From assembly GCF_003569765.1 (NCBI RefSeq), contig NZ_QXMG01000031.1, forward strand, positions 1 through 64,000: a stretch of 64,000 bases of DNA. The letters run 5' to 3'. Under the pieces are notes generated by a model. That model had not been told where the DNA came from. It saw only the letters and a list, made by a program, of their open reading frames with translations, and searched no databases. The stretch's first letter is position 1, and every line of letters begins with the position of its first letter. Below, piece by piece: positions 1 through 64,000 of the stretch. This stretch comes from Caldimonas tepidiphila. GTDB taxonomy: Bacteria; Pseudomonadota; Gammaproteobacteria; Burkholderiales; Burkholderiaceae_C. The position numbers and the translations under genes are program-made.

Positions 1-2
1 TT

Positions 3-482
3 CAGCCAGCTTGCCCTCAGAGTCGTCGCCTTGCAATTCGCCAACGGTATCTCACCTACTTCTTCTCGCCGAACCTCGCGGCCGAGCTGATCCTGACCTA
101 CCCGCAGAAGCACACGCTGAAGGCCGGCACCGCGACCCTCGGCACGCTCAAGCACCTGCCGCCCACCCTGTCGCTGCAGTACCACCTCAGCGGCTTCGGC
201 AACCTCAAGCCCTATGTCGGTGCCGGCGTGAACTTCACCCGCTTCTCCGACGTCAAGGTGAACCACCCGACCGCCGGGGCCCTCGATGTCGAGCGCAACA
301 GCGTCGGCCTGTCCGTGCAGGCGGGCCTGGACTTCGCGCTCGACAAGAACTGGTCGCTGAACGTGGACGTGAAGAAGGTGCGGATCGAGACGGATGTCAA
401 GGTGAAGTCGTCCGGCCAGACGCTCGGCACCTTCACGGTCGACCCGGTGCTCGTCGGCGTCGGCGTCGGCTACCGCTTCTGA
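3..482 (+). CDS. ompW: OmpW family outer-membrane protein, 3' part only
   Basis: This is the C-terminal 159 residues of an OmpW-type eight-stranded outer-membrane beta-barrel; the start lies outside the window. Family-like stretches are YFFSPNLAAEL, KHLPPTLSLQY and KPYVGAGVN. The chain ends in GVGVGYRF, and the final aromatic Phe is the usual signal for the outer-membrane assembly machinery. OmpW proteins are small pores linked to passage of hydrophobic compounds and to stress; the substrate here cannot be read from sequence. The first 17 or so codons (bases 3-52) do not resemble the family and are less GC-rich than the rest, so the left edge may be a contig end or contain an error. An intrinsic terminator follows the stop. 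Confidence 0.88.
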   Translation, partial: QPACPQSRRLAIRQRYLTYFFSPNLAAELILTYPQKHTLKAGTATLGTLKHLPPTLSLQYHLSGFGNLKPYVGAGVNFTRFSDVKVNHPTAGALDVERNSVGLSVQAGLDFALDKNWSLNVDVKKVRIETDVKVKSSGQTLGTFTVDPVLVGVGVGYRF

Positions 483-531
483 GCTTCCCGCCCCGTCCCG
501 GCTGCAACTGGCCGGGATCGCGAATGCCCGC

Positions 532-558
532 AGGCCGGCCCCATGCCGGCCTTTTTTC
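532..558 (+). terminator. intrinsic terminator after ompW
   Basis: An 8-bp stem, AGGCCGGC (532-539) with GCCGGCCT (545-552), has a 5-nt loop and runs into a T-rich tract. It sits 50 bp after the ompW stop and ends that transcript before azlC. Confidence 0.85.
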
Positions 559-592
559 TTGAGTGGGCTCAAAATAGCCGGCTTTGCCCGCC

Positions 593-1336
593 ATGCCGCC
601 CATATCGCTGCCGCTCCACCGTCATCCCGCGTTCCTGCAGGGCGCGCGGGACATGGTGCCGCTCACGCTCGGCCTGAGCGCCTGGGGGCTCGTCACCGGC
701 ATCGCGATGGTCAAGAGCGGGCTGTCGGCGGGCATGGCGGTGGCGATGTCGCTGCTCGTGTTCGCCGGCAGCGCCCAGCTCACCGCGCTGCCGCTGATCG
801 CCTCCGGCGCCCCGGTCTGGGTGGTGTGGGCGGCCGCCTGCTGCGTGAACCTGCGCTTCGTGATCTTCAGCGCGATGTGGCGGCCCTACCTCGCGCAGCT
901 GCCCGTCGGGCAGCGCGCGCTGATGGCCTACTTCTGCGCCGACCTGAACTACGTGCTGTTCATGAAGCGCTTTCCCGAGCCGCGCCCCGCGCCCGAGCAG
1001 CCGCCCTACTTCTGGGGCGGCGTGGCCATGAACTGGTCGGGCTGGCAGGCCGCGTCGCTCGCCGGCATCGCGCTCGCGAACGTGATCCCGGCCGAATGGG
1101 GACTGGGCTTCGCGGGCGTGCTCGCGCTCAGCGCCGTGCTCGCCTCGATGCTGAAGGACCACATCACCTGGATCGCCGCCGGCGTGGCCGGCACCGCCGC
1201 GGTGGCCGCCTTCGCGCTGCCGCTCAAGCTCAACATCGTCGTGGCGATCGCGGCCGCCGTCGCGGTGGCGCTGGTGATCGAGGCCGCGGAGGCGGCGCAG
1301 CGGCAGGCTCGCCGCGAGGCCGAGGAGCAGCCATGA
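593..1336 (+). CDS. azlC: AzlC family branched-chain amino acid exporter, large subunit
   Basis: This inner-membrane protein of about 247 residues works with AzlD to export branched-chain or related amino acids; that role is known for the family and not shown here. The N-terminal region carries the AzlC pattern PLTLGLSAWGLVTG, followed by FAGSAQLTALPL and a CCVNLRFVIFSAMWRPY segment. At least six hydrophobic segments follow, and the tail after residue 235 is charged. I chose ATG 593; a TTG nine bases upstream (584) is in frame and would add three residues. Neither has a clear Shine-Dalgarno. The stop overlaps the azlD start by ATGA, so the two are translationally coupled. Confidence 0.9.
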   Translation: MPPISLPLHRHPAFLQGARDMVPLTLGLSAWGLVTGIAMVKSGLSAGMAVAMSLLVFAGSAQLTALPLIASGAPVWVVWAAACCVNLRFVIFSAMWRPYLAQLPVGQRALMAYFCADLNYVLFMKRFPEPRPAPEQPPYFWGGVAMNWSGWQAASLAGIALANVIPAEWGLGFAGVLALSAVLASMLKDHITWIAAGVAGTAAVAAFALPLKLNIVVAIAAAVAVALVIEAAEAAQRQARREAEEQP

Positions 1337-1665
1337 GCGAGCTGGAGCAGATCCTCACCATCGTCGGCCTGGGGCTGATCACGCTGCTCACGCGCGGCTT
1401 CTTCCTGCTGCCGCGGCGCGAGCTGCCGATGCCCGGCTGGCTGCACCGCGGCCTGAAGTACGCGCCGCTGGCCGCGCTCGCCGCGGTGATCGCGCCGGAG
1501 CTGGTGATGAAGCAGGGCGAGCTGATCGACACGCTGCTCGATGCGCGGCTGCCGGCGATCGCGGTGGCGCTGGTCTGGTTCTACCTGCGCGGCCGCGGCG
1601 TGCTCGGCACGATCCTGGTGGGCATGGCGGTCTACCTGCCGCTGCACATCGGCCTCGGCTGGTAG
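1333..1665 (+). CDS. azlD: AzlD family branched-chain amino acid transport subunit
   Basis: This small membrane protein of 110 residues has about four hydrophobic segments and is the usual partner of AzlC. It begins MSELEQILTIVGLGLITLL, continues with the family stretch TRGFFLLPRRELP and ends LPLHIGLGW. The ATG overlaps the azlC stop in the sequence ATGA, the typical arrangement of this two-gene exporter. The length is normal for AzlD, and nothing in the sequence indicates a particular substrate. Confidence 0.9.
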   Translation: MSELEQILTIVGLGLITLLTRGFFLLPRRELPMPGWLHRGLKYAPLAALAAVIAPELVMKQGELIDTLLDARLPAIAVALVWFYLRGRGVLGTILVGMAVYLPLHIGLGW

Positions 1666-1686
1666 GGGGCACGCCGCCGCGCAGGA

Positions 1687-1716
1687 TTGCGGCGCGGCGG
1701 CGGCGGATGACAGAAT
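1687..1716 (+). promoter_or_regulatory. candidate sigma-70 promoter for pgk
   Basis: TTGCGG (1687-1692), an 18-bp spacer and CAGAAT (1711-1716) resemble -35 and -10 elements. They would start a transcript near 1723, about 70 nt before the pgk start. Assigned by eye only. Confidence 0.45.
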
Positions 1717-1791
1717 GGCCGGGTTTTGCCCGCGCGGACGCCGTCGCGGCGGCGCGGGTGCCGTTTCCGCAACAAAAGAGCCATTTCCACC

Positions 1792-2985
1792 ATGAATGTT
1801 CTCCGCCTCGAAGACCTGATCGCCCAGGGCAAGGTCGCCGGCCAGCGCGTGTTCATCCGCGCCGACCTCAACGTGCCGCAGGACGACGCCGGCAACATCA
1901 CCGAGGACACCCGCATCCGCGCCTCGATCCCCTGCATCCGCATGGCGCTCGACGCCGCTGCGGCGGTGATGGTGACCTCGCACCTCGGCCGCCCGACCGA
2001 GGGCGAGTTCAAGCCCGAGGATTCGCTGGCCCCCGTCGCCAGGCGCATGGGCGAGCTGCTCGGGCGCGAGGTGCCGGTGGTGGCCAACTGGGTCGACGGC
2101 GTCGAGGTGCAGCCCGGCCAGCTCGTGATGCTGGAGAACTGCCGCCTCAACAAGGGCGAGAAGAAGAACAACGAGGAGCTGGCGAAGAAGCTGGCCGCGC
2201 TCTGCGACATCTTCGTGCACGACGCCTTCGGCACCGCGCACCGCGCCGAGGCCTCGACCTACGGCATCGCGCAGTTCGCGCCCATCGCCTGCGCCGGCCC
2301 GCTGCTCGCCGCCGAGATCGACGCGATCTCCAAGGCCCTGGCCAACCCGAAGCGCCCGCTGGTCGCGATCGTCGCCGGCTCCAAGGTCTCCACCAAGCTG
2401 ACCATCCTGCAGGCGCTGTCCAAGAACGTCGACGGCCTGATCGTCGGCGGCGGCATCGCCAACACCTTCATGCTCGCCGCGGGCCTCTCGATCGGCAAGT
2501 CGCTGGCGGAAGCCGACCTGATCGGCGAGGCCAGGGCGGTGATCGAGGCGATGAAGTCGCGCGGCGCCGAGGTGCCGATCCCCGTCGACGTCGTGACCGC
2601 GAAGACCTTCGCCGCCGACGCGCCGGCGACCGTCAAGGCCGCCGATGAAGTGGCCGACGACGACCTGATCCTCGACATCGGCCCGCAGACCGCCGCGATC
2701 CTGGCGGAGAAGCTCAAGGCCGCCGGCACCATCGTCTGGAACGGCCCGGTCGGCGTGTTCGAGTTCGACGCCTTCGCCAAGGGCACCGAGACGGTCGCGC
2801 GCGCGATCGCCGAGTCGGAGGCCTTCAGCATCGCCGGCGGCGGCGACACGCTCGCCGCGATCGCCAAGTACGGCATCGAGGGTGACGTCGGCTACATCTC
2901 CACCGGCGGCGGCGCCTTCCTGGAGGTGCTGGAAGGCAAGACGCTGCCGGCCTTCGAGATCCTGAGCAAGCGCGCCGCCGGCTGA
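1792..2985 (+). CDS. pgk: phosphoglycerate kinase
   Basis: The enzyme interconverts 1,3-bisphosphoglycerate plus ADP and 3-phosphoglycerate plus ATP in cytoplasmic glycolysis, gluconeogenesis or the Calvin cycle. The 397-residue length is standard. Visible family signatures are [11 protein letters not shown] near residue 20, [29 protein letters not shown], the substrate-loop [18 protein letters not shown] and the nucleotide-site GGGDTLAAI close to the C-terminus. The ATG at 1792 gives MNVLRLEDL, the usual proteobacterial N-terminus. maeB, pyk and fba follow on the same strand, but a strong terminator directly after pgk argues that it is transcribed alone. Confidence 0.98.
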
Positions 2986-3004
2986 TCCCGGCGCCGCCCC
3001 CGGC

Positions 3005-3040
3005 AAGCCCTGCCGTGCCCGGCGCGTGCAGGGCTTTTTT
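3005..3040 (+). terminator. intrinsic terminator after pgk
   Basis: AAGCCCTGC (3005-3013) pairs perfectly with GCAGGGCTT (3028-3036), and six T's continue from the stem. It lies 20 bp after the pgk stop. Confidence 0.93.
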
Positions 3041-3350
3041 GTTCCGCCGGGGGCAACACGGGAGCGGCAGCGCGGGCATACGTGCCGTCCACTCCCTGAC
3101 CGGAGGGATACTGGCGCCTTGCCGTTCACCCCCCGCACCCTGGCCATAGCCGGAACGCCCCGATTCCACGCGTTCCCCGCTGCCGGCCGGACGACGTACC
3201 GCGTGCCGCCGCCTCCCCTCTTTTCCGCTGTCCTTCGTGCCGCCTTCAGGGGCAGCCCTCGCTGTCATGCGGAAAACCACGGCAGCGCCCTTTCGCGCGG
3301 CGCAGTACCGTCACAACTCCATTCCTGTTAGCACCCCCACCGAGGTTGCC
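3041..3350 (+). other. 310-bp gap between pgk and maeB, no gene seen
   Basis: No convincing reading frame, RNA gene or repeat is visible here. The maeB frame stays open upstream to 3237, but residues encoded before 3351 do not resemble malic enzymes. The gap presumably carries the maeB promoter and leader. Confidence 0.6.
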
Positions 3351-5651
3351 GTGTCCCAAACGCTTTCCCCCGCCGAACAGGCCCTGCGCGACGCCGCGCT
3401 CGAATACCACCGCACGCCGACGCGCGGCAAGATCGCCGTCACGCCGACCAAGCCCTTGTCGAACCAGCGCGACCTGTCGCTTGCCTATTCGCCCGGCGTC
3501 GCCTACGCCTGCCTCGCGATCGAGCAGGACCCGCATCTCGCGGCCGAGTACACCTCGCGCGGCAACCTGGTCGGCGTGATCACCAACGGCACCGCGGTGC
3601 TGGGCCTCGGCGACATCGGCCCGCTCGCGGGCAAGCCGGTGATGGAGGGCAAGGGCTGCCTCTTCAAGAAGTTCGCCGGCGTCGACGTGTTCGACATCGA
3701 GCTCGCCGAGCGCGACCCGGACAAGCTCATCGAGATCATCGCCGCGCTCGAGCCCACCCTCGGCGGCATCAACCTCGAGGACATCAAGGCGCCCGAGTGC
3801 TTCTACATCGAGCGCGTGCTCAGCGAGCGGCTCAACATCCCCGTCTTCCACGACGACCAGCACGGCACCGCGATCATCTCGAGCGCCGCGCTGCTCAACG
3901 GGCTGGAGCTCGTCGGCAAGCGCATCGAGGACGTCAGGCTCGCGGTCTCGGGCGCGGGCGCCGCGGCGATCGCCTGCCTCGACGTGATGGTGGGCCTGGG
4001 CGTGCGGCGCGAGAACATCTTCGTCTGCGACTCCAAGGGCGTGATCTTTGAAGGCCGCGACGCGAAGCTCGACCCGTCGAAGGCGCGTTACTGCCAGAAG
4101 ACGGACGCGCGCACGCTCGCCGATGTGATGCGCGGCGCCGACGTCTTCCTCGGCTGCTCGGCGCCCGGCGTGGTCTCCGCCGAGATGGTGAAGTCGATGG
4201 CCGATCGCCCGATCATCCTCGCGCTCGCCAACCCCGAGCCCGAGATCCGGCCGGAGCTTGCCAAGGAGGCGCGGCCCGACTGCATCATGGCCACCGGGCG
4301 CTCGGACTACCCGAACCAGGTCAACAACGTCCTGTGCTTCCCCTACATCTTCCGCGGCGCGCTCGACTGCGGCGCGACCAAGATCACCGAGGCGATGAAG
4401 CTCGCCTGCGTGCGCGAGATCGCCGCGCTGGCCAAGGCCGAGACCAGCGACGAGGTCGCCGCCGCCTATGCCGGCAAGGAGCTGCGCTTCGGCCCCGACT
4501 ACCTGATCCCCACCCCCTTCGACGCGCGGCTGATCCTGCGCATCGCGCCCGCGGTGGCGAAGGCGGCGGAGGAGTCCGGCGTCGCGACGCGCCCGATCCG
4601 CGACATGGACGCCTACCGCGAGTCGCTCGGCCGCTTCGTCTACCAGACCGGCATGTTCATGCGCCCGGTCTTCGCCGCCGCGAAGGCGCAGCCGGCGCGC
4701 GTGGTCTACGCCGAGGGCGAGGACGAGCGCGTGCTGCGCGCGGTGCAGGTGGTGCTCGACGAGGGGCTGGCCCGGCCGATCCTCGTCGGCCGCCCGGCGG
4801 TGATCCAGTCGCGCATCGACAAGGCCGGCCTGCGCCTGAAGGCCGGCGAGGACTTCGAGGTGGTGGACCCGGACAACGACGCGCGCTACCGCGACTACTG
4901 GGAGGACTACCGCCGCGTGATGGGCCGCGAGGGCGTGTCGCCCGAGGCCGCCAAGACCGCGCTGCGCCGGTCGCGCACGCTGATCTCGTCGATGATGGTG
5001 CGCCGCGGCGACGCCGACGCGATGCTGTGCGGCCTGGTGGGCAAGTACGACCAGCACTTCGAGCACGTGCGCACGCTGATCGGCGCCGCCCCCGGCGTGC
5101 GCACGATGGCGACGATGAACGCGCTGATGCTCGAGAAGCACACGCTCTTCATCACCGACACCTTCATCAACGAGGAGCCGAGCGCCGAGGAGCTGGCCGA
5201 GATCGCGCGCATGGCCGCCGAGGAGGTGCGCCGCTTTGGCCTGCCGCCGAAGGTGGCCTTCGTGTCGCACTCGATGTTCGGCTCCTCGAACCGGCCGTCG
5301 GCGCGCCGCATGCGCGCCGCGCGCGACCTGTTCGTGCAGCTCGCGCCCGACGTCGAGTGCGACGGCGAGATGCACGGCGATGCCGCGCTGTCCGAGGAGA
5401 TCCGCCTGAAGATCCTGCCCGACAGTACGCTCCAGGGCGCGGCCAACCTGCTGGTGCTGCCCAACATCGACGCCGCGAACATCCTGTTCAACGTGCTGAA
5501 GATGACGGGCGGCCAGGGCGTGACGGTGGGCCCGATCCTGCTCGGCGCAGCCAGGCCGGTGCACATCCTGACGCCGTCGGCGACGATGCGCCGCGTCGTC
5601 AACATGACCGCGCTCGCCGTGGCCGACACGGCCGCCGCGCGCGGCGCCTGA
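3351..5651 (+). CDS. maeB: NADP-dependent malic enzyme with phosphotransacetylase-like domain
   Basis: This 766-residue cytoplasmic enzyme decarboxylates malate to pyruvate with reduction of NAD(P). The N-terminal malic enzyme part (about 1-430) has [43 protein letters not shown] and the dinucleotide-binding [11 protein letters not shown]. The C-terminal part (about 440-766) is the phosphotransacetylase-like domain of MaeB proteins, with [16 protein letters not shown] and [17 protein letters not shown]; in this family that domain is regulatory rather than catalytic. I start at GTG 3351 because [20 protein letters not shown] matches the family start. Its placement between pgk and pyk fits pyruvate supply for gluconeogenesis and NADPH. 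Confidence 0.95.
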
Positions 5652-5691
5652 GCGCGCGAAGCCCCTTCGGGTACAGCGCGATTACATCCCG

Positions 5692-5715
5692 GCGGGGCCG
5701 CAGTGGCGGCCCCGC
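5692..5715 (+). promoter_or_regulatory. perfect 10-bp inverted repeat in the pyk leader
   Basis: GCGGGGCCGC (5692-5701) and GCGGCCCCGC (5706-5715) form a perfect stem around the loop AGTG, 26 bp ahead of the pyk ribosome-binding site. No T-tract follows, so it is not a standard terminator. It could be an operator, an mRNA structure, or the remains of a maeB terminator. Confidence 0.5.
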
Positions 5716-5755
5716 TGGATCGATAATCCTCCGCTTACCCTCAGGAGACCGTTCG

Positions 5756-7186
5756 ATGCCCCGTGCCACCAAGATCGTCGCCACCATCGGCCCGTCCTCG
5801 TCCACGCCCGAGATCCTCGAGCGCATGATCCGCGCCGGCGTCGACGTGGTGCGGCTGAACTTCTCGCACGGCAAGGCCCAGGACCACATCGAGCGCGCCG
5901 CGATGGTGCGCGAGGCGGGCCGGCGCGTCGGCAAGGAGGTCGCGATCATGGCCGACCTGCAGGGTCCGAAGATCCGGGTCGGCAAGTTCGCCGAAGGCCG
6001 CGTGATGCTCGAGAACGGCCAGCCCTTCGTGCTCGACGCGGCGCGCGCCGCGCCCGGCGACGAGGGCGGCGTGGGACTGGACTACAAGGAGCTGCCGCGC
6101 GACGTGAAGCCCGGCGACCGGCTGCTGCTCAACGACGGCCTGATCGTGCTGACGGTCGACCGCGTGCGCGGCGAGGAAGTCCACACCACGGTGGTGGTGG
6201 GCGGCGAGCTCTCCAACAACAAGGGCATCAACAAGCAGGGCGGCGGCCTCACCGCGCCCGCGCTGACCGCCAAGGACATGGAGGACATCAAGACCGCGAT
6301 GAGCTTCCAGTGCGAGTACCTCGCGGTCAGCTTCCCCAAGAGCGCCACCGACATGGAGATGGCGCGCCAGCTCGCCAACGTCGCCGGCGAGCCCTGGCGC
6401 CACAAGCCCGGCATGATCGCCAAGATCGAGCGCAGCGAGGCCATCCCGCAGCTCGAGAACATCCTGAAAGCCTCCGACGGCATCATGGTCGCGCGCGGCG
6501 ACCTCGCGGTGGAGGTGGGCAACGCCGCGGTGCCCGCGCTGCAGAAGAGGATGATCCGCATGGCGCGCGAGATGGACAAGCTCACCATCACCGCCACGCA
6601 GATGATGGAGAGCATGATCGTCAACCCGGTGCCGACCCGTGCCGAGGTCAGCGACGTGGCCAACGCCGTGCTCGACGGCACCGACGCGGTGATGCTCAGC
6701 GCCGAAACCGCCGCCGGCAAGTACCCGGTGGAGACGATCGAAGCGATGGCGGCGATCGCGCTGGAGGCCGAGACCGCCGAGGACGTCACCTTCGATCAGG
6801 ACTTCGCCGGCAAGCGCTTCGGCCGCATCGACCAGTCGATCGCGATGGGCGCGCTCTTCACCGCGCACCACCTCGGCTGCCGCGCGATCCTGGCGCTGAC
6901 TGAATCCGGCTCGACGGCGCTCTGGATGAGCCGCCGGCGCATCCACGTGCCGATCTATGCGCTCACCGCGCAACCGCTGTCGCAGCGCAAGATGGCGCTC
7001 TACCGCAACGTGACGCCGATCCTGATGCCGGCGCACGACGACCGCGACGCGGCGCTCGCCGACGCCGAGGCGCTGCTCGTCTCGCGCGGCGTGCTCAAGC
7101 CCGGCGACACCTACGCGATCACCTGCGGCGAGCCGATGGGCTATCCCGGCGGCACCAACATGCTCAAGGTCGGGCTGGTCGGCTGA
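5756..7186 (+). CDS. pyk: pyruvate kinase
   Basis: The enzyme transfers phosphate from phosphoenolpyruvate to ADP at the end of glycolysis. The 476 residues match the usual bacterial length. Recognisable parts are the N-terminal [23 protein letters not shown], the B-domain start [14 protein letters not shown], the active-site region [11 protein letters not shown] and [13 protein letters not shown], the segment [10 protein letters not shown], and [17 protein letters not shown]. The C-terminal regulatory domain runs from about residue 340. ATG 5756 is preceded by a good Shine-Dalgarno, CAGGAGA, at 5741-5747. It is followed after 145 bp by fba. Confidence 0.97.
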
Positions 7187-7243
7187 AGGGCACCCTCGTC
7201 GTCCGCGGGGGGCGGGCACGGTCGGTTGTCGTGCGCGAGCCGG

Positions 7244-7249
7244 TAAAAT
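7244..7249 (+). promoter_or_regulatory. candidate -10 element for fba
   Basis: TAAAAT sits 82 bp before the fba ATG in a region where most of the DNA is GC-rich. No -35 with proper spacing stands out. The same TAnAAT-plus-GCGC pattern recurs before several genes in this window. Confidence 0.4.
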
Positions 7250-7331
7250 TGCGCGGTTTCATGGCGGTTACAGCGACGGGGAGGTCGCCGCCGCGCCGCA
7301 GTCCCGATTTCTCATCAAACAGGGGTCACTC

Positions 7332-8396
7332 ATGCCACTCGTCTCCATGCGCCAGCTGCTGGACCACGCCGCCGAAAACGGCTACGGGATTCCGGCGTTC
7401 AACGTCAACAACCTCGAGCAGGTCCAGGCCGTGATGGCCGCCGCCGACGAGACCGGCGCGCCGGTCATCCTGCAGGCCAGCGCCGGCGCCCGCAAGTACG
7501 CCGGCGAGAGCTTCATCAAGCACCTGATCCAGGCGGCGGTCGAGGCCTACCCGCACATCCCGCTGGTGATGCACCAGGACCACGGCACCAGCCCCAAGGT
7601 CTGCGCCGGCGCGATCGACCTGGGCTTCGGCTCGGTGATGATGGACGGCTCGCTGCAGGAGGACGGCAAGACCCCGGCGTCCTTCGACTACAACGTGGAC
7701 GTGACCCGCCGCGTCGTCGAGATGGCGCACAAGGTCGGCGTCACCGTCGAGGGCGAGCTCGGCTGCCTGGGCTCGCTCGAGACCGGCGAGGCGGGCGAGG
7801 AGGACGGCATCGGCGCGGTCGGCAAGCTCGACCATAGCCAGATGCTGACCGACCCCGAGGAGGCCGCGCAGTTCGTCAAGGCGACGCAGCTCGACGCGCT
7901 GGCGATCGCGATCGGCACCAGCCATGGCGCCTACAAGTTCACCCGTCCGCCCACGGGCGACGTGCTGGCGATCTCGCGCGTGAAGGAAATCCACGCCCGC
8001 ATCCCCAACACGCACCTGGTGATGCATGGCTCCTCGTCGGTGCCGCAGGAGCTGCTGGCGATCATCAACCAGTACGGCGGCAAGATGAAGGAGACCTACG
8101 GCGTGCCGGTCGCGGAGATCCAGGAAGCGATCAAGCACGGCGTGCGCAAGATCAACATCGACACCGACATCCGTCTCGCGATGACCGGCGCGGTGCGCAA
8201 GTTCCTGGCCGAGAACCCCGACAAGTTCGACGCCCGCGAGTGGCTCAAGCCCGCGCGCGAGGCCGCCAAGGCGGTGTGCAAGCAGCGCTACATGGAGTTC
8301 GGCTGCGAGGGCCAGGCCGCCAAGATCAAGCCGATCCCGCTGTCGGTGATGGCCGAGATGTACGCCAAGGGCCAGCTCGCCCAGGTCGTGCAGTAA
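7332..8396 (+). CDS. fba: class II fructose-bisphosphate aldolase, Calvin-cycle subtype
   Basis: This zinc-dependent enzyme of 354 residues cleaves fructose 1,6-bisphosphate into dihydroxyacetone phosphate and glyceraldehyde 3-phosphate. The sequence begins [19 protein letters not shown] and shows IPAFNVNN, the metal-site [20 protein letters not shown], the loop [27 protein letters not shown] and [13 protein letters not shown]. Both length and sequence fit the Calvin-type class II aldolases common in betaproteobacteria, which also serve glycolysis, so this alone does not prove autotrophy. AGGGGT, seven bases upstream of the ATG, is a plausible ribosome-binding site. A terminator follows. Confidence 0.97.
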
Positions 8397-8428
8397 GCGA
8401 CGTTCTGCCGCGACCGCGGCAAGTGAAG

Positions 8429-8456
8429 CAAGCCCGCTCCCGCAGCGGGCTTTTTT
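8429..8456 (+). terminator. intrinsic terminator after fba
   Basis: AGCCCGCT (8431-8438) pairs with AGCGGGCT (8444-8451) around the loop CCCGC, and five more T's follow the stem. It is 34 bp after the fba stop. Confidence 0.92.
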
Positions 8457-8523
8457 CTGCCGCTCCGGCCACCGCGAGGCCCCCGTGGAGTCCCGCCCGC
8501 CGGGACGGACGGGCCGGGGACGG

Positions 8524-8529
8524 CACAAT
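8524..8529 (+). promoter_or_regulatory. candidate -10 element for purC
   Basis: CACAAT followed by TGCGCTCC lies 48 bp before the purC ATG, just after the fba terminator. It is the same type of -10-like hexamer seen before other genes here; no convincing -35 is visible. Confidence 0.4.
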
Positions 8530-8576
8530 TGCGCTCCCCGTACCGGCCCCGCCCGATTTCCCGAAAGGTCCGACCG

Positions 8577-9473
8577 ATGTCCGACGCCCTGCTGAATTCC
8601 TCGATTTCCTCCCTGCCGCTGCTGGCGCGCGGCAAGGTCCGCGACAACTATGCCGTGGGCAGCGACCGCATCCTGATGATCGCCAGCGACCGGCTCTCGG
8701 CCTTCGACGTGGTGATGGGCGAGCCGATCCCGGGCAAGGGCGCGCTGCTGACGCAGATGGCGCTGTTCTGGTTCGACAAGCTCGGCGCGATCGTGCCGAA
8801 CCACCTGACCGGCGAGGCGCCCGAGAGCGTCGTCGCGCCCGACGAGGTCGCGCAGGTGCGCGGCCGCTCGATGCTGGTGAAGCGATTGAAGCCGCTGCCC
8901 GTCGAGGCGGTGGTGCGCGGCTACCTCGCCGGCAGCGGCTGGAAGGAATACCAGGGCAACGGCGAGGTCTGCGGCGTCAAGCTGCCCGCGGGCCTGCAGA
9001 ACGCGAGCAAGCTGCCCGAGCCGATCTTCACGCCGGCGACCAAGGCCGAGATCGGCGAGCACGACGAGAACATCTCTTTCGAGCGCATGGTGCAGATCAT
9101 CGGCGCGGAACTGGCGGAGAAGGTGCGCAGCGTCTCGATCGCGCTCTACAAGGCCGCCGCGGACTTCGCGCTGACCAAGGGCATCATCATCGCCGACACG
9201 AAGTTCGAGTTCGGCCTCGACGAGGCCGGCACGCTCGTGCTGATGGACGAGGTGCTCACGCCCGACTCCTCGCGCTTCTGGCCGGTGGAGGGCTACCGCG
9301 AGGGCATCAACCCGTCGAGCTACGACAAGCAGTTCGTGCGCGACTGGCTGGAGCAGGCGACCGTCGACGGCCAGCCCTGGAACAAGCAGGCGCCGGCGCC
9401 GGCGCTGCCGGCCGAGGTGGTCGAGAAGACCGCCGCGAAGTACCGCGAGGCGCTGGAGCGGCTGACGGCCTGA
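8577..9473 (+). CDS. purC: phosphoribosylaminoimidazole-succinocarboxamide synthase (SAICAR synthetase)
   Basis: The enzyme joins aspartate to carboxyaminoimidazole ribonucleotide using ATP in de novo purine synthesis. The product has 298 residues. Signatures are [11 protein letters not shown] near the N-terminus, [13 protein letters not shown], RRLxPLP-like [36 protein letters not shown], and [13 protein letters not shown], which holds catalytic and binding residues. ATG 8577 is preceded by GAAAGG at 8563-8568. purE and purK, which act one and two steps earlier, lie just downstream beyond a gene on the other strand. Confidence 0.97.
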
Positions 9474-9494
9474 GGCTGGCACGCACCGGCCATG

Positions 9495-9524
9495 AAGAAG
9501 GGCGCCCGCGGGCGCCCTTTCTTC
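9495..9524. terminator. bidirectional terminator between purC and the thioredoxin gene
   Basis: AGGGCGCC (9499-9506) and GGCGCCCT (9511-9518) form a stem flanked by GAAGA on the left and TTCTT on the right. It can therefore end transcripts from either side of this convergent pair. Confidence 0.85.
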
Positions 9525-9543
9525 CTTCCTCGCCGGCCTCGGC

Positions 9544-10503
9544 TCAGAACAACGCCATGCTCAGCTTGCGGCGGTACTGGTCGAGCAGCGGGTCGGCGGG
9601 TGTGACGACCGCGCGGCCGGCGACCTCCAGCGTGCTCTTGGGCTCGCCCGCCTTCGCCGCCGGCGCCTTCGGCGCGGGCTTGCTCATCACCTCGAGGATC
9701 GCGACGTAGGTGCGCCGCGCGAGCTCGTCCTGCCACTTCTTGTCGCGCATGATGATCTCGAGCAGCTCGTCCATCGCCTCCGTGAAGCGCCCGGCGGCGA
9801 AGTGCTGCTGCGCGAGCTCGAAGCGCGCGTCGAAGTCGCGCCTGTTCGCGGCGATCGCCTGCGCCAGTTCCTGCGGCGCGCGAAGCCGCGGCGCCGCCTC
9901 GCAGGCGGCGAGGTAGTGGCCGAAGGCGGCGATGCGCGCGTCGGCCAGCGGCCCCTCGGCCTTCGACGCGATCGGCAGGAAGGCGGTGCGCGCCTCCTCG
10001 CTCAGGCCGCGCTGCAGCAGCAGCCGCACGTACTCGAGCCGCGCCTCGTCGTTGGAGGGGTCGATCGCCACCGCCTCCTGCAGCTTCGCGAGCGCCGTGT
10101 CCTCGTCGCCGGCGGCCGCGGCCTCCTCGGCCTCGAGCACCTCGCCCTCGGCGGCGAGCTCGTCGGGGCTCGGCACGTGCTTGTCGAGGAATTCCTGGAT
10201 CTGCGCCTGCGGCAGCGCGCCGACGAAGCCGTCGACCGGCTGGCCGCCGACGAACATCACGCAGAAGGGGATGGAGCGCACGCCGAACATCTGCGAGAGC
10301 TGGCCGGCGATCTCGGGCTGCTCGTCGGAGTTGAGCTTGGCGAGCACGAAGCGGCCCTCGTAGGCGGCCTCGAGCTTCTCGAGCATCGGCCCGAGCGTGC
10401 GGCAGGGGCCGCACCACGGCGCCCAGATGTCGAGCAGCACCGGCTGCTGCAGCGAGGCCTGGAGCACCTCGGTTTGGAAATTCTGGAGGGTGATGTCGAT
10501 CAT
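9544..10503 (-). CDS. YbbN-like thioredoxin with TPR tail (co-chaperone)
   Basis: This cytoplasmic protein of 319 residues has an N-terminal thioredoxin domain (about 1-110) with the redox motif WAPWCGPCR, followed by an alpha-helical tetratricopeptide region that includes DTALAKLQEAVAIDPSNDEA and a later repeat with FDARFELAQQHFAAGRFTEA. That architecture is the YbbN/CnoX type, known in E. coli as a chaperone partner that protects proteins from oxidation; here the active-site CGPC is intact, so reductase activity is possible. ATG at 10503 has GAGGAA just upstream. It is read away from purE, with about 105 bp between the starts. Confidence 0.9.
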   Translation of the reverse strand: MIDITLQNFQTEVLQASLQQPVLLDIWAPWCGPCRTLGPMLEKLEAAYEGRFVLAKLNSDEQPEIAGQLSQMFGVRSIPFCVMFVGGQPVDGFVGALPQAQIQEFLDKHVPSPDELAAEGEVLEAEEAAAAGDEDTALAKLQEAVAIDPSNDEARLEYVRLLLQRGLSEEARTAFLPIASKAEGPLADARIAAFGHYLAACEAAPRLRAPQELAQAIAANRRDFDARFELAQQHFAAGRFTEAMDELLEIIMRDKKWQDELARRTYVAILEVMSKPAPKAPAAKAGEPKSTLEVAGRAVVTPADPLLDQYRRKLSMALF

Positions 10504-10572
10504 GGATTCCTCGGGACCGTTGTCCGGAGAGTGGGCATCGGGGTGCGATCGGGGCGGCGGCGGGCCGCCGCC

Positions 10573-10578
10573 TAAAAT
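10573..10578 (+). promoter_or_regulatory. candidate -10 element for purE
   Basis: TAAAAT followed by CGCGCT is placed 30 bp before the chosen purE start and 6 bp before an alternative TTG at 10585. It marks the likely start of the purEK transcript. Confidence 0.45.
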
Positions 10579-10608
10579 CGCGCTTTGAGCCAAAACCCGG
10601 AGTTTTTC

Positions 10609-11130
10609 TTGAATCAGGCCAAGGCAGGCAGTGCGCCCCTCGTCGGTGTGGTGATGGGTTCCAGCAGCGACTGGGACGTGATGCAAGGCGCCGTGCAGAT
10701 TCTCGCCGAGTTCGGCGTGCCCCATGAAGCGCAGGTGGTGTCGGCGCACCGCATGCCCGACGACATGTTCGCCTACGCCGAGGCCGCCGCGGGCCGGGGC
10801 CTGAAGGCGATCATCGCCGGTGCCGGCGGCGCCGCGCACCTGCCCGGCATGCTCGCGGCCAAGACCGTGGTGCCGGTGCTGGGCGTTCCGGTGCCGAGCC
10901 GCCACCTGCAGGGCGTCGATTCGCTGCACTCGATCGTGCAGATGCCCAAGGGCGTGCCGGTGGCGACCTTCGCGATCGGCGCGGCGGGCGCGGCCAATGC
11001 GGCGCTGTTCGCGGTGGCGATGCTCGCCGGCGAGGACCCCGCGCTGCGCGCGCAGCTGGAAGCCTTCCGCGCGCGGCAGACCGAGATGGCGCGCGCGATG
11101 ACGCTGCCGCCGGCCGGGGGCGCGGCATGA
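10609..11130 (+). CDS. purE: 5-(carboxyamino)imidazole ribonucleotide mutase
   Basis: PurE moves the carboxyl group of N5-CAIR to form CAIR in purine synthesis. The family core is plain: [42 protein letters not shown] and [17 protein letters not shown]. Two TTG starts are in frame. I chose 10609 because GGAG (10599-10602) lies six bases ahead of it, giving 173 residues. TTG 10585 would add eight residues and sits six bases after a -10-like TAAAAT, so it would have to be leaderless. The stop overlaps the purK start as ATGA. Confidence 0.95.
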
Positions 11131-12317
11131 GCGGCCGCGCGATCCTGCCGGGCCCGCTCGGCAACGGCCCCGGCCAGCAGGCCACGCTCGGCGTGGTCGG
11201 CGGCGGCCAGCTCGGCCGCATGTTCGTGCAGGCGGCGCAGCAGATGGGCTACTTCACCGCGGTGCTCGACCCCGATCCGGCCAGCCCCGCCGGGCTCGTG
11301 GCCCACTATCACATCGAGGCCGACTACCTCGACGAGCAGGGCCTGGCGCAGCTCATGCAGCGCTGCCAGGCGATCACGACCGAGTTCGAGAACGTGCCGG
11401 CCGGCGCGCTGCTGACGCTCGGCGCGCACGTGCCGACCGCGCCCGCGGCCGGCGCGGTGGCGGTCTGCCAGGACCGCTCGGCCGAGAAGGCGCACTTCGC
11501 CGGCTGCGGCGTGCCCTGCGCGCCCTACGCGGTGATCGAGTCCGCCGAACAGCTCGACGCGGTGGACGAGGGCCTGCTGCCCGGCATCCTGAAGACGACC
11601 CGGCTCGGCTACGACGGCAAGGGCCAGCAGCGCGTGAAGACGCGCGAGGAGCTGCGCGCGGCCTGGACGCAGCTCGGCGCGGTGCCCTGCGTGCTCGAGA
11701 AGATGCTGCCGCTCGCCTACGAGGTCAGCGTCATCGTCGCGCGCAGCGCCTCCGGCGAGGTGGTGCACTTCCCGCTGCAGCAGAACCTGCACCGCGGCGG
11801 CATCCTCGCCGTCACGACGGTGCCGGCGCCCGACCTGACGCCCGAGGTGCAGGCGCAGGCGATCGGCTTCGCCGAGCGCGTCGCCGCGTCGCTGCGCTAC
11901 GTCGGCGTGCTGTGCGTCGAGTTCTTCGTGCTGCAGGACGGCTCGCTGGTGGCCAACGAGATGGCGCCGCGGCCGCACAACTCCGGCCACTACACGGTGG
12001 ACGCCTGCGACGTGTCGCAGTTCGAGCTGCAGGTGCGCGCGATGACCGGGCTGCCGCTGACGGCGCCCCGGCAGCACTCGCCCGCGATCATGCTGAATCT
12101 GCTCGGCGAGCTGTGGTTCGACGCCGAGGGCCGCGAGCGCGCGCCCGACTGGGCCGCGGTGCTGGCGATCCCGGGCACGCACCTGCACCTCTACGGCAAG
12201 GTCTCGGCGCGCGAGGGCCGCAAGATGGGCCACCTGAACATCACCGGCGACGACGGGCGCCAAGTGCGCGAGCGCGCGCTGCGCTGCGCCGGGCTGCTCG
12301 GCATCGAGCCCTTCTGA
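11127..12317 (+). CDS. purK: 5-(carboxyamino)imidazole ribonucleotide synthase
   Basis: PurK carboxylates aminoimidazole ribonucleotide with ATP and bicarbonate, making the substrate of PurE. It has 396 residues, an ATP-grasp enzyme. Motifs are the N-terminal [28 protein letters not shown], the ATP-grasp lysine segment [29 protein letters not shown], and [16 protein letters not shown]. Its ATG lies inside the purE stop (ATGA) and its own stop overlaps the next ATG (TGATG), so purE, purK and tsaC look like one translationally coupled operon. Confidence 0.97.
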
Positions 12318-13312
12318 TGGACGCCGCCGCGCCGCAACGGCTCGATGCCGCCGCGCCCGACGCGCTCGCCGTGGCGGCGCAGCGCCTGCGCGACGGCCGC
12401 CTCGTCGCCTTCCCGACCGAGACCGTCTACGGCCTCGGCGCCAATGCCGCCGACGACGCGGCGGTCGCCGGCATCTTCGCCGCCAAGGGCCGGCCGGCCG
12501 ACCACCCGCTGATCGTGCATGTCGCCGACGCCGCTGCGGCGCTGGCCTTCGCGGCCGGGCTGCCGCCGCACGCGCAGCGGCTGATGGACGCCTTCTGGCC
12601 CGGGCCGCTGACGGTGATCGTGCCGCGCCGCGATGGCGTCGCGCAGGCGGCCGCGGGCGGGCAGGGCACGATCGGGCTGCGCAGCCCGGCGCACCCGGTG
12701 GCGCGCGCGCTGCTCGCCGCCTGCGCGCCGCTCGGCGTCGCGGGCCTGGCTGCGCCGAGCGCGAACCGTTTCGGCCGCATCAGCCCGACCACCGCGCAGC
12801 ACGTGCTCGGCGAGTTCGACGCGGCGGTGACGGTGCTCGACGGCGGCGCCTGCGAGGTCGGGATCGAGTCGACCATCGTCGACTGCTCGCGCGCCGAGCC
12901 GGTGCTGCTGCGCCCGGGGGTGCTGACGCGCGCGCAGATCGAGGCGGTGCTGGGCGAGCCCCTGCGCGAGCGCGACGCCGCGGCGCCGCGCGCCTCCGGC
13001 ACGCTCGAGGCGCACTACGCGCCGCGCGCCAAGCTGCGGCTGATGGAGACCGCCATGCTGCGCACCGCGCTCGACGTGCTCGGCGAGTCGCCGGCGAGGC
13101 TGGCGGTATATTCCCGCAGCGCGATCGCGGTGCCGCGCGGCGTGCTGCGGCGCCGCATGCCCGACGCGGCCGTCGACGCGGCGCGCGAGCTGTTCGCGGT
13201 GCTGCGCGAGATCGACGCCGCGGGGGTCGACCTGATCTGGGTCGAGGCCCCGCCGCAGGCGCCCGAATGGGAGGGCGTGCGCGACCGGCTGCTGCGCGCC
13301 GCCGCGTCCTGA
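12317..13312 (+). CDS. tsaC: L-threonylcarbamoyladenylate synthase, two-domain Sua5 type
   Basis: The enzyme makes threonylcarbamoyl-AMP from threonine, bicarbonate and ATP, the first step of the t6A modification of tRNAs that read ANN codons. The YrdC domain (about 15-205) shows FPTETVYGLGANA, KGRPADHPLIVHV, FWPGPLTVIV, GLRSPAHPVA, APSANRFGRISPTTA and GIESTIVDC. The 331 residues include a C-terminal Sua5 domain, absent from E. coli TsaC, reached through a linker with SGTLEAHYAPRAKL. ATG 12317 shares a base with the purK stop. Another t6A gene, tsaB, lies 2.5 kb downstream. Confidence 0.93.
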   Translation: MDAAAPQRLDAAAPDALAVAAQRLRDGRLVAFPTETVYGLGANAADDAAVAGIFAAKGRPADHPLIVHVADAAAALAFAAGLPPHAQRLMDAFWPGPLTVIVPRRDGVAQAAAGGQGTIGLRSPAHPVARALLAACAPLGVAGLAAPSANRFGRISPTTAQHVLGEFDAAVTVLDGGACEVGIESTIVDCSRAEPVLLRPGVLTRAQIEAVLGEPLRERDAAAPRASGTLEAHYAPRAKLRLMETAMLRTALDVLGESPARLAVYSRSAIAVPRGVLRRRMPDAAVDAARELFAVLREIDAAGVDLIWVEAPPQAPEWEGVRDRLLRAAAS

Positions 13313-13350
13313 CGCCCCGCCCGCACCGAACCGAATCCACTGGAGCCCTG

Positions 13351-14280
13351 ATGTCCTTTCAACTGTCCCCGCTGCTGCGCTCGCGACTCGTGCGGCTCGG
13401 CGGCCTGTTCGCGGCGGCTGCCGCGATCGCCGGCTGCGGCGGCTCGGTCGTCGACCGCTTCGAGCCGGCACGCATCGTGTCGCTCGGCGACGAGTACAGC
13501 CACCTCTCTCCGCAGGGGCGGAAGTACACCGTCAACAAGGCGGGCGACTGCAACGCGAACCGCATCTGGAACCAGCAGCTCGTCGAGTCCTACGGCTTCT
13601 CGTTCCCAGAATGCAACCCCGGCGGGCGCACCGGCAGCAGGCTCGCGGTGCTGAAGGCGGCCCCGGAGGCCCGGACGGCGGACATCGCCGCCCAGATCGA
13701 CGCAGTGGCGAACCTCGGCTCGACCGACATGGTGCTGCTGCTGGTCGGCGCGAACGACATCTGGGACGCCTTCCGCAGCGGGGCGAGCGCCGAGGCGGAC
13801 GTGGACGCGGCGGCGGCGCGCGTGCACGCGCAGGTGCGCCGGCTGGTCGACCTCAGGAGCAAGGTCCTCGTGCTGACCGTGCCCGACCAGGGCCGCACCC
13901 CGGCCGCGCGCGCGCTTGACGCGAGCAGCGCCGGCTCGTCCGCGCGCCTGACGGCGCTGACCGAGCGCTTCAACACCAGGATGCGCAACCTCCTCAACGA
14001 GCCCGGCAGCCCGACCGCCAGCGGCCGCAACGTCGGCCTGGTGCTGGCGCAGGGCGTGGTGCTGGAAGTCCAGAACAACCCCAACACCTACGGGATCGGC
14101 AACGTCGACCGGGGCGCCTGCCCGGCGAGCGCGCAGGGGCTGGCGTGCGAGGACACGGTGGCCGACGGCAGCTACGGCCGCTTCCTCTACGCCGACGACC
14201 GCTACCTGTCGACCTACGCCAACAGCCGCATCGCCTCCGAGGCCGAGACGCGCGCGCGCAACAACCCCTTCTCCAACTGA
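13351..14280 (+). CDS. lipoprotein of the SGNH/GDSL hydrolase fold, catalytic residues not canonical
   Basis: A 309-residue exported protein with a lipoprotein signal: the hydrophobic stretch ends in AAIAGCGG, with the lipidated Cys near residue 29. The next part, RIVSLGDEYSHLS, sits where GDSL enzymes have block I (GDS), but Glu replaces the catalytic Ser. LLLVGANDIWD matches block III (GxND). The C-terminal YADDRYLSTYAN sits where block V (DxxH) is expected and has no His. An SGNH fold is therefore likely but esterase activity is doubtful. TGGAG at 13341-13345 supports ATG 13351. It lies 38 bp after tsaC and may share its mRNA. No function is assigned. Confidence 0.75.
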   Translation: MSFQLSPLLRSRLVRLGGLFAAAAAIAGCGGSVVDRFEPARIVSLGDEYSHLSPQGRKYTVNKAGDCNANRIWNQQLVESYGFSFPECNPGGRTGSRLAVLKAAPEARTADIAAQIDAVANLGSTDMVLLLVGANDIWDAFRSGASAEADVDAAAARVHAQVRRLVDLRSKVLVLTVPDQGRTPAARALDASSAGSSARLTALTERFNTRMRNLLNEPGSPTASGRNVGLVLAQGVVLEVQNNPNTYGIGNVDRGACPASAQGLACEDTVADGSYGRFLYADDRYLSTYANSRIASEAETRARNNPFSN

Positions 14281-14299
14281 CGCGCCCGCGCCCCGGGAC

Positions 14300-15766
14300 T
14301 CAGTCCCGGTCGCGGTGCGTCCACAGCGCCAGCGCGTCGAGCGCGGCGCGTGCCGCGCCTGCCTGCGGGTGCTGGATCACCGCCGCCAGCACGTGGCGGC
14401 GGCCGCTTTCGCCGAGCACGTAGCCGGCGACGCCCGCCACGTCGCGCAGCGAGCCGGTCTTCAGCCGCGCGACACCGGCGGGCACGCGGCTGCGGCGCAG
14501 CGTGCCGTCGATGCCGCTGGCCGGCAGCGAGCTCATCAGCTCCGCCATCACCGGAGTCGCCCAGGCGTGCTGCAGCAGCCGCGCGAGGAAGGCCGCGCTC
14601 ATGCGCGTCTCGCGCGACAGCCCGGAGCCGTTGTCGACGATCAGCCCGGTCTCGGCGCCGGGCCACTTGGCCGCGAGCCACTCGCGCAGCGCCTCGCGCG
14701 CCGCCGCGGGCGTTCCGGCGCCGCGCCGCACGCGCCCGAGCGTCAGGAACAGCTGCTGCGCCATCACGTTGTTGCTGAACTTGTTGATGTCGCGCACCAC
14801 CTCGGCCAGCGGCGGCGACTCGCTCTCGGCCAGCAGCGGCAGTCCCGGCGGTGTCGTGCCGTCCCGGACCCGGCCGTGCAGCACGCCGCCGAGGCTGCGC
14901 CACAGCCCCTCGACGGCGCGCGCGTTGAAGCTGCGCGGGTCGGGGAAGGCCACCGTCCAGCTGCGCTCGCCGCAGGCGAGCGGGTAGGCGCCGAGAAAGC
15001 GCGGCTGCTGCGGGTCGCCGAAGTCGGCACGCAGCGCGCCGCGCCAGTCCCCGCAGGGCGCGCCGGGGTCGAGCGGCACCGCCGGCTCGGTGCGCAGCCC
15101 GGCCAGCGGCGGATCGCTCAGCACCCGCGCGAGCCCCGCGGCGGCGTCGGGCACGAAGCCGAACACCAGCGTCTTCTGGTTCAGCAGCAGCGCGTCGGGC
15201 TGCACGTTGTAGGGCTTGAGCGGCTCGCCGTCGAAACCCGCGGGGTCGGTCTCCGGCAGCTCGAAGGCGCTGCGGTCGAGCACGATGTCGCCGCGCACCT
15301 CGCGCACGCCGAGCTGCTGCACGCGCCGCAGCAGCAGCCACAGCCGCTCCAGCGCGAGCTTCGGGTCGCCCTCGCCGCGCAGGTGCAGGTCGCCCTCGAG
15401 CACGCCGTCGGCGATGCGCCCGTGCGCGAACACCGGCGTGCGCCAGGTGTAGGCCGGCCCGAGCAGCTCCAGCCCCGCATAGGTCGTCACCAGCTTCATC
15501 AGCGAGGCGGGGTTGACGGCGAGGCGTTCCTGGTGCGCGAGGCGCGGCGCGCCGCCCTCTGCCGGCATGACGCAGGCCGAGAAGGCCTCGGCCGGGATGC
15601 CGGCCTGCCTCAGCGCCGCGAGCACCTCCGAGGGCAGCGGCGCGACCGCGGCAGGGGTGGCGCAGGCCGTCAGCGGCAGGCCGAGCGAGGCGCCGAGCAG
15701 CGTGGCGCCCCAGCGCAGCGCGCGGCGGCGTGCGGGCTGCGGGCAGGGGAGGGCGGGACGGGGCAT
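14300..15766 (-). CDS. dacB: D-alanyl-D-alanine carboxypeptidase/endopeptidase (PBP4, class C)
   Basis: This periplasmic penicillin-binding protein of 488 residues trims or cuts peptidoglycan peptides. The N-terminus MPRPALPCPQPARRRALRWG leads into a hydrophobic stretch ending LPLTACATP, which looks like a lipoprotein or cleavable signal. The serine beta-lactamase-fold motifs are all present: SLMK in NPASLMKLVTT, SNN in KFSNNVMAQQ and KTG in RLKTGSLRDVAG. The long insert between SLMK and SNN is typical of the PBP4 class. I chose ATG 15766; the frame stays open further upstream without family resemblance. It is divergent from tsaB, with about 100 bp between the starts. Confidence 0.94.
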   Translation of the reverse strand: MPRPALPCPQPARRRALRWGATLLGASLGLPLTACATPAAVAPLPSEVLAALRQAGIPAEAFSACVMPAEGGAPRLAHQERLAVNPASLMKLVTTYAGLELLGPAYTWRTPVFAHGRIADGVLEGDLHLRGEGDPKLALERLWLLLRRVQQLGVREVRGDIVLDRSAFELPETDPAGFDGEPLKPYNVQPDALLLNQKTLVFGFVPDAAAGLARVLSDPPLAGLRTEPAVPLDPGAPCGDWRGALRADFGDPQQPRFLGAYPLACGERSWTVAFPDPRSFNARAVEGLWRSLGGVLHGRVRDGTTPPGLPLLAESESPPLAEVVRDINKFSNNVMAQQLFLTLGRVRRGAGTPAAAREALREWLAAKWPGAETGLIVDNGSGLSRETRMSAAFLARLLQHAWATPVMAELMSSLPASGIDGTLRRSRVPAGVARLKTGSLRDVAGVAGYVLGESGRRHVLAAVIQHPQAGAARAALDALALWTHRDRD

Positions 15767-15808
15767 CCGGTCGATTATCCCGGCCCGCGGCGGGGCGGGC
15801 GGCGCCGC

Positions 15809-15814
15809 TACACT
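15809..15814 (+). promoter_or_regulatory. -10-like element ahead of a 17-codon reading frame before tsaB
   Basis: TACACT is followed by six bases and then an ATG at 15821. Transcription would be expected to begin at or next to that ATG, giving an mRNA without a leader. Confidence 0.4.
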
Positions 15815-15820
15815 GCCCGC

Positions 15821-15874
15821 ATGCACAGTTTTCCCCCGGTTCGGCCGGCCTCGCGCAGCGGGGTGCGGCCATGA
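15821..15874 (+). CDS. possible 17-residue upstream peptide coupled to tsaB
   Basis: A short frame encodes MHSFPPVRPASRSGVRP and ends with TGA at 15872-15874, which overlaps the tsaB ATG at 15871-15873 as ATGA. It begins 6 bp after TACACT. The overlap geometry is the one used for translational coupling elsewhere in this window (purE-purK, azlC-azlD). It could be a leader that feeds ribosomes to tsaB, or chance in GC-rich DNA. It is a candidate only. Confidence 0.3.
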   Translation: MHSFPPVRPASRSGVRP

Positions 15875-16608
15875 ACGAGACCCGGCCGGCGCGCGTGCTC
15901 GCGATCGAGACGGCCACCTCCCTGATGAGCATCGCGGTGGCCGTCGACGACGCGCCCGTGCACCTGTTCGAGGCCGCCGGCGGCGCGCAGGCCTCGGCGG
16001 CGCTGCTGCCGGCGATCGAGCGGCTGCTCGCCGAGTCCGGCATGACGCTCGCGCAGCTCGACGCGATCGCCTTCGGCCGCGGCCCCGGCGCCTTCACCGG
16101 CCTGCGCACCGCCTGCGCGGTCGCGCAGGGCCTGGCCTTCGGCGCGGAGAAGCCGGTGCTCGCGATCGACACGCTGATGGTGGTGGCCGAGGACGCGCGT
16201 GCCGCCGCCCCTGGGCTCGCCGAGGTCTGGGCCGCGACCGACGCGCGCATGGGCGAGGTCTACGCGGCGCGCTACCGCCACGACGGCGCGCGCTGGCGCA
16301 CGCTCGACGCGCCGGCGCTGTACGCGCCGGCGGCGCTCGCCGAGCGCATCGCCGCGTCGCCCGCGGCGCTCGCGGGCGACGCGCTGCTCGTGCACGGCGA
16401 CGCGCTCGCGGCGGCGGCCCCGCAGGCCTGGCCCGACGCGCGCCCGCATGCCGCGGCGCTGGTCGCGCTGGCGCGCGCCGCATGGCGCGACGGCGAGGCG
16501 CTCGACGCCGCCGAGGCGCTGCCGCTCTACATCCGCGACAAGGTCGCGCAGACCACCGCCGAGCGCGAGGCCGAACGCGCGCGGCGCGCGCAGGAACCGG
16601 TGGCATGA
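15871..16608 (+). CDS. tsaB: tRNA threonylcarbamoyladenosine biosynthesis protein TsaB
   Basis: TsaB is the scaffold partner of TsaD and TsaE, which transfer threonylcarbamoyl to A37 of tRNA. The product has 245 residues of the ASKHA fold. Signatures are VLAIETATSLMSIAV at the N-terminus, LLPAIERLLAESG, AIAFGRGPGAFTGLRTACAVAQGLA shortened here to its core GRGPGAFTGLR, and VWAATDARMGEVYAA. No ribosome-binding site is obvious before ATG 15871; it overlaps the stop of a 17-codon frame. rimI, a uracil-DNA glycosylase and a DUF1853 gene follow closely, an order common in Burkholderiales. Confidence 0.95.
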   Translation: MNETRPARVLAIETATSLMSIAVAVDDAPVHLFEAAGGAQASAALLPAIERLLAESGMTLAQLDAIAFGRGPGAFTGLRTACAVAQGLAFGAEKPVLAIDTLMVVAEDARAAAPGLAEVWAATDARMGEVYAARYRHDGARWRTLDAPALYAPAALAERIAASPAALAGDALLVHGDALAAAAPQAWPDARPHAAALVALARAAWRDGEALDAAEALPLYIRDKVAQTTAEREAERARRAQEPVA

Positions 16609-16684
16609 GCGCTTGCGCACCACCGCTGCGAAGGAAGCGCCGCGTCCCTCCCGGCGGGGCCGCGCGCAGGGCGAGGGGGGCCCG

Positions 16685-17158
16685 ATGAGCGCCCGGCTGC
16701 AGCCCGCCTCGAGCCGCATCGAGCCGATGCGCGAGATCGACCTCGGCGCGGTGATGCGCATCGAGAACGCGGCCTACGGCTTCCCGTGGTCGCTCGGCAA
16801 CTTCTGCGACTCGCTGCGCAGCGGCTACCACGGCCGGCTGCTTCTGCGCGACGGCGACGACGCGCTGCTCGGCTACTTCGTCGCGATGAGCGGCGTCGAC
16901 GAGATGCACCTGCTCAACATCACCGTCGCGCCCGAGCACCAGCGCCAAGGCCACGCGCTGCGGCTGCTGCAGGCGCTGTGCGAGCTGTGCCGCGACTGCG
17001 GCGCCGCGCAGCTGTGGCTGGAGGTGCGCGTGAGCAACGAGCGCGCGCGGCAGCTCTACGAGCGCTTCGGCTTCGGGCGCGTCGGGATGCGCCGCGCCTA
17101 CTATCCGGCCGCCGGCGGCCAGCGCGAGGATGCGCTCGTGATGAGCATGGAGCTGTGA
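16685..17158 (+). CDS. rimI: ribosomal protein S18-alanine N-acetyltransferase
   Basis: RimI acetylates the N-terminal alanine of ribosomal protein S18 in E. coli. This 157-residue GNAT protein has IEPMREIDLGAVMRIENAAY, PWSLGNFCDSL, the acetyl-CoA segment LLNITVAPEHQRQGHALRLL and the C-terminal EVRVSNERARQLYERFGF typical of RimI. GAGGGGGG just ahead of ATG 16685 is the ribosome-binding site. It lies between tsaB and the glycosylase gene, and its stop shares one base with the next ATG. Confidence 0.92.
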   Translation: MSARLQPASSRIEPMREIDLGAVMRIENAAYGFPWSLGNFCDSLRSGYHGRLLLRDGDDALLGYFVAMSGVDEMHLLNITVAPEHQRQGHALRLLQALCELCRDCGAAQLWLEVRVSNERARQLYERFGFGRVGMRRAYYPAAGGQREDALVMSMEL

Positions 17159-18057
17159 TGGACCGGGACGCACGCCGACTCGCGATGCTGCGCGAGATGG
17201 GCATCCGTTTGTGGCTGCCGCCGCAGGCGGCTGCAGCGGCGCCGGCGTCGGCCGCGGACGCCGGCACCGCGGTGCTCGAGGACGAGGCGGCGCCGCGCGC
17301 GCCCGTGCCGGCGCCGGCATCGATCCAGCCGCCGCATGCCGGGCCACCGCGTACCGAAGCGCGCGCACAGGCCGAGCCGCCGCCGCTGCGCCCGCCGCAG
17401 CCCGTGCCGGCGGAGCTGCGCAGGGCGCCCCCTGTCGCGCCGCCTGCGCCGGCCGTGCCCGTGACGCAGCTGGGCGGCCCGCTGGCCACGATGGACTGGG
17501 CCGAGCTGCGCGAGACGGTCGCCGGCTGCCGCGCCTGCGGGCTGTGCGAGAGCCGGCGCCAGACCGTGTTCGGCGTCGGCCACGAGCAGGCCGACTGGAT
17601 GATCGTCGGCGAGGCGCCGGGCGAGCAGGAGGACCTGCGCGGCGAGCCCTTCGTCGGGCCCTCGGGCGAGCTGCTGGACAACATGCTGCGCGCCGCCGGC
17701 CTGTCGCGCCAGCCGGGGCCGCCGGACAAACAGGTCTTCATCGCCAACGTCATCAAGTGCCGCCCGCCGCACAACCGCAACCCGGAGCCGGCCGAGGTGG
17801 CGCAGTGCGAACCCTACCTGCTGCGCCAGGTCGAGCTGGTGCGGCCGAGGATCATCCTCGCGATGGGACGCTTCGCGGTGCAGTCGCTGCTGCGCACGAG
17901 CGAGCCGATCGGCAAGCTGCGCGGGCGCGTGCACCGCTACCACGGCGTGCCGGTGATCGTCACCTACCACCCGGCCTACCTGCTGCGCAACCTGCCGGAC
18001 AAGGCCCGCGCCTGGGACGATCTCTGCCTGGCGATGGACACCGCCCGCGGGGCCTGA
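17158..18057 (+). CDS. uracil-DNA glycosylase, family 4 (iron-sulfur)
   Basis: The 299-residue protein removes uracil from DNA. Residues 1-110 are an Ala/Pro-rich, probably disordered region; the catalytic domain follows. Family 4 features are the first iron-sulfur cysteines in AGCRACGLCESRR, motif A GEAPGEQEDLRGEPFVG, FIANVIKCRPPHNRNPEP, AQCEPYLLRQ and the catalytic histidine segment VTYHPAYLLRN. The cysteines fit the [4Fe-4S] cluster of this family. ATG 17158 shares a base with the rimI stop, so it is co-translated. The long N-terminal extension is the unusual part; thermophile homologues lack it. Confidence 0.93.
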   Translation: MDRDARRLAMLREMGIRLWLPPQAAAAAPASAADAGTAVLEDEAAPRAPVPAPASIQPPHAGPPRTEARAQAEPPPLRPPQPVPAELRRAPPVAPPAPAVPVTQLGGPLATMDWAELRETVAGCRACGLCESRRQTVFGVGHEQADWMIVGEAPGEQEDLRGEPFVGPSGELLDNMLRAAGLSRQPGPPDKQVFIANVIKCRPPHNRNPEPAEVAQCEPYLLRQVELVRPRIILAMGRFAVQSLLRTSEPIGKLRGRVHRYHGVPVIVTYHPAYLLRNLPDKARAWDDLCLAMDTARGA

Positions 18058-18073
18058 GCACAGGGCAGACGCG

Positions 18074-19054
18074 ATGACGGCCTCGACGCGGCCTCCGCCC
18101 CAGCCGGGCGATGCGGCGCCGGGTCGCCTCGCGCAGGCGCTACGCGACCTGCGCTGGCTGCTGCTGTCGCCGCCGCTGCTCGCCGACGGCGCCTTCAGCG
18201 CGCCGGTGCAGCGCTTCGACGCCGCGGAGACGGCGGCGATCGAGGCCTGGCTCGCGCAGCTCGAGGAAAACCCCGCGGCGCTCGGCGCCTTCCTCGCCCG
18301 GCACGCCGCGGCGCCGCTGCGGCTCGGCCGCCAGGCCGAGCGGCTGCTCGAGTTCTTCCTGCGCGAGGGGCCGACGCACCGGCTCGTCGCCGCCAACCTG
18401 CCGCTGCGCCATGCCCCCGGCTCGCAGCCCGGCACCGACCACACGACGCGCGGCGAGATCGACTACCTGCTCGAGGACGCGGCCGGCCGCCCCTGGCACT
18501 GGGAGCTGGCGGTGAAGTTCTTCCTCTGCACCGCGGAGGGCGACGTGGCCGGGGCCGCCGACTTCGTGGGCCCCGACCGCGTCGAGAGGCTGCCGGGCAA
18601 GCTGCACAAGCTCTTCTCGCGCCAGCTCGCGCATGCCGCGCCGCCGCCCTTCGACGACCGGCCCTGGCGGCCGGCCGCCTGCACGCGCGGCTGGCTGTTC
18701 TACCGCCACGACCGGCCGCGGCCGCACTGCGCGCTGCTCGCGCACGACCACCTGTGCGGGCACTGGATCGAGCCGAGCGAGCTCGACGCGCTGCCGCCGG
18801 GCCGCTACCTGCACGTGCCGCGCACCGGCTGGATGGCGCCGCTGCGCGCCGACGGGGCGGCGCGGCCGTGGGAGGGCGGGGCGGTGCGCGGCGAGATCGC
18901 GCGGATGTGGGCCGGCGCGCCGCCGCCCGGCGTGCGGCGCTGGCCGACCGCGCAGCTCGTCGCGCGCATCGAACCCGAGGGCGAGGCGTGGCGCGAGACC
19001 GGGCGCTGGTTCGTCGTGCCCGAGGGCTGGGGGCAGGCGCCCGCGCCGGGCTGA
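18074..19054 (+). CDS. DUF1853 family protein, PD-(D/E)XK-like
   Basis: A 326-residue cytoplasmic protein of the DUF1853 family, whose function is not known to me. The motif region GEIDYLLEDAAG followed by WHWELAVKFFL resembles the acidic and D/E-x-K residues of the PD-(D/E)XK nuclease fold, which this family has been grouped with. Other stretches are GRQAERLLEFFL near residue 95 and RTGWMAPLR near 255. It starts 16 bp after the glycosylase stop and probably shares its mRNA, which hints at a nucleic-acid role without proving one. Confidence 0.8.
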   Translation: MTASTRPPPQPGDAAPGRLAQALRDLRWLLLSPPLLADGAFSAPVQRFDAAETAAIEAWLAQLEENPAALGAFLARHAAAPLRLGRQAERLLEFFLREGPTHRLVAANLPLRHAPGSQPGTDHTTRGEIDYLLEDAAGRPWHWELAVKFFLCTAEGDVAGAADFVGPDRVERLPGKLHKLFSRQLAHAAPPPFDDRPWRPAACTRGWLFYRHDRPRPHCALLAHDHLCGHWIEPSELDALPPGRYLHVPRTGWMAPLRADGAARPWEGGAVRGEIARMWAGAPPPGVRRWPTAQLVARIEPEGEAWRETGRWFVVPEGWGQAPAPG

Positions 19055-19073
19055 GCGCGCGCGGGCGGGCGGC

Positions 19074-20186
19074 TCAGTGGTGCGTGCCGATGTAGCGCTT
19101 GCGCCAGAAGAACCAGCCCAGGCCCGCGCCGACCGCCACCATCACCGCGAAGGCGATCCAGAAGCCGCGCGCGCTGTGGATCAGCGGCAGCGCCTCGAAG
19201 TTCATGCCGAAGATGCCGGTGATCAGGTTCAGCGGCAGGAAGATCGCGGTCAGCACGGTGAGCGTGCGCATGATCGCGTTGGTGCGATGGCTCTGCGCCG
19301 AGAAGTGCATCTGCACCGCGGTCTCGGCCGAGTTCTCGAGCCGGCGCACATGGCCGAGCACGCGCTCGATGTGCTCGAGCACGTCGCGCGCGCGCACGCG
19401 CATCAGGTCGCGCTCGCGCGCCTTGGCCGGATCGCTCTCGTGCGGCAGCTCGTCGAGCGCGTCGATCCACTCCTGGATCGCGCTGCGCTGGTCCTCGCAG
19501 ATGTCCTCGAGCTGGTGCAGCGTGTTGCGCGCGGCCAGCAGCGCCTGCCAGTCGTCGAAGCGGCTGCGGGGCCCCAGCAGCGCCTGCTGCATCGGGCCGA
19601 ACTGGCGCGTCAGCACGCGGCGCAGCTCCAGGTAGCCGTCGACGATGTGGTTGGTCATGCGCAGCATCTGCTCGGCGGGGCTGCCCGGCAGCCGCAGGCT
19701 GGCCGGCCGCGCCTCCGAGCCCTCCGGGGGCAGCGCCTTCAGGAAGCGCGCGATGAAGAACTCGCGCACCGGGCAGCCGACCGGATGCACCGTCAGCAGC
19801 ACGCGGTCGAACACCGCGAAGCCGATCGGGCTGGTGTCGATCGACTCCAGCATCCGGCCCGAGGCGCCGCTGGCGGCCGGCAGCGCCTCGGTCGCGGCGC
19901 CGTTGCCGTTGCCGTTGCCGTTGCCCGCCGCGAGCCGGCGGAACACCAGCAGCGCGTACCAGGAGGTGTCGTCGTAGTGCGAGGGCAGCTGCGGGTTGAG
20001 CAGGTCCGAGACATGCAGCTCCGCCAGCGGTCCCGGGGTCCAGCGCTGCAGCGCGTCCTGCAGCGCCGGCACCCCCGCCTCGAAGTCCGGGCGCTCGCTC
20101 GCGATCCACAGGTAGCCCTGCTCGGGCAGCCGCTCGGGCAGCGCGCCGAGCTCGGCGCAGTGCCCCTGGACGTGGAAGACCCGCAT
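19074..20186 (-). CDS. CorA family magnesium/zinc transporter
   Basis: An inner-membrane metal channel or transporter of 370 residues. The long soluble N-terminal domain is followed by two transmembrane helices near the C-terminus, LTVLTAIFLPLNLITGIFG and a second one starting FWIAFAVMV; between them lies the signature GMN in GIFGMNFE. A (NG)4 tract near residue 90 is encoded by a CGTTGC hexamer repeated four times and looks like a recent expansion in a loop. The start codon lies 10 bp after the hemB stop, so it belongs to the hemB transcript. Whether it carries Mg2+ or Zn2+ (ZntB-like) cannot be decided from sequence. Confidence 0.9.
   Translation of the reverse strand: MRVFHVQGHCAELGALPERLPEQGYLWIASERPDFEAGVPALQDALQRWTPGPLAELHVSDLLNPQLPSHYDDTSWYALLVFRRLAAGNGNGNGNGAATEALPAASGASGRMLESIDTSPIGFAVFDRVLLTVHPVGCPVREFFIARFLKALPPEGSEARPASLRLPGSPAEQMLRMTNHIVDGYLELRRVLTRQFGPMQQALLGPRSRFDDWQALLAARNTLHQLEDICEDQRSAIQEWIDALDELPHESDPAKARERDLMRVRARDVLEHIERVLGHVRRLENSAETAVQMHFSAQSHRTNAIMRTLTVLTAIFLPLNLITGIFGMNFEALPLIHSARGFWIAFAVMVAVGAGLGWFFWRKRYIGTHH
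19901..19924. repeat. hexanucleotide tandem repeat (CGTTGC)4 inside the corA-like gene
   Basis: Four perfect copies of CGTTGC lie in frame and encode alternating Asn and Gly. Slippage by one unit would add or remove two residues without a frameshift. Confidence 0.9.
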
Positions 20187-20196
20187 CCGCCGGGCG

Positions 20197-21424
<1,228 letters not shown>

Positions 21425-21499
21425 TTGGGGCGCCGCCCGTGCGGACGATGTTCGCGCCAGTGGGGCGAGGGCGCGGGCGTCAATGACCATAATGGCCGC

Positions 21500-21928
21500 A
21501 TGCTCTGGATCAAAGCCCTCCATGTCGTTTTCGTGACGAGCTGGTTCGCCGGCCTCTTCTACCTGCCGCGGCTCTACGTCAACCTGGCGATGGTGCCGGC
21601 CGGCAGCCATGCCGAGCGCGAGCGGCTGCTGCTGATGGCGCGTAAGCTCTACCGCTTCATGAACCCGCTGATGATGCTGGCCATCGGCTTCGGGCTGGTG
21701 CTGTGGCTGTACTACGGCATCGGGCGCGGCCCCGGCCAGGGCTGGATGCACGCCAAGCTCGCGCTCGTGCTCGGCCTGCTCGGCTACCACCTGTGGTGCA
21801 AGCGCCTGCTGCGCGACTTCGAGCACCAGGGCAACCGGCGCTCCCATGTCTGGTTCCGCTGGTTCAACGAGGTGCCGGTGCTGGCGCTGCTGGCGATCGT
21901 GGTGCTGGTGGTCGTGAAGCCCTTCTGA
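21500..21928 (+). CDS. hemJ: protoporphyrinogen IX oxidase HemJ
   Basis: HemJ is a small membrane protein that oxidises protoporphyrinogen IX to protoporphyrin IX late in heme synthesis. The 142 residues begin MLWIKALHVVFVTSWFAGL, with the conserved His of the family, continue with FYLPRLYVN and contain WMHAKLALVLGLLGYHLW and four hydrophobic helices. CATAAT at 21488-21493 is only 6 bp before the ATG and there is no ribosome-binding site, so the mRNA may be leaderless. It is divergent from hemB, another heme gene, across a candidate small RNA locus. Confidence 0.93.
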   Translation: MLWIKALHVVFVTSWFAGLFYLPRLYVNLAMVPAGSHAERERLLLMARKLYRFMNPLMMLAIGFGLVLWLYYGIGRGPGQGWMHAKLALVLGLLGYHLWCKRLLRDFEHQGNRRSHVWFRWFNEVPVLALLAIVVLVVVKPF

Positions 21929-21945
21929 GCGGGGCGCGGCGCGGC

Positions 21946-23073
21946 ATGGCCCGGCATCTCCGCACCTCGCTGCTGCCGCTGGCGCTGCTCTACACCGCGC
22001 TGGTGGTCTACGCCACGCTCTACCCCTTCAGCGGCTGGCGCGATCCGGGCGTCGAGCCCTGGCGCTTCCTGCTCAAGCCGTGGCCGCGCTGGTGGTCGTG
22101 GTTCGACGTCGTCTCCAACCTGATCGGCTACATGCCGCTCGGTGCGCTGCTGGCCGGCGCGCTGCTGCGGCTCGGCGCCGGGCGGCTGCTCGCGGTGCTG
22201 CTGGCCGCGAGCGCCGGGGCGCTGCTGTCCTTCGGGCTCGAATCGACGCAGAACTTCCTGCCCGGGCGCGTGCCCTCCGGCCTCGACTGGGTGCTGAACG
22301 CGTCCGGCGCGCTCGTCGGCGCGCTCGTCGCCGCCGCACTGCAGGCGCTCGGCTGGGTCGGGCGCTGGCAGAGCTTCCGCGACCGCTGGTTCCTGCCCGG
22401 CAGCGCCGGGGCGATGGCGCTGCTGCTGGCCTGGCCGGTGGGGCTGCTGTTCCCGGCGCCGCTGCCGCTCGGCCTCGGGCAGGTGCTGGCGCGGGCGCAG
22501 GACGCGCTCGCCGCCGCCGTCGCCGGCACGGCGCTCGCCGACTGGATCGAGCCGGCCGCCGTGCGGGCGCTGGAGCCACTCGCGCCCGGGCTGGAGATGG
22601 TCACCACCGCGCTCGGCCTGCTCGCGCCCTGCCTGCTGGCCTTCTCGGTCTCGCCGGTCGGCTGGCGGCGCGTCGCGCTGGTCGCGGGCGCGCTCGCGCT
22701 CGGCGTGGCGGCGACGACGCTGTCGACGACGCTGAACTTCGGCCCGCAGAACGCGCTGGCCTGGATGACGCAAGCCAGCCGCACCGGGCTGGCGGTCGGC
22801 GCGCTCGCCGCGCTGGTGCTGGCCGTCGCGCCGCCGCGCGCCGCCGCCGCGATCGGGCTGGCGCTGCTGGCGCTGATGGTGGTACTCGTGAACCGGGCGC
22901 CGCTCGACCCCTACAGCGCGCTCAGCCTGCAGGCCTGGGAGCAGGGGCGCTTCATCCGCTTCCACGGCCTCGCGCAGTGGGTCGGCTGGCTGTGGCCCTT
23001 CGCGGCGCTCGCGTGGCTGCTGGCGCGCAGCGCGAGCCGCGACGAGCCCGACGGCGTGCCCCGCGCGGCATGA
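21946..23073 (+). CDS. VanZ family membrane protein
   Basis: A polytopic membrane protein of 375 residues with about nine or ten hydrophobic segments. The N-terminal part (about 10-130) carries the VanZ pattern: LLYTALVVYATLYPFSGW, DVVSNLIGYMPLGALLAG, and SFGLESTQNFLPGRVPSGLDWVLN shortened here to its core LESTQNFLPGRVPS. VanZ-type proteins are linked to low-level glycopeptide resistance in Gram-positives, but the role in Proteobacteria is unknown. The C-terminal two-thirds has further helices that I do not recognise. It starts 17 bp after hemJ. Confidence 0.82.
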   Translation: MARHLRTSLLPLALLYTALVVYATLYPFSGWRDPGVEPWRFLLKPWPRWWSWFDVVSNLIGYMPLGALLAGALLRLGAGRLLAVLLAASAGALLSFGLESTQNFLPGRVPSGLDWVLNASGALVGALVAAALQALGWVGRWQSFRDRWFLPGSAGAMALLLAWPVGLLFPAPLPLGLGQVLARAQDALAAAVAGTALADWIEPAAVRALEPLAPGLEMVTTALGLLAPCLLAFSVSPVGWRRVALVAGALALGVAATTLSTTLNFGPQNALAWMTQASRTGLAVGALAALVLAVAPPRAAAAIGLALLALMVVLVNRAPLDPYSALSLQAWEQGRFIRFHGLAQWVGWLWPFAALAWLLARSASRDEPDGVPRAA

Positions 23074-23118
23074 CCTTCCGGGGCGGTGCCGCCGCGGGTG
23101 CGGCCTAGAATCCCGGGG

Positions 23119-23445
23119 ATGAGCTACTACGAGCGCCACATCTTCTTCTGCCTCAACGAGCGCCAGGGCGACGAGGCCTGCTGCGCCCGCCACGACGCCA
23201 AGGGCGCCTTCGACCACTGCAAGGCGCGCGTGAAGGCCGAGGGCCTCGCGGGGCCGGGCAAGGTGCGCGTCAACAAGGCCGGCTGCCTCGACCGCTGCGC
23301 CGGCGCGCCGGTGGCGGTGGTCTACCCGGAGGGCACCTGGTACACCTTCGTCGACAGGAGCGACATCGACGAGATCGTCGAGTCGCACCTCAAGCGCGGC
23401 GAGGTGGTCGAGCGCCTGCTGCTGCCGCCCGACGTCGGCCGCTGA
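23119..23445 (+). CDS. thioredoxin-like [2Fe-2S] ferredoxin
   Basis: A 108-residue soluble iron-sulfur protein. Cysteines at residues 11 and 22 (FFCLNERQGDEACC) and at 56 and 60 (AGCLDRC) give the CX10C...CX3C spacing of thioredoxin-like ferredoxins. The C-terminal VVYPEGTWYTFVDRSDIDEI is typical of this group. The electron partner is unknown. TAGAAT at 23106-23111 lies seven bases before ATG 23119 with CCCGGGG between, so this may also be a leaderless mRNA. The next gene follows 12 bp later. Confidence 0.9.
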   Translation: MSYYERHIFFCLNERQGDEACCARHDAKGAFDHCKARVKAEGLAGPGKVRVNKAGCLDRCAGAPVAVVYPEGTWYTFVDRSDIDEIVESHLKRGEVVERLLLPPDVGR

Positions 23446-23457
23446 CGGGGGCCGCGC

Positions 23458-24078
23458 ATGAACTCCCAGACGCTGCGCGAGCAGATCGCCGGCCCGGCCG
23501 GCGTGATCGAGTGCGCGATCGACGCGCCGGCCGATGCCGCGCCGCGCGGCCTGGTCGTGATCGGGCATCCGCACCCGCTGCACGGCGGCACGATGGACAA
23601 CAAGGTGGTGCAGACGCTCGCGCGCGCCTTCGTGCAGCTCGGCTGGCGCTGCGTGCGCTTCAACTTCCGCGGCGTCGGCAGCTCGGCCGGCGCCTGGGAC
23701 GAGGGCCGCGGCGAGATCGACGACATGGCCGCGGTCATCGCACATTACCGCGGCAACAGTGAATTGCTGCTCGCCGGCTTCTCCTTCGGCGCTTACGTCG
23801 CGTCACACGCCGCGGCGCGGCTCGCGGAAAATGCGGCTCCGGCGCGCCGACTGGTGCTCGTCGGCCCGGCCACCAGCCGCTTCGAGGTCGCGCCGGCCGC
23901 CGAGGACACGCTGGTGATCCACGGCGAGCAGGACGAGGTGGTGGCGCTTTCCGCGACGCTGGACTGGGCGCGCCCGCAGGGGCTGCCGGTGGTGGTGGTG
24001 CCGGGCGTGGGCCATTTCTTCCACGGCCAGCTCACGCTGCTGAAGAACATCGTGCTGCGCGCCTTCCGGTCCGAGTGA
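23458..24078 (+). CDS. alpha/beta hydrolase
   Basis: A 206-residue hydrolase of the short bacterial alpha/beta type. It shows HPHPLHGGTMDNKVV (oxyanion region), RFNFRGVGSSAG, the nucleophile elbow GFSFGAYVA, an acid region in VIHGEQDEVV and the catalytic His in GVGHFFHG. This sequence pattern is the one often annotated as a dienelactone-hydrolase or YsgA-like family; the substrate is unknown. It is encoded 12 bp after the ferredoxin gene and is probably co-transcribed. Confidence 0.88.
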   Translation: MNSQTLREQIAGPAGVIECAIDAPADAAPRGLVVIGHPHPLHGGTMDNKVVQTLARAFVQLGWRCVRFNFRGVGSSAGAWDEGRGEIDDMAAVIAHYRGNSELLLAGFSFGAYVASHAAARLAENAAPARRLVLVGPATSRFEVAPAAEDTLVIHGEQDEVVALSATLDWARPQGLPVVVVPGVGHFFHGQLTLLKNIVLRAFRSE

Positions 24079-24168
24079 GCGGGGCCGGGGCGGCCGCGCC
24101 GCGCCCGGTGTCGCGCCGCATCGCATCTGTCGGGCGCCTCGTGCGCCCTGGACCCTTTCGACGTTCTC

Positions 24169-25326
24169 ATGAAACAACTGACTTCCTTCATCGCGTCGGT
24201 CGCGATCGGCCTGGGCGTGCTGCTGCCGGCGCAGGCGCAGACGCCGCAGGCCCCCGAGATCGCCGCCAAGTCCTGGCTGCTGCTGGACCTGACCAGCAAC
24301 CAGGTGCTCGCGCAGCACGAGCCCGACACGCCCGCGGACCCGGCGTCACTGACCAAGCTGATGACCGCCTACGTGACCTTCGCCGCGATCCGCGACGGCC
24401 GGCTGTCGCTGCAGCAGCAGTTGCCGGTGTCGCAGCGCGCCTGGGACGAGAGGAAGGGCGGCGCCTCGCTGATGTTCATCGACCCGAAGATGCAGGTGAA
24501 GGTCGAGGACCTGCTCAAGGGCATGATCGTGCAGTCGGGCAACGACGCGTCGGTGGCGCTCGCCGAGGGCGTGGCCGGCACGGTGGAGCGCTTCGTCGAG
24601 CTGATGAACCGCGAGGCGCAGCGCATGGGGCTGAAGAACACCAGCTTCCGCAACGTCACCGGCATGAGCGAGGCGGGGCACCGCAGCACCGCGCGCGACC
24701 TCGGGATCATCGCCGCGCGCATCATCCAGGACTTCCCCGCCTACTTCCCGCTCTACTCCATCAAGGAGTTCACGTTCAACAACATCACGCAGCCCAACCG
24801 CAACCTGCTGCTGCGCCGCGACCCGTCGGTGGACGGCATGAAGACCGGCCACACCTCTGCAGCCGGCTACTGCCTGATCGCCACCGCGCAGCGCGACTTC
24901 CCCAACGGCAAGCGGCGGCTGCTCTCCGTGGTGCTCAACACCACCTCGATGGAGGCGCGCGCCGCCGAGAGCCAGAAGCTGCTGAACTGGGGCTACCAGA
25001 ACTTCGACGCGCTCAAGCTCTTCGAGGCGAACCAGGCGGTCGTGTCTCCCCTGGTGTGGAAGGGGCAGGCCAAGCAGGTGAAGATCGGCAGCACGCAGCC
25101 GGTCTACGTCACCGTGCCGCGCGGCGAGGGCGAGAAGGTCAAGACTGCGGTCGAGCGCACCGACCCGCTGGTCGCGCCGCTCGCCAAGGGCCAGCCGGTG
25201 GGCCGCCTGAAGGTCACGGTGGGCTCCACGCTGGTGGCCGACGTGCCGCTGGTGGTGCTCGAGCCGGTGGCCGAGAGCGGCCTCGTCGGCCGCACCTGGG
25301 ACAGCCTGCGGCTGTGGATCCAGTGA
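24169..25326 (+). CDS. dacA: D-alanyl-D-alanine carboxypeptidase (PBP5/6 type)
   Basis: A periplasmic, membrane-anchored enzyme of 385 residues that removes the terminal D-Ala from peptidoglycan stem peptides. A signal peptide covers about residues 1-23, ending PAQAQ. The active-site motifs are SLTK at 60-63, SGN at 123-125 and KTG at 225-227. The C-terminal domain (from about 285) is the PBP5 beta-sandwich, and the final segment WDSLRLWIQ is a plausible amphipathic membrane anchor. It precedes DUF493 and the lipoate genes, an order shared by many proteobacteria. Confidence 0.96.
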   Translation: MKQLTSFIASVAIGLGVLLPAQAQTPQAPEIAAKSWLLLDLTSNQVLAQHEPDTPADPASLTKLMTAYVTFAAIRDGRLSLQQQLPVSQRAWDERKGGASLMFIDPKMQVKVEDLLKGMIVQSGNDASVALAEGVAGTVERFVELMNREAQRMGLKNTSFRNVTGMSEAGHRSTARDLGIIAARIIQDFPAYFPLYSIKEFTFNNITQPNRNLLLRRDPSVDGMKTGHTSAAGYCLIATAQRDFPNGKRRLLSVVLNTTSMEARAAESQKLLNWGYQNFDALKLFEANQAVVSPLVWKGQAKQVKIGSTQPVYVTVPRGEGEKVKTAVERTDPLVAPLAKGQPVGRLKVTVGSTLVADVPLVVLEPVAESGLVGRTWDSLRLWIQ

Positions 25327-25351
25327 TCCGGTGCCGCACGAAAGGAACGCG

Positions 25352-25627
25352 ATGAGAGACATCCCGCCCGAACAGTCGCTGATCGAATACCCGAGCCGCT
25401 TCCCGATCAAGGTGATGGGCGCGGCGGAGGAGGGCTTCGCCCAGGCGATCGCCGCCCTGGCGCAGGAGTTCGACCCGGGCTTCGATCCGGCGACGATCGA
25501 GATGCGCCCGAGCTCGGGGGGCAAGTACCTCGGCCTGACGATCACGATCACCGCCACCAGCCGCGAGCAGCTCGACGGGATCTACCGCGCGCTCAGTTCG
25601 CACCCGATGGTCAAGGTCGTGCTCTGA
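25352..25627 (+). CDS. DUF493 family protein (YbeD-like)
   Basis: A 91-residue cytoplasmic protein of the YbeD/DUF493 family, an ACT-like fold of unknown function that is very often found next to lipB. It contains SLIEYPSRFPIKVMG at the N-terminus, RPSSGGKYLGLTITI in the middle and a C-terminal helix followed by HPMVKVVL. I chose ATG 25352 because AAAGGA lies six to eight bases ahead; a GTG at 25331 would add seven residues. Here a Sel1-repeat gene on the other strand separates it from lipB. Confidence 0.9.
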   Translation: MRDIPPEQSLIEYPSRFPIKVMGAAEEGFAQAIAALAQEFDPGFDPATIEMRPSSGGKYLGLTITITATSREQLDGIYRALSSHPMVKVVL

Positions 25628-25645
25628 GCTCCCTGCGCCGCGCCT

Positions 25646-26371
25646 TCAGCGCGGCGGCGCGGCGAGCCGCCGGTCGAGCTCGCGCAGCTTGATGGGCGCC
25701 GCCTCGTCGCCCTGCGCGGCCGCCTGCGCATACCAGTAACGCGCCAGCCGCAGGTCGCGCGCCACGCCCTCGCCCTTCTCGTACATCGACGCGATCAGGT
25801 ACTGCGCGCCCATGTCGCCGGCGCGCGCCGCCTCGCGGTACCAGTGCGCCGCCGCGCCGGCGTCGGGCGCGGTGCCGCGGCCGAGGTAGTAGGCGGTGCC
25901 GAGCTCGAGCTGCGCGTCCGGGTGCCCCTGGCCCGCGGCGAGCGCGTACCACTGCACCGAGCGCGGGAGGTCGGGCGCGTCGACGAGGCCGAGCTCGTGC
26001 ACCTGGCCGAGCGCGTGCGCCGAGCGCACGAAGCCCTGCGCCGCCGAGGCCTCCAGCAGCCGCAGCGCGCGGCGGCGGTCGGGCTGCGGCGCCTCGCCGC
26101 GCAGGTGCATCATCGCCAGGTTGTAGCGCGCCAGCGCGCTGCCGCCCTGCGCCAGCCGCTCGAAGCCCTCGCGCGCCTCGTCGAGCCGCCCGGCCGCATA
26201 GGCGCGCAGCGCCGCGTCGATCTCCTGCCCGCCGGCCACGGCGCCTGCCGCCCGCTCCCGCGGCGCGTCCCCGCGCGTGCCCCCCTCCGGCGGAGCCTGG
26301 GCGGCGAAAGCCTGGAGGGCGGCGCACAGCAGCGCCGCGATCGCAGGAAGGGACCTGGGGGTGGCGCTCAT
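25646..26371 (-). CDS. exported Sel1-repeat (TPR-like) protein
   Basis: A 241-residue protein with an N-terminal signal peptide ([19 protein letters not shown]). From about residue 75 there are four Sel1-like repeats of roughly 36 residues, for example [16 protein letters not shown] with the following [14 protein letters not shown], and [17 protein letters not shown] with the following [14 protein letters not shown]. Such repeats usually mediate protein contacts. The role is unknown. It is divergent from lipB and convergent with the DUF493 gene; a GC-rich hairpin lies at the 3' junction near 25637-25655. Confidence 0.85.
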
Positions 26372-26464
26372 GCGGTGCTCCTGCAGCGCGGGGGGACGCG
26401 GACGATTCTGCGCGTGCCGTCGGGCGCGACGCCACTGGGGGCATGCGGCGCGCTGGCGCGGCGC

Positions 26465-26470
26465 TAGACT
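26465..26470 (+). promoter_or_regulatory. candidate -10 element for lipB
   Basis: TAGACT is placed 26 bp before the lipB ATG and is followed by GCCGG, the same arrangement as before other genes here. Confidence 0.35.
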
Positions 26471-26496
26471 GCCGGCTCCCCGCTACCCCGCCCGCC

Positions 26497-27168
26497 ATGC
26501 AGATCCGCTCCCTCGGCCTGGTCGACTACCAGCCCACCTTCGACGCGATGCGCGCCTTCACCGAGTCGCGCGGCCCCGATACGCCCGACGAGCTGTGGCT
26601 GTGCGAGCATCCGCCCGTCTACACGCAGGGCCTGGCCGGAAAGGCCGAGCACGTGCTCTTCAACCCGCACGGCATCCCGGTGGTGCAGAGCAACCGCGGC
26701 GGCCAGGTCACCTACCACGGCCCAGGGCAGGTGGTGGCCTATCCGCTGGTGGACCTCAAGCGCCTCGGCATCTACGTGAAGGAATACGTCTACCGCGTCG
26801 AGCATTGCGTCATCAAGACGCTCGCGTCCTTCGGCGTCACCGGCCACCGCGTCGCCGGCGCGCCGGGCATCTACGTGAAGCTCGACGACCCTTTCGGCCA
26901 CGCCGCGCTCACCGGGCCGGCCGATCCGCGCGACCCCTTCCGCGGCCTGGGCAAGATCTCGGCGCTCGGCATCAAGGTGAGCAATCACTGCACCTACCAC
27001 GGCGTGGCGCTCAACATCGCGATGGACCTGAGCCCCTTCGAGGGCATCAACCCTTGCGGGTACGCGGGGCTGCGCACGGTCGACTTGGCTACACTCGGGG
27101 TTTCTGCGGACTGGGCCACGGCCGCCGCACGGCTGGCCGACAAGCTCGCCGTCCACCTGAGCCCCTGA
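26497..27168 (+). CDS. lipB: lipoyl(octanoyl) transferase
   Basis: LipB moves an octanoyl group from acyl carrier protein to the lipoyl domains of 2-oxoacid dehydrogenases and the glycine cleavage system. The 223 residues contain [20 protein letters not shown], the lysine region KISALGIKV and the catalytic cysteine in [11 protein letters not shown]. An insertion around residues 127-147, [18 protein letters not shown], lengthens a loop relative to E. coli LipB. lipA follows 97 bp downstream and completes the pathway. Confidence 0.96.
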
Positions 27169-27265
27169 CCGCGCCCCCGTCGATCCCCCTTCGGCCCGCC
27201 ACGGGCCGATGCAAACCGCGCCGCGCTGTGCCATGGCCGCAGCCGGCGACCGAAAGCGCAGCAGC

Positions 27266-28258
27266 ATGCCCACCGAAAACGTCGTCCACCAGGCCCAGAG
27301 CGGCGAAGCCTACGACGCCAGCGCCAAGCAGAAGGCCCAGGCCAAGACGGCGCGCATCCCGATCAAGGTCGTCGCCGCCGAGACGCTGAAGAAGCCGGAC
27401 TGGATCCGCGTCAAGGCCGGGTCGCCGACGACGCGCTTCTACGAGATCAAGCAGATCCTGCGCGAGCACAAGCTGCACACGGTCTGCGAGGAGGCGAGCT
27501 GCCCGAACATCGGCGAATGCTTCGGCCACGGCACCGCGACCTTCATGATCATGGGCGACAAGTGCACGCGGCGCTGCCCCTTCTGCGACGTCGGCCACGG
27601 CCGCCCGGACCCGCTCGACGTCAACGAGCCGGAGAACCTGGCCAAGACCATCGCGGCGCTCAAGCTCAAGTACGTCGTGATCACGAGCGTCGACCGCGAC
27701 GACCTGCGCGATGGCGGCGCGGCGCACTTCGTCGAGTGCATCCGCAAGACGCGCGAGCTCTCGCCGTCGACCCGCATCGAGATCCTCACGCCCGACTTCC
27801 GCGGCCGCATGGACCGCGCGCTCGAGATCCTCAAGGCCGCGCCCCCGGATGTGATGAACCACAACCTCGAGACCGCGCCGCGCCTGTACAAGGAGGCCCG
27901 TCCCGGCTCGGACTACCAGTACAGCCTGAACCTGCTCAAGCGCTTCAAGGAGTTCGCGCCCGGCGTGCCGACCAAGAGCGGCATCATGGTGGGCCTGGGC
28001 GAGACCGACGAGGAGGTGCTCGAGGTCATGCGCGACATGCGCGCGCACGACATCGACATGATCACGATCGGCCAGTACCTCGCGCCGAGCGGCCACCACC
28101 TGCCGGTGCGCCGCTACGTGCACCCGGACACCTTCAAGATGTTCGAGGCCCGCGCCTACGAGATGGGCTTCACCCACGCCGCGGTTGGCGCGATGGTGCG
28201 CTCGAGCTACCACGCCGACAAGCAGGCCGCCGGCGCCGGCGTCGCCGACGCGCTCTGA
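27266..28258 (+). CDS. lipA: lipoyl synthase (radical SAM)
   Basis: LipA inserts two sulfur atoms into protein-bound octanoate. The 330 residues hold the auxiliary cluster motif C-x4-C-x5-C in [12 protein letters not shown], the radical SAM motif C-x3-C-x2-C in [13 protein letters not shown], and the C-terminal RSSYHA whose Ser binds the auxiliary cluster. I chose ATG 27266 ([13 protein letters not shown]); an in-frame ATG at 27209 is less likely. An AraC-type gene starts one base after the stop. Confidence 0.97.
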
Positions 28259-28259
28259 G

Positions 28260-28967
28260 ATGGAGCGCTCGCCGCGGGCCGCGCTGAGCCTGCGGCACTA
28301 CGGCGCAGCGCCCGGCAGCCACGACCACGCCCACTTCCAGCTGCTGTGGGGCTGGCAGGGCCGGCTCGAGCTCGAGGTCGAGGGCCGCGGCGCGCGCCTC
28401 GGCGCCGGCCAGGCGCTGATCATCCCGCCCGGCGCCCGGCACGACTTCCATTCGCGCGAGGGCAGCCGCTGCTTCGTGCTCGACACCGCGGACGAGACGG
28501 GCCTGCCGCTGGCGCAGGCCGCCCGCGTGCTCGAGCTCGCGCCCGCCGCACAGCACCTGCTGCGCTTCCTCGCCGCCCGGCCCGAGGCGGCGGCCCTCGA
28601 GGACGATTCCCCGCTCGCCGGTGCGGCGGCGCGGCTGCTGCTGTCCACGCTCGCGAACGTGGCGCCGGCCGCGCGCGCGGTGCGGCGCATCGACTGGCCG
28701 GCGCTCGAGGCCTGGATCGACGCGCACCTCGCCGAGCCGCTCGATGTCGCGCGGCTGGCCGCGCAGGTGCTGCTGTCGCCGTCGCAGTTCGCGGCGCGCT
28801 GCGTGGCCGAGACCGGCCGTGCGCCGATCGCCTGGCTGCGCGAGCGCCGGCTGCTCGCCGCGCGGCGGCTGCGCGCCGAGGGCCGGCAGGTGCAGTGCGT
28901 GGCGCGGCTGTGCGGCTACCGCTCGCCGTCGGCGCTGACCGCGGCGCTGCGCCGCGACCGCGGCTGA
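28260..28967 (+). CDS. AraC family transcriptional regulator
   Basis: A 235-residue regulator with an N-terminal cupin-like sensor domain (HDHAHFQLLWGWQGRLEL, then ALIIPPGARHDFHS) and a C-terminal AraC-type DNA-binding domain of about 95 residues with two helix-turn-helix parts (DVARLAAQVLLSPSQFAA and VQCVARLCGYRSPSALTAA). The effector and targets are unknown. ATG 28260 lies one base after the lipA stop, so it is likely translated from the lipA mRNA, an odd partner for lipoate synthesis. The second helix-turn-helix ends close to the C-terminus, but the domain looks complete. Confidence 0.85.
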   Translation: MERSPRAALSLRHYGAAPGSHDHAHFQLLWGWQGRLELEVEGRGARLGAGQALIIPPGARHDFHSREGSRCFVLDTADETGLPLAQAARVLELAPAAQHLLRFLAARPEAAALEDDSPLAGAAARLLLSTLANVAPAARAVRRIDWPALEAWIDAHLAEPLDVARLAAQVLLSPSQFAARCVAETGRAPIAWLRERRLLAARRLRAEGRQVQCVARLCGYRSPSALTAALRRDRG

Positions 28968-29046
28968 GCGAAGTCCGGCGTCGCGCGACGAAACGCCGGT
29001 GCCGCGCGACGCCGCGGCCCGCCGGGCCGGACTTATGCTCGCGCCC

Positions 29047-29898
29047 ATGTCCTCCGCTTCCTCGCTGCCCTACCTGCATGCGCTCGGCGCGATCGCGCTG
29101 TGGGCGCTGCTCGCCACGCTCGGCGTCGCGCTCAGCGACGTGCCGCCCTTCCTGCTCACCGGCGTCGCGCTGCTGATCGGCAGCGTGCCGTCCTGGCCCT
29201 TCGTGCTGCGCGAGCCGCGGCTGTGGCGGGTACCGGCCGGCACGCTGCTGCTCGGCGTCTACGGCCTGTTCGGCTTCCACTTCCTGCTCTTCATCGCGCT
29301 GCGCCATGCGCCGGCGGTCGAGGCCAACCTCGTGAACTACCTGTGGCCGCTGCTGATCGTCGTGCTCGCGCCGCTGCTGCTGCGCGGCGTGCGGCTGCGC
29401 TGGCAGCATGTGGCGGCGGCGCTGGCCGGCTTCGCGGGCGCGGCGCTGGCGATCGCGGGCGGGCGCGAGCTGCAGGGCGGGCTCGCCTGGGGCTACCTGC
29501 CGGCGCTCGGCTCGGCCTTCATCTGGGCCAGCTACTCGCTGCTGACCAAGCGCGTCGAGCGCTTCCCGACCGCGGCGATCGGGCTGTTCGGCCTGGTGTC
29601 GGGGGTGCTGTCGCTGCTGTGCCACGCGCTGCTCGAACCCCCGGCCGTGCTCGGCACGCGCGACTGGCTGCTGCTGGCGCTGATGGGGCTCGGGCCGCTT
29701 GGCGGCGCCTTCTTCCTGTGGGACCGCGCGCTCAAGGAGGGCGATCCGCGCCGCATCGGCATCCTGAGCTACCTGACGCCGCTGGCGTCGACGGTGCTGC
29801 TGGTGCTCGCGAGCGGGCGTGCGCTCACGCCATGGATCGCCGCGTCGGCGGCGCTGATCGTCGGCGCGGCGGTGGTCGGCATGCGCGCGCGCGGCTGA
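29047..29898 (+). CDS. EamA/DMT superfamily transporter
   Basis: A 283-residue inner-membrane protein with ten predicted helices made of two EamA repeats. Features include HALGAIALWALLATLGVAL at the start, EANLVNYLWPLLIVVLAPLL after the first repeat, and ILSYLTPLASTVLLVL near the end. The sequence is close to the YddG-like aromatic amino acid exporters, in particular NYLWPLLIV, but the substrate is uncertain. ATG 29047 is seven bases after TATGCT and has no ribosome-binding site; an ATG at 29035 is also in frame. Confidence 0.87.
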   Translation: MSSASSLPYLHALGAIALWALLATLGVALSDVPPFLLTGVALLIGSVPSWPFVLREPRLWRVPAGTLLLGVYGLFGFHFLLFIALRHAPAVEANLVNYLWPLLIVVLAPLLLRGVRLRWQHVAAALAGFAGAALAIAGGRELQGGLAWGYLPALGSAFIWASYSLLTKRVERFPTAAIGLFGLVSGVLSLLCHALLEPPAVLGTRDWLLLALMGLGPLGGAFFLWDRALKEGDPRRIGILSYLTPLASTVLLVLASGRALTPWIAASAALIVGAAVVGMRARG

Positions 29899-29916
29899 GG
29901 CGCCGCGGCGGCGGGT

Positions 29917-30417
29917 TCAGCCCTCGGCGAGCAGTTTCTCGACCAGCTGGTGCAGCGCCGCGAAGTCGGGCTCGCCGACGTAGCGCTTGACGATCTCGCC
30001 GCGCTTGTTGATCAGGTAGGTGGTCGGCGTGAGCTTCACGTCGCCGAAGCCCTTGGCCACCGCGCCGGTGTTGTCGATCGCGACCTTGAACGGCAGCTTG
30101 CGCGACTCGGCGAAGCTCGCGACGTAGGCCGGCGGGTCGTAGTTCATCGCGACGGCCACGAAGTCCAGCCCGCGCTCGCGGTACTTCTCGTAGGTCTGCA
30201 CCATCTGCGGCATCTCCTTGACGCAGGTGACGCAACTCGTGGCCCAGAAATTCACCAGCACCACCTTGCCCTTGAACTGCTCGCTGCTGTGCGTGCTGCC
30301 GTCGAGCAGCGCGTAGTCGACGCGCGGGGCGGCGTGGGACGATCCCATCGCGAGCCAGGTGGTGACGGCGATGGCCAGGGCGAGTGCGGCGGCGATCAGA
30401 TAGCCGGATTTCTTCAT
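29917..30417 (-). CDS. TlpA-like thiol-disulfide oxidoreductase
   Basis: A 166-residue periplasmic thioredoxin-like protein held by an N-terminal membrane helix (SGYLIAAALALAIAVTTWLA). The active site is WATSCVTCVKEMPQM, a CVTC variant of the CxxC motif, and TPTTYLINKRGEIVKRYVG holds the cis-proline typical of TlpA and ResA. Members reduce disulfides for cytochrome c or metal-centre assembly; the partner is not known here. ATG 30417 gives MKKSGYLIAA; a GTG nine bases upstream (30426) is the alternative. The gene is convergent with the DMT gene. Confidence 0.9.
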   Translation of the reverse strand: MKKSGYLIAAALALAIAVTTWLAMGSSHAAPRVDYALLDGSTHSSEQFKGKVVLVNFWATSCVTCVKEMPQMVQTYEKYRERGLDFVAVAMNYDPPAYVASFAESRKLPFKVAIDNTGAVAKGFGDVKLTPTTYLINKRGEIVKRYVGEPDFAALHQLVEKLLAEG

Positions 30418-30513
30418 GGGAGGCACCTTCCGGGAAGCGGCGCGAGTTTACGCCGCGGGGGCTGCCCCGCGCCCGAAGCGACAGCCGCGAGGCAGCGGGA
30501 GATTTCACCCTTG

Positions 30514-30580
30514 TGACAACTACTTGGGGCGCCGGTTCCCATCTTTTCAACAGGCTTACCCACGAAAACAGTGGAAAACT
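30514..30580 (+). repeat. repeat unit 1
   Basis: TGACAAC at 30514, TTTTCAACA at 30544, TTACCCACG at 30556 and the reverse-strand TTTTCCACT (30570-30578). It is the most diverged in the right arm (GTGGAAAACT). Confidence 0.85.
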
Positions 30581-30643
30581 CCTGCCCGCGGACAGCGCGC
30601 GGAGACGTGACCGGCGCCGATGCAGGATCGTTTTTCCCTGGCG

Positions 30644-30710
30644 TGACAAGGACTTGCCATGACTGCGCCCATGTTTCCCACAGCCTTCTCCACGCCGGCA
30701 GTGGACAAGT
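30644..30710 (+). repeat. repeat unit 2
   Basis: TGACAAG at 30644, TTTCCCACA at 30674, TTCTCCACG at 30686 and the reverse-strand TTGTCCACT (30700-30708), ending GTGGACAAGT. Confidence 0.85.
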
Positions 30711-30778
30711 GGAAGGCGCGGCGGGGTGCCTGCAAGGCTCGTGAGCCTTTGTTGCAGCAACGGCGGTTTTTACAATCC

Positions 30779-30845
30779 TGACAAGCACTTGAGGGGCCTG
30801 CCCGCACCTTTTCAACAGGCTTCTCCACGGTTTGCGTGGACAAGT
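30779..30845 (+). repeat. repeat unit 3
   Basis: TGACAAG at 30779, TTTTCAACA at 30809, TTCTCCACG at 30821 and the reverse-strand TTGTCCACG (30835-30843), ending GTGGACAAGT. A 10-bp GC-only stem, GGTCCCGGGC (30859-30868) with GCCCGGGACC (30879-30888), follows just before the proQ stop. Confidence 0.85.
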
Positions 30846-30901
30846 CCCCGGCGCGGCCGGTCCCGGGCCCGAAGGGGCGCCCGGGACCCGGGGCGCGGGC
30901 C

Positions 30902-31957
30902 TCAGGCGCGCGGGGGGCGCCCGCCGCCGGGCTTGCCGGAGCGCGGGCCGGACGGGCCGCCGGAGGCGTTGCGCGGACCGCGCGCGCCACCGCGCTCGTC
31001 GCCGCGGCCGCGGCCACCGCCGCCCTCGCGCCGGCCCTCATCGCGCCGGTCCCCGCCCTCGCGCCGGCCGCCGTCACGGCGCGGGTCGCGCGGCGCGCCC
31101 CGTCCGCGCTCGCCGCCGGTGTCGCCGCTCGCCTCGCGCAGCAGCCGGTCGAGCTGCGCCGGGTGCATGCGCCGCGAGGCCGCGAAGGCCGGCACGTTCT
31201 GGCCGCTGGCGCGGAAGGCCTCGAGCAGCTCGGTGAGGAACTGCTTGCGCTGGCGGCGCTCCTCGCTCGCCTGCGCGAGCAGCGCGTCGAGCTGTGCCGC
31301 CTCCACGCCCTTGAGGGCGCAGAAGTTCTCGCGCGTGAGCGTCGTGGTCTCGAAGGCGGCGAGCAGCGACGCGCGCTGCAGCCGCTCGGCTTCCGCCGCG
31401 CGTTCCGCCGCGAGCCGCTCGTCCTCGCGGCCGCGTCGCTGCTTGATCGTCTCGGCGGCGAGGCGGCGGTGCTCCTCCGACAGCTCGCCGGCGGGCTGGC
31501 CGTCGAGGTCGAAGCGCTGCGTCTGCGTGCTGACCGCCTGCAGGTAGGCATCGGTCATCGTGTAGCGGCGCAGGAAGGCCGACAGCGTCTGCTTCGGGAA
31601 CACGCCCGGGGCGCGCGCGTTGATGTCCTGCTGGATGCGCAGCTTCAGCGGCTTGGGTCGGCCGCCGAACAGCGCGGGGTAGAGCTCGCGCAGCTTCGCC
31701 GCGCAGGCCTTGACGCTCATTTCCGCGCCTTCCGCGCGGCGCGGCGCGGCTTCCGCGGCTTCTGCGGCCTCGGCCGGCAGTGCCGGCTCCTGGGCGGCCT
31801 CGGGCGGCTCGCCGGCGGGGGCGGGGGCCCCTGCCGACGACGCGTCGGGGACGCAAGCGTCCGCAGCGGGAGCCGGCTGCGGCGCGGCCGGGGCCTCGGG
31901 CGTCGGCAGGGAGGGGGTGTCGCCGCTGGCGGGGACGGTGTCGTCGTTCGGATTCAT
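30902..31957 (-). CDS. ProQ/FinO domain RNA-binding protein with disordered flanks
   Basis: A 351-residue protein built around a ProQ/FinO RNA chaperone domain (about 82-190), recognised by KLRELYPALFGGRPKPLKL, DINARAPGVFPKQTLSAFLR and YTMTDAYLQAV. The first 80 residues are an Ala/Pro/Glu-rich region; after the domain comes a charged helical part (ETIKQRRGREDERLAAERAA) and an Arg/Gly-rich tail from about residue 295. Proteins of this family bind structured small RNAs and mRNAs. ATG 31957 is chosen; a TTG at 31966 has GGAG nearby and would add three residues. Its upstream region contains a candidate small RNA in the opposite direction. Confidence 0.88.
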   Translation of the reverse strand: MNPNDDTVPASGDTPSLPTPEAPAAPQPAPAADACVPDASSAGAPAPAGEPPEAAQEPALPAEAAEAAEAAPRRAEGAEMSVKACAAKLRELYPALFGGRPKPLKLRIQQDINARAPGVFPKQTLSAFLRRYTMTDAYLQAVSTQTQRFDLDGQPAGELSEEHRRLAAETIKQRRGREDERLAAERAAEAERLQRASLLAAFETTTLTRENFCALKGVEAAQLDALLAQASEERRQRKQFLTELLEAFRASGQNVPAFAASRRMHPAQLDRLLREASGDTGGERGRGAPRDPRRDGGRREGGDRRDEGRREGGGGRGRGDERGGARGPRNASGGPSGPRSGKPGGGRPPRA

Positions 31958-32229
31958 CGGTGGCAAGGGGCTCCGGATCGCGCCGCGGCAGATGCCGCGC
32001 CCCGCCCGGAAGCGTCATGGGGAATGCTGTTGGCCGCCATTCTGAGGCCTGCCGCCGCCGACCTCCCCCGACGGGGGATCCGCAGGGGATTTCCGGGCCC
32101 CGGATTCCTTTGCACCGGGGCCGCGACCGGCGACCGACACCCGGGGAAGGCCGCGCGCAAAGCGGTGTGCCCGCATATCCCTCCGGCATGCCTTGTTATG
32201 GTAGTCATCGGGATTTTCTGCTCTAAAGT

Positions 32230-32311
32230 GGGTCCGGCTGCCCGGGAACCCGCTTCCCGGGGCGGCAGCCAGAAGCGTTCATGACCCCCGTTCGCGGGGG
32301 TTCTTTTTTTC
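32230..32311 (+). ncRNA. candidate short RNA or leader attenuator before the antiporter gene
   Basis: TAGTCA (32202-32207), a 16-bp spacer and TAAAGT (32224-32229) could start a transcript near 32236. The transcript would at once form a two-part hairpin: GGCTGCC (32236-32242) with GGCAGCC (32264-32270), and inside it CGGGAA (32243-32248) with TTCCCG (32254-32259). A terminator follows at once, giving an RNA of about 75 nt. It could be a small RNA or an attenuator 420 nt ahead of the antiporter start. No known riboswitch pattern was recognised. Confidence 0.42.
32283..32311 (+). terminator. orphan intrinsic terminator with TTCG tetraloop
   Basis: ACCCCCG (32284-32290), loop TTCG, CGGGGGT (32295-32301), then TC and seven T's. 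No + strand coding gene ends upstream: proQ is read the other way. The terminator must act on a non-coding or leader transcript. Confidence 0.9.
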
Positions 32312-32725
32312 TGCGCTTCCCCGGCCGCGCCGCGCCGCGCCACAGGAGAGGCGCTTGCGCCGGCGACTGCCGCCGGCGCCCGGCTGCGGTCCGGCAGGTC
32401 CGGCGACATGCCCGATACCTGCCCGGCGCCCGCGCAAGCTGCGAAACTCGCGGTCCCGGCGCCCTCGTCGAGGGCGGACCGCGCGGGCGTGACAGTCGCC
32501 GTGCCCGCGGCCCGTTCCGCACGGGCCGGCACGCCGCGCGAACTGAAACTGACAGGACGAATGCCGCACGGCGCCTCCGGGAGGGGACGGCGCCGCAGCG
32601 GTGCAGGGCCTGGCGCTCGACTCCGGCAAGGAGCCGGCATCGGCGCCGGCGGGCAGGGGCGCCGGCCGGGCGCGACGGTGGCCGGCACGAGGCCGCGCGA
32701 CAACAGCCAAGAGGAGAAAGATTGC

Positions 32726-33961
32726 ATGGCGGAAGAGGGGTGGAGGAGTGCGTTCTCGTTCATGGGCGCGGTGATGCCGTGGCCGCCGCAGCCCGATGCG
32801 CTGATGCTGGTGTCGCTGGCGCTGATCGCGGGGGCGCTGCTCGGGGAGGCGGTGTTCCGCGGCGCCGGCCTGCCGCGCGTGGTCGGCTACTCGCTCGCCG
32901 GCCTCGGCATCTCGGCGCTCGGCCTGGGCATTCCCTACGGTGCGCCGGGCGGCACGCTGCGGCTCGTGATCGATCTCGCGCTGGCGCTGCTGCTGTTCGA
33001 GCTCGGCGCGCGCGTGCGCCTGCTCTGGCTGCGCACCAACCCCTTCCTGCTCGTCACGAGCCTGGTGGAGTCGCTGCTGAGCTTCGTCGCGGTCTACCTC
33101 GTCGCGCGCTGGCTCGGCACGAGCCCGGTGGCGGCGACCGCGCTGGCGGTGCTGTCGGTGCCGGCCTCGCCGGCGGTGATCTCGCGCGTCGCGTCCGAGC
33201 TGCGAGCCGCGGGGCAGGTCACCGAGCGCATCGCGGTGCTCGCCGCGCTCAACACGCTCTACGGCGTGATGGCCGCCCGCGTGCTGCTCGGCTGGCTCCA
33301 TCTCGACCACGGCGAGAACCCGGTGCGCGCGGTGCTCGAGCCGCTCTACGTGTTCGCCGTCTCGGGGCTGCTGGCCGGCGGCCTCGCCTACGCGGTGGCG
33401 CGCGTCGCGCGCAAGCTCGACCTGCGCAACGAGAACTCGACGCTGCTGCTGCTCGGCCTGGTCGCCTTCGCGCTCACGCTCACGCAGATGTTCGGCGGCT
33501 CGACGCTGCTGGTGCCGCTGATGGCGGGGCTGTGGCTGCGCAACACCACCGACCGGCCCTGGGTCTGGCCGCGCCACTTCGGCACCGCCGGCGGCGTGCT
33601 GGTGCTGATGCTGTTCGTGATCGTCGGCTCGACCTGGTCGCTCGACGGGTTGATGGCCGGCGGTCTGCTGGCGCTCGCCGCGATGCTCGCGCGCCTGCTG
33701 GCCAAGGGGCTCGCGGTGTTCGCGCTCGGCTGGGCCAGCGGCCAGTCGCCGCGCCAGGGGCTGAGCCTGGGCCTGGCGCTCACGCCGCTGTCGGCCACGG
33801 CGCTGGTGATGCTCTCGGACATGCAGGCCGCGCATGCCGGCTTCGCCGCGCAGATCGCGCCGGCGGTGCTCAGCGCGATCGCAGTGATGGAACTCGTCGG
33901 CGCGCTGGCGGTGCAGGGCGCCTTGCGGCTCGCGGGCGAAGTCTCGCCCCGGCGCGAATGA
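32726..33961 (+). CDS. CPA2 family cation:proton antiporter (Kef-like, no RCK domain)
   Basis: A 411-residue membrane protein with about twelve helices. The N-terminal part [39 protein letters not shown] and [16 protein letters not shown] are typical of Kef/CPA2 antiporters. Other parts are [18 protein letters not shown] and [18 protein letters not shown]. The cytoplasmic TrkA-N/RCK domain of KefB/C is absent. K+ or Na+ exchange for H+ is inferred from the family. ATG 32726 follows GAGGAGAAAG, a strong ribosome-binding site. ybdK follows 16 bp downstream. Confidence 0.88.
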
Positions 33962-33977
33962 ACCAGGGAGGGCGGCG

Positions 33978-35102
33978 ATGAGCCTCGAAGCGTTTTCCGT
34001 GTCCCGGCCGCTGACGCTCGGCGTCGAGCTGGAACTGCAGATCGTCAACACGCACGACTACGACCTGTCGCCGAGCGCGGCCGACCTGCTGCGCCTGATG
34101 GCGCGGCGCAAGATCCCCGGCGACGTGAAGCCGGAGATGACCGACAGCATGATCGAGCTGTCCACCGGCGTCTGCGAGAACCACGCCGACGCGCTGGAGC
34201 AGCTCACCCGCATCCGCGAGGCGCTGCTCGACTGCGCCCAGCGCCTCAACGTCGGGTTGTGCGGCGGCGGCACGCATCCCTTCCAGGACTGGAGCGAGCG
34301 TCGCATCTACAACGCGCCGCGCTTCCACATGCTGTCGGACCTCTACGGCTACCTGTCCAAGCAGTTCACGATCTTCGGCCAGCATGTCCACGTCGGCTGC
34401 CCCGGCCCGGACGAGGCGCTGGTGCTGCTGCACGGGCTGTCGCGCTACATCGCGCACTTCATCGCGCTGTCGGCCTCCAGCCCCTACGTGCAGGGCACCG
34501 ACACCGGCTTCCACTCGGCGCGCCTCAACAGCGTGTTCGCCTTCCCGCTGTCGGGCCGCGCGCCCTTCGTGCTGACCTGGGACGATTTCGGCAAGTTCTT
34601 CGACAAGATGACGCGCACCGGTGTCGTGCAGAGCATGAAGGACTTCTACTGGGACATCCGCCCGAAGCCCGAGTTCGGCACGATCGAGGTGCGCGTGCTC
34701 GACACGCCGCTCACCATCGAGAAGGCCGCGGCGCTCGCCGCCTACATACAGTGCGTGTCGCGCTACCTGATCGAGGAGCGGCCCTTCGCGCTGAGCGAGG
34801 ACGACTACCTCGTCTACACCTTCAACCGCTTCCAGGCCTGCCGCTTCGGCGTCGAGGGCACCTTCGTCGATCCGCAGACCGGCGAGCACCGCACGCTGCA
34901 CGAGGACATCGTGGCGACGATGGCGCGGCTCGCGCCGCACGCCGAGGCGCTCGGCGCGCTGCCGGCGCTGCAACTGCTTGCCGGCGAGCTCGAGGGCTGC
35001 GGCAACGACGCGACCTGGATCCGGCAACTGCAGTCGCGCGAGCGGCTGCTGCCGGAGGTGGTGCGCCAGCAGTGCCTGCGCTTTGCCGGCGCGGTGCGCT
35101 GA
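33978..35102 (+). CDS. ybdK: YbdK family carboxylate-amine ligase (glutamate-cysteine ligase 2 type)
   Basis: A 374-residue cytoplasmic enzyme of the GCS2/YbdK family; E. coli YbdK has weak glutamate-cysteine ligase activity and its true role is unsettled. Motifs are [47 protein letters not shown] and [12 protein letters not shown]. Its 16-bp distance from the antiporter stop suggests one transcript. Glutathione-linked control of Kef antiporters is known in enterics, which makes the pairing suggestive, but this antiporter lacks the regulatory domain, so the link is only inference. Confidence 0.92.
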
Positions 35103-35166
35103 GCCGGGCCCGCGGCGGCCGGCACGCGAAATGCCGGTCTTCTCCGATCAGCGAAAGGAGCCGGCC

Positions 35167-35433
35167 ATGAGCGAGAACGAGCTGCCCGACGACGCGCGCA
35201 TCGACGTCGACATCGACGACGAGCCCGCGCTGGGGCGCTGGGCGCAGCGCCTCGGCACCGACCCCGCGCGGCTGCGCGCCGCGCTCGCGGCGGTCGGCCC
35301 GGAAGTCCGCCGGCTGCGGGACTTTCTGGCCGGTGCGCCCCAGAGCAGCGCGCTGCTGCCCGACGGGGACCCGCACGACGCCAACGGCCCCGCCGGCCCG
35401 CCGCACTACGACATCCACAAGGAGGCGTCCTGA
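35167..35433 (+). CDS. small DUF3606-like protein
   Basis: An 88-residue acidic protein. The segment ARIDVDIDDEPALGRWAQRL followed by GTDPARLRAALAAVGPEVRR follows the DUF3606 pattern (R-I-x-V, W-x-x-x-L, then two helices). The C-terminal third is low-complexity and ends DIHKEAS. AAAGGAG just before ATG 35167 is a clear ribosome-binding site. The family has no known function. Confidence 0.72.
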   Translation: MSENELPDDARIDVDIDDEPALGRWAQRLGTDPARLRAALAAVGPEVRRLRDFLAGAPQSSALLPDGDPHDANGPAGPPHYDIHKEAS

Positions 35434-35476
35434 GCGGCTCCGTCCCTGCAACACCTCCCCCCGGGCGTGGCGCGCC

Positions 35477-36682
35477 ATGAAGAGGCTCCTCGTCTTCCGA
35501 TCCGGGCTCCTGCCCCCGTCCGAGACCTTCATCCGCGAGCAGGCGCTCGCGCTGCGGCAGTGGCGGCCGCTGCTGCTCGGGCTCGAGCGGCTCGACGACG
35601 GGCTGCCGCTCGACGGGCTGGAGTGGCGCTGCGTCGATCCGCCGCAGCTGAAGTCCTGGAAGCGGCGGCTGGCCTCGCGGCTGCTGCGCCTCGGCGCGCC
35701 GCAGCGCCGTTTCCTGAACGAGCTGCGCGCCAGCGGCGCGCGGCTGCTGCACGTGCATTTCGGCGTCGACGCGGTGAAGTTCTGGCCGGTGGCCCGCGCG
35801 CTGCGCCTGCCGGTGCTCGTCACGCTGCACGGCTACGACATCCAGATCCACCCGCAGTGGTGGGAGGACGGCCACGGCGGCGACGCGATGCGCGACTACC
35901 CGGCACGGTTGCGCGCGATGGCGCGCTCGGACCGGGTGCGCTTCCTGGCGGTGTCCGAGGCGATCCGCGAGCGCGCGCTCGAGTGGGGGTTGCCGGCGCA
36001 CAAGCTGCAGGTGTCCTACATCGGCGTGGACACGCGCCGTTTCGCCCCGGGCGGGCAGCCGGTGGCGCAGCGCCCGCCGCGCCTGCTCTTTGTCGGCCGG
36101 CTGGTGGAGAAGAAGGGCTGCGAGGTGCTGATCCGCGCGCTGGCGCAGCTGCGCGCGCGGGTGCCGCAGGCGGAGCTGGCCGTCATCGGCGACGGGCCGC
36201 TGCGCCCGGCGCTCGAGCAACTCGCCGCGGCCCTGTGCCCCGGCGGCGTGCATTTCCTCGGGCGCCAGCCGCCGCAGCGCGTGCGCGCCGAGCTCGACCT
36301 CGCCCGGGTCTTCTGCCTGCCCAGCCTGCGCGCGGCCAGCGGCGATGCCGAAGGCCTGGGCATCGTGATCCTGGAGGCCCAGGCCTGCGGCGTGCCGGTG
36401 CTCACCTCGGCCTGCGGCGGCGCCCGGGAGGCGATCGAGCATGGCGTGAGCGGCTTGCGCCATGCCGAGGGCGACGTGCAGGGGCTGGCCGAGGGGCTGC
36501 TGCGGCTGCTGCAGGACGACGCGCTGGCCGACGCCTTCTCGCGCGCGGCGCGGCAGCGCATGGTCGAGCGCTTCGACCTGGCCGACTGCAGCCGGCGCCT
36601 CGAGCGCATCTACGACGAGGTCGCCGAGGCCTCGTCGCGGCCGCCGCGCGGCCTCGGGCGGCTCGAGGCCGGGCTGCGCTGA
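35477..36682 (+). CDS. glycosyltransferase, GT-B fold (GT4-like)
   Basis: A 401-residue glycosyltransferase. N-terminal features are SGLLPPSETFIREQALAL and HVHFGVDAVKFWPVARAL, followed by VTLHGYDIQI. The C-terminal nucleotide-sugar part has RLLFVGRLVEKKGCEVLIRA, VIGDGPLRPALEQ, FCLPSLRAASGDAEGLGIVI and LEAQACGVPVLTSACGGARE, the E-x7-E and G-rich pattern of family 4. Donor and acceptor are unknown. It stands alone, without other polysaccharide genes nearby, which is unusual for this kind of enzyme. Confidence 0.92.
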   Translation: MKRLLVFRSGLLPPSETFIREQALALRQWRPLLLGLERLDDGLPLDGLEWRCVDPPQLKSWKRRLASRLLRLGAPQRRFLNELRASGARLLHVHFGVDAVKFWPVARALRLPVLVTLHGYDIQIHPQWWEDGHGGDAMRDYPARLRAMARSDRVRFLAVSEAIRERALEWGLPAHKLQVSYIGVDTRRFAPGGQPVAQRPPRLLFVGRLVEKKGCEVLIRALAQLRARVPQAELAVIGDGPLRPALEQLAAALCPGGVHFLGRQPPQRVRAELDLARVFCLPSLRAASGDAEGLGIVILEAQACGVPVLTSACGGAREAIEHGVSGLRHAEGDVQGLAEGLLRLLQDDALADAFSRAARQRMVERFDLADCSRRLERIYDEVAEASSRPPRGLGRLEAGLR

Positions 36683-36692
36683 GGCGGACTGA

Positions 36693-36717
36693 GGCGGGCT
36701 GCCGGTCTCAGCCCGCC
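36693..36717. terminator. hairpin between convergent glycosyltransferase and codA genes
   Basis: GGCGGGCTG (36693-36701) pairs with CAGCCCGCC (36709-36717) and spans the codA stop. There is no T-tract on either strand, so termination would be weak or factor-assisted. Confidence 0.4.
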
Positions 36718-38006
36718 GTGCCGGCGGCCGGCCGCAGCCAGTCGACCCCGGCGGGCCGCCCCGGCAGCTCGAGCCGCGCCACCTGCGGCGCCATGCGGCT
36801 GATCGCTCGCCCGCCCCGCAGCACCAGCAGGCGCGGTGCGCGCACGCGGATCGCCTCCACCGGGTCGCGCGCCTGCAGCAGCACGAGGTCGGCGCGGCAG
36901 CCGACCCCGAGCCCGTAGCCCTCGAGCCCGAGGATCGCCGCCGGCGTCGTCGTCACCGCGTCGAAGCACTGGCGCATCGCCGCCTGCGAGGTCATCTGCG
37001 CGACGTGCAGCCCCATGTGCGCGACCTCCAGCATGTCGCCCGAACCCATGCCGTACCAGGGGTCCATCACGCAGTCGTGGCCGAAGGCCACCGGCACGCC
37101 CGCGGCGAGCAGCTCGGGCACGCGCGTCATGCCGCGGCGCTTCGGATACGTGTCGTGGCGGCCCTGCAGCGTGATGTTGATCAGCGGGTTGGCGATCGCG
37201 GCCACGCCCGACTCGCGCATCAGCGGCAGCAGCTTGGACACGTAGTAGTTGTCCATGCTGTGCATCGAGGTCAGGTGCGAGCCGGCCACGCGGCCGTGCA
37301 GGCCGAGGCGCTGCGTCTCGGCGGCGAGCGTCTCGATGTGCCGGCTCAGCGGGTCGTCGCTCTCGTCGCAGTGCATGTCCACGCGCAAGCCCCGCTCCGC
37401 GGCGAGCTCGCACAGCAGCCGCACCGACGCGGCGCCGTGTTCAGCCGTCCGCTCGAAGTGCGGGATGCCGCCGACCACGTCGACGCCCATGTCGAGCGCG
37501 CGCTTCAGGTTCTCGAAGGCGCCCGGTGCACGCAGCACGCCGTCCTGCGGGAAGGCGACGAGCTGCAGGTCCAGGTAGGGCTTCACGCGCTCCTTCACGT
37601 GCAGCAGCGCCTCCACCGCGAGCAGGCGCGGGTCGCACACGTCGACATGGCTGCGGATCGCCAGCAGCCCCTTGGCCACCGCCCAGTCGCAGTAGGCCAT
37701 CGCGCGCTCGACGATCGCGTCCTGCGCCAGCAGCGGCTTCAGTTCGCCCCACAGCGCGATGCCCTCGAGCAGCGTGCCGCTCTGGTTCACGCGCGGCAGG
37801 CCGTAGGAGAGCGTCGAGTCCATGTGGAAGTGCGGGTCGACGAAGGGCGGCGTGACGAGCAGGCCGGCGGCGTCGATCTCCTCGGCAGCGGAGGCGGGCA
37901 GCGCGGGGCCGAGGGCGGCGATGCGGCCGCCGGCGATCGCGATGTCGATGCCACTGCGGCCGTCGGGCAGCGTGCAGCGGCGCAGGATCAGGTCGGGTGC
38001 GGGCAT
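36708..38006 (-). CDS. codA: cytosine deaminase-like amidohydrolase
   Basis: A 432-residue metal-dependent amidohydrolase. Metal and substrate residues lie in FVDPHFHMDSTLSYG near residue 60, IRSHVDVCDPRLL, VDMHCDESDDPLSRHIETL, GSHLTSMHSM and the late Asp in GHDCVMDPWYGMGSGDML, which fits the CodA type. CodA converts cytosine to uracil and ammonia. I chose ATG 38006 (MPAPDLILRRCTL); the frame is open further upstream without family similarity. No permease is adjacent, but a uracil-use operon (urc1-urc4-upp) lies 2.8 kb away on the same strand, which supports a pyrimidine role. Related deaminases of other ring compounds are not excluded. Confidence 0.87.
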   Translation of the reverse strand: MPAPDLILRRCTLPDGRSGIDIAIAGGRIAALGPALPASAAEEIDAAGLLVTPPFVDPHFHMDSTLSYGLPRVNQSGTLLEGIALWGELKPLLAQDAIVERAMAYCDWAVAKGLLAIRSHVDVCDPRLLAVEALLHVKERVKPYLDLQLVAFPQDGVLRAPGAFENLKRALDMGVDVVGGIPHFERTAEHGAASVRLLCELAAERGLRVDMHCDESDDPLSRHIETLAAETQRLGLHGRVAGSHLTSMHSMDNYYVSKLLPLMRESGVAAIANPLINITLQGRHDTYPKRRGMTRVPELLAAGVPVAFGHDCVMDPWYGMGSGDMLEVAHMGLHVAQMTSQAAMRQCFDAVTTTPAAILGLEGYGLGVGCRADLVLLQARDPVEAIRVRAPRLLVLRGGRAISRMAPQVARLELPGRPAGVDWLRPAAGTAG

Positions 38007-38213
38007 GGGGCGGGCCTTTGCATGGACGGTGGAAGCGAGCATGCCGGCGGTGGTGGAAGGCTGCAAGCGCCGGGCGGTCGTTTCGGCGGCCGGCCTTTTC
38101 TTGATGTGTCTCAAGAGGGGGGCATCCGGGAGCAGGCCCTCGCCCCAGGACGGTGCGCCGCGCGCCGGCACCCATTTATCCTCCTGAAAGCCTCCGGTAT
38201 TTCGTGGTGTGCA

Positions 38214-40739
38214 ATGTCCTCACGCTGGTTCCTCGTCGCGGTGCTGTCTCGGCTTTTGGCGCTTGCAGCCTTCCTGCTGGGCGCGGCGGTCCTGTTCGGC
38301 TGGGTGGTGGATCACCGCGGGCTCAAGGCGCCGCTGGAGAGCTTCCCGGCGATGAAGGCCAACACCGCGCTGGCCCTCGTGCTCGCGGGCGCGATGTGCG
38401 TCGCCACCGGGCCGGCCCTGCGCGCGCGCCGGCTGGGGCAGGCGAGCGCGCTGCTGCTGCTGCTGGTGGCGCTGCCGCAGGCGGTGCAGGGCCTGTGGGA
38501 GGTCGACCTGGGCGTCGACCAGCTGCTGTTCCGCGACGACACCGGCTTCGGGCCCCCCGGGCGCATGCCGCTGGCGACGGCCTACGGTTTCATCGCGCTC
38601 GCATGCGCGCGCCTGCTGCTCGACGGCCCCAGCAGGGAGATGCGACTGTGCGGCGTGGCGCTGTCCGTCGCCTCGGTGCTGGCCGCCTCGGCGATCGGCA
38701 TCGCCTACGTCGACTGGGTGTTCAGCCGCGACGGCCTGCCGATCCTTTTCTCGATGGCGCCCCACACCGCCCTCGGCACGCTGCTGATCGCCTGGGCCCT
38801 GGTGGCGGCCTATGTCCGGCGGGCGCTGGACGAACTGGTGAGTCCCTCGCGCCTGGTGGTGCTCGGCTGCGCCGCGCTGGCGGCGGTGCTCGCCTGCGCG
38901 AACTGGGGCTACGTCACTTGGAGGGACTACACCGACACGCGAGGGGAGGCCACCGCCTGGTCGCGAAATCTGGTGCGGGTGCTGAACGAGCATGTCCGCC
39001 GCAGCCTCGACACCCCTGCCTTCGTGCTGGCCCATCTCGAGAGCGAGATCGCCGAGAGGAAGCTGCTGCCCGTGGCCCGCTCGCGCGAGGGCTGGGAGGC
39101 GCTGCGGGCCATCGCCTCGCAGTCCCCGCAGATCGGCGGCATCGCGTTGCTGGACCGCGAGGGCGAGCTGCTGCTGCTGTCGACCCGCTTCCCCTCGCCC
39201 GGTGGCAACTTCGCCTTCCGCGAATACTTCCAGGCCCATGCCGCCGGCGCGCCGCTCCACATCGGCCCGATGATCCTGTCGCCCGCCGCGCCGGGGCCCG
39301 TCTTCACCTACAGCCGCCGCCTCGAGGATGAGCAGGGGCGCTTCGCCGGGGTGCTGATGGCGGTGATGGCGGTCGACTACTACCGGGCCTTCTTCGAGTC
39401 GCTCGACCTGCCTCCGGGTTCGGTGGTGGGGCTGCTGACGACGGGCGGCCGCTACCTGGTGCGCGAGCCGATGAACGAGGCCGCGCTGAGCCTGGACCTG
39501 TCGCGCCATCCGCTGTTCGTGCGGTACAGCCAGGGGCAGCCGCGGGGCACCTTCGTCGCCCCCTCGCCGGTGGACGGCAGGAACCGCCTGGTTTCCTTCG
39601 AGCGCGAGGACGGGTTAGGCTTCATCGTGATGGCGAGCCTGGACATGCACGAGGTGACGGCCGCGTTCGAGCGCCGCACCGTCGGCACCGTGACGATCCT
39701 GATGCTGGTGCTGGCCATGCTCGGGGGCGGAGCCCTGCTGCAGTTGCGCGCGATCGAGCGCGAGGAGGCGCAGCAGGCCTTCGTTGCCGGCGTGCTCGAC
39801 TCGATCGTGCATCACATCGCGATCCTCGACCGGCAGGGGCGCATCGTGCGCACGAACCGGGCCTGGAGCGGCCATGCCGTCCGCAACGGGGCGCGGGAGG
39901 ACGCCTTCCTCGGCGAGAACTATCTCGCCGTCTGCCGCTCGGTGTCGGGGCCCGACGCGGCGGAAGCTGCGGCGGTGGCCGCGGGCATCGAGGCGGTCAT
40001 GGCGGGGACGCAGCCGGAGTTCGTGCACCCCTACCGCTGCGACGGCCCGGGCGGCGGGCGCTGGTTCAACCTGCGCGTGACGCCGCTCGCCGGGGGCGAG
40101 GGCGCGGTGGTGGTCAGCCACGAGGACATCACGGCGATGAAGCAGGCCGAGGAGGCGGTGCGGCGGCTGGCGCAGACCGATCCGCTGACCGGCCTCGCGA
40201 ACCGGCGTGCCTTCTCCGAGCGCGCCGAGCGCGAGTGCGCACGCGCCGGGCGCCACGACACCCCCTTGAGCGTGATCTCGCTCGACCTCGACCACTTCAA
40301 GCGCGTCAACGACACGCACGGCCACGACGCGGGAGACAAGGTGCTGGTCGCGTTCGCGGGCATCCTGCAGGCCGCGTGCCGTGTCGGCGACCTCGTCGCG
40401 CGCTTCGGCGGCGAGGAGTTCGTGATCCTGCTGCCCGACACCGGCCTCGCCGGGGCCCGGCTGCTGGCGGAGCGCATCCGCCGGGAGGTGGCGCAGGCGG
40501 CGGTGCGCTGCGGCGACGCGATGGTGCACATCACCGTCAGCGGCGGCGTCGCGCAGCACGCGCCGGGGCGCGAGACGCTGCACGAGCTGCTGGCGCGCTC
40601 GGACGCGGCGCTCTACGCGGCCAAGGAGGGCGGACGCAACCGCATCCTCGAGTCCGCGCCGCTGGCGGTCGGTCTGGCCGCTCCAGGCGGGCCGGACGCC
40701 CCGGCCGCCGCCGGGGGCGCGATGCAGGCAGCCGCCTGA
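38214..40739 (+). CDS. membrane diguanylate cyclase with dCACHE-like and PAS domains
   Basis: An 841-residue protein that should make cyclic di-GMP. Residues 1-240 contain about seven hydrophobic helices. A periplasmic dCACHE-like sensor runs from about 250 to 490 (EYFQAHAAGAPLHIGPMIL, RLEDEQGRFAGVLMAVMAVD), followed by a helix and a PAS domain near 525-640 (VLDSIVHHIAILDRQGRIVR). The GGDEF domain begins at TDPLTGLANRRAFSERAE; the active loop is GGEEF at 732-736, an accepted catalytic form, and RVGD at 723-726 is an intact product-inhibition site. ATG 38214 is chosen although the frame is open for 400 codons upstream. It is divergent from codA. Confidence 0.92.
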   Translation: MSSRWFLVAVLSRLLALAAFLLGAAVLFGWVVDHRGLKAPLESFPAMKANTALALVLAGAMCVATGPALRARRLGQASALLLLLVALPQAVQGLWEVDLGVDQLLFRDDTGFGPPGRMPLATAYGFIALACARLLLDGPSREMRLCGVALSVASVLAASAIGIAYVDWVFSRDGLPILFSMAPHTALGTLLIAWALVAAYVRRALDELVSPSRLVVLGCAALAAVLACANWGYVTWRDYTDTRGEATAWSRNLVRVLNEHVRRSLDTPAFVLAHLESEIAERKLLPVARSREGWEALRAIASQSPQIGGIALLDREGELLLLSTRFPSPGGNFAFREYFQAHAAGAPLHIGPMILSPAAPGPVFTYSRRLEDEQGRFAGVLMAVMAVDYYRAFFESLDLPPGSVVGLLTTGGRYLVREPMNEAALSLDLSRHPLFVRYSQGQPRGTFVAPSPVDGRNRLVSFEREDGLGFIVMASLDMHEVTAAFERRTVGTVTILMLVLAMLGGGALLQLRAIEREEAQQAFVAGVLDSIVHHIAILDRQGRIVRTNRAWSGHAVRNGAREDAFLGENYLAVCRSVSGPDAAEAAAVAAGIEAVMAGTQPEFVHPYRCDGPGGGRWFNLRVTPLAGGEGAVVVSHEDITAMKQAEEAVRRLAQTDPLTGLANRRAFSERAERECARAGRHDTPLSVISLDLDHFKRVNDTHGHDAGDKVLVAFAGILQAACRVGDLVARFGGEEFVILLPDTGLAGARLLAERIRREVAQAAVRCGDAMVHITVSGGVAQHAPGRETLHELLARSDAALYAAKEGGRNRILESAPLAVGLAAPGGPDAPAAAGGAMQAAA

Positions 40740-40793
40740 GACAGGCGCCCGCGACACGCGCGGAAGAAGGGGGGGCGGCGCGTGCGGCGGCCT

Positions 40794-41435
40794 TCAGCGC
40801 GTGCCGAACATCCGGTCGCCCGCGTCGCCGAGCCCGGGCACGATGTAGCCGTGCTCGTCGAGCCGCTCGTCGAGCGAGGCGGTGAAGACGGGCACGTCCG
40901 GATGCTCGCGCGCGAGCTTGGCCACGCCCTCGGGCGCGGCCAGCAGGCACACGAGCTTGAGCGCCTGCACGCCGCACTCCTTGAGCCGGTCGAGCGCCGC
41001 CACCGCCGAGTTGCCGGTGGCGAGCATCGGGTCGACCACGATCACGTCGCGCTCGGCGATGTCCTCGGGCACCTTGAAGTAGTACTCCACCGGCTCGAGC
41101 GTCTCGGGGTCGCGGTACAGGCCGATGTGGCCGACGCGCGCCGCCGGCAGCAGCTCGAGCATGCCGTCGAGCATGCCGTTGCCCGCGCGCAGGATCGAAA
41201 CGAAGCACAGCTTCTTGCCGCTGATCACCGGCGAGCGCATCGTCGCCACCGGCGTGCGGATCTCGATCGGCTCGGTCGGCAGGTCCTGCGTCGCCTCGTA
41301 GGCGAGCATCTGCGTCGTCTCCTTCAGCAGCCGCCGGAAGTTCTCGGTGGCGGTGTCCTCGCTGCGCAGGTAGGTGAGCTTGTGCTGCACCAGCGGGTGC
41401 TGCACGACGGTCAGGGTCGGGAAGTCGGAGTGCAT
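40794..41435 (-). CDS. upp: uracil phosphoribosyltransferase
   Basis: The enzyme converts uracil and PRPP to UMP. The 213 residues show [17 protein letters not shown] at the start, [17 protein letters not shown], the PRPP-binding [16 protein letters not shown] and the C-terminal uracil-binding [20 protein letters not shown]. It is the last gene of the urc1-urc4-upp operon, 38 bp after urc4. In the URC catabolic route a uracil phosphoribosyltransferase (Urc6 in yeast) takes part, so this copy may feed that pathway as well as salvage. Conventional ribosome-binding sequence GCGAGGCC lies before ATG 41435. Confidence 0.96.
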
Positions 41436-41473
41436 CGCGGGGCCTCGCTGCGGTGGGGTCGTCGGGGGCGGTG

Positions 41474-42732
41474 TCAGAACACGGTGCCGTCGCTCGCGAT
41501 GCGCACCGGCGGCCCACCCCCGGGCCGGCGCTCGGCGGCGATGCGCCGCCCGGCCGCCCAGGTGCCGCCCTCGAGCACGCGCGCCAGCGGAAACGCGTCG
41601 GCGCTCACGCCGAGCTCGGCGCGCACCGCGTCGGCGAGCTCGTCGAGCGCCGCGACGGTGAGCGCGCGCCACTCGACCACGCCCGGGTGGTCCACCGTCA
41701 GCGGCTGCGTGAGGAAGGCCGGGTCGCGCGGCGCGAGCAGCCCGGTGTCGAGCAGCAGGCCGCCGTTGCGGTACTCGGGCAGGCCGGTGAGCGCATCGAG
41801 CCCCGTGACGACGAGGCCCGCGTCCTCCAGCGGCTCGAGCAGCGAGTAGCTCAGCCACTGCGTCAGCTTGTGCAGCGGCAGCAGCCCGCTGCGCGTCGCC
41901 GGGCTGGTCCAGCAGTCGCCCAGCGGCACGCCGGCCATCGAGATGCGGCTGGCCCACACCGGCCCGAGCGCGCGCAGCAGCGTCGCGAGCACGAAACCGG
42001 CCTCGATGCGGTTCTCGCTCGCATGGGCCTTCAGGTAGTCCAGCAGGTTGCCCAAGCGCGCCGGCGAGCCGAACACCGCCGGCGTCGCCGCCGCCACGGC
42101 GCCGAGCCGCGCTAGCAGCGCGCTGCGGCCCTCGAGGCCGACGAGCGGGTTGTCGCCCGAGACCTGGAAGGCGGCGCCGATCACGGCGGGCTTGATGCGC
42201 GCGAGCGCCGTGGCATCGCTGCGCAGCGGCTGCGCCGGGTCGGCCGAGAAGGCGCCGCTCTCGAACAGCGCGAGGCTCGCGACGCCGAGCCCCTCCGAGC
42301 GCGCGAGCGTCTGGCCGCTGGCCGCGTCGCGGAAGCGCCAGTCGGGGCCGGCGCCGGCGTCGAGCAGCACGCTCGGGATCACGAGGTCGATGCGCACCCG
42401 CGCGCGCTCCTCGCGCTGCGCCTCGCCCTGCAGCCCGGCGCGAGCGGCCAGCAGCGACCAGCGGTCCACGCCGCCGGCCTCGAAGTGGCGCCAGCGGCTG
42501 TGGTAGGGCACCTGCAGGTCGGGATAGCGCGCGCGGATCGTCTCGGCGACGTAGGCCGCGGTCGGCGCGAGCTGCTCGGGCTGCCAGCGGAAGTGCTGCG
42601 AGCGGCCGGCCTGGGCGCGCGCCATCACCTCCTGGCAGTGGCGGCGCACCGCGGCGGCGCTCAGCAGCGCGGCGGCGGGATGGTCGTCGGGCACCGGCGT
42701 GTGCCAGCCGACGGGCTTGGTCGCGCGCACCA

Positions 42733-42736
<4 letters not shown>
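41474..42736 (-). CDS. urc4: Urc4 / DUF1688 family uracil catabolism protein
   Basis: A 420-residue cytoplasmic protein of the DUF1688 family. URC4 is needed for growth on uracil as nitrogen source in the yeast Lachancea kluyveri, but its reaction is not settled. Family-like stretches are [93 protein letters not shown] and [16 protein letters not shown] 42736 overlaps the urc1 stop as ATGA, so the two are translationally coupled. The combination urc1-urc4-upp is the diagnostic gene set of the URC pathway. Confidence 0.9.
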
Positions 42737-43974
<1,238 letters not shown>

Positions 43975-44128
43975 GGGGCGCCTCCGGTGCGTTCGTTGTA
44001 GAGACTGCAAGACGACATGGAAGAGATTACGCAAGAGGGGTGCCAGAGCGGGGCCTCAGCCGAGGGGGTGTTTTCCCGGGGCGCTGCACTGCGATGGGGC
44101 AGCGCCGGCAGCAGGGGCGCAGGGGGGG

Positions 44129-44157
44129 CTTGAAAAAGCCGCAGGCCGCCTCCATGT
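44129..44157 (+). promoter_or_regulatory. sigma-32 (heat-shock) promoter for htpG
   Basis: CTTGAAA (44129-44135), a 14-bp spacer and CTCCATGT (44150-44157) match the RpoH consensus CTTGAAA / CCCCATnT at all but one fixed position. Transcription should begin near 44163, about 57 nt before the htpG ATG. A stem CGCCCG-GCA-CGGGCG (44168-44182) would form at the very 5' end of that leader. Confidence 0.85.
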
Positions 44158-44219
44158 CGCCCAGCAGCGCCCGGCACGGGCGGCTTTCTCCTGACACGAA
44201 CCACCACAGACCCGATTCC

Positions 44220-46100
44220 ATGGAAAAGCAGACGCTCCACTTTCAGGCCGAAGTCCAGCAGATCCTGCATCTCGTCACGCACTCGCTGTACTCGAACAAG
44301 GAGATCTTCCTGCGCGAGCTGGTGTCCAACGCATCGGACGCCTGCGACAAGCTGCGCTTCGAGGCGCTGAACCACCCCGGCTACTACGAGGACCAGCCCG
44401 AGCTCGAGGTGCGCATCAGCTTCGACGCCGAGGCGAAGACGATCACCATCAGCGACAACGGCATCGGCCTGTCGGCGGAAGAAGCGGTGTCGCACCTGGG
44501 CACGATCGCCAAGAGCGGCACGCGCGAGTTCATGGCGAAGATGTCCGGCGACCAGAAGAAGGACGCCAACCTGATCGGCCAGTTCGGCGTCGGCTTCTAC
44601 TCGGGCTTCATCGTTGCCGACCGCATCACGGTCGAGTCGCGCCGCGCGGGCCTCGCGCCCGAGGAGGGCGTGCGCTGGAGCAGCACCGGCACCGGCGACT
44701 TCGAGGTCGAGACGATCCGGCGCGAGAAGCGCGGCACCGACGTGATCCTGCACCTGCGCGAGGGCGAGGAGGAGTTCCTCAAGACCTGGAAGATCAAGTC
44801 CGTCGTCGGCAAGTACTCCGACCACATCAGCCTGCCGATCCGCATGCGCAAGGAGGAGTGGGACACGGACAAGGGCGAGTACGTCCTGAAGGACGAGTGG
44901 GAGACGGTCAACAAGGCAGCGGCCTTGTGGACGCGCAGCAAGGCCGATGTGACGGACGCCGAGTACAAGTCCTTCTACGAGCAGCTCAGCTACGACACCA
45001 CGCCGCCGCTCGCCTACACGCACAACCGCGTCGAGGGCCGCACCGAGTACACGCAGCTGCTCTACATCCCGGCCAAGGCGCCGTTCGACCTGTGGAACCG
45101 CGACAAGCGCGGCGGCGTCAAGCTCTACGTCAAGCGCGTCTTCATCATGGACGACGCCGAGGCGCTGATGCCGGTCTACCTGCGCTTCGTCAAGGGCGTG
45201 ATCGACTCGGCCGACCTGCCGCTGAACGTCTCGCGCGAACTGCTGCAGGAAAGCCGCGACGTGAAGGCGATCCGCGAGGGCTCCACGAAGCGCGTGCTGT
45301 CGATGCTCGAGGAGCTGGCCCACAGCGAGGACGCGGCGCAGAAGGAGAAGTACGCCGCGTTCTGGCGCGAGTTCGGCGCGGTGCTCAAGGAGGGCATCGG
45401 CGAGGACAACGCCAACCGCGAGCGAATCGCCAAGCTGCTGCGCTTCGCGTCGACGCACGCCGACGAAGGCGTGTCCTTCGCCGACTACGTCTCGCGCATG
45501 AAGGAGGGCCAGGAGGCGATCTACTACATCACTGCCGACACGCTCGCCGCCGCGAAGAACAGCCCGCAGCTCGAGATCTTCCGCAAGAAGGGCATCGAGG
45601 TGCTGCTGCTGACTGACCGCGTCGACGAGTGGATGCTCAGCCACCTCTACGAGTTCGAGGACAAGCCGCTGCAGAGCGTGGCCAAGGGCTCGGTCGACCT
45701 CGGCAAGCTGCAGGACGAGGAGGAGAAGAAGAAGGCGGAGGAAGCGGCCGAGGAGTTCAAGCCGGTGCTCGAGCGCCTGAAGGAGACGCTGAAGAACCGC
45801 GCGAAGGACGTGCGCGTGACGACCCGCCTTGTCGACTCACCCGCCTGCCTGGTGGTCGAGGAGGGCGACATGAGCGGGCACCTCGCGCGGCTGCTGAAGC
45901 AGGCCGGCCAGTCCGCGCCGGCAGCGAAGCCGGTGCTGGAGGTCAACGCAGAGCACGCGCTGCTCAAGCGGCTGGGCAGCAGCGAGCGCTTCGACGACCT
46001 TGCGCACATCCTGTTCGACCAGGCGCTGCTCGCCGAGGGCGGGCAGCTCGAGGACCCGGCCGCCTACGTGCGGCGCGTCAACGGCCTGCTGACGGCCTGA
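44220..46100 (+). CDS. htpG: molecular chaperone HtpG (Hsp90)
   Basis: Bacterial Hsp90, an ATP-driven homodimeric chaperone of the cytoplasm. The 626 residues include the N-terminal ATPase motifs [46 protein letters not shown] and [16 protein letters not shown], the middle domain with [14 protein letters not shown] and [18 protein letters not shown], and a C-terminal dimerisation domain. ATG 44220 gives [14 protein letters not shown], the usual start. No strong Shine-Dalgarno is visible in the 15 bases before it. A near-consensus sigma-32 promoter 60-90 bp upstream explains heat-shock control. Confidence 0.98.
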
Positions 46101-46120
46101 GCGGGCGCGGCCGGGAAATG

Positions 46121-46146
46121 AGGAAGCCGCCCGCGGGCGGCTTTTT
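46121..46146 (+). terminator. intrinsic terminator after htpG
   Basis: AAGCCGCCCG (46124-46133) pairs with CGGGCGGCTT (46134-46143) and is followed by further T's. It also separates htpG from the convergent srkA gene. Confidence 0.9.
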
Positions 46147-46170
46147 CATGCGCCCGCGGCAACCGCGCCT

Positions 46171-47184
46171 TCACGCGACGAGCGCCGGCTCCTGCATCGC
46201 CTCGAGCTGCTCGCGCATCTGCTGCACCTGCTCGCTCCAGTAGGCGCTGGTGCCGAAGAAGGGGAAGGCGGCGGGGAAGGCCGGGTCGTCCCAGCGCTGC
46301 GCGAGCCAGGCGCTGTGGTGGATCTGGCGCAGCGTGCGCAGCGGCTCGACGAGGCGCAGCTCGCGGCGGTCGAACTCGGCGAAGTCCTCGTAGCCGGCCA
46401 GCAACTCGGCGAGCTGCGCCTGGCGCTCGCGGCGATCCCCCGACAGCAGCATCCACAGGTCCTGCACCGCCGGGCCGTTGCGCGCGTCGTCGAGGTCGAC
46501 GAAGTGCGGGCCCGCCTCGGTCCACAGCACGTTGCCGGGGTGGCAGTCGCCGTGCAGGCGCAGCGTCGCGACGCCGGCGGCCTCGTCGAAGGCGCGCCGC
46601 GCCGCGTCGAGCGCCGCATCCACGACCGCGCGCCACGCGCTGGCGACATCCGGGGCCACCGCCTGGTGCGCCACCAGCCAGTCGCGCGCCGTCTCGCCGA
46701 GCGTCGCCGGCGTCAGCGCCGGGCGCTGCGCGAAGGGCCGGTGCGCGCCTACCAGGTGAATGCGGCCGAGGAAGCGGCCGATCCACTCCAGCGTCAGCGG
46801 CAGCTCCAGCTCGGGCGCGCGCCCGCCCTGGCGCGGCGAGACCGCGAAGCGGAAGTCCGCATGGTGCGCCAGCGTTCCGCGCGAGCCGTCCGGCAGCGGC
46901 AGCACGAGCGGCGCGACCACCGGGATCTCGGCGGCGGCGAGCTCCTGCGCGAAGGCGTGCTCCTCGAGGATCTGCGCGTCGCTCCAGCGCTGCGGGCGGT
47001 AGAACTTCGCCACCACCACGCGCCCGTCCTCGAGCCAGACCTGGAAGACGCGGTTCTCGTAGGAGTTCAGCTGCAGCAACCGCCCGTCGCCGCGCAGGCC
47101 GACGCTGTCGAGCGCGTCGAGCACGGTGTCCGGCGTCAGTCGGGCGTAGGGGTGGGGGTCGGGAGAGGAGAGGCTCGGTTCCAT
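46171..47184 (-). CDS. srkA: stress response kinase A (YihE family Ser/Thr kinase)
   Basis: A 337-residue kinase of the choline/aminoglycoside-kinase-like fold. In E. coli SrkA (YihE) phosphorylates proteins and delays programmed death under stress. It shows LLQLNSYENRVFQVWLEDG near the start, VVVAKFYRPQRWSDAQILEEH with the ATP-binding Lys and Glu, the catalytic loop LRLHGDCHPGNVLW and the metal-binding VDLDDARNGPAVQDLW. The length is normal. It follows the GNAT gene by 64 bp on the same strand and may share its mRNA. Confidence 0.94.
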   Translation of the reverse strand: MEPSLSSPDPHPYARLTPDTVLDALDSVGLRGDGRLLQLNSYENRVFQVWLEDGRVVVAKFYRPQRWSDAQILEEHAFAQELAAAEIPVVAPLVLPLPDGSRGTLAHHADFRFAVSPRQGGRAPELELPLTLEWIGRFLGRIHLVGAHRPFAQRPALTPATLGETARDWLVAHQAVAPDVASAWRAVVDAALDAARRAFDEAAGVATLRLHGDCHPGNVLWTEAGPHFVDLDDARNGPAVQDLWMLLSGDRRERQAQLAELLAGYEDFAEFDRRELRLVEPLRTLRQIHHSAWLAQRWDDPAFPAAFPFFGTSAYWSEQVQQMREQLEAMQEPALVA

Positions 47185-47248
47185 GAGCCATCGTAGCCGC
47201 AGGCGCCGCCCGGGGAGGGGCGCCCTTCGGCGAGCGGGGGGATGGGCG

Positions 47249-47956
47249 CTATTCGCGCGGCCGGCCGCCGTCCTGGCGGAGCAGCCGGGCCTGCATCCCG
47301 GCCATCGTCTCCATCAGCTCCGCGAGGCGGCGCGCGTTGCGCTTGAACTGGTAGTCCACCTCGGCGGCCTGGTCCTCGAACAGCGCCTCGACGTGGGTGG
47401 CGAAGGTGTCGGGCGGCAGCGTCAGGTAGGCCTCCGCCTCCGAGCCGTCGCGCACCACCTCGGCGCCGGCATTGCGCGCGATCCTCAGCATCGCGGTGTT
47501 CTCGGTCAGCGCGTGGATGTAGAGCGTCTCGATGTGGCGGTTGCGCGCGTGCATCACCGCATGGTCGAAGAGCCGTGCGCCGAAGCCGCGGCCGCGCGCC
47601 TTCTCGAGCACCGAGACGCCGAACTCGGCGCGCGTCGCCGGCATGCCGGACGCGCCGGGCTCCTCGTAGGCGAGATGGGCCATCGCGATCAGCTCGAGCT
47701 TGCGGTTGAAGATGCCGAACAGCTCGTCGCGCTCGAAATCGAGCGCCTGCACGTAGCGCTCGATCTGCGCGTCCTTGGCGGGATGGCCGAAGCGCAGGTA
47801 GCGGTCGCGGATGTCGAGTGCGAGCAGGTGCGCGAGGATGCGGCCGCGGTGCCGCGGCGCGAGTGAGCGGATCGGCACCCACGAATGGCGCGACGCCGCG
47901 CTGCCGGAAGGAGAGTCCGGGTGGGGCGATCGGGGAGTCGGTACGCTGGAGCCCAT
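47249..47956 (-). CDS. GNAT family acetyltransferase
   Basis: A 235-residue protein with a GNAT domain at about 30-175. It carries IRDRYLRFGHPAKDAQIERY, MAHLAYEEPGASG, the acetyl-CoA loop EKARGRGFGARLFDHAV, and LYIHALTENTAMLRIARNAG. The last 60 residues form a helix-rich tail (FEDQAAEVDYQFKRNARRL). The target is unknown; the family is common in Burkholderiales. An inverted repeat, CTAGGG-TTTT-CCCTAG, lies 16 bp before the start and is a likely operator. Confidence 0.85.
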   Translation of the reverse strand: MGSSVPTPRSPHPDSPSGSAASRHSWVPIRSLAPRHRGRILAHLLALDIRDRYLRFGHPAKDAQIERYVQALDFERDELFGIFNRKLELIAMAHLAYEEPGASGMPATRAEFGVSVLEKARGRGFGARLFDHAVMHARNRHIETLYIHALTENTAMLRIARNAGAEVVRDGSEAEAYLTLPPDTFATHVEALFEDQAAEVDYQFKRNARRLAELMETMAGMQARLLRQDGGRPRE

Positions 47957-47971
47957 GGCGGTGTCCTGGAT

Positions 47972-47987
47972 CTAGGGTTTTCCCTAG
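47972..47987. promoter_or_regulatory. perfect palindrome CTAGGG-TTTT-CCCTAG, probable operator
   Basis: Two perfect 6-bp arms around TTTT lie 16 bp upstream of the GNAT start and about 100 bp upstream of the rplM promoter. The symmetry and position suggest a dimeric regulator binding site for the GNAT-srkA unit. The regulator is not identifiable. Confidence 0.6.
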
Positions 47988-48084
47988 TGTAGTCGCATCG
48001 AGGCCGGGGCCGCCATGCCGGCCGTCAAGGCGGCACTGCGTCGGGCGACAAGTCCCTGTCCGATGCTGCGGTTCTCTTGCGGCC

Positions 48085-48113
48085 TTGTGGCGACAGGGCC
48101 GCGCTGCTACACT
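48085..48113 (+). promoter_or_regulatory. sigma-70 promoter for rplM-rpsI
   Basis: TTGTGG (48085-48090), a 17-bp spacer and TACACT (48108-48113). Transcription should start near 48120, about 180 nt ahead of rplM. Confidence 0.65.
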
Positions 48114-48119
48114 CGCCGG

Positions 48120-48298
48120 CTTTCCCGTTCCTGGCTCGGGAGAGATCGTGGCGTGCGGGGGGTTCTCCCCGGGCGCGACTTGCACGACAAACAAGGGCGG
48201 CGTTTGCGCTGCCCTGCCGTCACCTAAGAGGCCGCCCGATTCCAAGAAGCGGCGCCGACCGTGGCAGCACAGCCAGGCCAATCCAACTCGGAGCAGTT
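48120..48298 (+). promoter_or_regulatory. long 5' leader of the rplM-rpsI mRNA
   Basis: The 180-nt leader has no reading frame that looks real. It can fold locally, for example GGGGG-TTCT-CCCC near 48158-48170 and GGGCGGC (48196-48202) with GCTGCCC (48208-48214). Ribosomal protein L13 represses its own mRNA in E. coli, so such a leader is a plausible site for feedback here. This is inferred from position only. Confidence 0.35.
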
Positions 48299-48727
48299 AT
48301 GAAGACCTTCAGCGCCAAGCCGGCCGAAGTGAAGCACGAGTGGTTTGTGATTGACGCAACCGACAAGGTTCTCGGACGGGTCGCCAGCGAAGTGGCCCTC
48401 CGTCTGCGCGGCAAGCACAAGGCCATCTACACGCCTCACGTCGACACGGGTGATTTCATCGTCATCGTCAACGCAGACAAGATCCGCGTCACCGGCAACA
48501 AGGCCGAACAAAAGGTGTACTACCGCCACTCGGGCTTCCCCGGCGGCATCTACGGCACCAAGTTCAAGGACATGCAGGCCAAGCATCCCGGCCGCGCCAT
48601 CGAGAAGGCCGTCAAGGGCATGCTGCCCAAGGGTCCGCTCGGCTACGCGATGATCAAGAAGCTGAAGGTGTACGCCGGTGCGACGCACCCGCACACCGCG
48701 CAGCAGCCCAAAGCCCTCGAGATCTAA
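48299..48727 (+). CDS. rplM: 50S ribosomal protein L13
   Basis: A 142-residue protein of the large ribosomal subunit. It begins [20 protein letters not shown] and contains [40 protein letters not shown] and [20 protein letters not shown], the family signature. CGGAG seven bases before ATG 48299 is the ribosome-binding site. rpsI starts 9 bp after the stop, the universal rplM-rpsI pair. Codon use here (less G/C-biased third positions) differs slightly from neighbours, as expected for a highly expressed gene. Confidence 0.99.
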
Positions 48728-48736
48728 GGAACGGCC

Positions 48737-49129
48737 ATGATCGGAAATTGGAACTACGGCACCGGCCGCCGCAAGTCTTCGGTGGCACGCGTCTTCATCA
48801 AGAAGGGCACCGGCCAGATCATCGTCAACGGCAAGCCCGTCGACGAGTACTTCGGCCGCCAGACCTCGATCATGATCGTGCGTCAGCCGCTGGCCCTGAC
48901 CGGCAACGTCGAAGCCTTCGACATCAAGGTCAACGTGCACGGTGGTGGCGAGTCCGGCCAGGCCGGCGCAGTCCGCCACGGCGTGACCCGCGCGCTGATC
49001 GACTACGACGCGACGCTGAAGTCGGCACTGAGCCAGGCAGGCTTCGTGACCCGCGACGCCCGCGAAGTCGAGCGCAAGAAGGTCGGCCTGCACGGCGCCC
49101 GCCGCCGCAAGCAGTTCAGCAAGCGCTGA
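48737..49129 (+). CDS. rpsI: 30S ribosomal protein S9
   Basis: A 130-residue small-subunit protein whose C-terminal tail reaches the P-site tRNA. It begins [20 protein letters not shown] and contains [37 protein letters not shown] and the basic end [10 protein letters not shown], with the terminal KR typical of the family. AAGGAA six to eleven bases ahead of the ATG is the ribosome-binding site. A terminator follows. Confidence 0.99.
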
Positions 49130-49170
49130 TCGACCCCCGGGCAGGCCCTTTCCCGGACCTGCTTCGCCAG

Positions 49171-49198
49171 CAAGGCCGCCTTCGGGCGGCCTTTGTCT
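49171..49198 (+). terminator. intrinsic terminator after rpsI
   Basis: AAGGCCGCC (49172-49180), loop TTCG, GGCGGCCTT (49185-49193), then TGTCTT. The T-rich end (TTGTCT, 49193-49198) may double as a -35 for argC. Confidence 0.9.
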
Positions 49199-49213
49199 TG
49201 GCGTGCCTGCTTC

Positions 49214-49219
49214 TACAAT
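49214..49219 (+). promoter_or_regulatory. candidate -10 element for argC
   Basis: TACAAT lies 69 bp before the argC ATG. TTGTCT at 49193-49198, 15 bp upstream, could serve as -35 and overlaps the rpsI terminator. Confidence 0.5.
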
Positions 49220-49288
49220 CAACTATTTCCCATTCCGGAACCGGCGCCGCCCTCGCGGGCATGCCGGTTCGCCGTCTCGGAGAACGTC

Positions 49289-50341
49289 ATGATCAAGGTC
49301 GGTATCGTCGGTGGCACGGGCTACACCGGGGTCGAGCTGCTGCGTCTGCTGTCGCAGCACCCGGACGTGCAGTTGCAGGCCATCACCTCGCGCAAGGAAG
49401 CCGGCATGCCGGTGGCTGACATGTACCCCAGCCTGCGCGGGCGCGTCGCGCTGAAGTTCGTCACGCCCGACGAGGCGCGTCTCGCGGACTGCGACGCGGT
49501 GTTCTTCGCCACGCCGCACGGCGTCGCGATGGCGCAGGCGCGCGAGCTGCTCGCCGCCGGGGTCAAGATCATCGACCTCGCCGCCGACTTCCGGCTGCAG
49601 GACACCGCGCAGTTCGAGAAGTGGTACGGCATGGCGCACGCCTGCCCCGAGCTGCTGCCCGAGGCCGCCTACGGCCTGCCCGAGCTCAACCGCGAGGCGA
49701 TCCGCAAGGCGCGCATCATCGGCAACCCCGGCTGCTACCCGACCACGGTGCAGCTCGGCTTCGCGCCGCTGCTCAAGCAGCCCGGCCTCGTCGATGCCGC
49801 GCACCTGATCGCCAACTGCGTCTCGGGCGTGTCCGGCGCCGGCCGCAAGGCCGAGGTGCACACGCTGTTCTCCGAGGCGAGCGACACCTACAAGGCCTAT
49901 GGCGTCAAGGGCCACCGCCACGGCCCCGAGATCAACGAGCAGCTGCGCCGCGTCGCCGGCACCGCCGCGGACGATGCGGGCATCTCCTGCCTGTTCGTGC
50001 CGCACCTCGCGCCGATGATCCGCGGCATGCACTCGACGCTCTACGCGCCGCTCACCGCCGCCGGCCAGGCGGCGGACCTGCAGGCGCTGTTCGAGGGCTT
50101 CTACCGCGACGAGCCCTTCGTCGACGTGCTGCCCCCCGGCTCGGCGCCGGAGACGCGCTCGGTGCGCGCCTCCAACATGGTGCGCATCGCGGTGCACAAG
50201 CCGACGCCCGACCTCGCGATGGTGCTGGTGGTGCAGGACAACCTGACCAAGGGCGCCTCGGGCCAGGCGGTGCAGTGCATGAACCTGATGTTTGGCCTGC
50301 CCGAGACCACCGGCCTGATGCAGATGCCCGTGCTGCCCTGA
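49289..50341 (+). CDS. argC: N-acetyl-gamma-glutamyl-phosphate reductase
   Basis: The third enzyme of arginine synthesis reduces N-acetylglutamyl phosphate with NADPH. The 350 residues begin [20 protein letters not shown], a dinucleotide-binding GxGxxG pattern, and contain [32 protein letters not shown], the catalytic cysteine in IGNPGCYPT, and [14 protein letters not shown] 49289 with GGAGAA just ahead fits the family start. The in-frame upstream extension to 49193 overlaps the terminator and is rejected. Confidence 0.97.
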
Positions 50342-50363
50342 GCGGCGCGACGGACCGCCCGCC

Positions 50364-51089
50364 GTGCGCTGGAAGCTGCTGCGCCGCCGCCTGTCGATCA
50401 GCGCGCCGCGCATGATCGTGCGCCGGCAGCTGCCCTGGCCGCTGCGCTGGGCGGCGCTGGCCCTGATGCTCGGCTTCTCCGCGGCGCTGGCGCTGTGGGC
50501 CTTCGAGTTCGGGCGCGGCATCGCCGGGCTGGACCGCGGCGCCCGAGCCCAGCTCGCCGAGCTCGAGCAGCTGCGCGCGACGGTGGCCGAGCTGCGCGCC
50601 GAGCGCGAGCGCGCGCAGTCGATCGCCAACACCGCCGACAGCCTGCTGAAGGCCGAGCGGGTGGCGCAGGAGCGGCTCGCGGCGCAGGTGCGCGAGCTCG
50701 AAGGCCAGAACCAGTCGCTGCGCAGCGACCTCGCCTTCTTCGAGCAGCTGATGCCGGCAGGCGCCGCGGGCGGTGGCGCGCTGGCGGTGCGGCAGATCGA
50801 GGCGCGCGTCGTCGCCCCGGGGCAGCTGCAGTACCGGCTGCTGATGATGCAGAGCGGGCGCGCGCCGGCCGAGTTCAGCGGGCGCTACGAGCTCAGCCTC
50901 GCGGGGCAGCTCGACGGCAAGCCCTGGAGCTTCGCGATGCCCGGCGGCGCGCAGCTTCTTCAGGTCAAGCAGTACCGCCGCGTCGAAGGGACGTTCGAGT
51001 ACCCCTCCCGCGCCGTGGTCAAATCCGTGCAGGTCCGGGTCACCGATCCGGCCGGGGCGGTGCGCGCCACGCAGACGCAGCGCCTGTGA
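50364..51089 (+). CDS. membrane-anchored coiled-coil protein, DUF6776-like
   Basis: A 241-residue protein with one N-terminal transmembrane helix (PLRWAALALMLGFSAALALW), a coiled coil at about 65-125 (QLAELEQLRATVAELRAERE, then a second heptad stretch) and a C-terminal beta-rich domain with QYRLLMMQSGRAPAEFSGRY and SVQVRVTDPAGAVRATQ. I believe this is the DUF6776 family, commonly found before the bactofilin and erpA genes in Burkholderiales. The GTG start at 50364 is the only good choice. It probably forms an operon with the bactofilin gene. Confidence 0.75.
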   Translation: MRWKLLRRRLSISAPRMIVRRQLPWPLRWAALALMLGFSAALALWAFEFGRGIAGLDRGARAQLAELEQLRATVAELRAERERAQSIANTADSLLKAERVAQERLAAQVRELEGQNQSLRSDLAFFEQLMPAGAAGGGALAVRQIEARVVAPGQLQYRLLMMQSGRAPAEFSGRYELSLAGQLDGKPWSFAMPGGAQLLQVKQYRRVEGTFEYPSRAVVKSVQVRVTDPAGAVRATQTQRL

Positions 51090-51137
51090 GCGGCGGGGAC
51101 CACCCCGCCCGGTGTCGTCGTTGAAGGAGAAGAAAGC

Positions 51138-51533
51138 ATGTTCGGCAAGAAGAAGCAGCCCCCGATCCGCAGCCTGATCGGAGAAGGCACCCGCATCGAG
51201 GGCACGCTCGCGTTCGGCGAGGGCCTGCGCATCGACGGCGAGGTGGTCGGCGACGTCGTCGCGTCGGGGGAGGGCCCGAACGTGCTCGTGATCAGCGAGA
51301 AAGCCACCGTGCGCGGCAAGGTCAAGGCCGGGCATGTCATCATCAACGGCAACGTGATCGGGCCGGTCCATTCCGACGAGTTGCTGGAGATCCAGCCCAA
51401 GGCGCGCATCGTTGGCGACGTGAGCTATCAGGCGCTGGAGATGCACCAGGGCGCCACGATCCAGGGCGAGTTGCTGCCCTTGAGGGCCGAGGAGCGGCCC
51501 GCGCTCACCCTGGCTGCGACGAAGGCGGCCTGA
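51138..51533 (+). CDS. bactofilin (polymer-forming cytoskeletal protein)
   Basis: A 131-residue bactofilin. After a short basic tail ([18 protein letters not shown]) comes the beta-helical DUF583 domain with short repeats such as [40 protein letters not shown] and [20 protein letters not shown]. These proteins polymerise without nucleotides and organise cell shape, stalks or polar structures. GAAGGAGAAGAAAGC before the ATG is a strong ribosome-binding site. Confidence 0.95.
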
Positions 51534-51615
51534 GCCCTTCGCCTCGATCAGGAAACCCGCTTCAATCTTTGTTCAGTATCGTGCTGGATGGCCCCAGCCC
51601 CGAAGGAGTGACCCC

Positions 51616-51981
51616 ATGAATGCAGTCGCGGAATCCATCCAGACCGAGATGCCCGCCCCGATCGTCTTCACCGACAGCGCCGCCAACAAGGTGAGCGAGC
51701 TGGTCGCCGAGGAAGGCAACCCCGAGCTGAAGCTGCGCGTGTTCGTGCAGGGCGGCGGCTGCTCCGGCTTCCAGTACGGCTTCACGTTCGACGAGATCGT
51801 CAACGAGGACGACACGCAGATGACGAAGAACGGCGTCACGCTGCTGATCGACGCGATGAGCCTGCAGTACCTCGTCGGCGCCGAGATCGACTACAAGGAA
51901 GACCTTGAGGGCGCGCAGTTCGTGATCAAGAACCCGAACGCGACCACCACCTGCGGCTGCGGCTCGAGCTTCTCGGTCTGA
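51616..51981 (+). CDS. erpA: iron-sulfur cluster insertion protein ErpA
   Basis: An A-type Fe-S carrier of 121 residues that delivers clusters to apoproteins, for example the isoprenoid enzymes in E. coli. It has [20 protein letters not shown], the first cysteine in [18 protein letters not shown] and the C-terminal pair in [11 protein letters not shown], the three conserved cysteines of the family. AAGGAG before ATG 51616 is a good ribosome-binding site. A terminator follows; anmK is convergent. Confidence 0.96.
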
Positions 51982-52015
51982 GTCCCCGCGCGGCATGCCG
52001 TGCCGCACGAAAGCG

Positions 52016-52040
52016 AAGCCGCCTGCGGGCGGCTTTTTTC
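52016..52040 (+). terminator. intrinsic terminator after erpA
   Basis: AAGCCGCC (52016-52023), loop TGCG, GGCGGCTT (52028-52035), followed by more T's. The same AAGCCGCC stem is reused after htpG and near dtd. Confidence 0.92.
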
Positions 52041-52066
52041 ATACCTGGGCGGGGAGCGCCCGCTGC

Positions 52067-53200
52067 TCAGCGCGGATAGAGCGCGCCGAGCACGCGCGCG
52101 CCGCGCGCACCGGTGACGTCCGGGCGGCCGGCCGGGCGGCGCAGCAGCAGTTCGCGCGCGAGCCAGGCGAAGGCGGCCGCCTCGACCTGCAGCGGCGGCA
52201 GCCCGCGCGTGTCAGAAGCGAGCACCGGCGTGCCGGGCAGCGCCGCGGCGAGGCGGCGCATCAGGTGGCCGTTGAGCGCGCCGCCGCCGCAGACGATCAG
52301 CTCGGCGCTGTCGGGCGCGTGGCGCCGCAGTTCCGCCGCGCAGCAGCGGGCGGTCAGCTCGGCGAGCGTGGCCTGCACGTCTTCAGGTGCCGTCCCCTCG
52401 AAGCCGGACAGGTGCTCAGAGAGCCACTGCGCATGGAAGCGGTCGCGCCCGGTGCTCTTGGGCGGCGGCAGCGCGAAGTAGGGGTCGGCCAGCAGCGCGT
52501 CCAGCAGCCGCGGGACCACCCGGCCGCTGGCGGCCCAGGCGCCGTCCGCGTCGTAGGGGCGGCCGAGGTGCAGCGCGCACCAGTGGTCCATCAGCGCGTT
52601 GCCGGGGCCGCAGTCGAAGCCGCGCAAGGCCTGCCCGGCGTCGCCGGCGGCCGGCAGCAGCGTCAGGTTGCTGATGCCGCCGATGTTCAGCACGCCGACC
52701 GGCGCGTCCGGCCGGGCGAAGACGGCCTGGTGAAAGGCCGGCACCAGCGGTGCGCCCTGGCCGCCGGCGGCGACGTCGCGGCTGCGGAAGTCGGCCGCCA
52801 CGTCGATGCCGCTGAGCTCGGCCAGCAGCGCCGGCGCGTCGAGCTGCAGCGTGTAGCCGCAGCCGTCGAACTCCTGCGGGCGGTGCCGCACCGTCTGCCC
52901 GTGCGAGCCGATCGCGCGCACCTCGGTGGCTGCGACGCCGCTGCGCTCGAGCAAGGCGGCGACCGTGCGGGCGCCGATGCGGGCGAGCCGGTTCGCGGCC
53001 AGTGCCGCGCGGTGCAGCTCGCCGCCCTGGTCCGCGGCGGCGCCGGGCGTGTTCAGCGCCAGCAGCTCGGCACGGAAGCCGGCATCGAAGGGCTCGTAGG
53101 CGTGCGCGAGCACCCGGGGCGCGGCCTCCAGGTCAAGCAGCACCGCGTCGACGCCGTCGAGCGAGGTGCCGGACATCAGGCCGATGTAGAACTCGTGCAT
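52067..53200 (-). CDS. anmK: anhydro-N-acetylmuramic acid kinase
   Basis: AnmK phosphorylates and opens 1,6-anhydro-N-acetylmuramic acid to MurNAc 6-phosphate in peptidoglycan recycling. The 377 residues begin MHEFYIGLMSGTSLDGVDAV and show AIGSHGQTVRHRP, APLVPAFHQAVFA, VLNIGGISNLTLLP, FDCGPGNALMDHW and ELIVCGGGALNGHLMRRL. It is encoded after the M23 peptidase gene on the same strand, another peptidoglycan function, and a terminator separates the two. Confidence 0.96.
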   Translation of the reverse strand: MHEFYIGLMSGTSLDGVDAVLLDLEAAPRVLAHAYEPFDAGFRAELLALNTPGAAADQGGELHRAALAANRLARIGARTVAALLERSGVAATEVRAIGSHGQTVRHRPQEFDGCGYTLQLDAPALLAELSGIDVAADFRSRDVAAGGQGAPLVPAFHQAVFARPDAPVGVLNIGGISNLTLLPAAGDAGQALRGFDCGPGNALMDHWCALHLGRPYDADGAWAASGRVVPRLLDALLADPYFALPPPKSTGRDRFHAQWLSEHLSGFEGTAPEDVQATLAELTARCCAAELRRHAPDSAELIVCGGGALNGHLMRRLAAALPGTPVLASDTRGLPPLQVEAAAFAWLARELLLRRPAGRPDVTGARGARVLGALYPR

Positions 53201-53232
53201 CGCGAGGCTCCCGAAGAGGCGACGGGGGGCAT

Positions 53233-53272
53233 GAAAAAGCCCGCCCGGCGCGTCGCGCTGCGGGGCGGGCGG
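53233..53272 (-). terminator. intrinsic terminator after the M23 peptidase gene
   Basis: Read on the - strand, GCCCGCCC (53270-53263) pairs with GGGCGGGC (53246-53239), followed by five T's (53238-53234). It lies between the peptidase gene and anmK. Confidence 0.87.
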
Positions 53273-53304
53273 GTGGCTGGCCGCAAAGGCGGCCGGGCGC
53301 CGGC

Positions 53305-54702
53305 TTACTCGGCGCTCGCGAGCAGCTGCGCGTTGGCGACCGCGAGCTGCGTGCGCATCGCGCGGGTGTGGGTGGCGAAACGCTCGCGCGCCGCCGGGGA
53401 GATCGTCAGCGCTTCCGAGGCGCGCGCGATCTTCAGCGGGTCCACGTGCGCGCCCTTCTCGCGGAACTCGAAGTGCAGGTGCGGGCCGGTGGCCCAGCCG
53501 GTGGCGCCCACCGCGCCGATCAGCTGGCCCTGGCTGACGCGCTCGCCGCGGCGCACGTCGATGCGGCTCAGGTGCGCGTAGACGGTGACGCGGTCGCCCG
53601 AGTGGCGCACGTGCACCACGTTGCCGTAGCCGCCCTGCACGCCGGCGAAGTCGACCACGCCGTCACCCACCACCCGCACCGGCGTGCCGGTCGGCGCGCC
53701 GTAGTCCACGCCGAGGTGCGCGCGCCAGGTCTTGTGGATCGGGTGGAAGCGCATCGCGAAGCCCGAGGTCACGCGCGAGAACTCCATCGGCGACGCCAGG
53801 AAGGCGCGGCGCATGCTCTCGCCCTTGAAGTCGAAGTAGGCGCCCTTGCCGCCCGGCTCCTGGAACCACACCGCCTCGAAGGTCTTGCCGGCATTGGTGA
53901 ACTCGGCGGCGAGCACGCGCCCCACGGACTGGTTCCACAGCACCGGCTCGCCGTCGGCCTCGAGCGCCTCGTAGAGCAGCGTGAAGGTGTCGCCGCGGCG
54001 CAGGTCGCGGCGGAAGTCGATCTCGTTGGAGAAGATCTCCGCCATCTGCGTCGCCACCGTGTCGGGCAGGCGCGCCTCGTCGGTGGCGGCGAAGAGCGAG
54101 CTGCGAATCGTGCCGCCGCCCAGGCGCACGCGGGCGTTGAGCGGCGCCTGCTCGCTGCGCGCGCGCAGGCTGTCCCCGTCGCGCGCGATCGTCAGGCGCG
54201 TGAAGTGGGTCGAGAACTGCTGGTCGCTCGCCGCCGGGTAGCGCGCGATCAGCTCGAGCAGCTCGCCTGACGGCCCGGTGCGCGCCTGCACCATCTTGCC
54301 CGGGCGGCCGGCCAGCACCTGGCGGGCGAGCGGGTCCTGGCGCAGGAAGGCGGCGGCACGGGCATCGACCACGCCGAGCCGGCTCAGCAGGCTGTCGGCC
54401 GTGTCGCTGCTGCGAGTGACATCGTTGCGGGTGAGCTGATAGCCGTGCTCGATCAGCGCCTCGATCTGGGGGTCGAGGGGCAGCGGCGTGACAGCCTCGG
54501 CGATCAGGCGCTGCGGCAGGTCGGCGGCGTCGGGCGCGAGCGGCGCCACGCCGAAGGCGGTGACGCCGGTGCCGAGCAGCACGGTCATCACAGCAGCGGC
54601 GATGCGTCGCGGATGGCGATGAGCCCAGTGCTGCGTGCGCGCGACGGTTTCGAGGAAGCCGCGCTTCAGAGACTCGATCGGTTTCAAGGACGCTCCGGGC
54701 AT
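53305..54702 (-). CDS. M23 family metallopeptidase (LytM domain, murein hydrolase)
   Basis: A membrane-anchored or exported protein of about 465 residues. A hydrophobic segment (RRIAAAVMTVLLGTGVTAFG) lies near residues 33-52. The central part resembles the LysM/OapA-like region of MepM proteins (YQLTRNDVTRSSDTADSLL). The LytM domain near the end has the zinc residues in FHPIHKTWRAHLGVDYGAPT (H-x-x-x-D) and TGPHLHFEFREKG (HxH), so it should be an active endopeptidase. The start is uncertain: ATG 54702, an upstream GTG at 54720, or TTG 54687, which has GGAG just ahead. tyrS is divergent. Confidence 0.92.
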   Translation of the reverse strand: MPGASLKPIESLKRGFLETVARTQHWAHRHPRRIAAAVMTVLLGTGVTAFGVAPLAPDAADLPQRLIAEAVTPLPLDPQIEALIEHGYQLTRNDVTRSSDTADSLLSRLGVVDARAAAFLRQDPLARQVLAGRPGKMVQARTGPSGELLELIARYPAASDQQFSTHFTRLTIARDGDSLRARSEQAPLNARVRLGGGTIRSSLFAATDEARLPDTVATQMAEIFSNEIDFRRDLRRGDTFTLLYEALEADGEPVLWNQSVGRVLAAEFTNAGKTFEAVWFQEPGGKGAYFDFKGESMRRAFLASPMEFSRVTSGFAMRFHPIHKTWRAHLGVDYGAPTGTPVRVVGDGVVDFAGVQGGYGNVVHVRHSGDRVTVYAHLSRIDVRRGERVSQGQLIGAVGATGWATGPHLHFEFREKGAHVDPLKIARASEALTISPAARERFATHTRAMRTQLAVANAQLLASAE

Positions 54703-54809
54703 ACGGGAGCTGCTTGCCACAATGTGTGCCCGAAAGCTGTAACAAGCGCTCGAGAAATTGGTACTGAGCCTTGGGTCCGCGACGCGGCGGTGCGCAGAAG
54801 GCTCTCCAC

Positions 54810-54815
54810 TAGAAT
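54810..54815 (+). promoter_or_regulatory. candidate -10 element for tyrS
   Basis: TAGAAT lies 86 bp before the tyrS ATG in the divergent gap. The leader shows no T-box, which is expected outside Firmicutes. Confidence 0.4.
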
Positions 54816-54901
54816 CAAGGGTTCCCCGAGGTTACGGACTTACCCTGACGGCGGGGCAGTATAGCAATCGGCCTTGGCCCCCTCCAACGGAAAAATCCCC
54901 C

Positions 54902-56173
54902 ATGTTTCAATCCGCAGCACCGGTTTCTCCTTCGGCTCCCGCGCCCGGGGGCGACGGGCACCGGTATCCGGTGACCGATGCGGTCCGCGCGGCGCTGGCG
55001 ATCTCGCAGCGCGGCTGCGACGAATTGCTCCCGGCGGACGACTGGACTGCCAAGCTCGCTCGCTCGGAAGCAAGCGGTGTGCCGCTGCGCATCAAGCTCG
55101 GGCTGGACCCGACCGCGCCCGACATCCACCTCGGCCACACCGTCGTGCTCAACAAGATGCGCCAGCTGCAGGACCTGGGGCACACGGTGATCTTCCTGAT
55201 CGGCGACTTCACGTCGATGATCGGCGACCCGTCCGGGCGCAACACCACTCGCCCGCCGCTGACGCCCGAGCAGATCAAGGCCAATGCCGAGACCTACTAC
55301 AAGCAGGCGAGCCTGGTGCTCGACCCGGCGAAGACCGAGATCCGCTACAACTCCGAGTGGTGCGACGCGCTCGGCGCGCGCGGCATGATCCAGCTCGCCT
55401 CGCGCTACACGGTGGCGCGCATGATGGAGCGCAACGACTTCCACGAGCGCTTCAAGGCCGGGACGTCCATCAGCGTGCACGAGTTCCTCTACCCGCTGAT
55501 GCAGGGCTACGACTCGGTGGCGCTCAGGAGCGACCTCGAGCTCGGCGGCACCGACCAGAAGTTCAACCTGCTGATGGGCCGCCACCTGCAGCAGGAATAC
55601 GGCCAGGAGCCGCAGTGCGTCCTGACGATGCCGCTGCTGGAAGGCCTGGACGGCGTCGAGAAGATGTCCAAGAGCAAGGGCAACTACGTCGGCATCTCCG
55701 AGGCCCCGAACGACATGTTCGGCAAGATCATGAGCATCAGCGACACGCTGATGTGGCGCTGGTTCGAGCTGCTGAGCTTCCGCTCGATGGACGAGATCGG
55801 CAGGCTCAAGGCCGAATGCGAGGCCGGGCGCAACCCGCGCGACGCGAAGGTCATGCTCGCGCAGGAGATCGTCACGCGCTTCCACTCGGCGCGCGCCGCC
55901 GACGAGGCGCTCGCCGACTTCACCAACCGCGCCAAGGGCGGCATTCCGGACGACATCCCCGAGCTCAGCCTCGCCGGCGCGCCGCTCGGCATCGGCGCGC
56001 TGCTGAAGCAGGCGGGGCTCGTGCCCTCGTCGAGCGAGGCGATGCGCATGATCGAGCAGGGCGGCGTGAAGATCGACGGCGCGACCGTCAGCGACAAGGG
56101 CCTGAAAGTCGAGGCCGGCACCTTCGTGGTGCAGGTCGGCAAGCGCAAGTTCGCGCGCGTCACGCTGGCCTGA
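54902..56173 (+). CDS. tyrS: tyrosyl-tRNA synthetase
   Basis: The enzyme charges tRNA-Tyr. The 423 residues contain the class I signatures HLGH in [14 protein letters not shown] and KMSKS in [33 protein letters not shown], and a C-terminal S4 RNA-binding domain ([18 protein letters not shown]). The KMSKS form and long spacing place it in the TyrRZ-like group (TyrZ type) found in many proteobacteria. ATG 54902 is chosen; the open frame upstream to 54758 has no family match. Confidence 0.96.
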
Positions 56174-56269
56174 GCGGCGCCGCACGTCCGGCATGCGCGG
56201 TCCAGCTGCAAGGCCGCCTCCGCGCCGGGGGCGGCCCGGTCTCCGGGACGCGAGGGCAGGAGGATGGGC

Positions 56270-56635
56270 ATGATGGGACGCAGGGCAATCCTGGCGGCGA
56301 GCCTGCTGATCGCGGCCTCGCTGGCATCCGCGCACCCCGAGGGCGCCGAGGCGCGGCGCGTCGAGCGGCTGATCGACGCGGTGGCGGCGCAGCGCGAGCT
56401 GCGCTTCGTGCGCAACGGCCGCGCCTACGAGCCGGCCGAGGCCGCCCGCTTCCTGCGCGAGAAGCTGCGCGCGCGCGGCGAGGCGGTGCGCAGCGCCGAG
56501 GACTTCATCGAGCAGGTCGCCTCGCGCTCGTCCACGTCGGGACGGAACTACACGGTGCGCCATGCCGACGGCCGCGAGACGCCGGCGGCCGAGTTCCTGC
56601 GGGCCGAGCTGGCACGCATCGACGCGGCGCGCTGA
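56270..56635 (+). CDS. exported DUF5329 family protein
   Basis: A 121-residue periplasmic protein. A signal peptide ([20 protein letters not shown]) precedes the DUF5329 pattern [53 protein letters not shown] and [14 protein letters not shown]. The family, which includes E. coli YfeK, is uncharacterised. ATG 56270 is chosen because AGGAGG (56258-56263) lies six bases ahead; ATG 56264 directly abuts that site. Confidence 0.82.
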
Positions 56636-56695
56636 TCCCCTCCCTCGTTCGCGCGAGCGGCCCCGCGCGGGCCTGCAAGTCGCCGCGGGCGGCGC

Positions 56696-56701
56696 CACAA
56701 T
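56696..56701 (+). promoter_or_regulatory. -10-like element 6 bp before the CDF transporter start
   Basis: CACAAT, then CCGCGC, then the ATG at 56708. The expected transcription start coincides with the start codon. Confidence 0.4.
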
Positions 56702-56707
56702 CCGCGC

Positions 56708-57634
56708 ATGCAGGTCCATACCTTCCTGAGGCTGTCGGTGGCCGCGGCGCTCGCGACCATCCTGCTCAAGACGCTCGCCTGGTGGTTCACCGGCTCGGTC
56801 GGCCTGCTGTCCGACGCGATGGAATCCTTCGTCAACCTCGCGGCGGCGCTGTTCGCGCTGTGGATCGTCTCGGTCGCCAGCACGCCGCCCGACGCCGGGC
56901 ACCCCTACGGCCATGCCAAGGCCGAGTACTTCTCCAGCGGCTTCGAGGGCCTGCTGATCCTGGGCGCGGCGCTCGGCATCGCGTGGGCGGCGATCCGGCG
57001 CTTCGCCGATCCGCAGCCGATCGAGTCGGTGGGCCTCGGCGTCGCGCTGTCGGCCGTCTCCACGCTGATCAACGGCGCGCTCGCGTTCTGGATGCTGCGC
57101 GCATCGCGGCAGTTCCACTCGATCGTGCTGGAGGCCGACGCGCGCCACCTGATGACCGACGTCTGGACCTCGGTCGGCGTGATCGCCGGCGTGCTGCTGG
57201 TGCCGGTGACCGGCTGGCTGTGGCTGGACCCGCTGCTCGCGCTGGCGGTGGCGGCGAACATCTCGCGCGAGGCCTATTCGCTCCTGCGCCGCTCGGTGGA
57301 GGGCCTGATGGACCATGCGCTCGAGCCGGCGGAGCAGGCGGCGCTGGAGCGGGCGATGGGCGAGATCGCCGGCCGCGAGGGCCTGGAGGTCAACGACGTG
57401 AAGACGCGGCGCGCCGGCGCGCGGCGCTACTGCGAGCTGCACCTGCACGTGCCGGCGCACTGGAGCGTGGCGCGGGCGATGCGCGTGCGCGAGCAGCTCG
57501 CGCGCGCGCTGCTCGGCACGGTGCCGCACCTGCACCTGACGATCGAGCTGCTGCCCGTCGGGCAGGAGCCGCTGGTCAGCAACGACGAGGACGCGCAGGC
57601 CGCGGGCGACGGCCTCGCGCGGGAGACGCACTGA
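56708..57634 (+). CDS. cation diffusion facilitator (CDF) metal transporter
   Basis: A 308-residue inner-membrane exporter of divalent metals with six helices and a C-terminal cytoplasmic domain. Metal-site residues are in [12 protein letters not shown] (D-x-x-x-S variant DAMES), [13 protein letters not shown] and [14 protein letters not shown] (H-x-x-x-D). The C-terminal domain has [16 protein letters not shown]. Zn, Fe or other selectivity cannot be decided. There is no ribosome-binding site before the ATG and a -10-like hexamer lies 6 bp upstream, so the mRNA may be leaderless. Its stop overlaps the dtd start. Confidence 0.93.
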
Positions 57635-58101
57635 TGCGCGCGCTGGTGCAGCGCGTCAGCGAGGCGCGCGTCGTGATCGACGGCCGCACGCACGGCGAGA
57701 TCGGCGCGGGGCTGCTGGTGCTGGTGTGCGCCGAGCGCGGCGACGGCGAGGCGCAGGCCGGGCGGCTGCTCGCCAAGCTGCTGAAGCTGCGCATCTTCGG
57801 CGACGAGGCCGGCCGCATGAACCGCAGCGTGCAGGACCTCGACGGCGCCGGCCGCTGCGGCGGGCTGCTGATCGTCTCGCAGTTCACGCTCGCCGCCGAC
57901 ACGAGCGGCGGCAACCGGCCGAGCTTCGGCGCCGCGGCGCCGCCCGACGAGGGTCGCCGGCTCTACGAGCACTTCGTCGCGCAGGCGCGGCGGCTGCACC
58001 CGGTCGTCGCCACCGGCGAGTTCGGTGCCGACATGAAGGTGCACCTCGTCAACGACGGTCCGGTGACGATCCCGCTGCAAGTGCCGCCCGCCGGGGCCTG
58101 A
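57634..58101 (+). CDS. dtd: D-aminoacyl-tRNA deacylase
   Basis: Dtd removes D-amino acids wrongly attached to tRNA. The 155 residues begin [20 protein letters not shown], and include [20 protein letters not shown], the active-site [20 protein letters not shown] and [14 protein letters not shown], where GP replaces the usual NxGPVT cross-subunit proof-reading motif only slightly (NDGPVT). The ATG shares a base with the CDF stop, so the two are coupled. Confidence 0.96.
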
Positions 58102-58129
58102 GCCCCGGATCCGTAGCGCCGCGTCCCCG

Positions 58130-58161
58130 CCGGAAACGGAAAAGCCGCCCGGAGGCGGCTT
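58130..58161 (-). terminator. terminator for the Bug-protein gene (and weakly for dtd)
   Basis: AAGCCGCC (58142-58149) and GGCGGCTT (58154-58161) form the stem. On the - strand it is followed by TTTTCCGTTTCC, a good T-tract; on the + strand only TT follows. Confidence 0.8.
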
Positions 58162-58215
58162 CGACGCGAGCATGTGCGGCGCGATCGGCCGGCGCAGCAG
58201 GCGGATGCCCGACGA

Positions 58216-59187
58216 TCAGTCGGCGTACTGGCCGGCGGCCTTGATGATCGGCCCCCACTTGTTGATCTCCGACTCGACGAACTTCTTGTGGTCGGCCACG
58301 TTGGTGCGGTTGTCGTTCACCACGAGCGCGCCGAGCGCCTCCTGGCGCTTGACGAAGTCCTGGTCCTTCAGGGCCTCCTTCAGCGCGGCGTTGAGCTTGT
58401 CGATCACCGGCTTGGGCGTGCCCTTCGGCGCGTACAGGCCGTGCCAGATCGTCACGTTGAAGCCCTTGAGGCCCGATTCGTCGAGCGTCGGCAGGTTCTT
58501 CGTCGCCGGCGTGTTCAGGCGCTTGGGCGTCGTGACCGCGTAGGCCTTGACCTTGCCGCCCTCGATCTGCGAGGTGGTGTTGGTGGTCTGGTCGCACATC
58601 AGGTCGACCTGGCCGCCGATCAGGTCCGTCATCGCCGGTGCGGTGCCCTTGTACGGCACGGTGGTCATCTCCACGCCGATGCGCTGCTGGAACAGCAGGC
58701 CGCACAGGTGCGAGGCGGAACCGAGGCCGGCGTGCGCGAGGTTGATCTTGCCCTTGTTGGCGTCGATCCACTTCGTCAGCTCGGCGTAGTTGTTCGCCGG
58801 CAGCGTCGGGCGGCCGATCAGCGTCATCGGCACCTCGTTGATCAGGCCGGCGAACTCGAAGTCCTCGAGCGTCTTGTACTGCAGGTTGCGGTAGAGCGCC
58901 GGCGCGGTGGCCATCGCGATGTGCGCGAGCAGCACGGTGTAGCCGTCGTTGGACGCCTTCGCGACGCGAGTGTGGCCGAGCGTGCCGCCGGCGCCGGCGA
59001 CGTTCTCGACGATGATCTGCTGGCCGAGCGGCTTGCGCATCGCCTCGGCCAGATCGCGCGCCACCTTGTCGGTCGGTCCGCCCGCGGCGAACGGAACGAT
59101 GAAGGTCACGGGCTTGGCGGGATAGGCCTGGGCAAATGCGCCGGTGGCGGCCAGCGTGGCCACGGCCATCGTCAGCAGACGTTTCAT
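58216..59187 (-). CDS. tripartite tricarboxylate transporter substrate-binding protein (Bug family)
   Basis: A 323-residue periplasmic binding protein of the Bug/TctC family, which is greatly expanded in Burkholderiales. The signal peptide ends GAFAQAYP near residue 21. The fold signatures are KPVTFIVPFAAGGPTDKVAR, IIVENVAGAGGTLG, NLAHAGLGSASHLCGLLF, VPYKGTAPAMTDLIGGQVD and APKGTPKPVIDKLNAALK. The ligand, usually a carboxylate, is unknown. No TctA/TctB membrane genes are near, which is normal for orphan Bug proteins. Confidence 0.95.
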   Translation of the reverse strand: MKRLLTMAVATLAATGAFAQAYPAKPVTFIVPFAAGGPTDKVARDLAEAMRKPLGQQIIVENVAGAGGTLGHTRVAKASNDGYTVLLAHIAMATAPALYRNLQYKTLEDFEFAGLINEVPMTLIGRPTLPANNYAELTKWIDANKGKINLAHAGLGSASHLCGLLFQQRIGVEMTTVPYKGTAPAMTDLIGGQVDLMCDQTTNTTSQIEGGKVKAYAVTTPKRLNTPATKNLPTLDESGLKGFNVTIWHGLYAPKGTPKPVIDKLNAALKEALKDQDFVKRQEALGALVVNDNRTNVADHKKFVESEINKWGPIIKAAGQYAD

Positions 59188-59324
59188 GGTGGTCTCCGTC
59201 GTTCGTGAAGTGAGAATGAAAGCTTGAGCGGAATGCTAGGCCGCGCCTCCTGCTGCGCCATCTCGGGAACTACTTAAAGGGGCGCCGGGAATCCGCGAAC
59301 TTGCAACAAACTGATCGATAGCAA

Positions 59325-59705
59325 ATGACCTGCCCAGCCCGTCCCCTGTCGCGCATCGTGCGCTTCGACCCGCCCGACACCGAGCCGGTGATCGACCATC
59401 CCCGGCCGGACCGCCTCGTGCAGGGCAATCCGCAGCGCCGGACCTGGACCCTCCACGAGAGCGCGCAGGGCGACCTCGCCAGCGGCATCTGGCAGTGCGA
59501 GCCGGGGGCGTGGCGGATCGTCTTCCCGCCGGGCAAGGACGAGTACTTCTTCGTGCTCGAGGGCCGGCTGCGGCTGCACGACGCCCGCGGTGGCGTCACC
59601 GAGGTCACGGCGGGCCAGGGCGCGGTGATCCCCGGCGGCTTCGAGGGGGTGTTCGAGGTGATCGAGCCGGTGCGCAAGCACTTCGTCGTGGTCGAGCGCG
59701 GCTGA
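59325..59705 (+). CDS. cupin domain protein (DUF861-like)
   Basis: A 126-residue single-domain cupin. It has SGIWQCEPGAWRIVFPPGKD, EYFFVLEGRLRLHDARGG and TAGQGAVIPGGFEGVFEV, the two cupin motifs of the EutQ/DUF861 subgroup. One His of the first metal motif is missing, so metal binding may differ. The function is unknown. It is divergent from the Bug-protein gene and convergent with the ligase gene; TCGATAGCAAATGACC at its start shows no strong ribosome-binding site. Confidence 0.83.
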   Translation: MTCPARPLSRIVRFDPPDTEPVIDHPRPDRLVQGNPQRRTWTLHESAQGDLASGIWQCEPGAWRIVFPPGKDEYFFVLEGRLRLHDARGGVTEVTAGQGAVIPGGFEGVFEVIEPVRKHFVVVERG

Positions 59706-59770
59706 GCGCGCCGCAGCCGCGCCTTGCGCGGCCGGGAGGTGCGCCGGGGTGTGCCGGCGCCGGGTCCGCC

Positions 59771-61060
59771 TCAGCGGTAGCTGCGCGCGTCCTCGATCAC
59801 CTTGCCGTCGTTCGGCAGCGCGCCGGGCGGCGCCAGCTCCACCTCGCCGCGCAGCTTCGTGACGTCGCGGATCGTCTCGGCGACGCGCTGCGCGAGGCCT
59901 TCCGGGCTGCCCTCCACCTCGATCCTCAGCGTCATGCGGTCGTTGGCCATCTCGCCGCTGACGACGAGCCGGGCGCGCCGGACCTCGGCATGGCGGCGCG
60001 CGATCTCGGCCACCTGGCCCGGGTGCACGAACATGCCGCGCACCTTGGTGGTCTGGTCGGCGCGGCCGAGCCAGCCGCGGATGCGGGTGTTGGTGCGCCC
60101 GCTCGGGCAGGGCCCGGGCAGCACCGCCGACAGGTCGCCGGTGCCGAAGCGGATCAGCGGGTAGTCGGGGTTGAAGGTCGTCACGACCACCTCGCCGACC
60201 TCGCCCTCGGGCACCGGGTCGCCGGTGCCGGGGCGCACGATCTCGACGAGCACGCCCTCGTCGAGCACCAGGCCCTCGCGCGCCGGCGTCTCGTAGGCGA
60301 CGAGCCCGAGGTCGGCGGTGGCGTAGCACTGGTAGGCCTCGATGCCGCGTGCGCGCAGCCACTCGCGCAGCGAGGGCGGGAAGGCCTCGCCGCTGACGAG
60401 CGCCTTCGTCAGCGAGGGCAGTGCGAGGTCCTGCTCGGCGGCCTTCTCCAGCGCGATCTTCAGGAAGCTCGGCGTGCCGATGTAGCCGTGCGGCCGCAGC
60501 TCGCTCATCGCCTGCAGCTGCAGCTCGGTGTTGCCGATGCCGCCGGCGAACACGGTGCAGCCGAGCGCGTGCGCGCCGGTCTCCATCATCGAGCCGGCGG
60601 GCGTGAGGTGGTAGCTGAAGCTGTTGTGCACCAGGTCCCCGGCGCGAAAGCCCGCGGCGTGGATCGCGCGCGCCATGCGCCAGTAGTCGGGCGCGGCCCC
60701 TTCGGGCTCGTAGATCGGTCCCGGCGACTGGAACACGCGGCGCGCGCCGCCCGCCGCATGCAGCCCGCGCCAGCCGATCGCCGAGAAGCCGCCGAAGGGG
60801 TCGCGCGCGCGCTGCGCCTGCTGGCGCGCGAGCAGCTCGTGCTTGCGCGTCACCGGCAGCGCGGCGAGCGCGGCGCGGCTCGTGATCGAGGCGGCGTCCA
60901 CGCCCCGCAGCGTCTCGGCCATCGCCGGGCTGCCGCGCTGTGCATGGGCAACCTGCGCCGGCAGGGCGGCCAGCAGGGCCTGTTCGCGCAGGTGCGGCTC
61001 GCGCGTCTCCAATGCGTCGTAAAAGTCGCTCACGCTCGCTCCATGCTTGAAGGAATTCAT
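59771..61060 (-). CDS. phenylacetate-CoA ligase-like AMP-binding enzyme
   Basis: A 429-residue adenylate-forming enzyme related to PaaK, activating an aryl or other carboxylic acid to its CoA thioester. It shows LPVTRKHELLARQQAQRARD, FQSPGPIYEPEG, VHNSFSYHLTPAGSMMETGA, YIGTPSFLKIALEKA, ALVSGEAFPPSLR, YATADLGLVAYE, FNPDYPLIRFGTGDLS and RTNTRIRGWLGRADQTTKVR with the A8-like region. ATG 61060 overlaps the stop of the small upstream gene as ATGA; a GTG at 61033 (MSDFYDALETREP) with GGAG ahead is an alternative start. It ends the ABC transporter operon, which suggests that the imported compound is the substrate. Confidence 0.9.
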   Translation of the reverse strand: MNSFKHGASVSDFYDALETREPHLREQALLAALPAQVAHAQRGSPAMAETLRGVDAASITSRAALAALPVTRKHELLARQQAQRARDPFGGFSAIGWRGLHAAGGARRVFQSPGPIYEPEGAAPDYWRMARAIHAAGFRAGDLVHNSFSYHLTPAGSMMETGAHALGCTVFAGGIGNTELQLQAMSELRPHGYIGTPSFLKIALEKAAEQDLALPSLTKALVSGEAFPPSLREWLRARGIEAYQCYATADLGLVAYETPAREGLVLDEGVLVEIVRPGTGDPVPEGEVGEVVVTTFNPDYPLIRFGTGDLSAVLPGPCPSGRTNTRIRGWLGRADQTTKVRGMFVHPGQVAEIARRHAEVRRARLVVSGEMANDRMTLRIEVEGSPEGLAQRVAETIRDVTKLRGEVELAPPGALPNDGKVIEDARSYR

Positions 61061-61356
61061 CGGTCGTCGTCCCAGCCCGCGAGCGCGCGTTTCACCGCCT
61101 CGGTGAAGTCGCGCACCGCCGCCGCGTCGGCGAGCGTGCGGGTCTGCCATTCGGGTGCGCGGGCCGGCCGCTTCGCGAGTCGCGCGAGGATCGCGTCGCC
61201 CTGGACCGACAGCTCGACGACGCGCTGGCCGCCGAGCTCGAAGGCCACCGGCTCGCCGGGCCGCTCGGCCAGCGGGCGCAGCTCGCGCAGGCTGCGCCGC
61301 AGCATCTGCAGCGCCTCGTCGGCGCGGAAGGGCGGGGGGGCAAAGAAGTCGTCCAT
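61057..61356 (-). CDS. small conserved protein between livF and the ligase gene
   Basis: A 99-residue protein with no family that I recognise by name. It starts MDDFFAPPPFRADEALQMLR and contains a basic helix, a short beta part (FELGGQRVVELSVQGDAILA) and LADAAAVRDFTEAVKRALAG at the end. It is coupled to the ligase by an ATGA overlap and lies 31 bp after livF, so it belongs to the operon. It could be an accessory of transporter or ligase; no function is claimed. Confidence 0.75.
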   Translation of the reverse strand: MDDFFAPPPFRADEALQMLRRSLRELRPLAERPGEPVAFELGGQRVVELSVQGDAILARLAKRPARAPEWQTRTLADAAAVRDFTEAVKRALAGWDDDR

Positions 61357-61387
61357 GTCGGCGTCTCCCGGCGGCCTCGCCGCCCGA

Positions 61388-62203
61388 TCAGGCCAGCCAG
61401 CGCTTGCGACGCTTGTAGCTCTTGACGTCGCGGAAGCTCTTGCGGTCGCCGCCGCCCATGCCGAGGTAGAACTCCTTGACGTCCTCGTTCTCCGCCAGCG
61501 CCTTGGCCTCGCCGTCCATCACGATGCGGCCGTTCTCGAGGATGTAGCCGTAGTCCGAGTAGCGCAGCGCGATGTTGGTGTTCTGCTCGGCGAGCAGGAA
61601 GGTCACGCGCTCCTTGGTGTTGAGGTCGCGCACGATCTCGAACACCTCCTCGACGATCTGCGGCGCCAGGCCCATCGAGGGCTCGTCGAGCAGCACCATC
61701 TTCGGGTTGGCCATCAGCGCGCGGCCGATGGCGCACATCTGCTGCTCGCCGCCCGAGGTGTAGGCGGCCTGCGAGCTGCGGCGCGTCTTCAGGCGCGGGA
61801 AGTAGGCGTAGACCTTCTCGAGCGTCTCGGCCACCGCCGCGCGCCCGTCGCGGCGCGTGTAGGCGCCGGTCATCAGGTTCTCCTCGATGGTGAGGTGGCC
61901 GAAGCAGTGGCGGCCTTCCATCACCTGGATCACGCCGCGGTGCACGAGGTCGGCGGGCGTGAGCGACTCGATGCGCTCGCCGCGCAGCTCGATGCTGCCC
62001 TTGGTGACCTCGCCGCGCTCGCCGGCGAGCAGGTTGCTGACCGCGCGCAGCGTGGTGGTCTTGCCCGCGCCGTTGCCGCCGAGCAGCGCGACGATGCGGC
62101 CCTCGGGCACGTTCAGCGACACGCCCTTGAGCACCAGGATCACGTGGTTGTAGATGACCTCGATGCCGTTGACGTTGAGGAGGGTGGGGGATGCGACGCT
62201 CAT
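61388..62203 (-). CDS. branched-chain-type ABC transporter ATP-binding protein (LivF-like)
   Basis: A 271-residue ATPase of the LivF class. It has Walker A GGNGAGKTTTLRAVSNLL, the signature YTSGGEQQMCAIGRAL and Walker B KMVLLDEPSMGLAP, followed by the H-loop position, which here reads LLAEQNTN, as is normal in LivF where Gln replaces His. A 20-residue extension at the C-terminus (RKSFRDVKSYKRRKRWLA) is specific to this subgroup. AGAGAGGTCC before ATG 62203 is the ribosome-binding site. The preceding gene encodes the binding protein; hairpins lie between them. Confidence 0.94.
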   Translation of the reverse strand: MSVASPTLLNVNGIEVIYNHVILVLKGVSLNVPEGRIVALLGGNGAGKTTTLRAVSNLLAGERGEVTKGSIELRGERIESLTPADLVHRGVIQVMEGRHCFGHLTIEENLMTGAYTRRDGRAAVAETLEKVYAYFPRLKTRRSSQAAYTSGGEQQMCAIGRALMANPKMVLLDEPSMGLAPQIVEEVFEIVRDLNTKERVTFLLAEQNTNIALRYSDYGYILENGRIVMDGEAKALAENEDVKEFYLGMGGGDRKSFRDVKSYKRRKRWLA

Positions 62204-62220
62204 GGTGGACCTCTCTGGCT

Positions 62221-62292
62221 CGGGCAAGCGCGGCACGCCGCGCTTGCCCGAGGGCTCCGTCGGGAGCCCCGGCCCCCGCGCGGAGGCCGGGG
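62221..62292 (-). promoter_or_regulatory. stack of strong hairpins between the binding protein gene and livF
   Basis: CGGGCAAGCGCGG (62221-62233) and CCGCGCTTGCCCG (62238-62250) form a perfect 13-bp stem. GGGCTCC (62252-62258) pairs with GGAGCCC (62263-62269), and CCCCGGCC (62267-62274) with GGCCGGGG (62285-62292); the last two compete. No T-tract follows, so they more likely stabilise the upstream mRNA or reduce read-through into livF. Confidence 0.7.
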
Positions 62293-62308
62293 GCGGGAAG
62301 GGCGGGGC

Positions 62309-63637
62309 TCAGGCCTCGCAGTCGGCGACCGCGCGGCGGTCGATCTTCTTCTCGCTGGCGTACTTGCTCGCGGCGTTCTTCACCATCGGCTTCAGGAGCT
62401 GGTCGTCGGCCTGGTACCAGTCGGACGTGAAGTTCCACTTCGCGCCGTCCCAGCTGTGGATGCGCACCCACGAGGAGCCCATGTGGTCGGCGCAGGAGGT
62501 GCTGACCGGGCGCATCACGCCGGCGAAGCCGAGCGCGTCGAGCTTCTTCTGGTCGAGCGCGAGGTTCTCCAGGCCCCAGCGCACCTGCTCGCCGGTCATG
62601 ACCTTCTTGCCGAAGCGCTCCTGCGCGCGCTTGACGCCCTCGACGCCGAGCATCGCGGAGATCATGCCGCGCATGTAGAGCACCGAGCCGACCTCCTCCT
62701 TCGGGCCGGTGCCCTGGCCCTTGGCGTGCACCAGGCTCAGGATGTTCTGCACCACCTTCGCGTCCGGGTGCGCGCCGTGCTGCATGGTCGCGGCGCTGTA
62801 GCCCTTGGCGCCTTCGCCGACGTCCTTCACGTCCGGCTCGGCGCCGGCCCACCAGACGCCGAACATCTTGTCGCGCGGGTAGCCGGTGGCCTGCGCCTCC
62901 TTCAGCGCGGTCGAGTTCATCACGCCCCAGCCCCACAGGAACAGGTAGTCGGGGCGCTGCTGGCGGATCTGCAGCCAGGTGGCCTTCTGCTCGACGCCCG
63001 GATGCGTCACCGGCAGCAGGCTCAGCTCGAAGCCGTGCATCTTGGCGCGCTCCTGCAGCAGCGGGATCGGCTCCTTGCCGAAGGGCGAGTCGTGGTAGAC
63101 CAGCGCGACCTTCTTGCCCTTGAGCTTGTCGAAGCCGCCCTCCTTCTTCGCGATGTGCTGCACCAGCACGTCGGCGTTGACCCAGTAGGTGCCCAGCAGC
63201 GGGAAGTTCCACTTGAAGACGGTGCCGTCAGCCGACTCCGAGCGGCCGTAGCCGGCGGTGATGAGCGGGATCTTGTCGACCGGCGCCTTCTCGGTCAGCG
63301 CGAAGGTGATGCCCGTGGACAGCGGCTGGAACACCGTCGCGCCCTTGCCCTTGAGCCGCTCGTAGCACTCGACGCCGCGGTCCGTGGCGTAGCCGGTCTC
63401 GCACTCCTCGAAGCTGATCTTCACGCCGTTGATGCCGCCCTGCGCGTTGACGAGCTTCAGGTAGTCGACGTAGCCGTTGGCGAAGGGCACGCCGTTGGGC
63501 GCGTAGGCGCCGGTGCGGTAGACCAGCACCGGGAAGAACTGCTCCTTGGCCTGCTGCGCGGCGGCGGGAGCCGTGAGCAGGCTGCCGAGGGCGGCGGTGG
63601 AGATCGCGGCCGCGAGGGCCAGGGACTTGAGCTTCAT
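62309..63637 (-). CDS. branched-chain-type ABC transporter substrate-binding protein
   Basis: A 442-residue periplasmic protein of the HAAT family. The signal peptide (KLKSLALAAAISTAALGSLL to about residue 27, ending PAAAQQ) is clear. Family features are FPVLVYRTGAYAPNGVPFAN, YLKLVNAQGGINGVKISFEE, GKGATVFQPLSTGITFAL, KKVALVYHDSPFGKEPIPLL and QIRQQRPDYLFLWGWGVMNS. It is longer than LivK-type proteins (about 370) and fits the subgroup near aryl-CoA ligases. The ligand is probably an aromatic or other carboxylate, inferred from the ligase gene. GGAGA before ATG 63637 is the ribosome-binding site. Confidence 0.93.
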   Translation of the reverse strand: MKLKSLALAAAISTAALGSLLTAPAAAQQAKEQFFPVLVYRTGAYAPNGVPFANGYVDYLKLVNAQGGINGVKISFEECETGYATDRGVECYERLKGKGATVFQPLSTGITFALTEKAPVDKIPLITAGYGRSESADGTVFKWNFPLLGTYWVNADVLVQHIAKKEGGFDKLKGKKVALVYHDSPFGKEPIPLLQERAKMHGFELSLLPVTHPGVEQKATWLQIRQQRPDYLFLWGWGVMNSTALKEAQATGYPRDKMFGVWWAGAEPDVKDVGEGAKGYSAATMQHGAHPDAKVVQNILSLVHAKGQGTGPKEEVGSVLYMRGMISAMLGVEGVKRAQERFGKKVMTGEQVRWGLENLALDQKKLDALGFAGVMRPVSTSCADHMGSSWVRIHSWDGAKWNFTSDWYQADDQLLKPMVKNAASKYASEKKIDRRAVADCEA

Positions 63638-63714
63638 GTCTGTCTCCGGTTCTGGGGTGAAGGGCACTCTCTGGTGCATGGGGAGGGAGGGGGCTGCGGC
63701 TGCCGGCGGCGGCC

Positions 63715-64000
63715 TCAGTGCGGGAAGGGCCACAGGCGCAGCTTTTCCTTGCCGGTGGACCACAGCCGCGCGATGCCGTGCGGCTCGACGATCAGGAAGA
63801 ACACGATCAGCGCGCCGAAGATCATGGCCTCCAGGTGCGCGACGGTGGCGGTCGATATCGGGATGCCGAACCAGCCGGGGATCTGGTTGAGCAGGATCGG
63901 CAGGATCACGATGAAGGCCGCGCCGAAGAAGCTGCCCATGATCGAGCCCAGGCCGCCGATGATCACCATGAACAGCAGCTGGAAGCTGCGGTCGATGCTG
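63715..64000 (-). CDS. branched-chain-type ABC transporter permease (LivM-like), 3' part only
   Basis: The C-terminal 94 residues of a LivM-type permease; the gene runs off the right edge. The visible part has the permease signature MVIIGGLGSIMGSFFGAAFI near its start and a helix-rich end with MIFGALIVFFLIVEPHGIAR and the tail LWSTGKEKLRLWPFPH. It precedes the binding protein gene on the same strand by 77 bp, so livH and livG homologues should lie beyond the edge. Confidence 0.93.
   Translation of the reverse strand, partial: SIDRSFQLLFMVIIGGLGSIMGSFFGAAFIVILPILLNQIPGWFGIPISTATVAHLEAMIFGALIVFFLIVEPHGIARLWSTGKEKLRLWPFPH

Follow-up and report, generated by a model that had tools for sequence, protein, structure and literature searches.

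Candidate DARS-like modules of three DnaA boxes and an IHF-like site between tlpA-like and proQ genes of Caldimonas tepidiphila

The window, that is the whole stretch of DNA analysed, comprises 64,000 nucleotides of a C. tepidiphila contig. Between a redoxin/TlpA-like gene and a ProQ/FinO-family gene it possesses an array of three units, situated 5' of the former and 3' of the latter. The units occupy 30514-30578, 30644-30708 and 30779-30843. Their TGACAA motifs start at 30514, 30644 and 30779, with box III beginning 30 bp downstream of each, and the start-to-start distances are 130 and 135 bp. The earlier note had described the array between these two genes, with these coordinates, the 30-bp offset and a period of 130-135 bp, and all of this was confirmed. 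Its proposal of a control region for proQ was not supported because the array lies downstream of that gene.

Each unit is composed of a 13-mer TGACAA..ACTTG, 17 bp, box III, 3 bp, box II, 5 bp and an inverted box I. Every box is 9 bp long, and in all three units boxes III and II are co-oriented and box I is opposite to them, a layout termed (3,5) here. The 13-mer carries an IHF-like CAA-N4-TTG, which is found 17 bp before box III in 3/3 units. The three 9-mers per unit had been claimed to match TTATCCACA at 7 of 9 positions in the same order and orientation from unit to unit; this holds for all nine boxes (two mismatches each), the third box being on the minus strand. The CCACG...GTGGA palindrome is formed by box II facing the inverted box I. 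The features are as follows.

29917..30426, minus strand: redoxin/TlpA-like gene (Pfam Redoxin, 1e-27), array 5' of the gene
30514..30526, plus strand: unit 1 IHF-like 13-mer, CAA-N4-TTG, 2 mismatches to WATCARNNNNTTR, 17 bp before box III
30544..30552, plus strand: unit 1 DnaA box III, TTTTCAACA, 2 mismatches to TTATCCACA
30556..30564, plus strand: unit 1 DnaA box II, TTACCCACG, 2 mismatches, 3 bp after box III
30570..30578, minus strand: unit 1 DnaA box I, inverted, TTTTCCACT, 2 mismatches, 5 bp after box II
30644..30656, plus strand: unit 2 IHF-like 13-mer, 2 mismatches, 17 bp before box III
30674..30682, plus strand: unit 2 DnaA box III, TTTCCCACA, 2 mismatches
30686..30694, plus strand: unit 2 DnaA box II, TTCTCCACG, 2 mismatches
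30700..30708, minus strand: unit 2 DnaA box I, inverted, TTGTCCACT, 2 mismatches
30779..30791, plus strand: unit 3 IHF-like 13-mer, 2 mismatches, 17 bp before box III
30809..30817, plus strand: unit 3 DnaA box III, TTTTCAACA, 2 mismatches
30821..30829, plus strand: unit 3 DnaA box II, TTCTCCACG, 2 mismatches
30835..30843, minus strand: unit 3 DnaA box I, inverted, TTGTCCACG, 2 mismatches
30902..31966, minus strand: ProQ/FinO-family gene (Pfam ProQ, 5.2e-25), array 3' of the gene

A composite pattern written from the units had three matches in the window, and 100 dinucleotide-preserving shuffles gave none. When 169 spacing combinations were scanned, the window gave three box triples, all of them (3,5), while 20 mononucleotide shuffles gave none. 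The three units do not differ in any of the 30 constrained columns, and of the 34 other columns 13, 16 and 15 agree between units; the constrained columns were picked after the units were known, so this contrast is descriptive only. The units are not recent plain duplications, because so few of their non-motif columns agree, and a general repeat search of the window did not report the unit family. Measured against the DARS box criterion, at most one mismatch to TTWTNCACA, and counted by hand, four of the nine boxes show one mismatch and five show two. A second IHF site downstream, present in many hemE-priA copies described below, is missing from the window units, and a clear upstream TGC..GCA dyad was not seen in them. 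An RNA element was rejected as the Rfam search found no RNA family at the array. Elsewhere in the window, Rfam reported an anti-hemB sRNA (RF02837) at 21335-21424 on the plus strand with 68.3 bits.

To place the layout among known systems, it was compared with the DnaA-binding loci of E. coli K-12. DARS1 (L233:1608-1642) reads TAATACACA-TGG-TTATCCACA-GGAAT-AGTGGATAA, and the DARS2 stretch taken as the core (L232:136-170) reads TTCTTCACA-ACT-CTATCCACA-GAAAA-GGTGAATAA. Both are III-3-II-5-I with box I inverted, which is the layout of the window units. The DARS2 core was located via the deletion primers printed in PMC4585315 (consulted in excerpt), and the same primers ruled out another triple near L232:450, also of (3,5) spacing. 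Excerpts of PMC5742627 describe the same box spacing for both DARS and a box I whose direction is opposite to that of II and III, and they name a head-to-head arrangement of DnaA on boxes I and II as a prominent DARS feature. DARS2, in the mutH region, resembles the window units in that its core has three boxes spaced 3 and 5 bp with box I inverted, and in that an equally oriented IHF-like site lies on the side of box III. It has two IHF-like 13-mers 3 bp apart on that side, the nearer 58 bp away; an excerpt of PMC4245941 gives IBS1-2 as paired IHF sites 3 bp apart. By our reading IBS1, 58 bp from box III, would match the window units in core side and orientation. The distance between IHF site and core is different, 17 bp here against 58 bp in E. 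coli, and so are the several compact copies per genome, the weaker boxes of the window and the Fis sites, which here are putative at most. DARS1, between bioD and uvrB, has identical three-box geometry but needs no protein factor (PMC4585315, excerpt), whereas the units here include an IHF-like site of their own.

E. coli datA is located near oriC. It also combines DnaA boxes with an IHF site and has two boxes 3 bp apart, but it lacks the (3,5) triple with an inverted box and its function is ATP hydrolysis. Identity with datA was rejected since the window's triple is absent from it. At the relaxed threshold neither datA nor oriC of E. coli showed a (3,5) triple, and other triple spacings were also present in the E. 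coli stretches. A sequence model of the unit matched the E. coli loci over the boxes only (best E 1.7e-4). The earlier note had suggested iterons, datA or DARS as parallels; the DARS kind agrees with the (3,5) geometry and the IHF-like site at 17 bp, and the other two do not. Plasmid iterons were rejected as the neighbours are ProQ- and redoxin-like and the units differ outside the motif.

The distribution of the unit among relatives was analyzed by pattern and by model. A pattern search within the family, allowing three mismatches or fewer, found it in 55 of 299 genomes and 31 of 141 genera, and the reversed pattern matched once in the 299. The model rests on 43 units, some of them taken from genomes that were afterwards searched with it, and its E-values are rough; at E<=0.001 it matched 241 of 250 genomes of the family. 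A finer search covered 25 genomes selected from those already with matches, and every one was matched over at least model positions 5-101. In a class-wide draw 213 of 281 genomes were matched, and many among the matches listed cover the boxes only. DNA homology of the whole array was detected in 2 of 60 genomes at E<=0.001, namely the own genome and one relative, the latter via the DnaA boxes. An exact scan of 84,980 species genomes with a 20-base pattern, which may omit records very near the own genome, gave 82 hits in 79 stretches. By title, 69 of these belong to genera which we take to be Burkholderiales or beta-proteobacteria. Five are titled merely Proteobacteria, Pseudomonadota or uncultured bacterium (L134, L183, L186, L196, L207), and five as other groups (L148, L175, L178, L191, L195).

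The commonest place of the module among the loci examined is the hemE-priA gap, and 44 of the 79 stretches carry hemE and/or priA. Four units from outside the family also adjoin priA (L077, L078, L079, L081). The 55 distinct hemE-priA intergenics (24 kb), mostly fetched for holding a unit so that rates in them are not population rates, possess exact TTATCCACA 60 times against a shuffle mean of 0.06, and the exact IHF motif WATCAANNNNTTR 94 times against a mean of 0.52 and a maximum of 3 in 50 shuffles. The reversed DnaA-box and IHF motifs were found 0 times. Exact TTATCCACA is present in 50 of the 55 and the exact IHF consensus in 48. Across genera, 37 instances have a forward box 42 bp after a forward IHF site, and 20 have the next forward IHF site 40 bp after a forward box. 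With box II taken as the box, these spacings correspond to an IHF-17-core-17-IHF arrangement. Outside the positions set by the search pattern, T before CAA is found in 62 of the 82 hits and a preceding A in 63, together the AT of the IHF consensus.

A TGC..GCA dyad lies upstream of the IHF-like site in 67 of the 82 hits; its stricter form TGCC..GGCA is found upstream in 29 and downstream in none. In many relatives this conserved TGCC..GGCA dyad is positioned at about -38 to -21, just upstream of the IHF-like site. As a Fis site it fits weakly, 8 of 43 units being within one mismatch of the Fis consensus there against a mean of 0.66 over offsets. The A/T tract before the IHF-like site was left out of the argument because it is seen in several own-genome units and not in most relatives.

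The box spacing predominates in these collections also. In the 587 kb of the 79 stretches there are 25 strict triples, all (3,5); the search pattern imposed the 3-bp gap but left the 5-bp gap and box I free. Of the 82 hits, 25 have a box I with two mismatches or fewer at gap 5, and the 15 other gaps together give 6. At the relaxed threshold 33 of 38 triples show (3,5) spacing, and 33 of the 55 hemE-priA intergenics contain such a triple. The dnaA loci served as control: 39 of them, own and relatives', gave no box triple at the strict threshold. The power of this control is limited because the same threshold finds merely 9 triples in the 55 hemE-priA gaps; moreover some dnaA loci begin at a contig start and are short on the side before dnaA. 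The DnaA gene was found in the own genome. Its oriC region has a CAAGGACTTG site and two boxes in head-to-head orientation with 5 bp between them, and model matches there are weak (best 14.2 bits). The array was thus not regarded as an oriC copy, as the 39 dnaA loci hold no strict triple and the own oriC region shares single elements only.

In its own genome the unit is found at several places. The pattern search with three mismatches or fewer gave five copies and its reversed control none, and the model gave 11 matches, two of them weak. These are the window's three, C15:68288, C30:53895, C56:30868, C100:1257, C11:45962 in the hemE-priA gap, C30:6445, and the weak ones on contigs C43 and C18. 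The (3,5) layout is present in 8 of the 11, allowing up to four mismatches per box and eight in total; in the C100 copy the boxes have 1, 5 and 3 mismatches. The C43 match falls within a long open frame, and its alignment contains an insertion. The own hemE-priA gap reads TTTCCCACA-AAG-TTATCCACA with IHF-type sites and a poor box I. The C30:6445 copy lies 5' of an exbB-like gene with an xseA-like gene on the other side. The latter name was given by eye, and all names so marked rest on no family search. The xseA-like gene (by eye) is a second recurrent place, as a (3,5) three-box core adjoins it in two genera (own C30, L222 2446-2497; G034, L003 1502-1536); these cores have exact TTATCCACA as box II and lack the IHF-like site at 17 bp.

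Many scattered copies without conserved position had been named as the finding that would reduce the array to an ordinary dispersed repeat. This is not what was seen: the genome holds the 11 model matches, two of them weak. A dispersed mobile repeat was rejected on this number and on the 13-16 of 34 non-motif columns agreeing among the window units. The exception is the pair on C56 (L218 2869-2972) and C100 (L219 1257-1360), alike at 93 of 104 bases. Each of the two adjoins a gene matching Pfam DUF3701 (phage integrase protein), these genes being paralogues, and one is also near a transposase-like gene (by eye). From this pair, modules may travel with mobile genes.

Several copies per genome would suit a titration locus, where the boxes sequester DnaA and IHF aids assembly, without nucleotide exchange, on the model of datA in its older sense or of the DnaA-box clusters of Bacillus subtilis. 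The position of the priA-side copy is also in line with this. Such a unit was among the loci fetched in 16 of 24 single-contig relatives (in G292 hemE is outside the locus); for the remaining eight there was none among the fetched loci, which are a subset of their matches. In the 16 genomes the copy lies at 3.6-18.4% of genome length from dnaA, with a median of 9.7%, and such nearness to oriC suits early doubling. The C30:53895 copy and the weaker C18:39998 are between convergent genes by ORF calls, which also fits titration. Sequestration, however, needs no inverted third box at 5 bp, yet wherever there is a box I this spacing is the predominant one (33/38 relaxed triples, 25/31 pattern hits with a box I), and weak boxes make poor traps. 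The B. subtilis clusters outside oriC are likewise several per chromosome, six according to an excerpt of PMC13220808; the same excerpt gives that species as without IHF, DARS and datA loci and describes no ordered three-box layout for the clusters. Taken together, titration is considered unlikely here, with more in its favour than the two readings treated next.

Whether the array keeps its place relative to oriC and proQ was a check proposed in the earlier note, and the outcome is divided. Position is conserved for the family of modules, with hemE-priA as the most frequent place among the loci examined, and not for the window locus. Neither the window's tlpA nor its proQ was found in any of the 79 stretches at E<=1e-10. 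Upstream of tlpA, a unit is missing by the model in 8/8 congeners (within 1.5 kb and within about 6 kb), the 7.5 kb fetched at tlpA contain no exact DnaA box or IHF consensus, and proQ was not found there. The window array is therefore a novelty of its own species among the nine genus genomes searched. This bears on transcriptional control, in which DnaA and IHF would regulate the adjacent gene, tlpA here and priA elsewhere. The array is directly 5' of tlpA and the hemE-priA copies are 5' of priA, but tlpA stands without a unit in all eight congeners, C30:53895 and C18:39998 are between convergent gene ends, and the Azohydromonas units L172 and L189 lie beyond the priA start region. This explanation is thus held to be improbable. 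L172 and L189, and also L019 and L021, are multi-unit arrays positioned beyond the priA start region and not between hemE and priA.

The species-specific locus among nine genomes, with two mismatches to TTATCCACA in nine of nine boxes, could also represent decaying relics, the functional modules being elsewhere (hemE-priA, C15) and the local copies degenerating after a species-specific rearrangement which joined proQ to tlpA. Decay would not give 30/30 identical constrained columns beside 13-16/34 others, with the reservation that the columns were chosen after the fact. We consider it a slim chance, marginally slimmer than transcriptional control.

The array is read here as three compact DARS-like modules which would recharge ADP-DnaA, a reading towards which we lean slightly. 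It draws on the box order and directions, the 3- and 5-bp spacing, the IHF-like site at 17 bp, the conservation and the ori-proximal priA copy. On this DARS-like reading, IHF on the CAA-N4-TTG site would bend the DNA, and ADP-DnaA would occupy the co-oriented boxes III and II and the inverted box I. The head-to-head DnaA pair on boxes I and II would then release ADP, giving apo-DnaA which could rebind ATP. Binding of DnaA and IHF and exchange of ADP for ATP at the modules are deduced from these likenesses, and the degenerate local copies of this species are presumed to be still active. Against the DARS reading stand the window's boxes, none of the nine being consensus, and its IHF-like 13-mers with two mismatches. 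The absence of the window locus in 8/8 congeners and the poor box I of many relatives (gap-5 box I in 25 of 82 pattern hits) count against it as well. So do the hemE-priA intergenics, where a (3,5) triple is present in only 33 of 55 at the relaxed threshold, the other triple spacings in the E. coli stretches, the lack of a clear Fis site and the missing downstream IHF site of the window units. Because of these imperfect sites and poor box I, the elements shared by oriC and an IHF distance unlike that of DARS2, DARS function is put at about an even chance and titration at about half as much.

DARS loci are reported from E. coli, its relatives and Vibrio (PMC6090056, excerpt). An excerpt of PMC4245941 restricts conservation of the DARS2 core to gamma-proteobacteria related to E. 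coli, and an excerpt of the review PMC5742627 gives beta- or gamma-proteobacteria. Among the open-licence PMC papers listed, judged mostly by titles and the starts of abstracts, none describes DARS in Burkholderiales, and the excerpts of PMC3135505, PMC10218098 and PMC6090056 describe no such Burkholderiales loci. It is conceivable, and somewhat less probable than the reading of the array itself, that Burkholderiales have a distributed DARS system with several compact IHF-coupled modules on each chromosome. An ancestral ori-proximal array at hemE-priA (IHF-17-core-17-IHF) would be its anchor, and lineage-specific expansions like the window array would add to it. If so, ADP-DnaA recycling would be wired beside the replication-restart gene priA near oriC. 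If the modules recharge DnaA, replication control through ADP-to-ATP exchange would be more widespread and more modular than it seems from E. coli. With units this compact one could ask which spacings matter, and whether copy number and distance from oriC set the timing of initiation.

A few units were found outside these places and groups. In the stretches L148, L175 and L195, titled Acidobacteria or Pyrinomonadaceae, the (3,5) core is complete and has CAA-N4-TTG 17 bp away. By eye, the adjoining gene is ftsK-like, and in two of the three a comEA-like gene lies on the opposite side. L178 (titled Sulfurivirga) and L191 (Lysobacterales) have units that score highly and share 96 of 105 bases; the genes flanking them look by eye fnr-like on one side and pfkB-like on the other, and binning errors are possible for these two stretches. 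Weak model matches in short arrays, with starts about 120-220 bp apart, are present in G104, G178, G221, G256, G286 and G292, at a different place in each genome.
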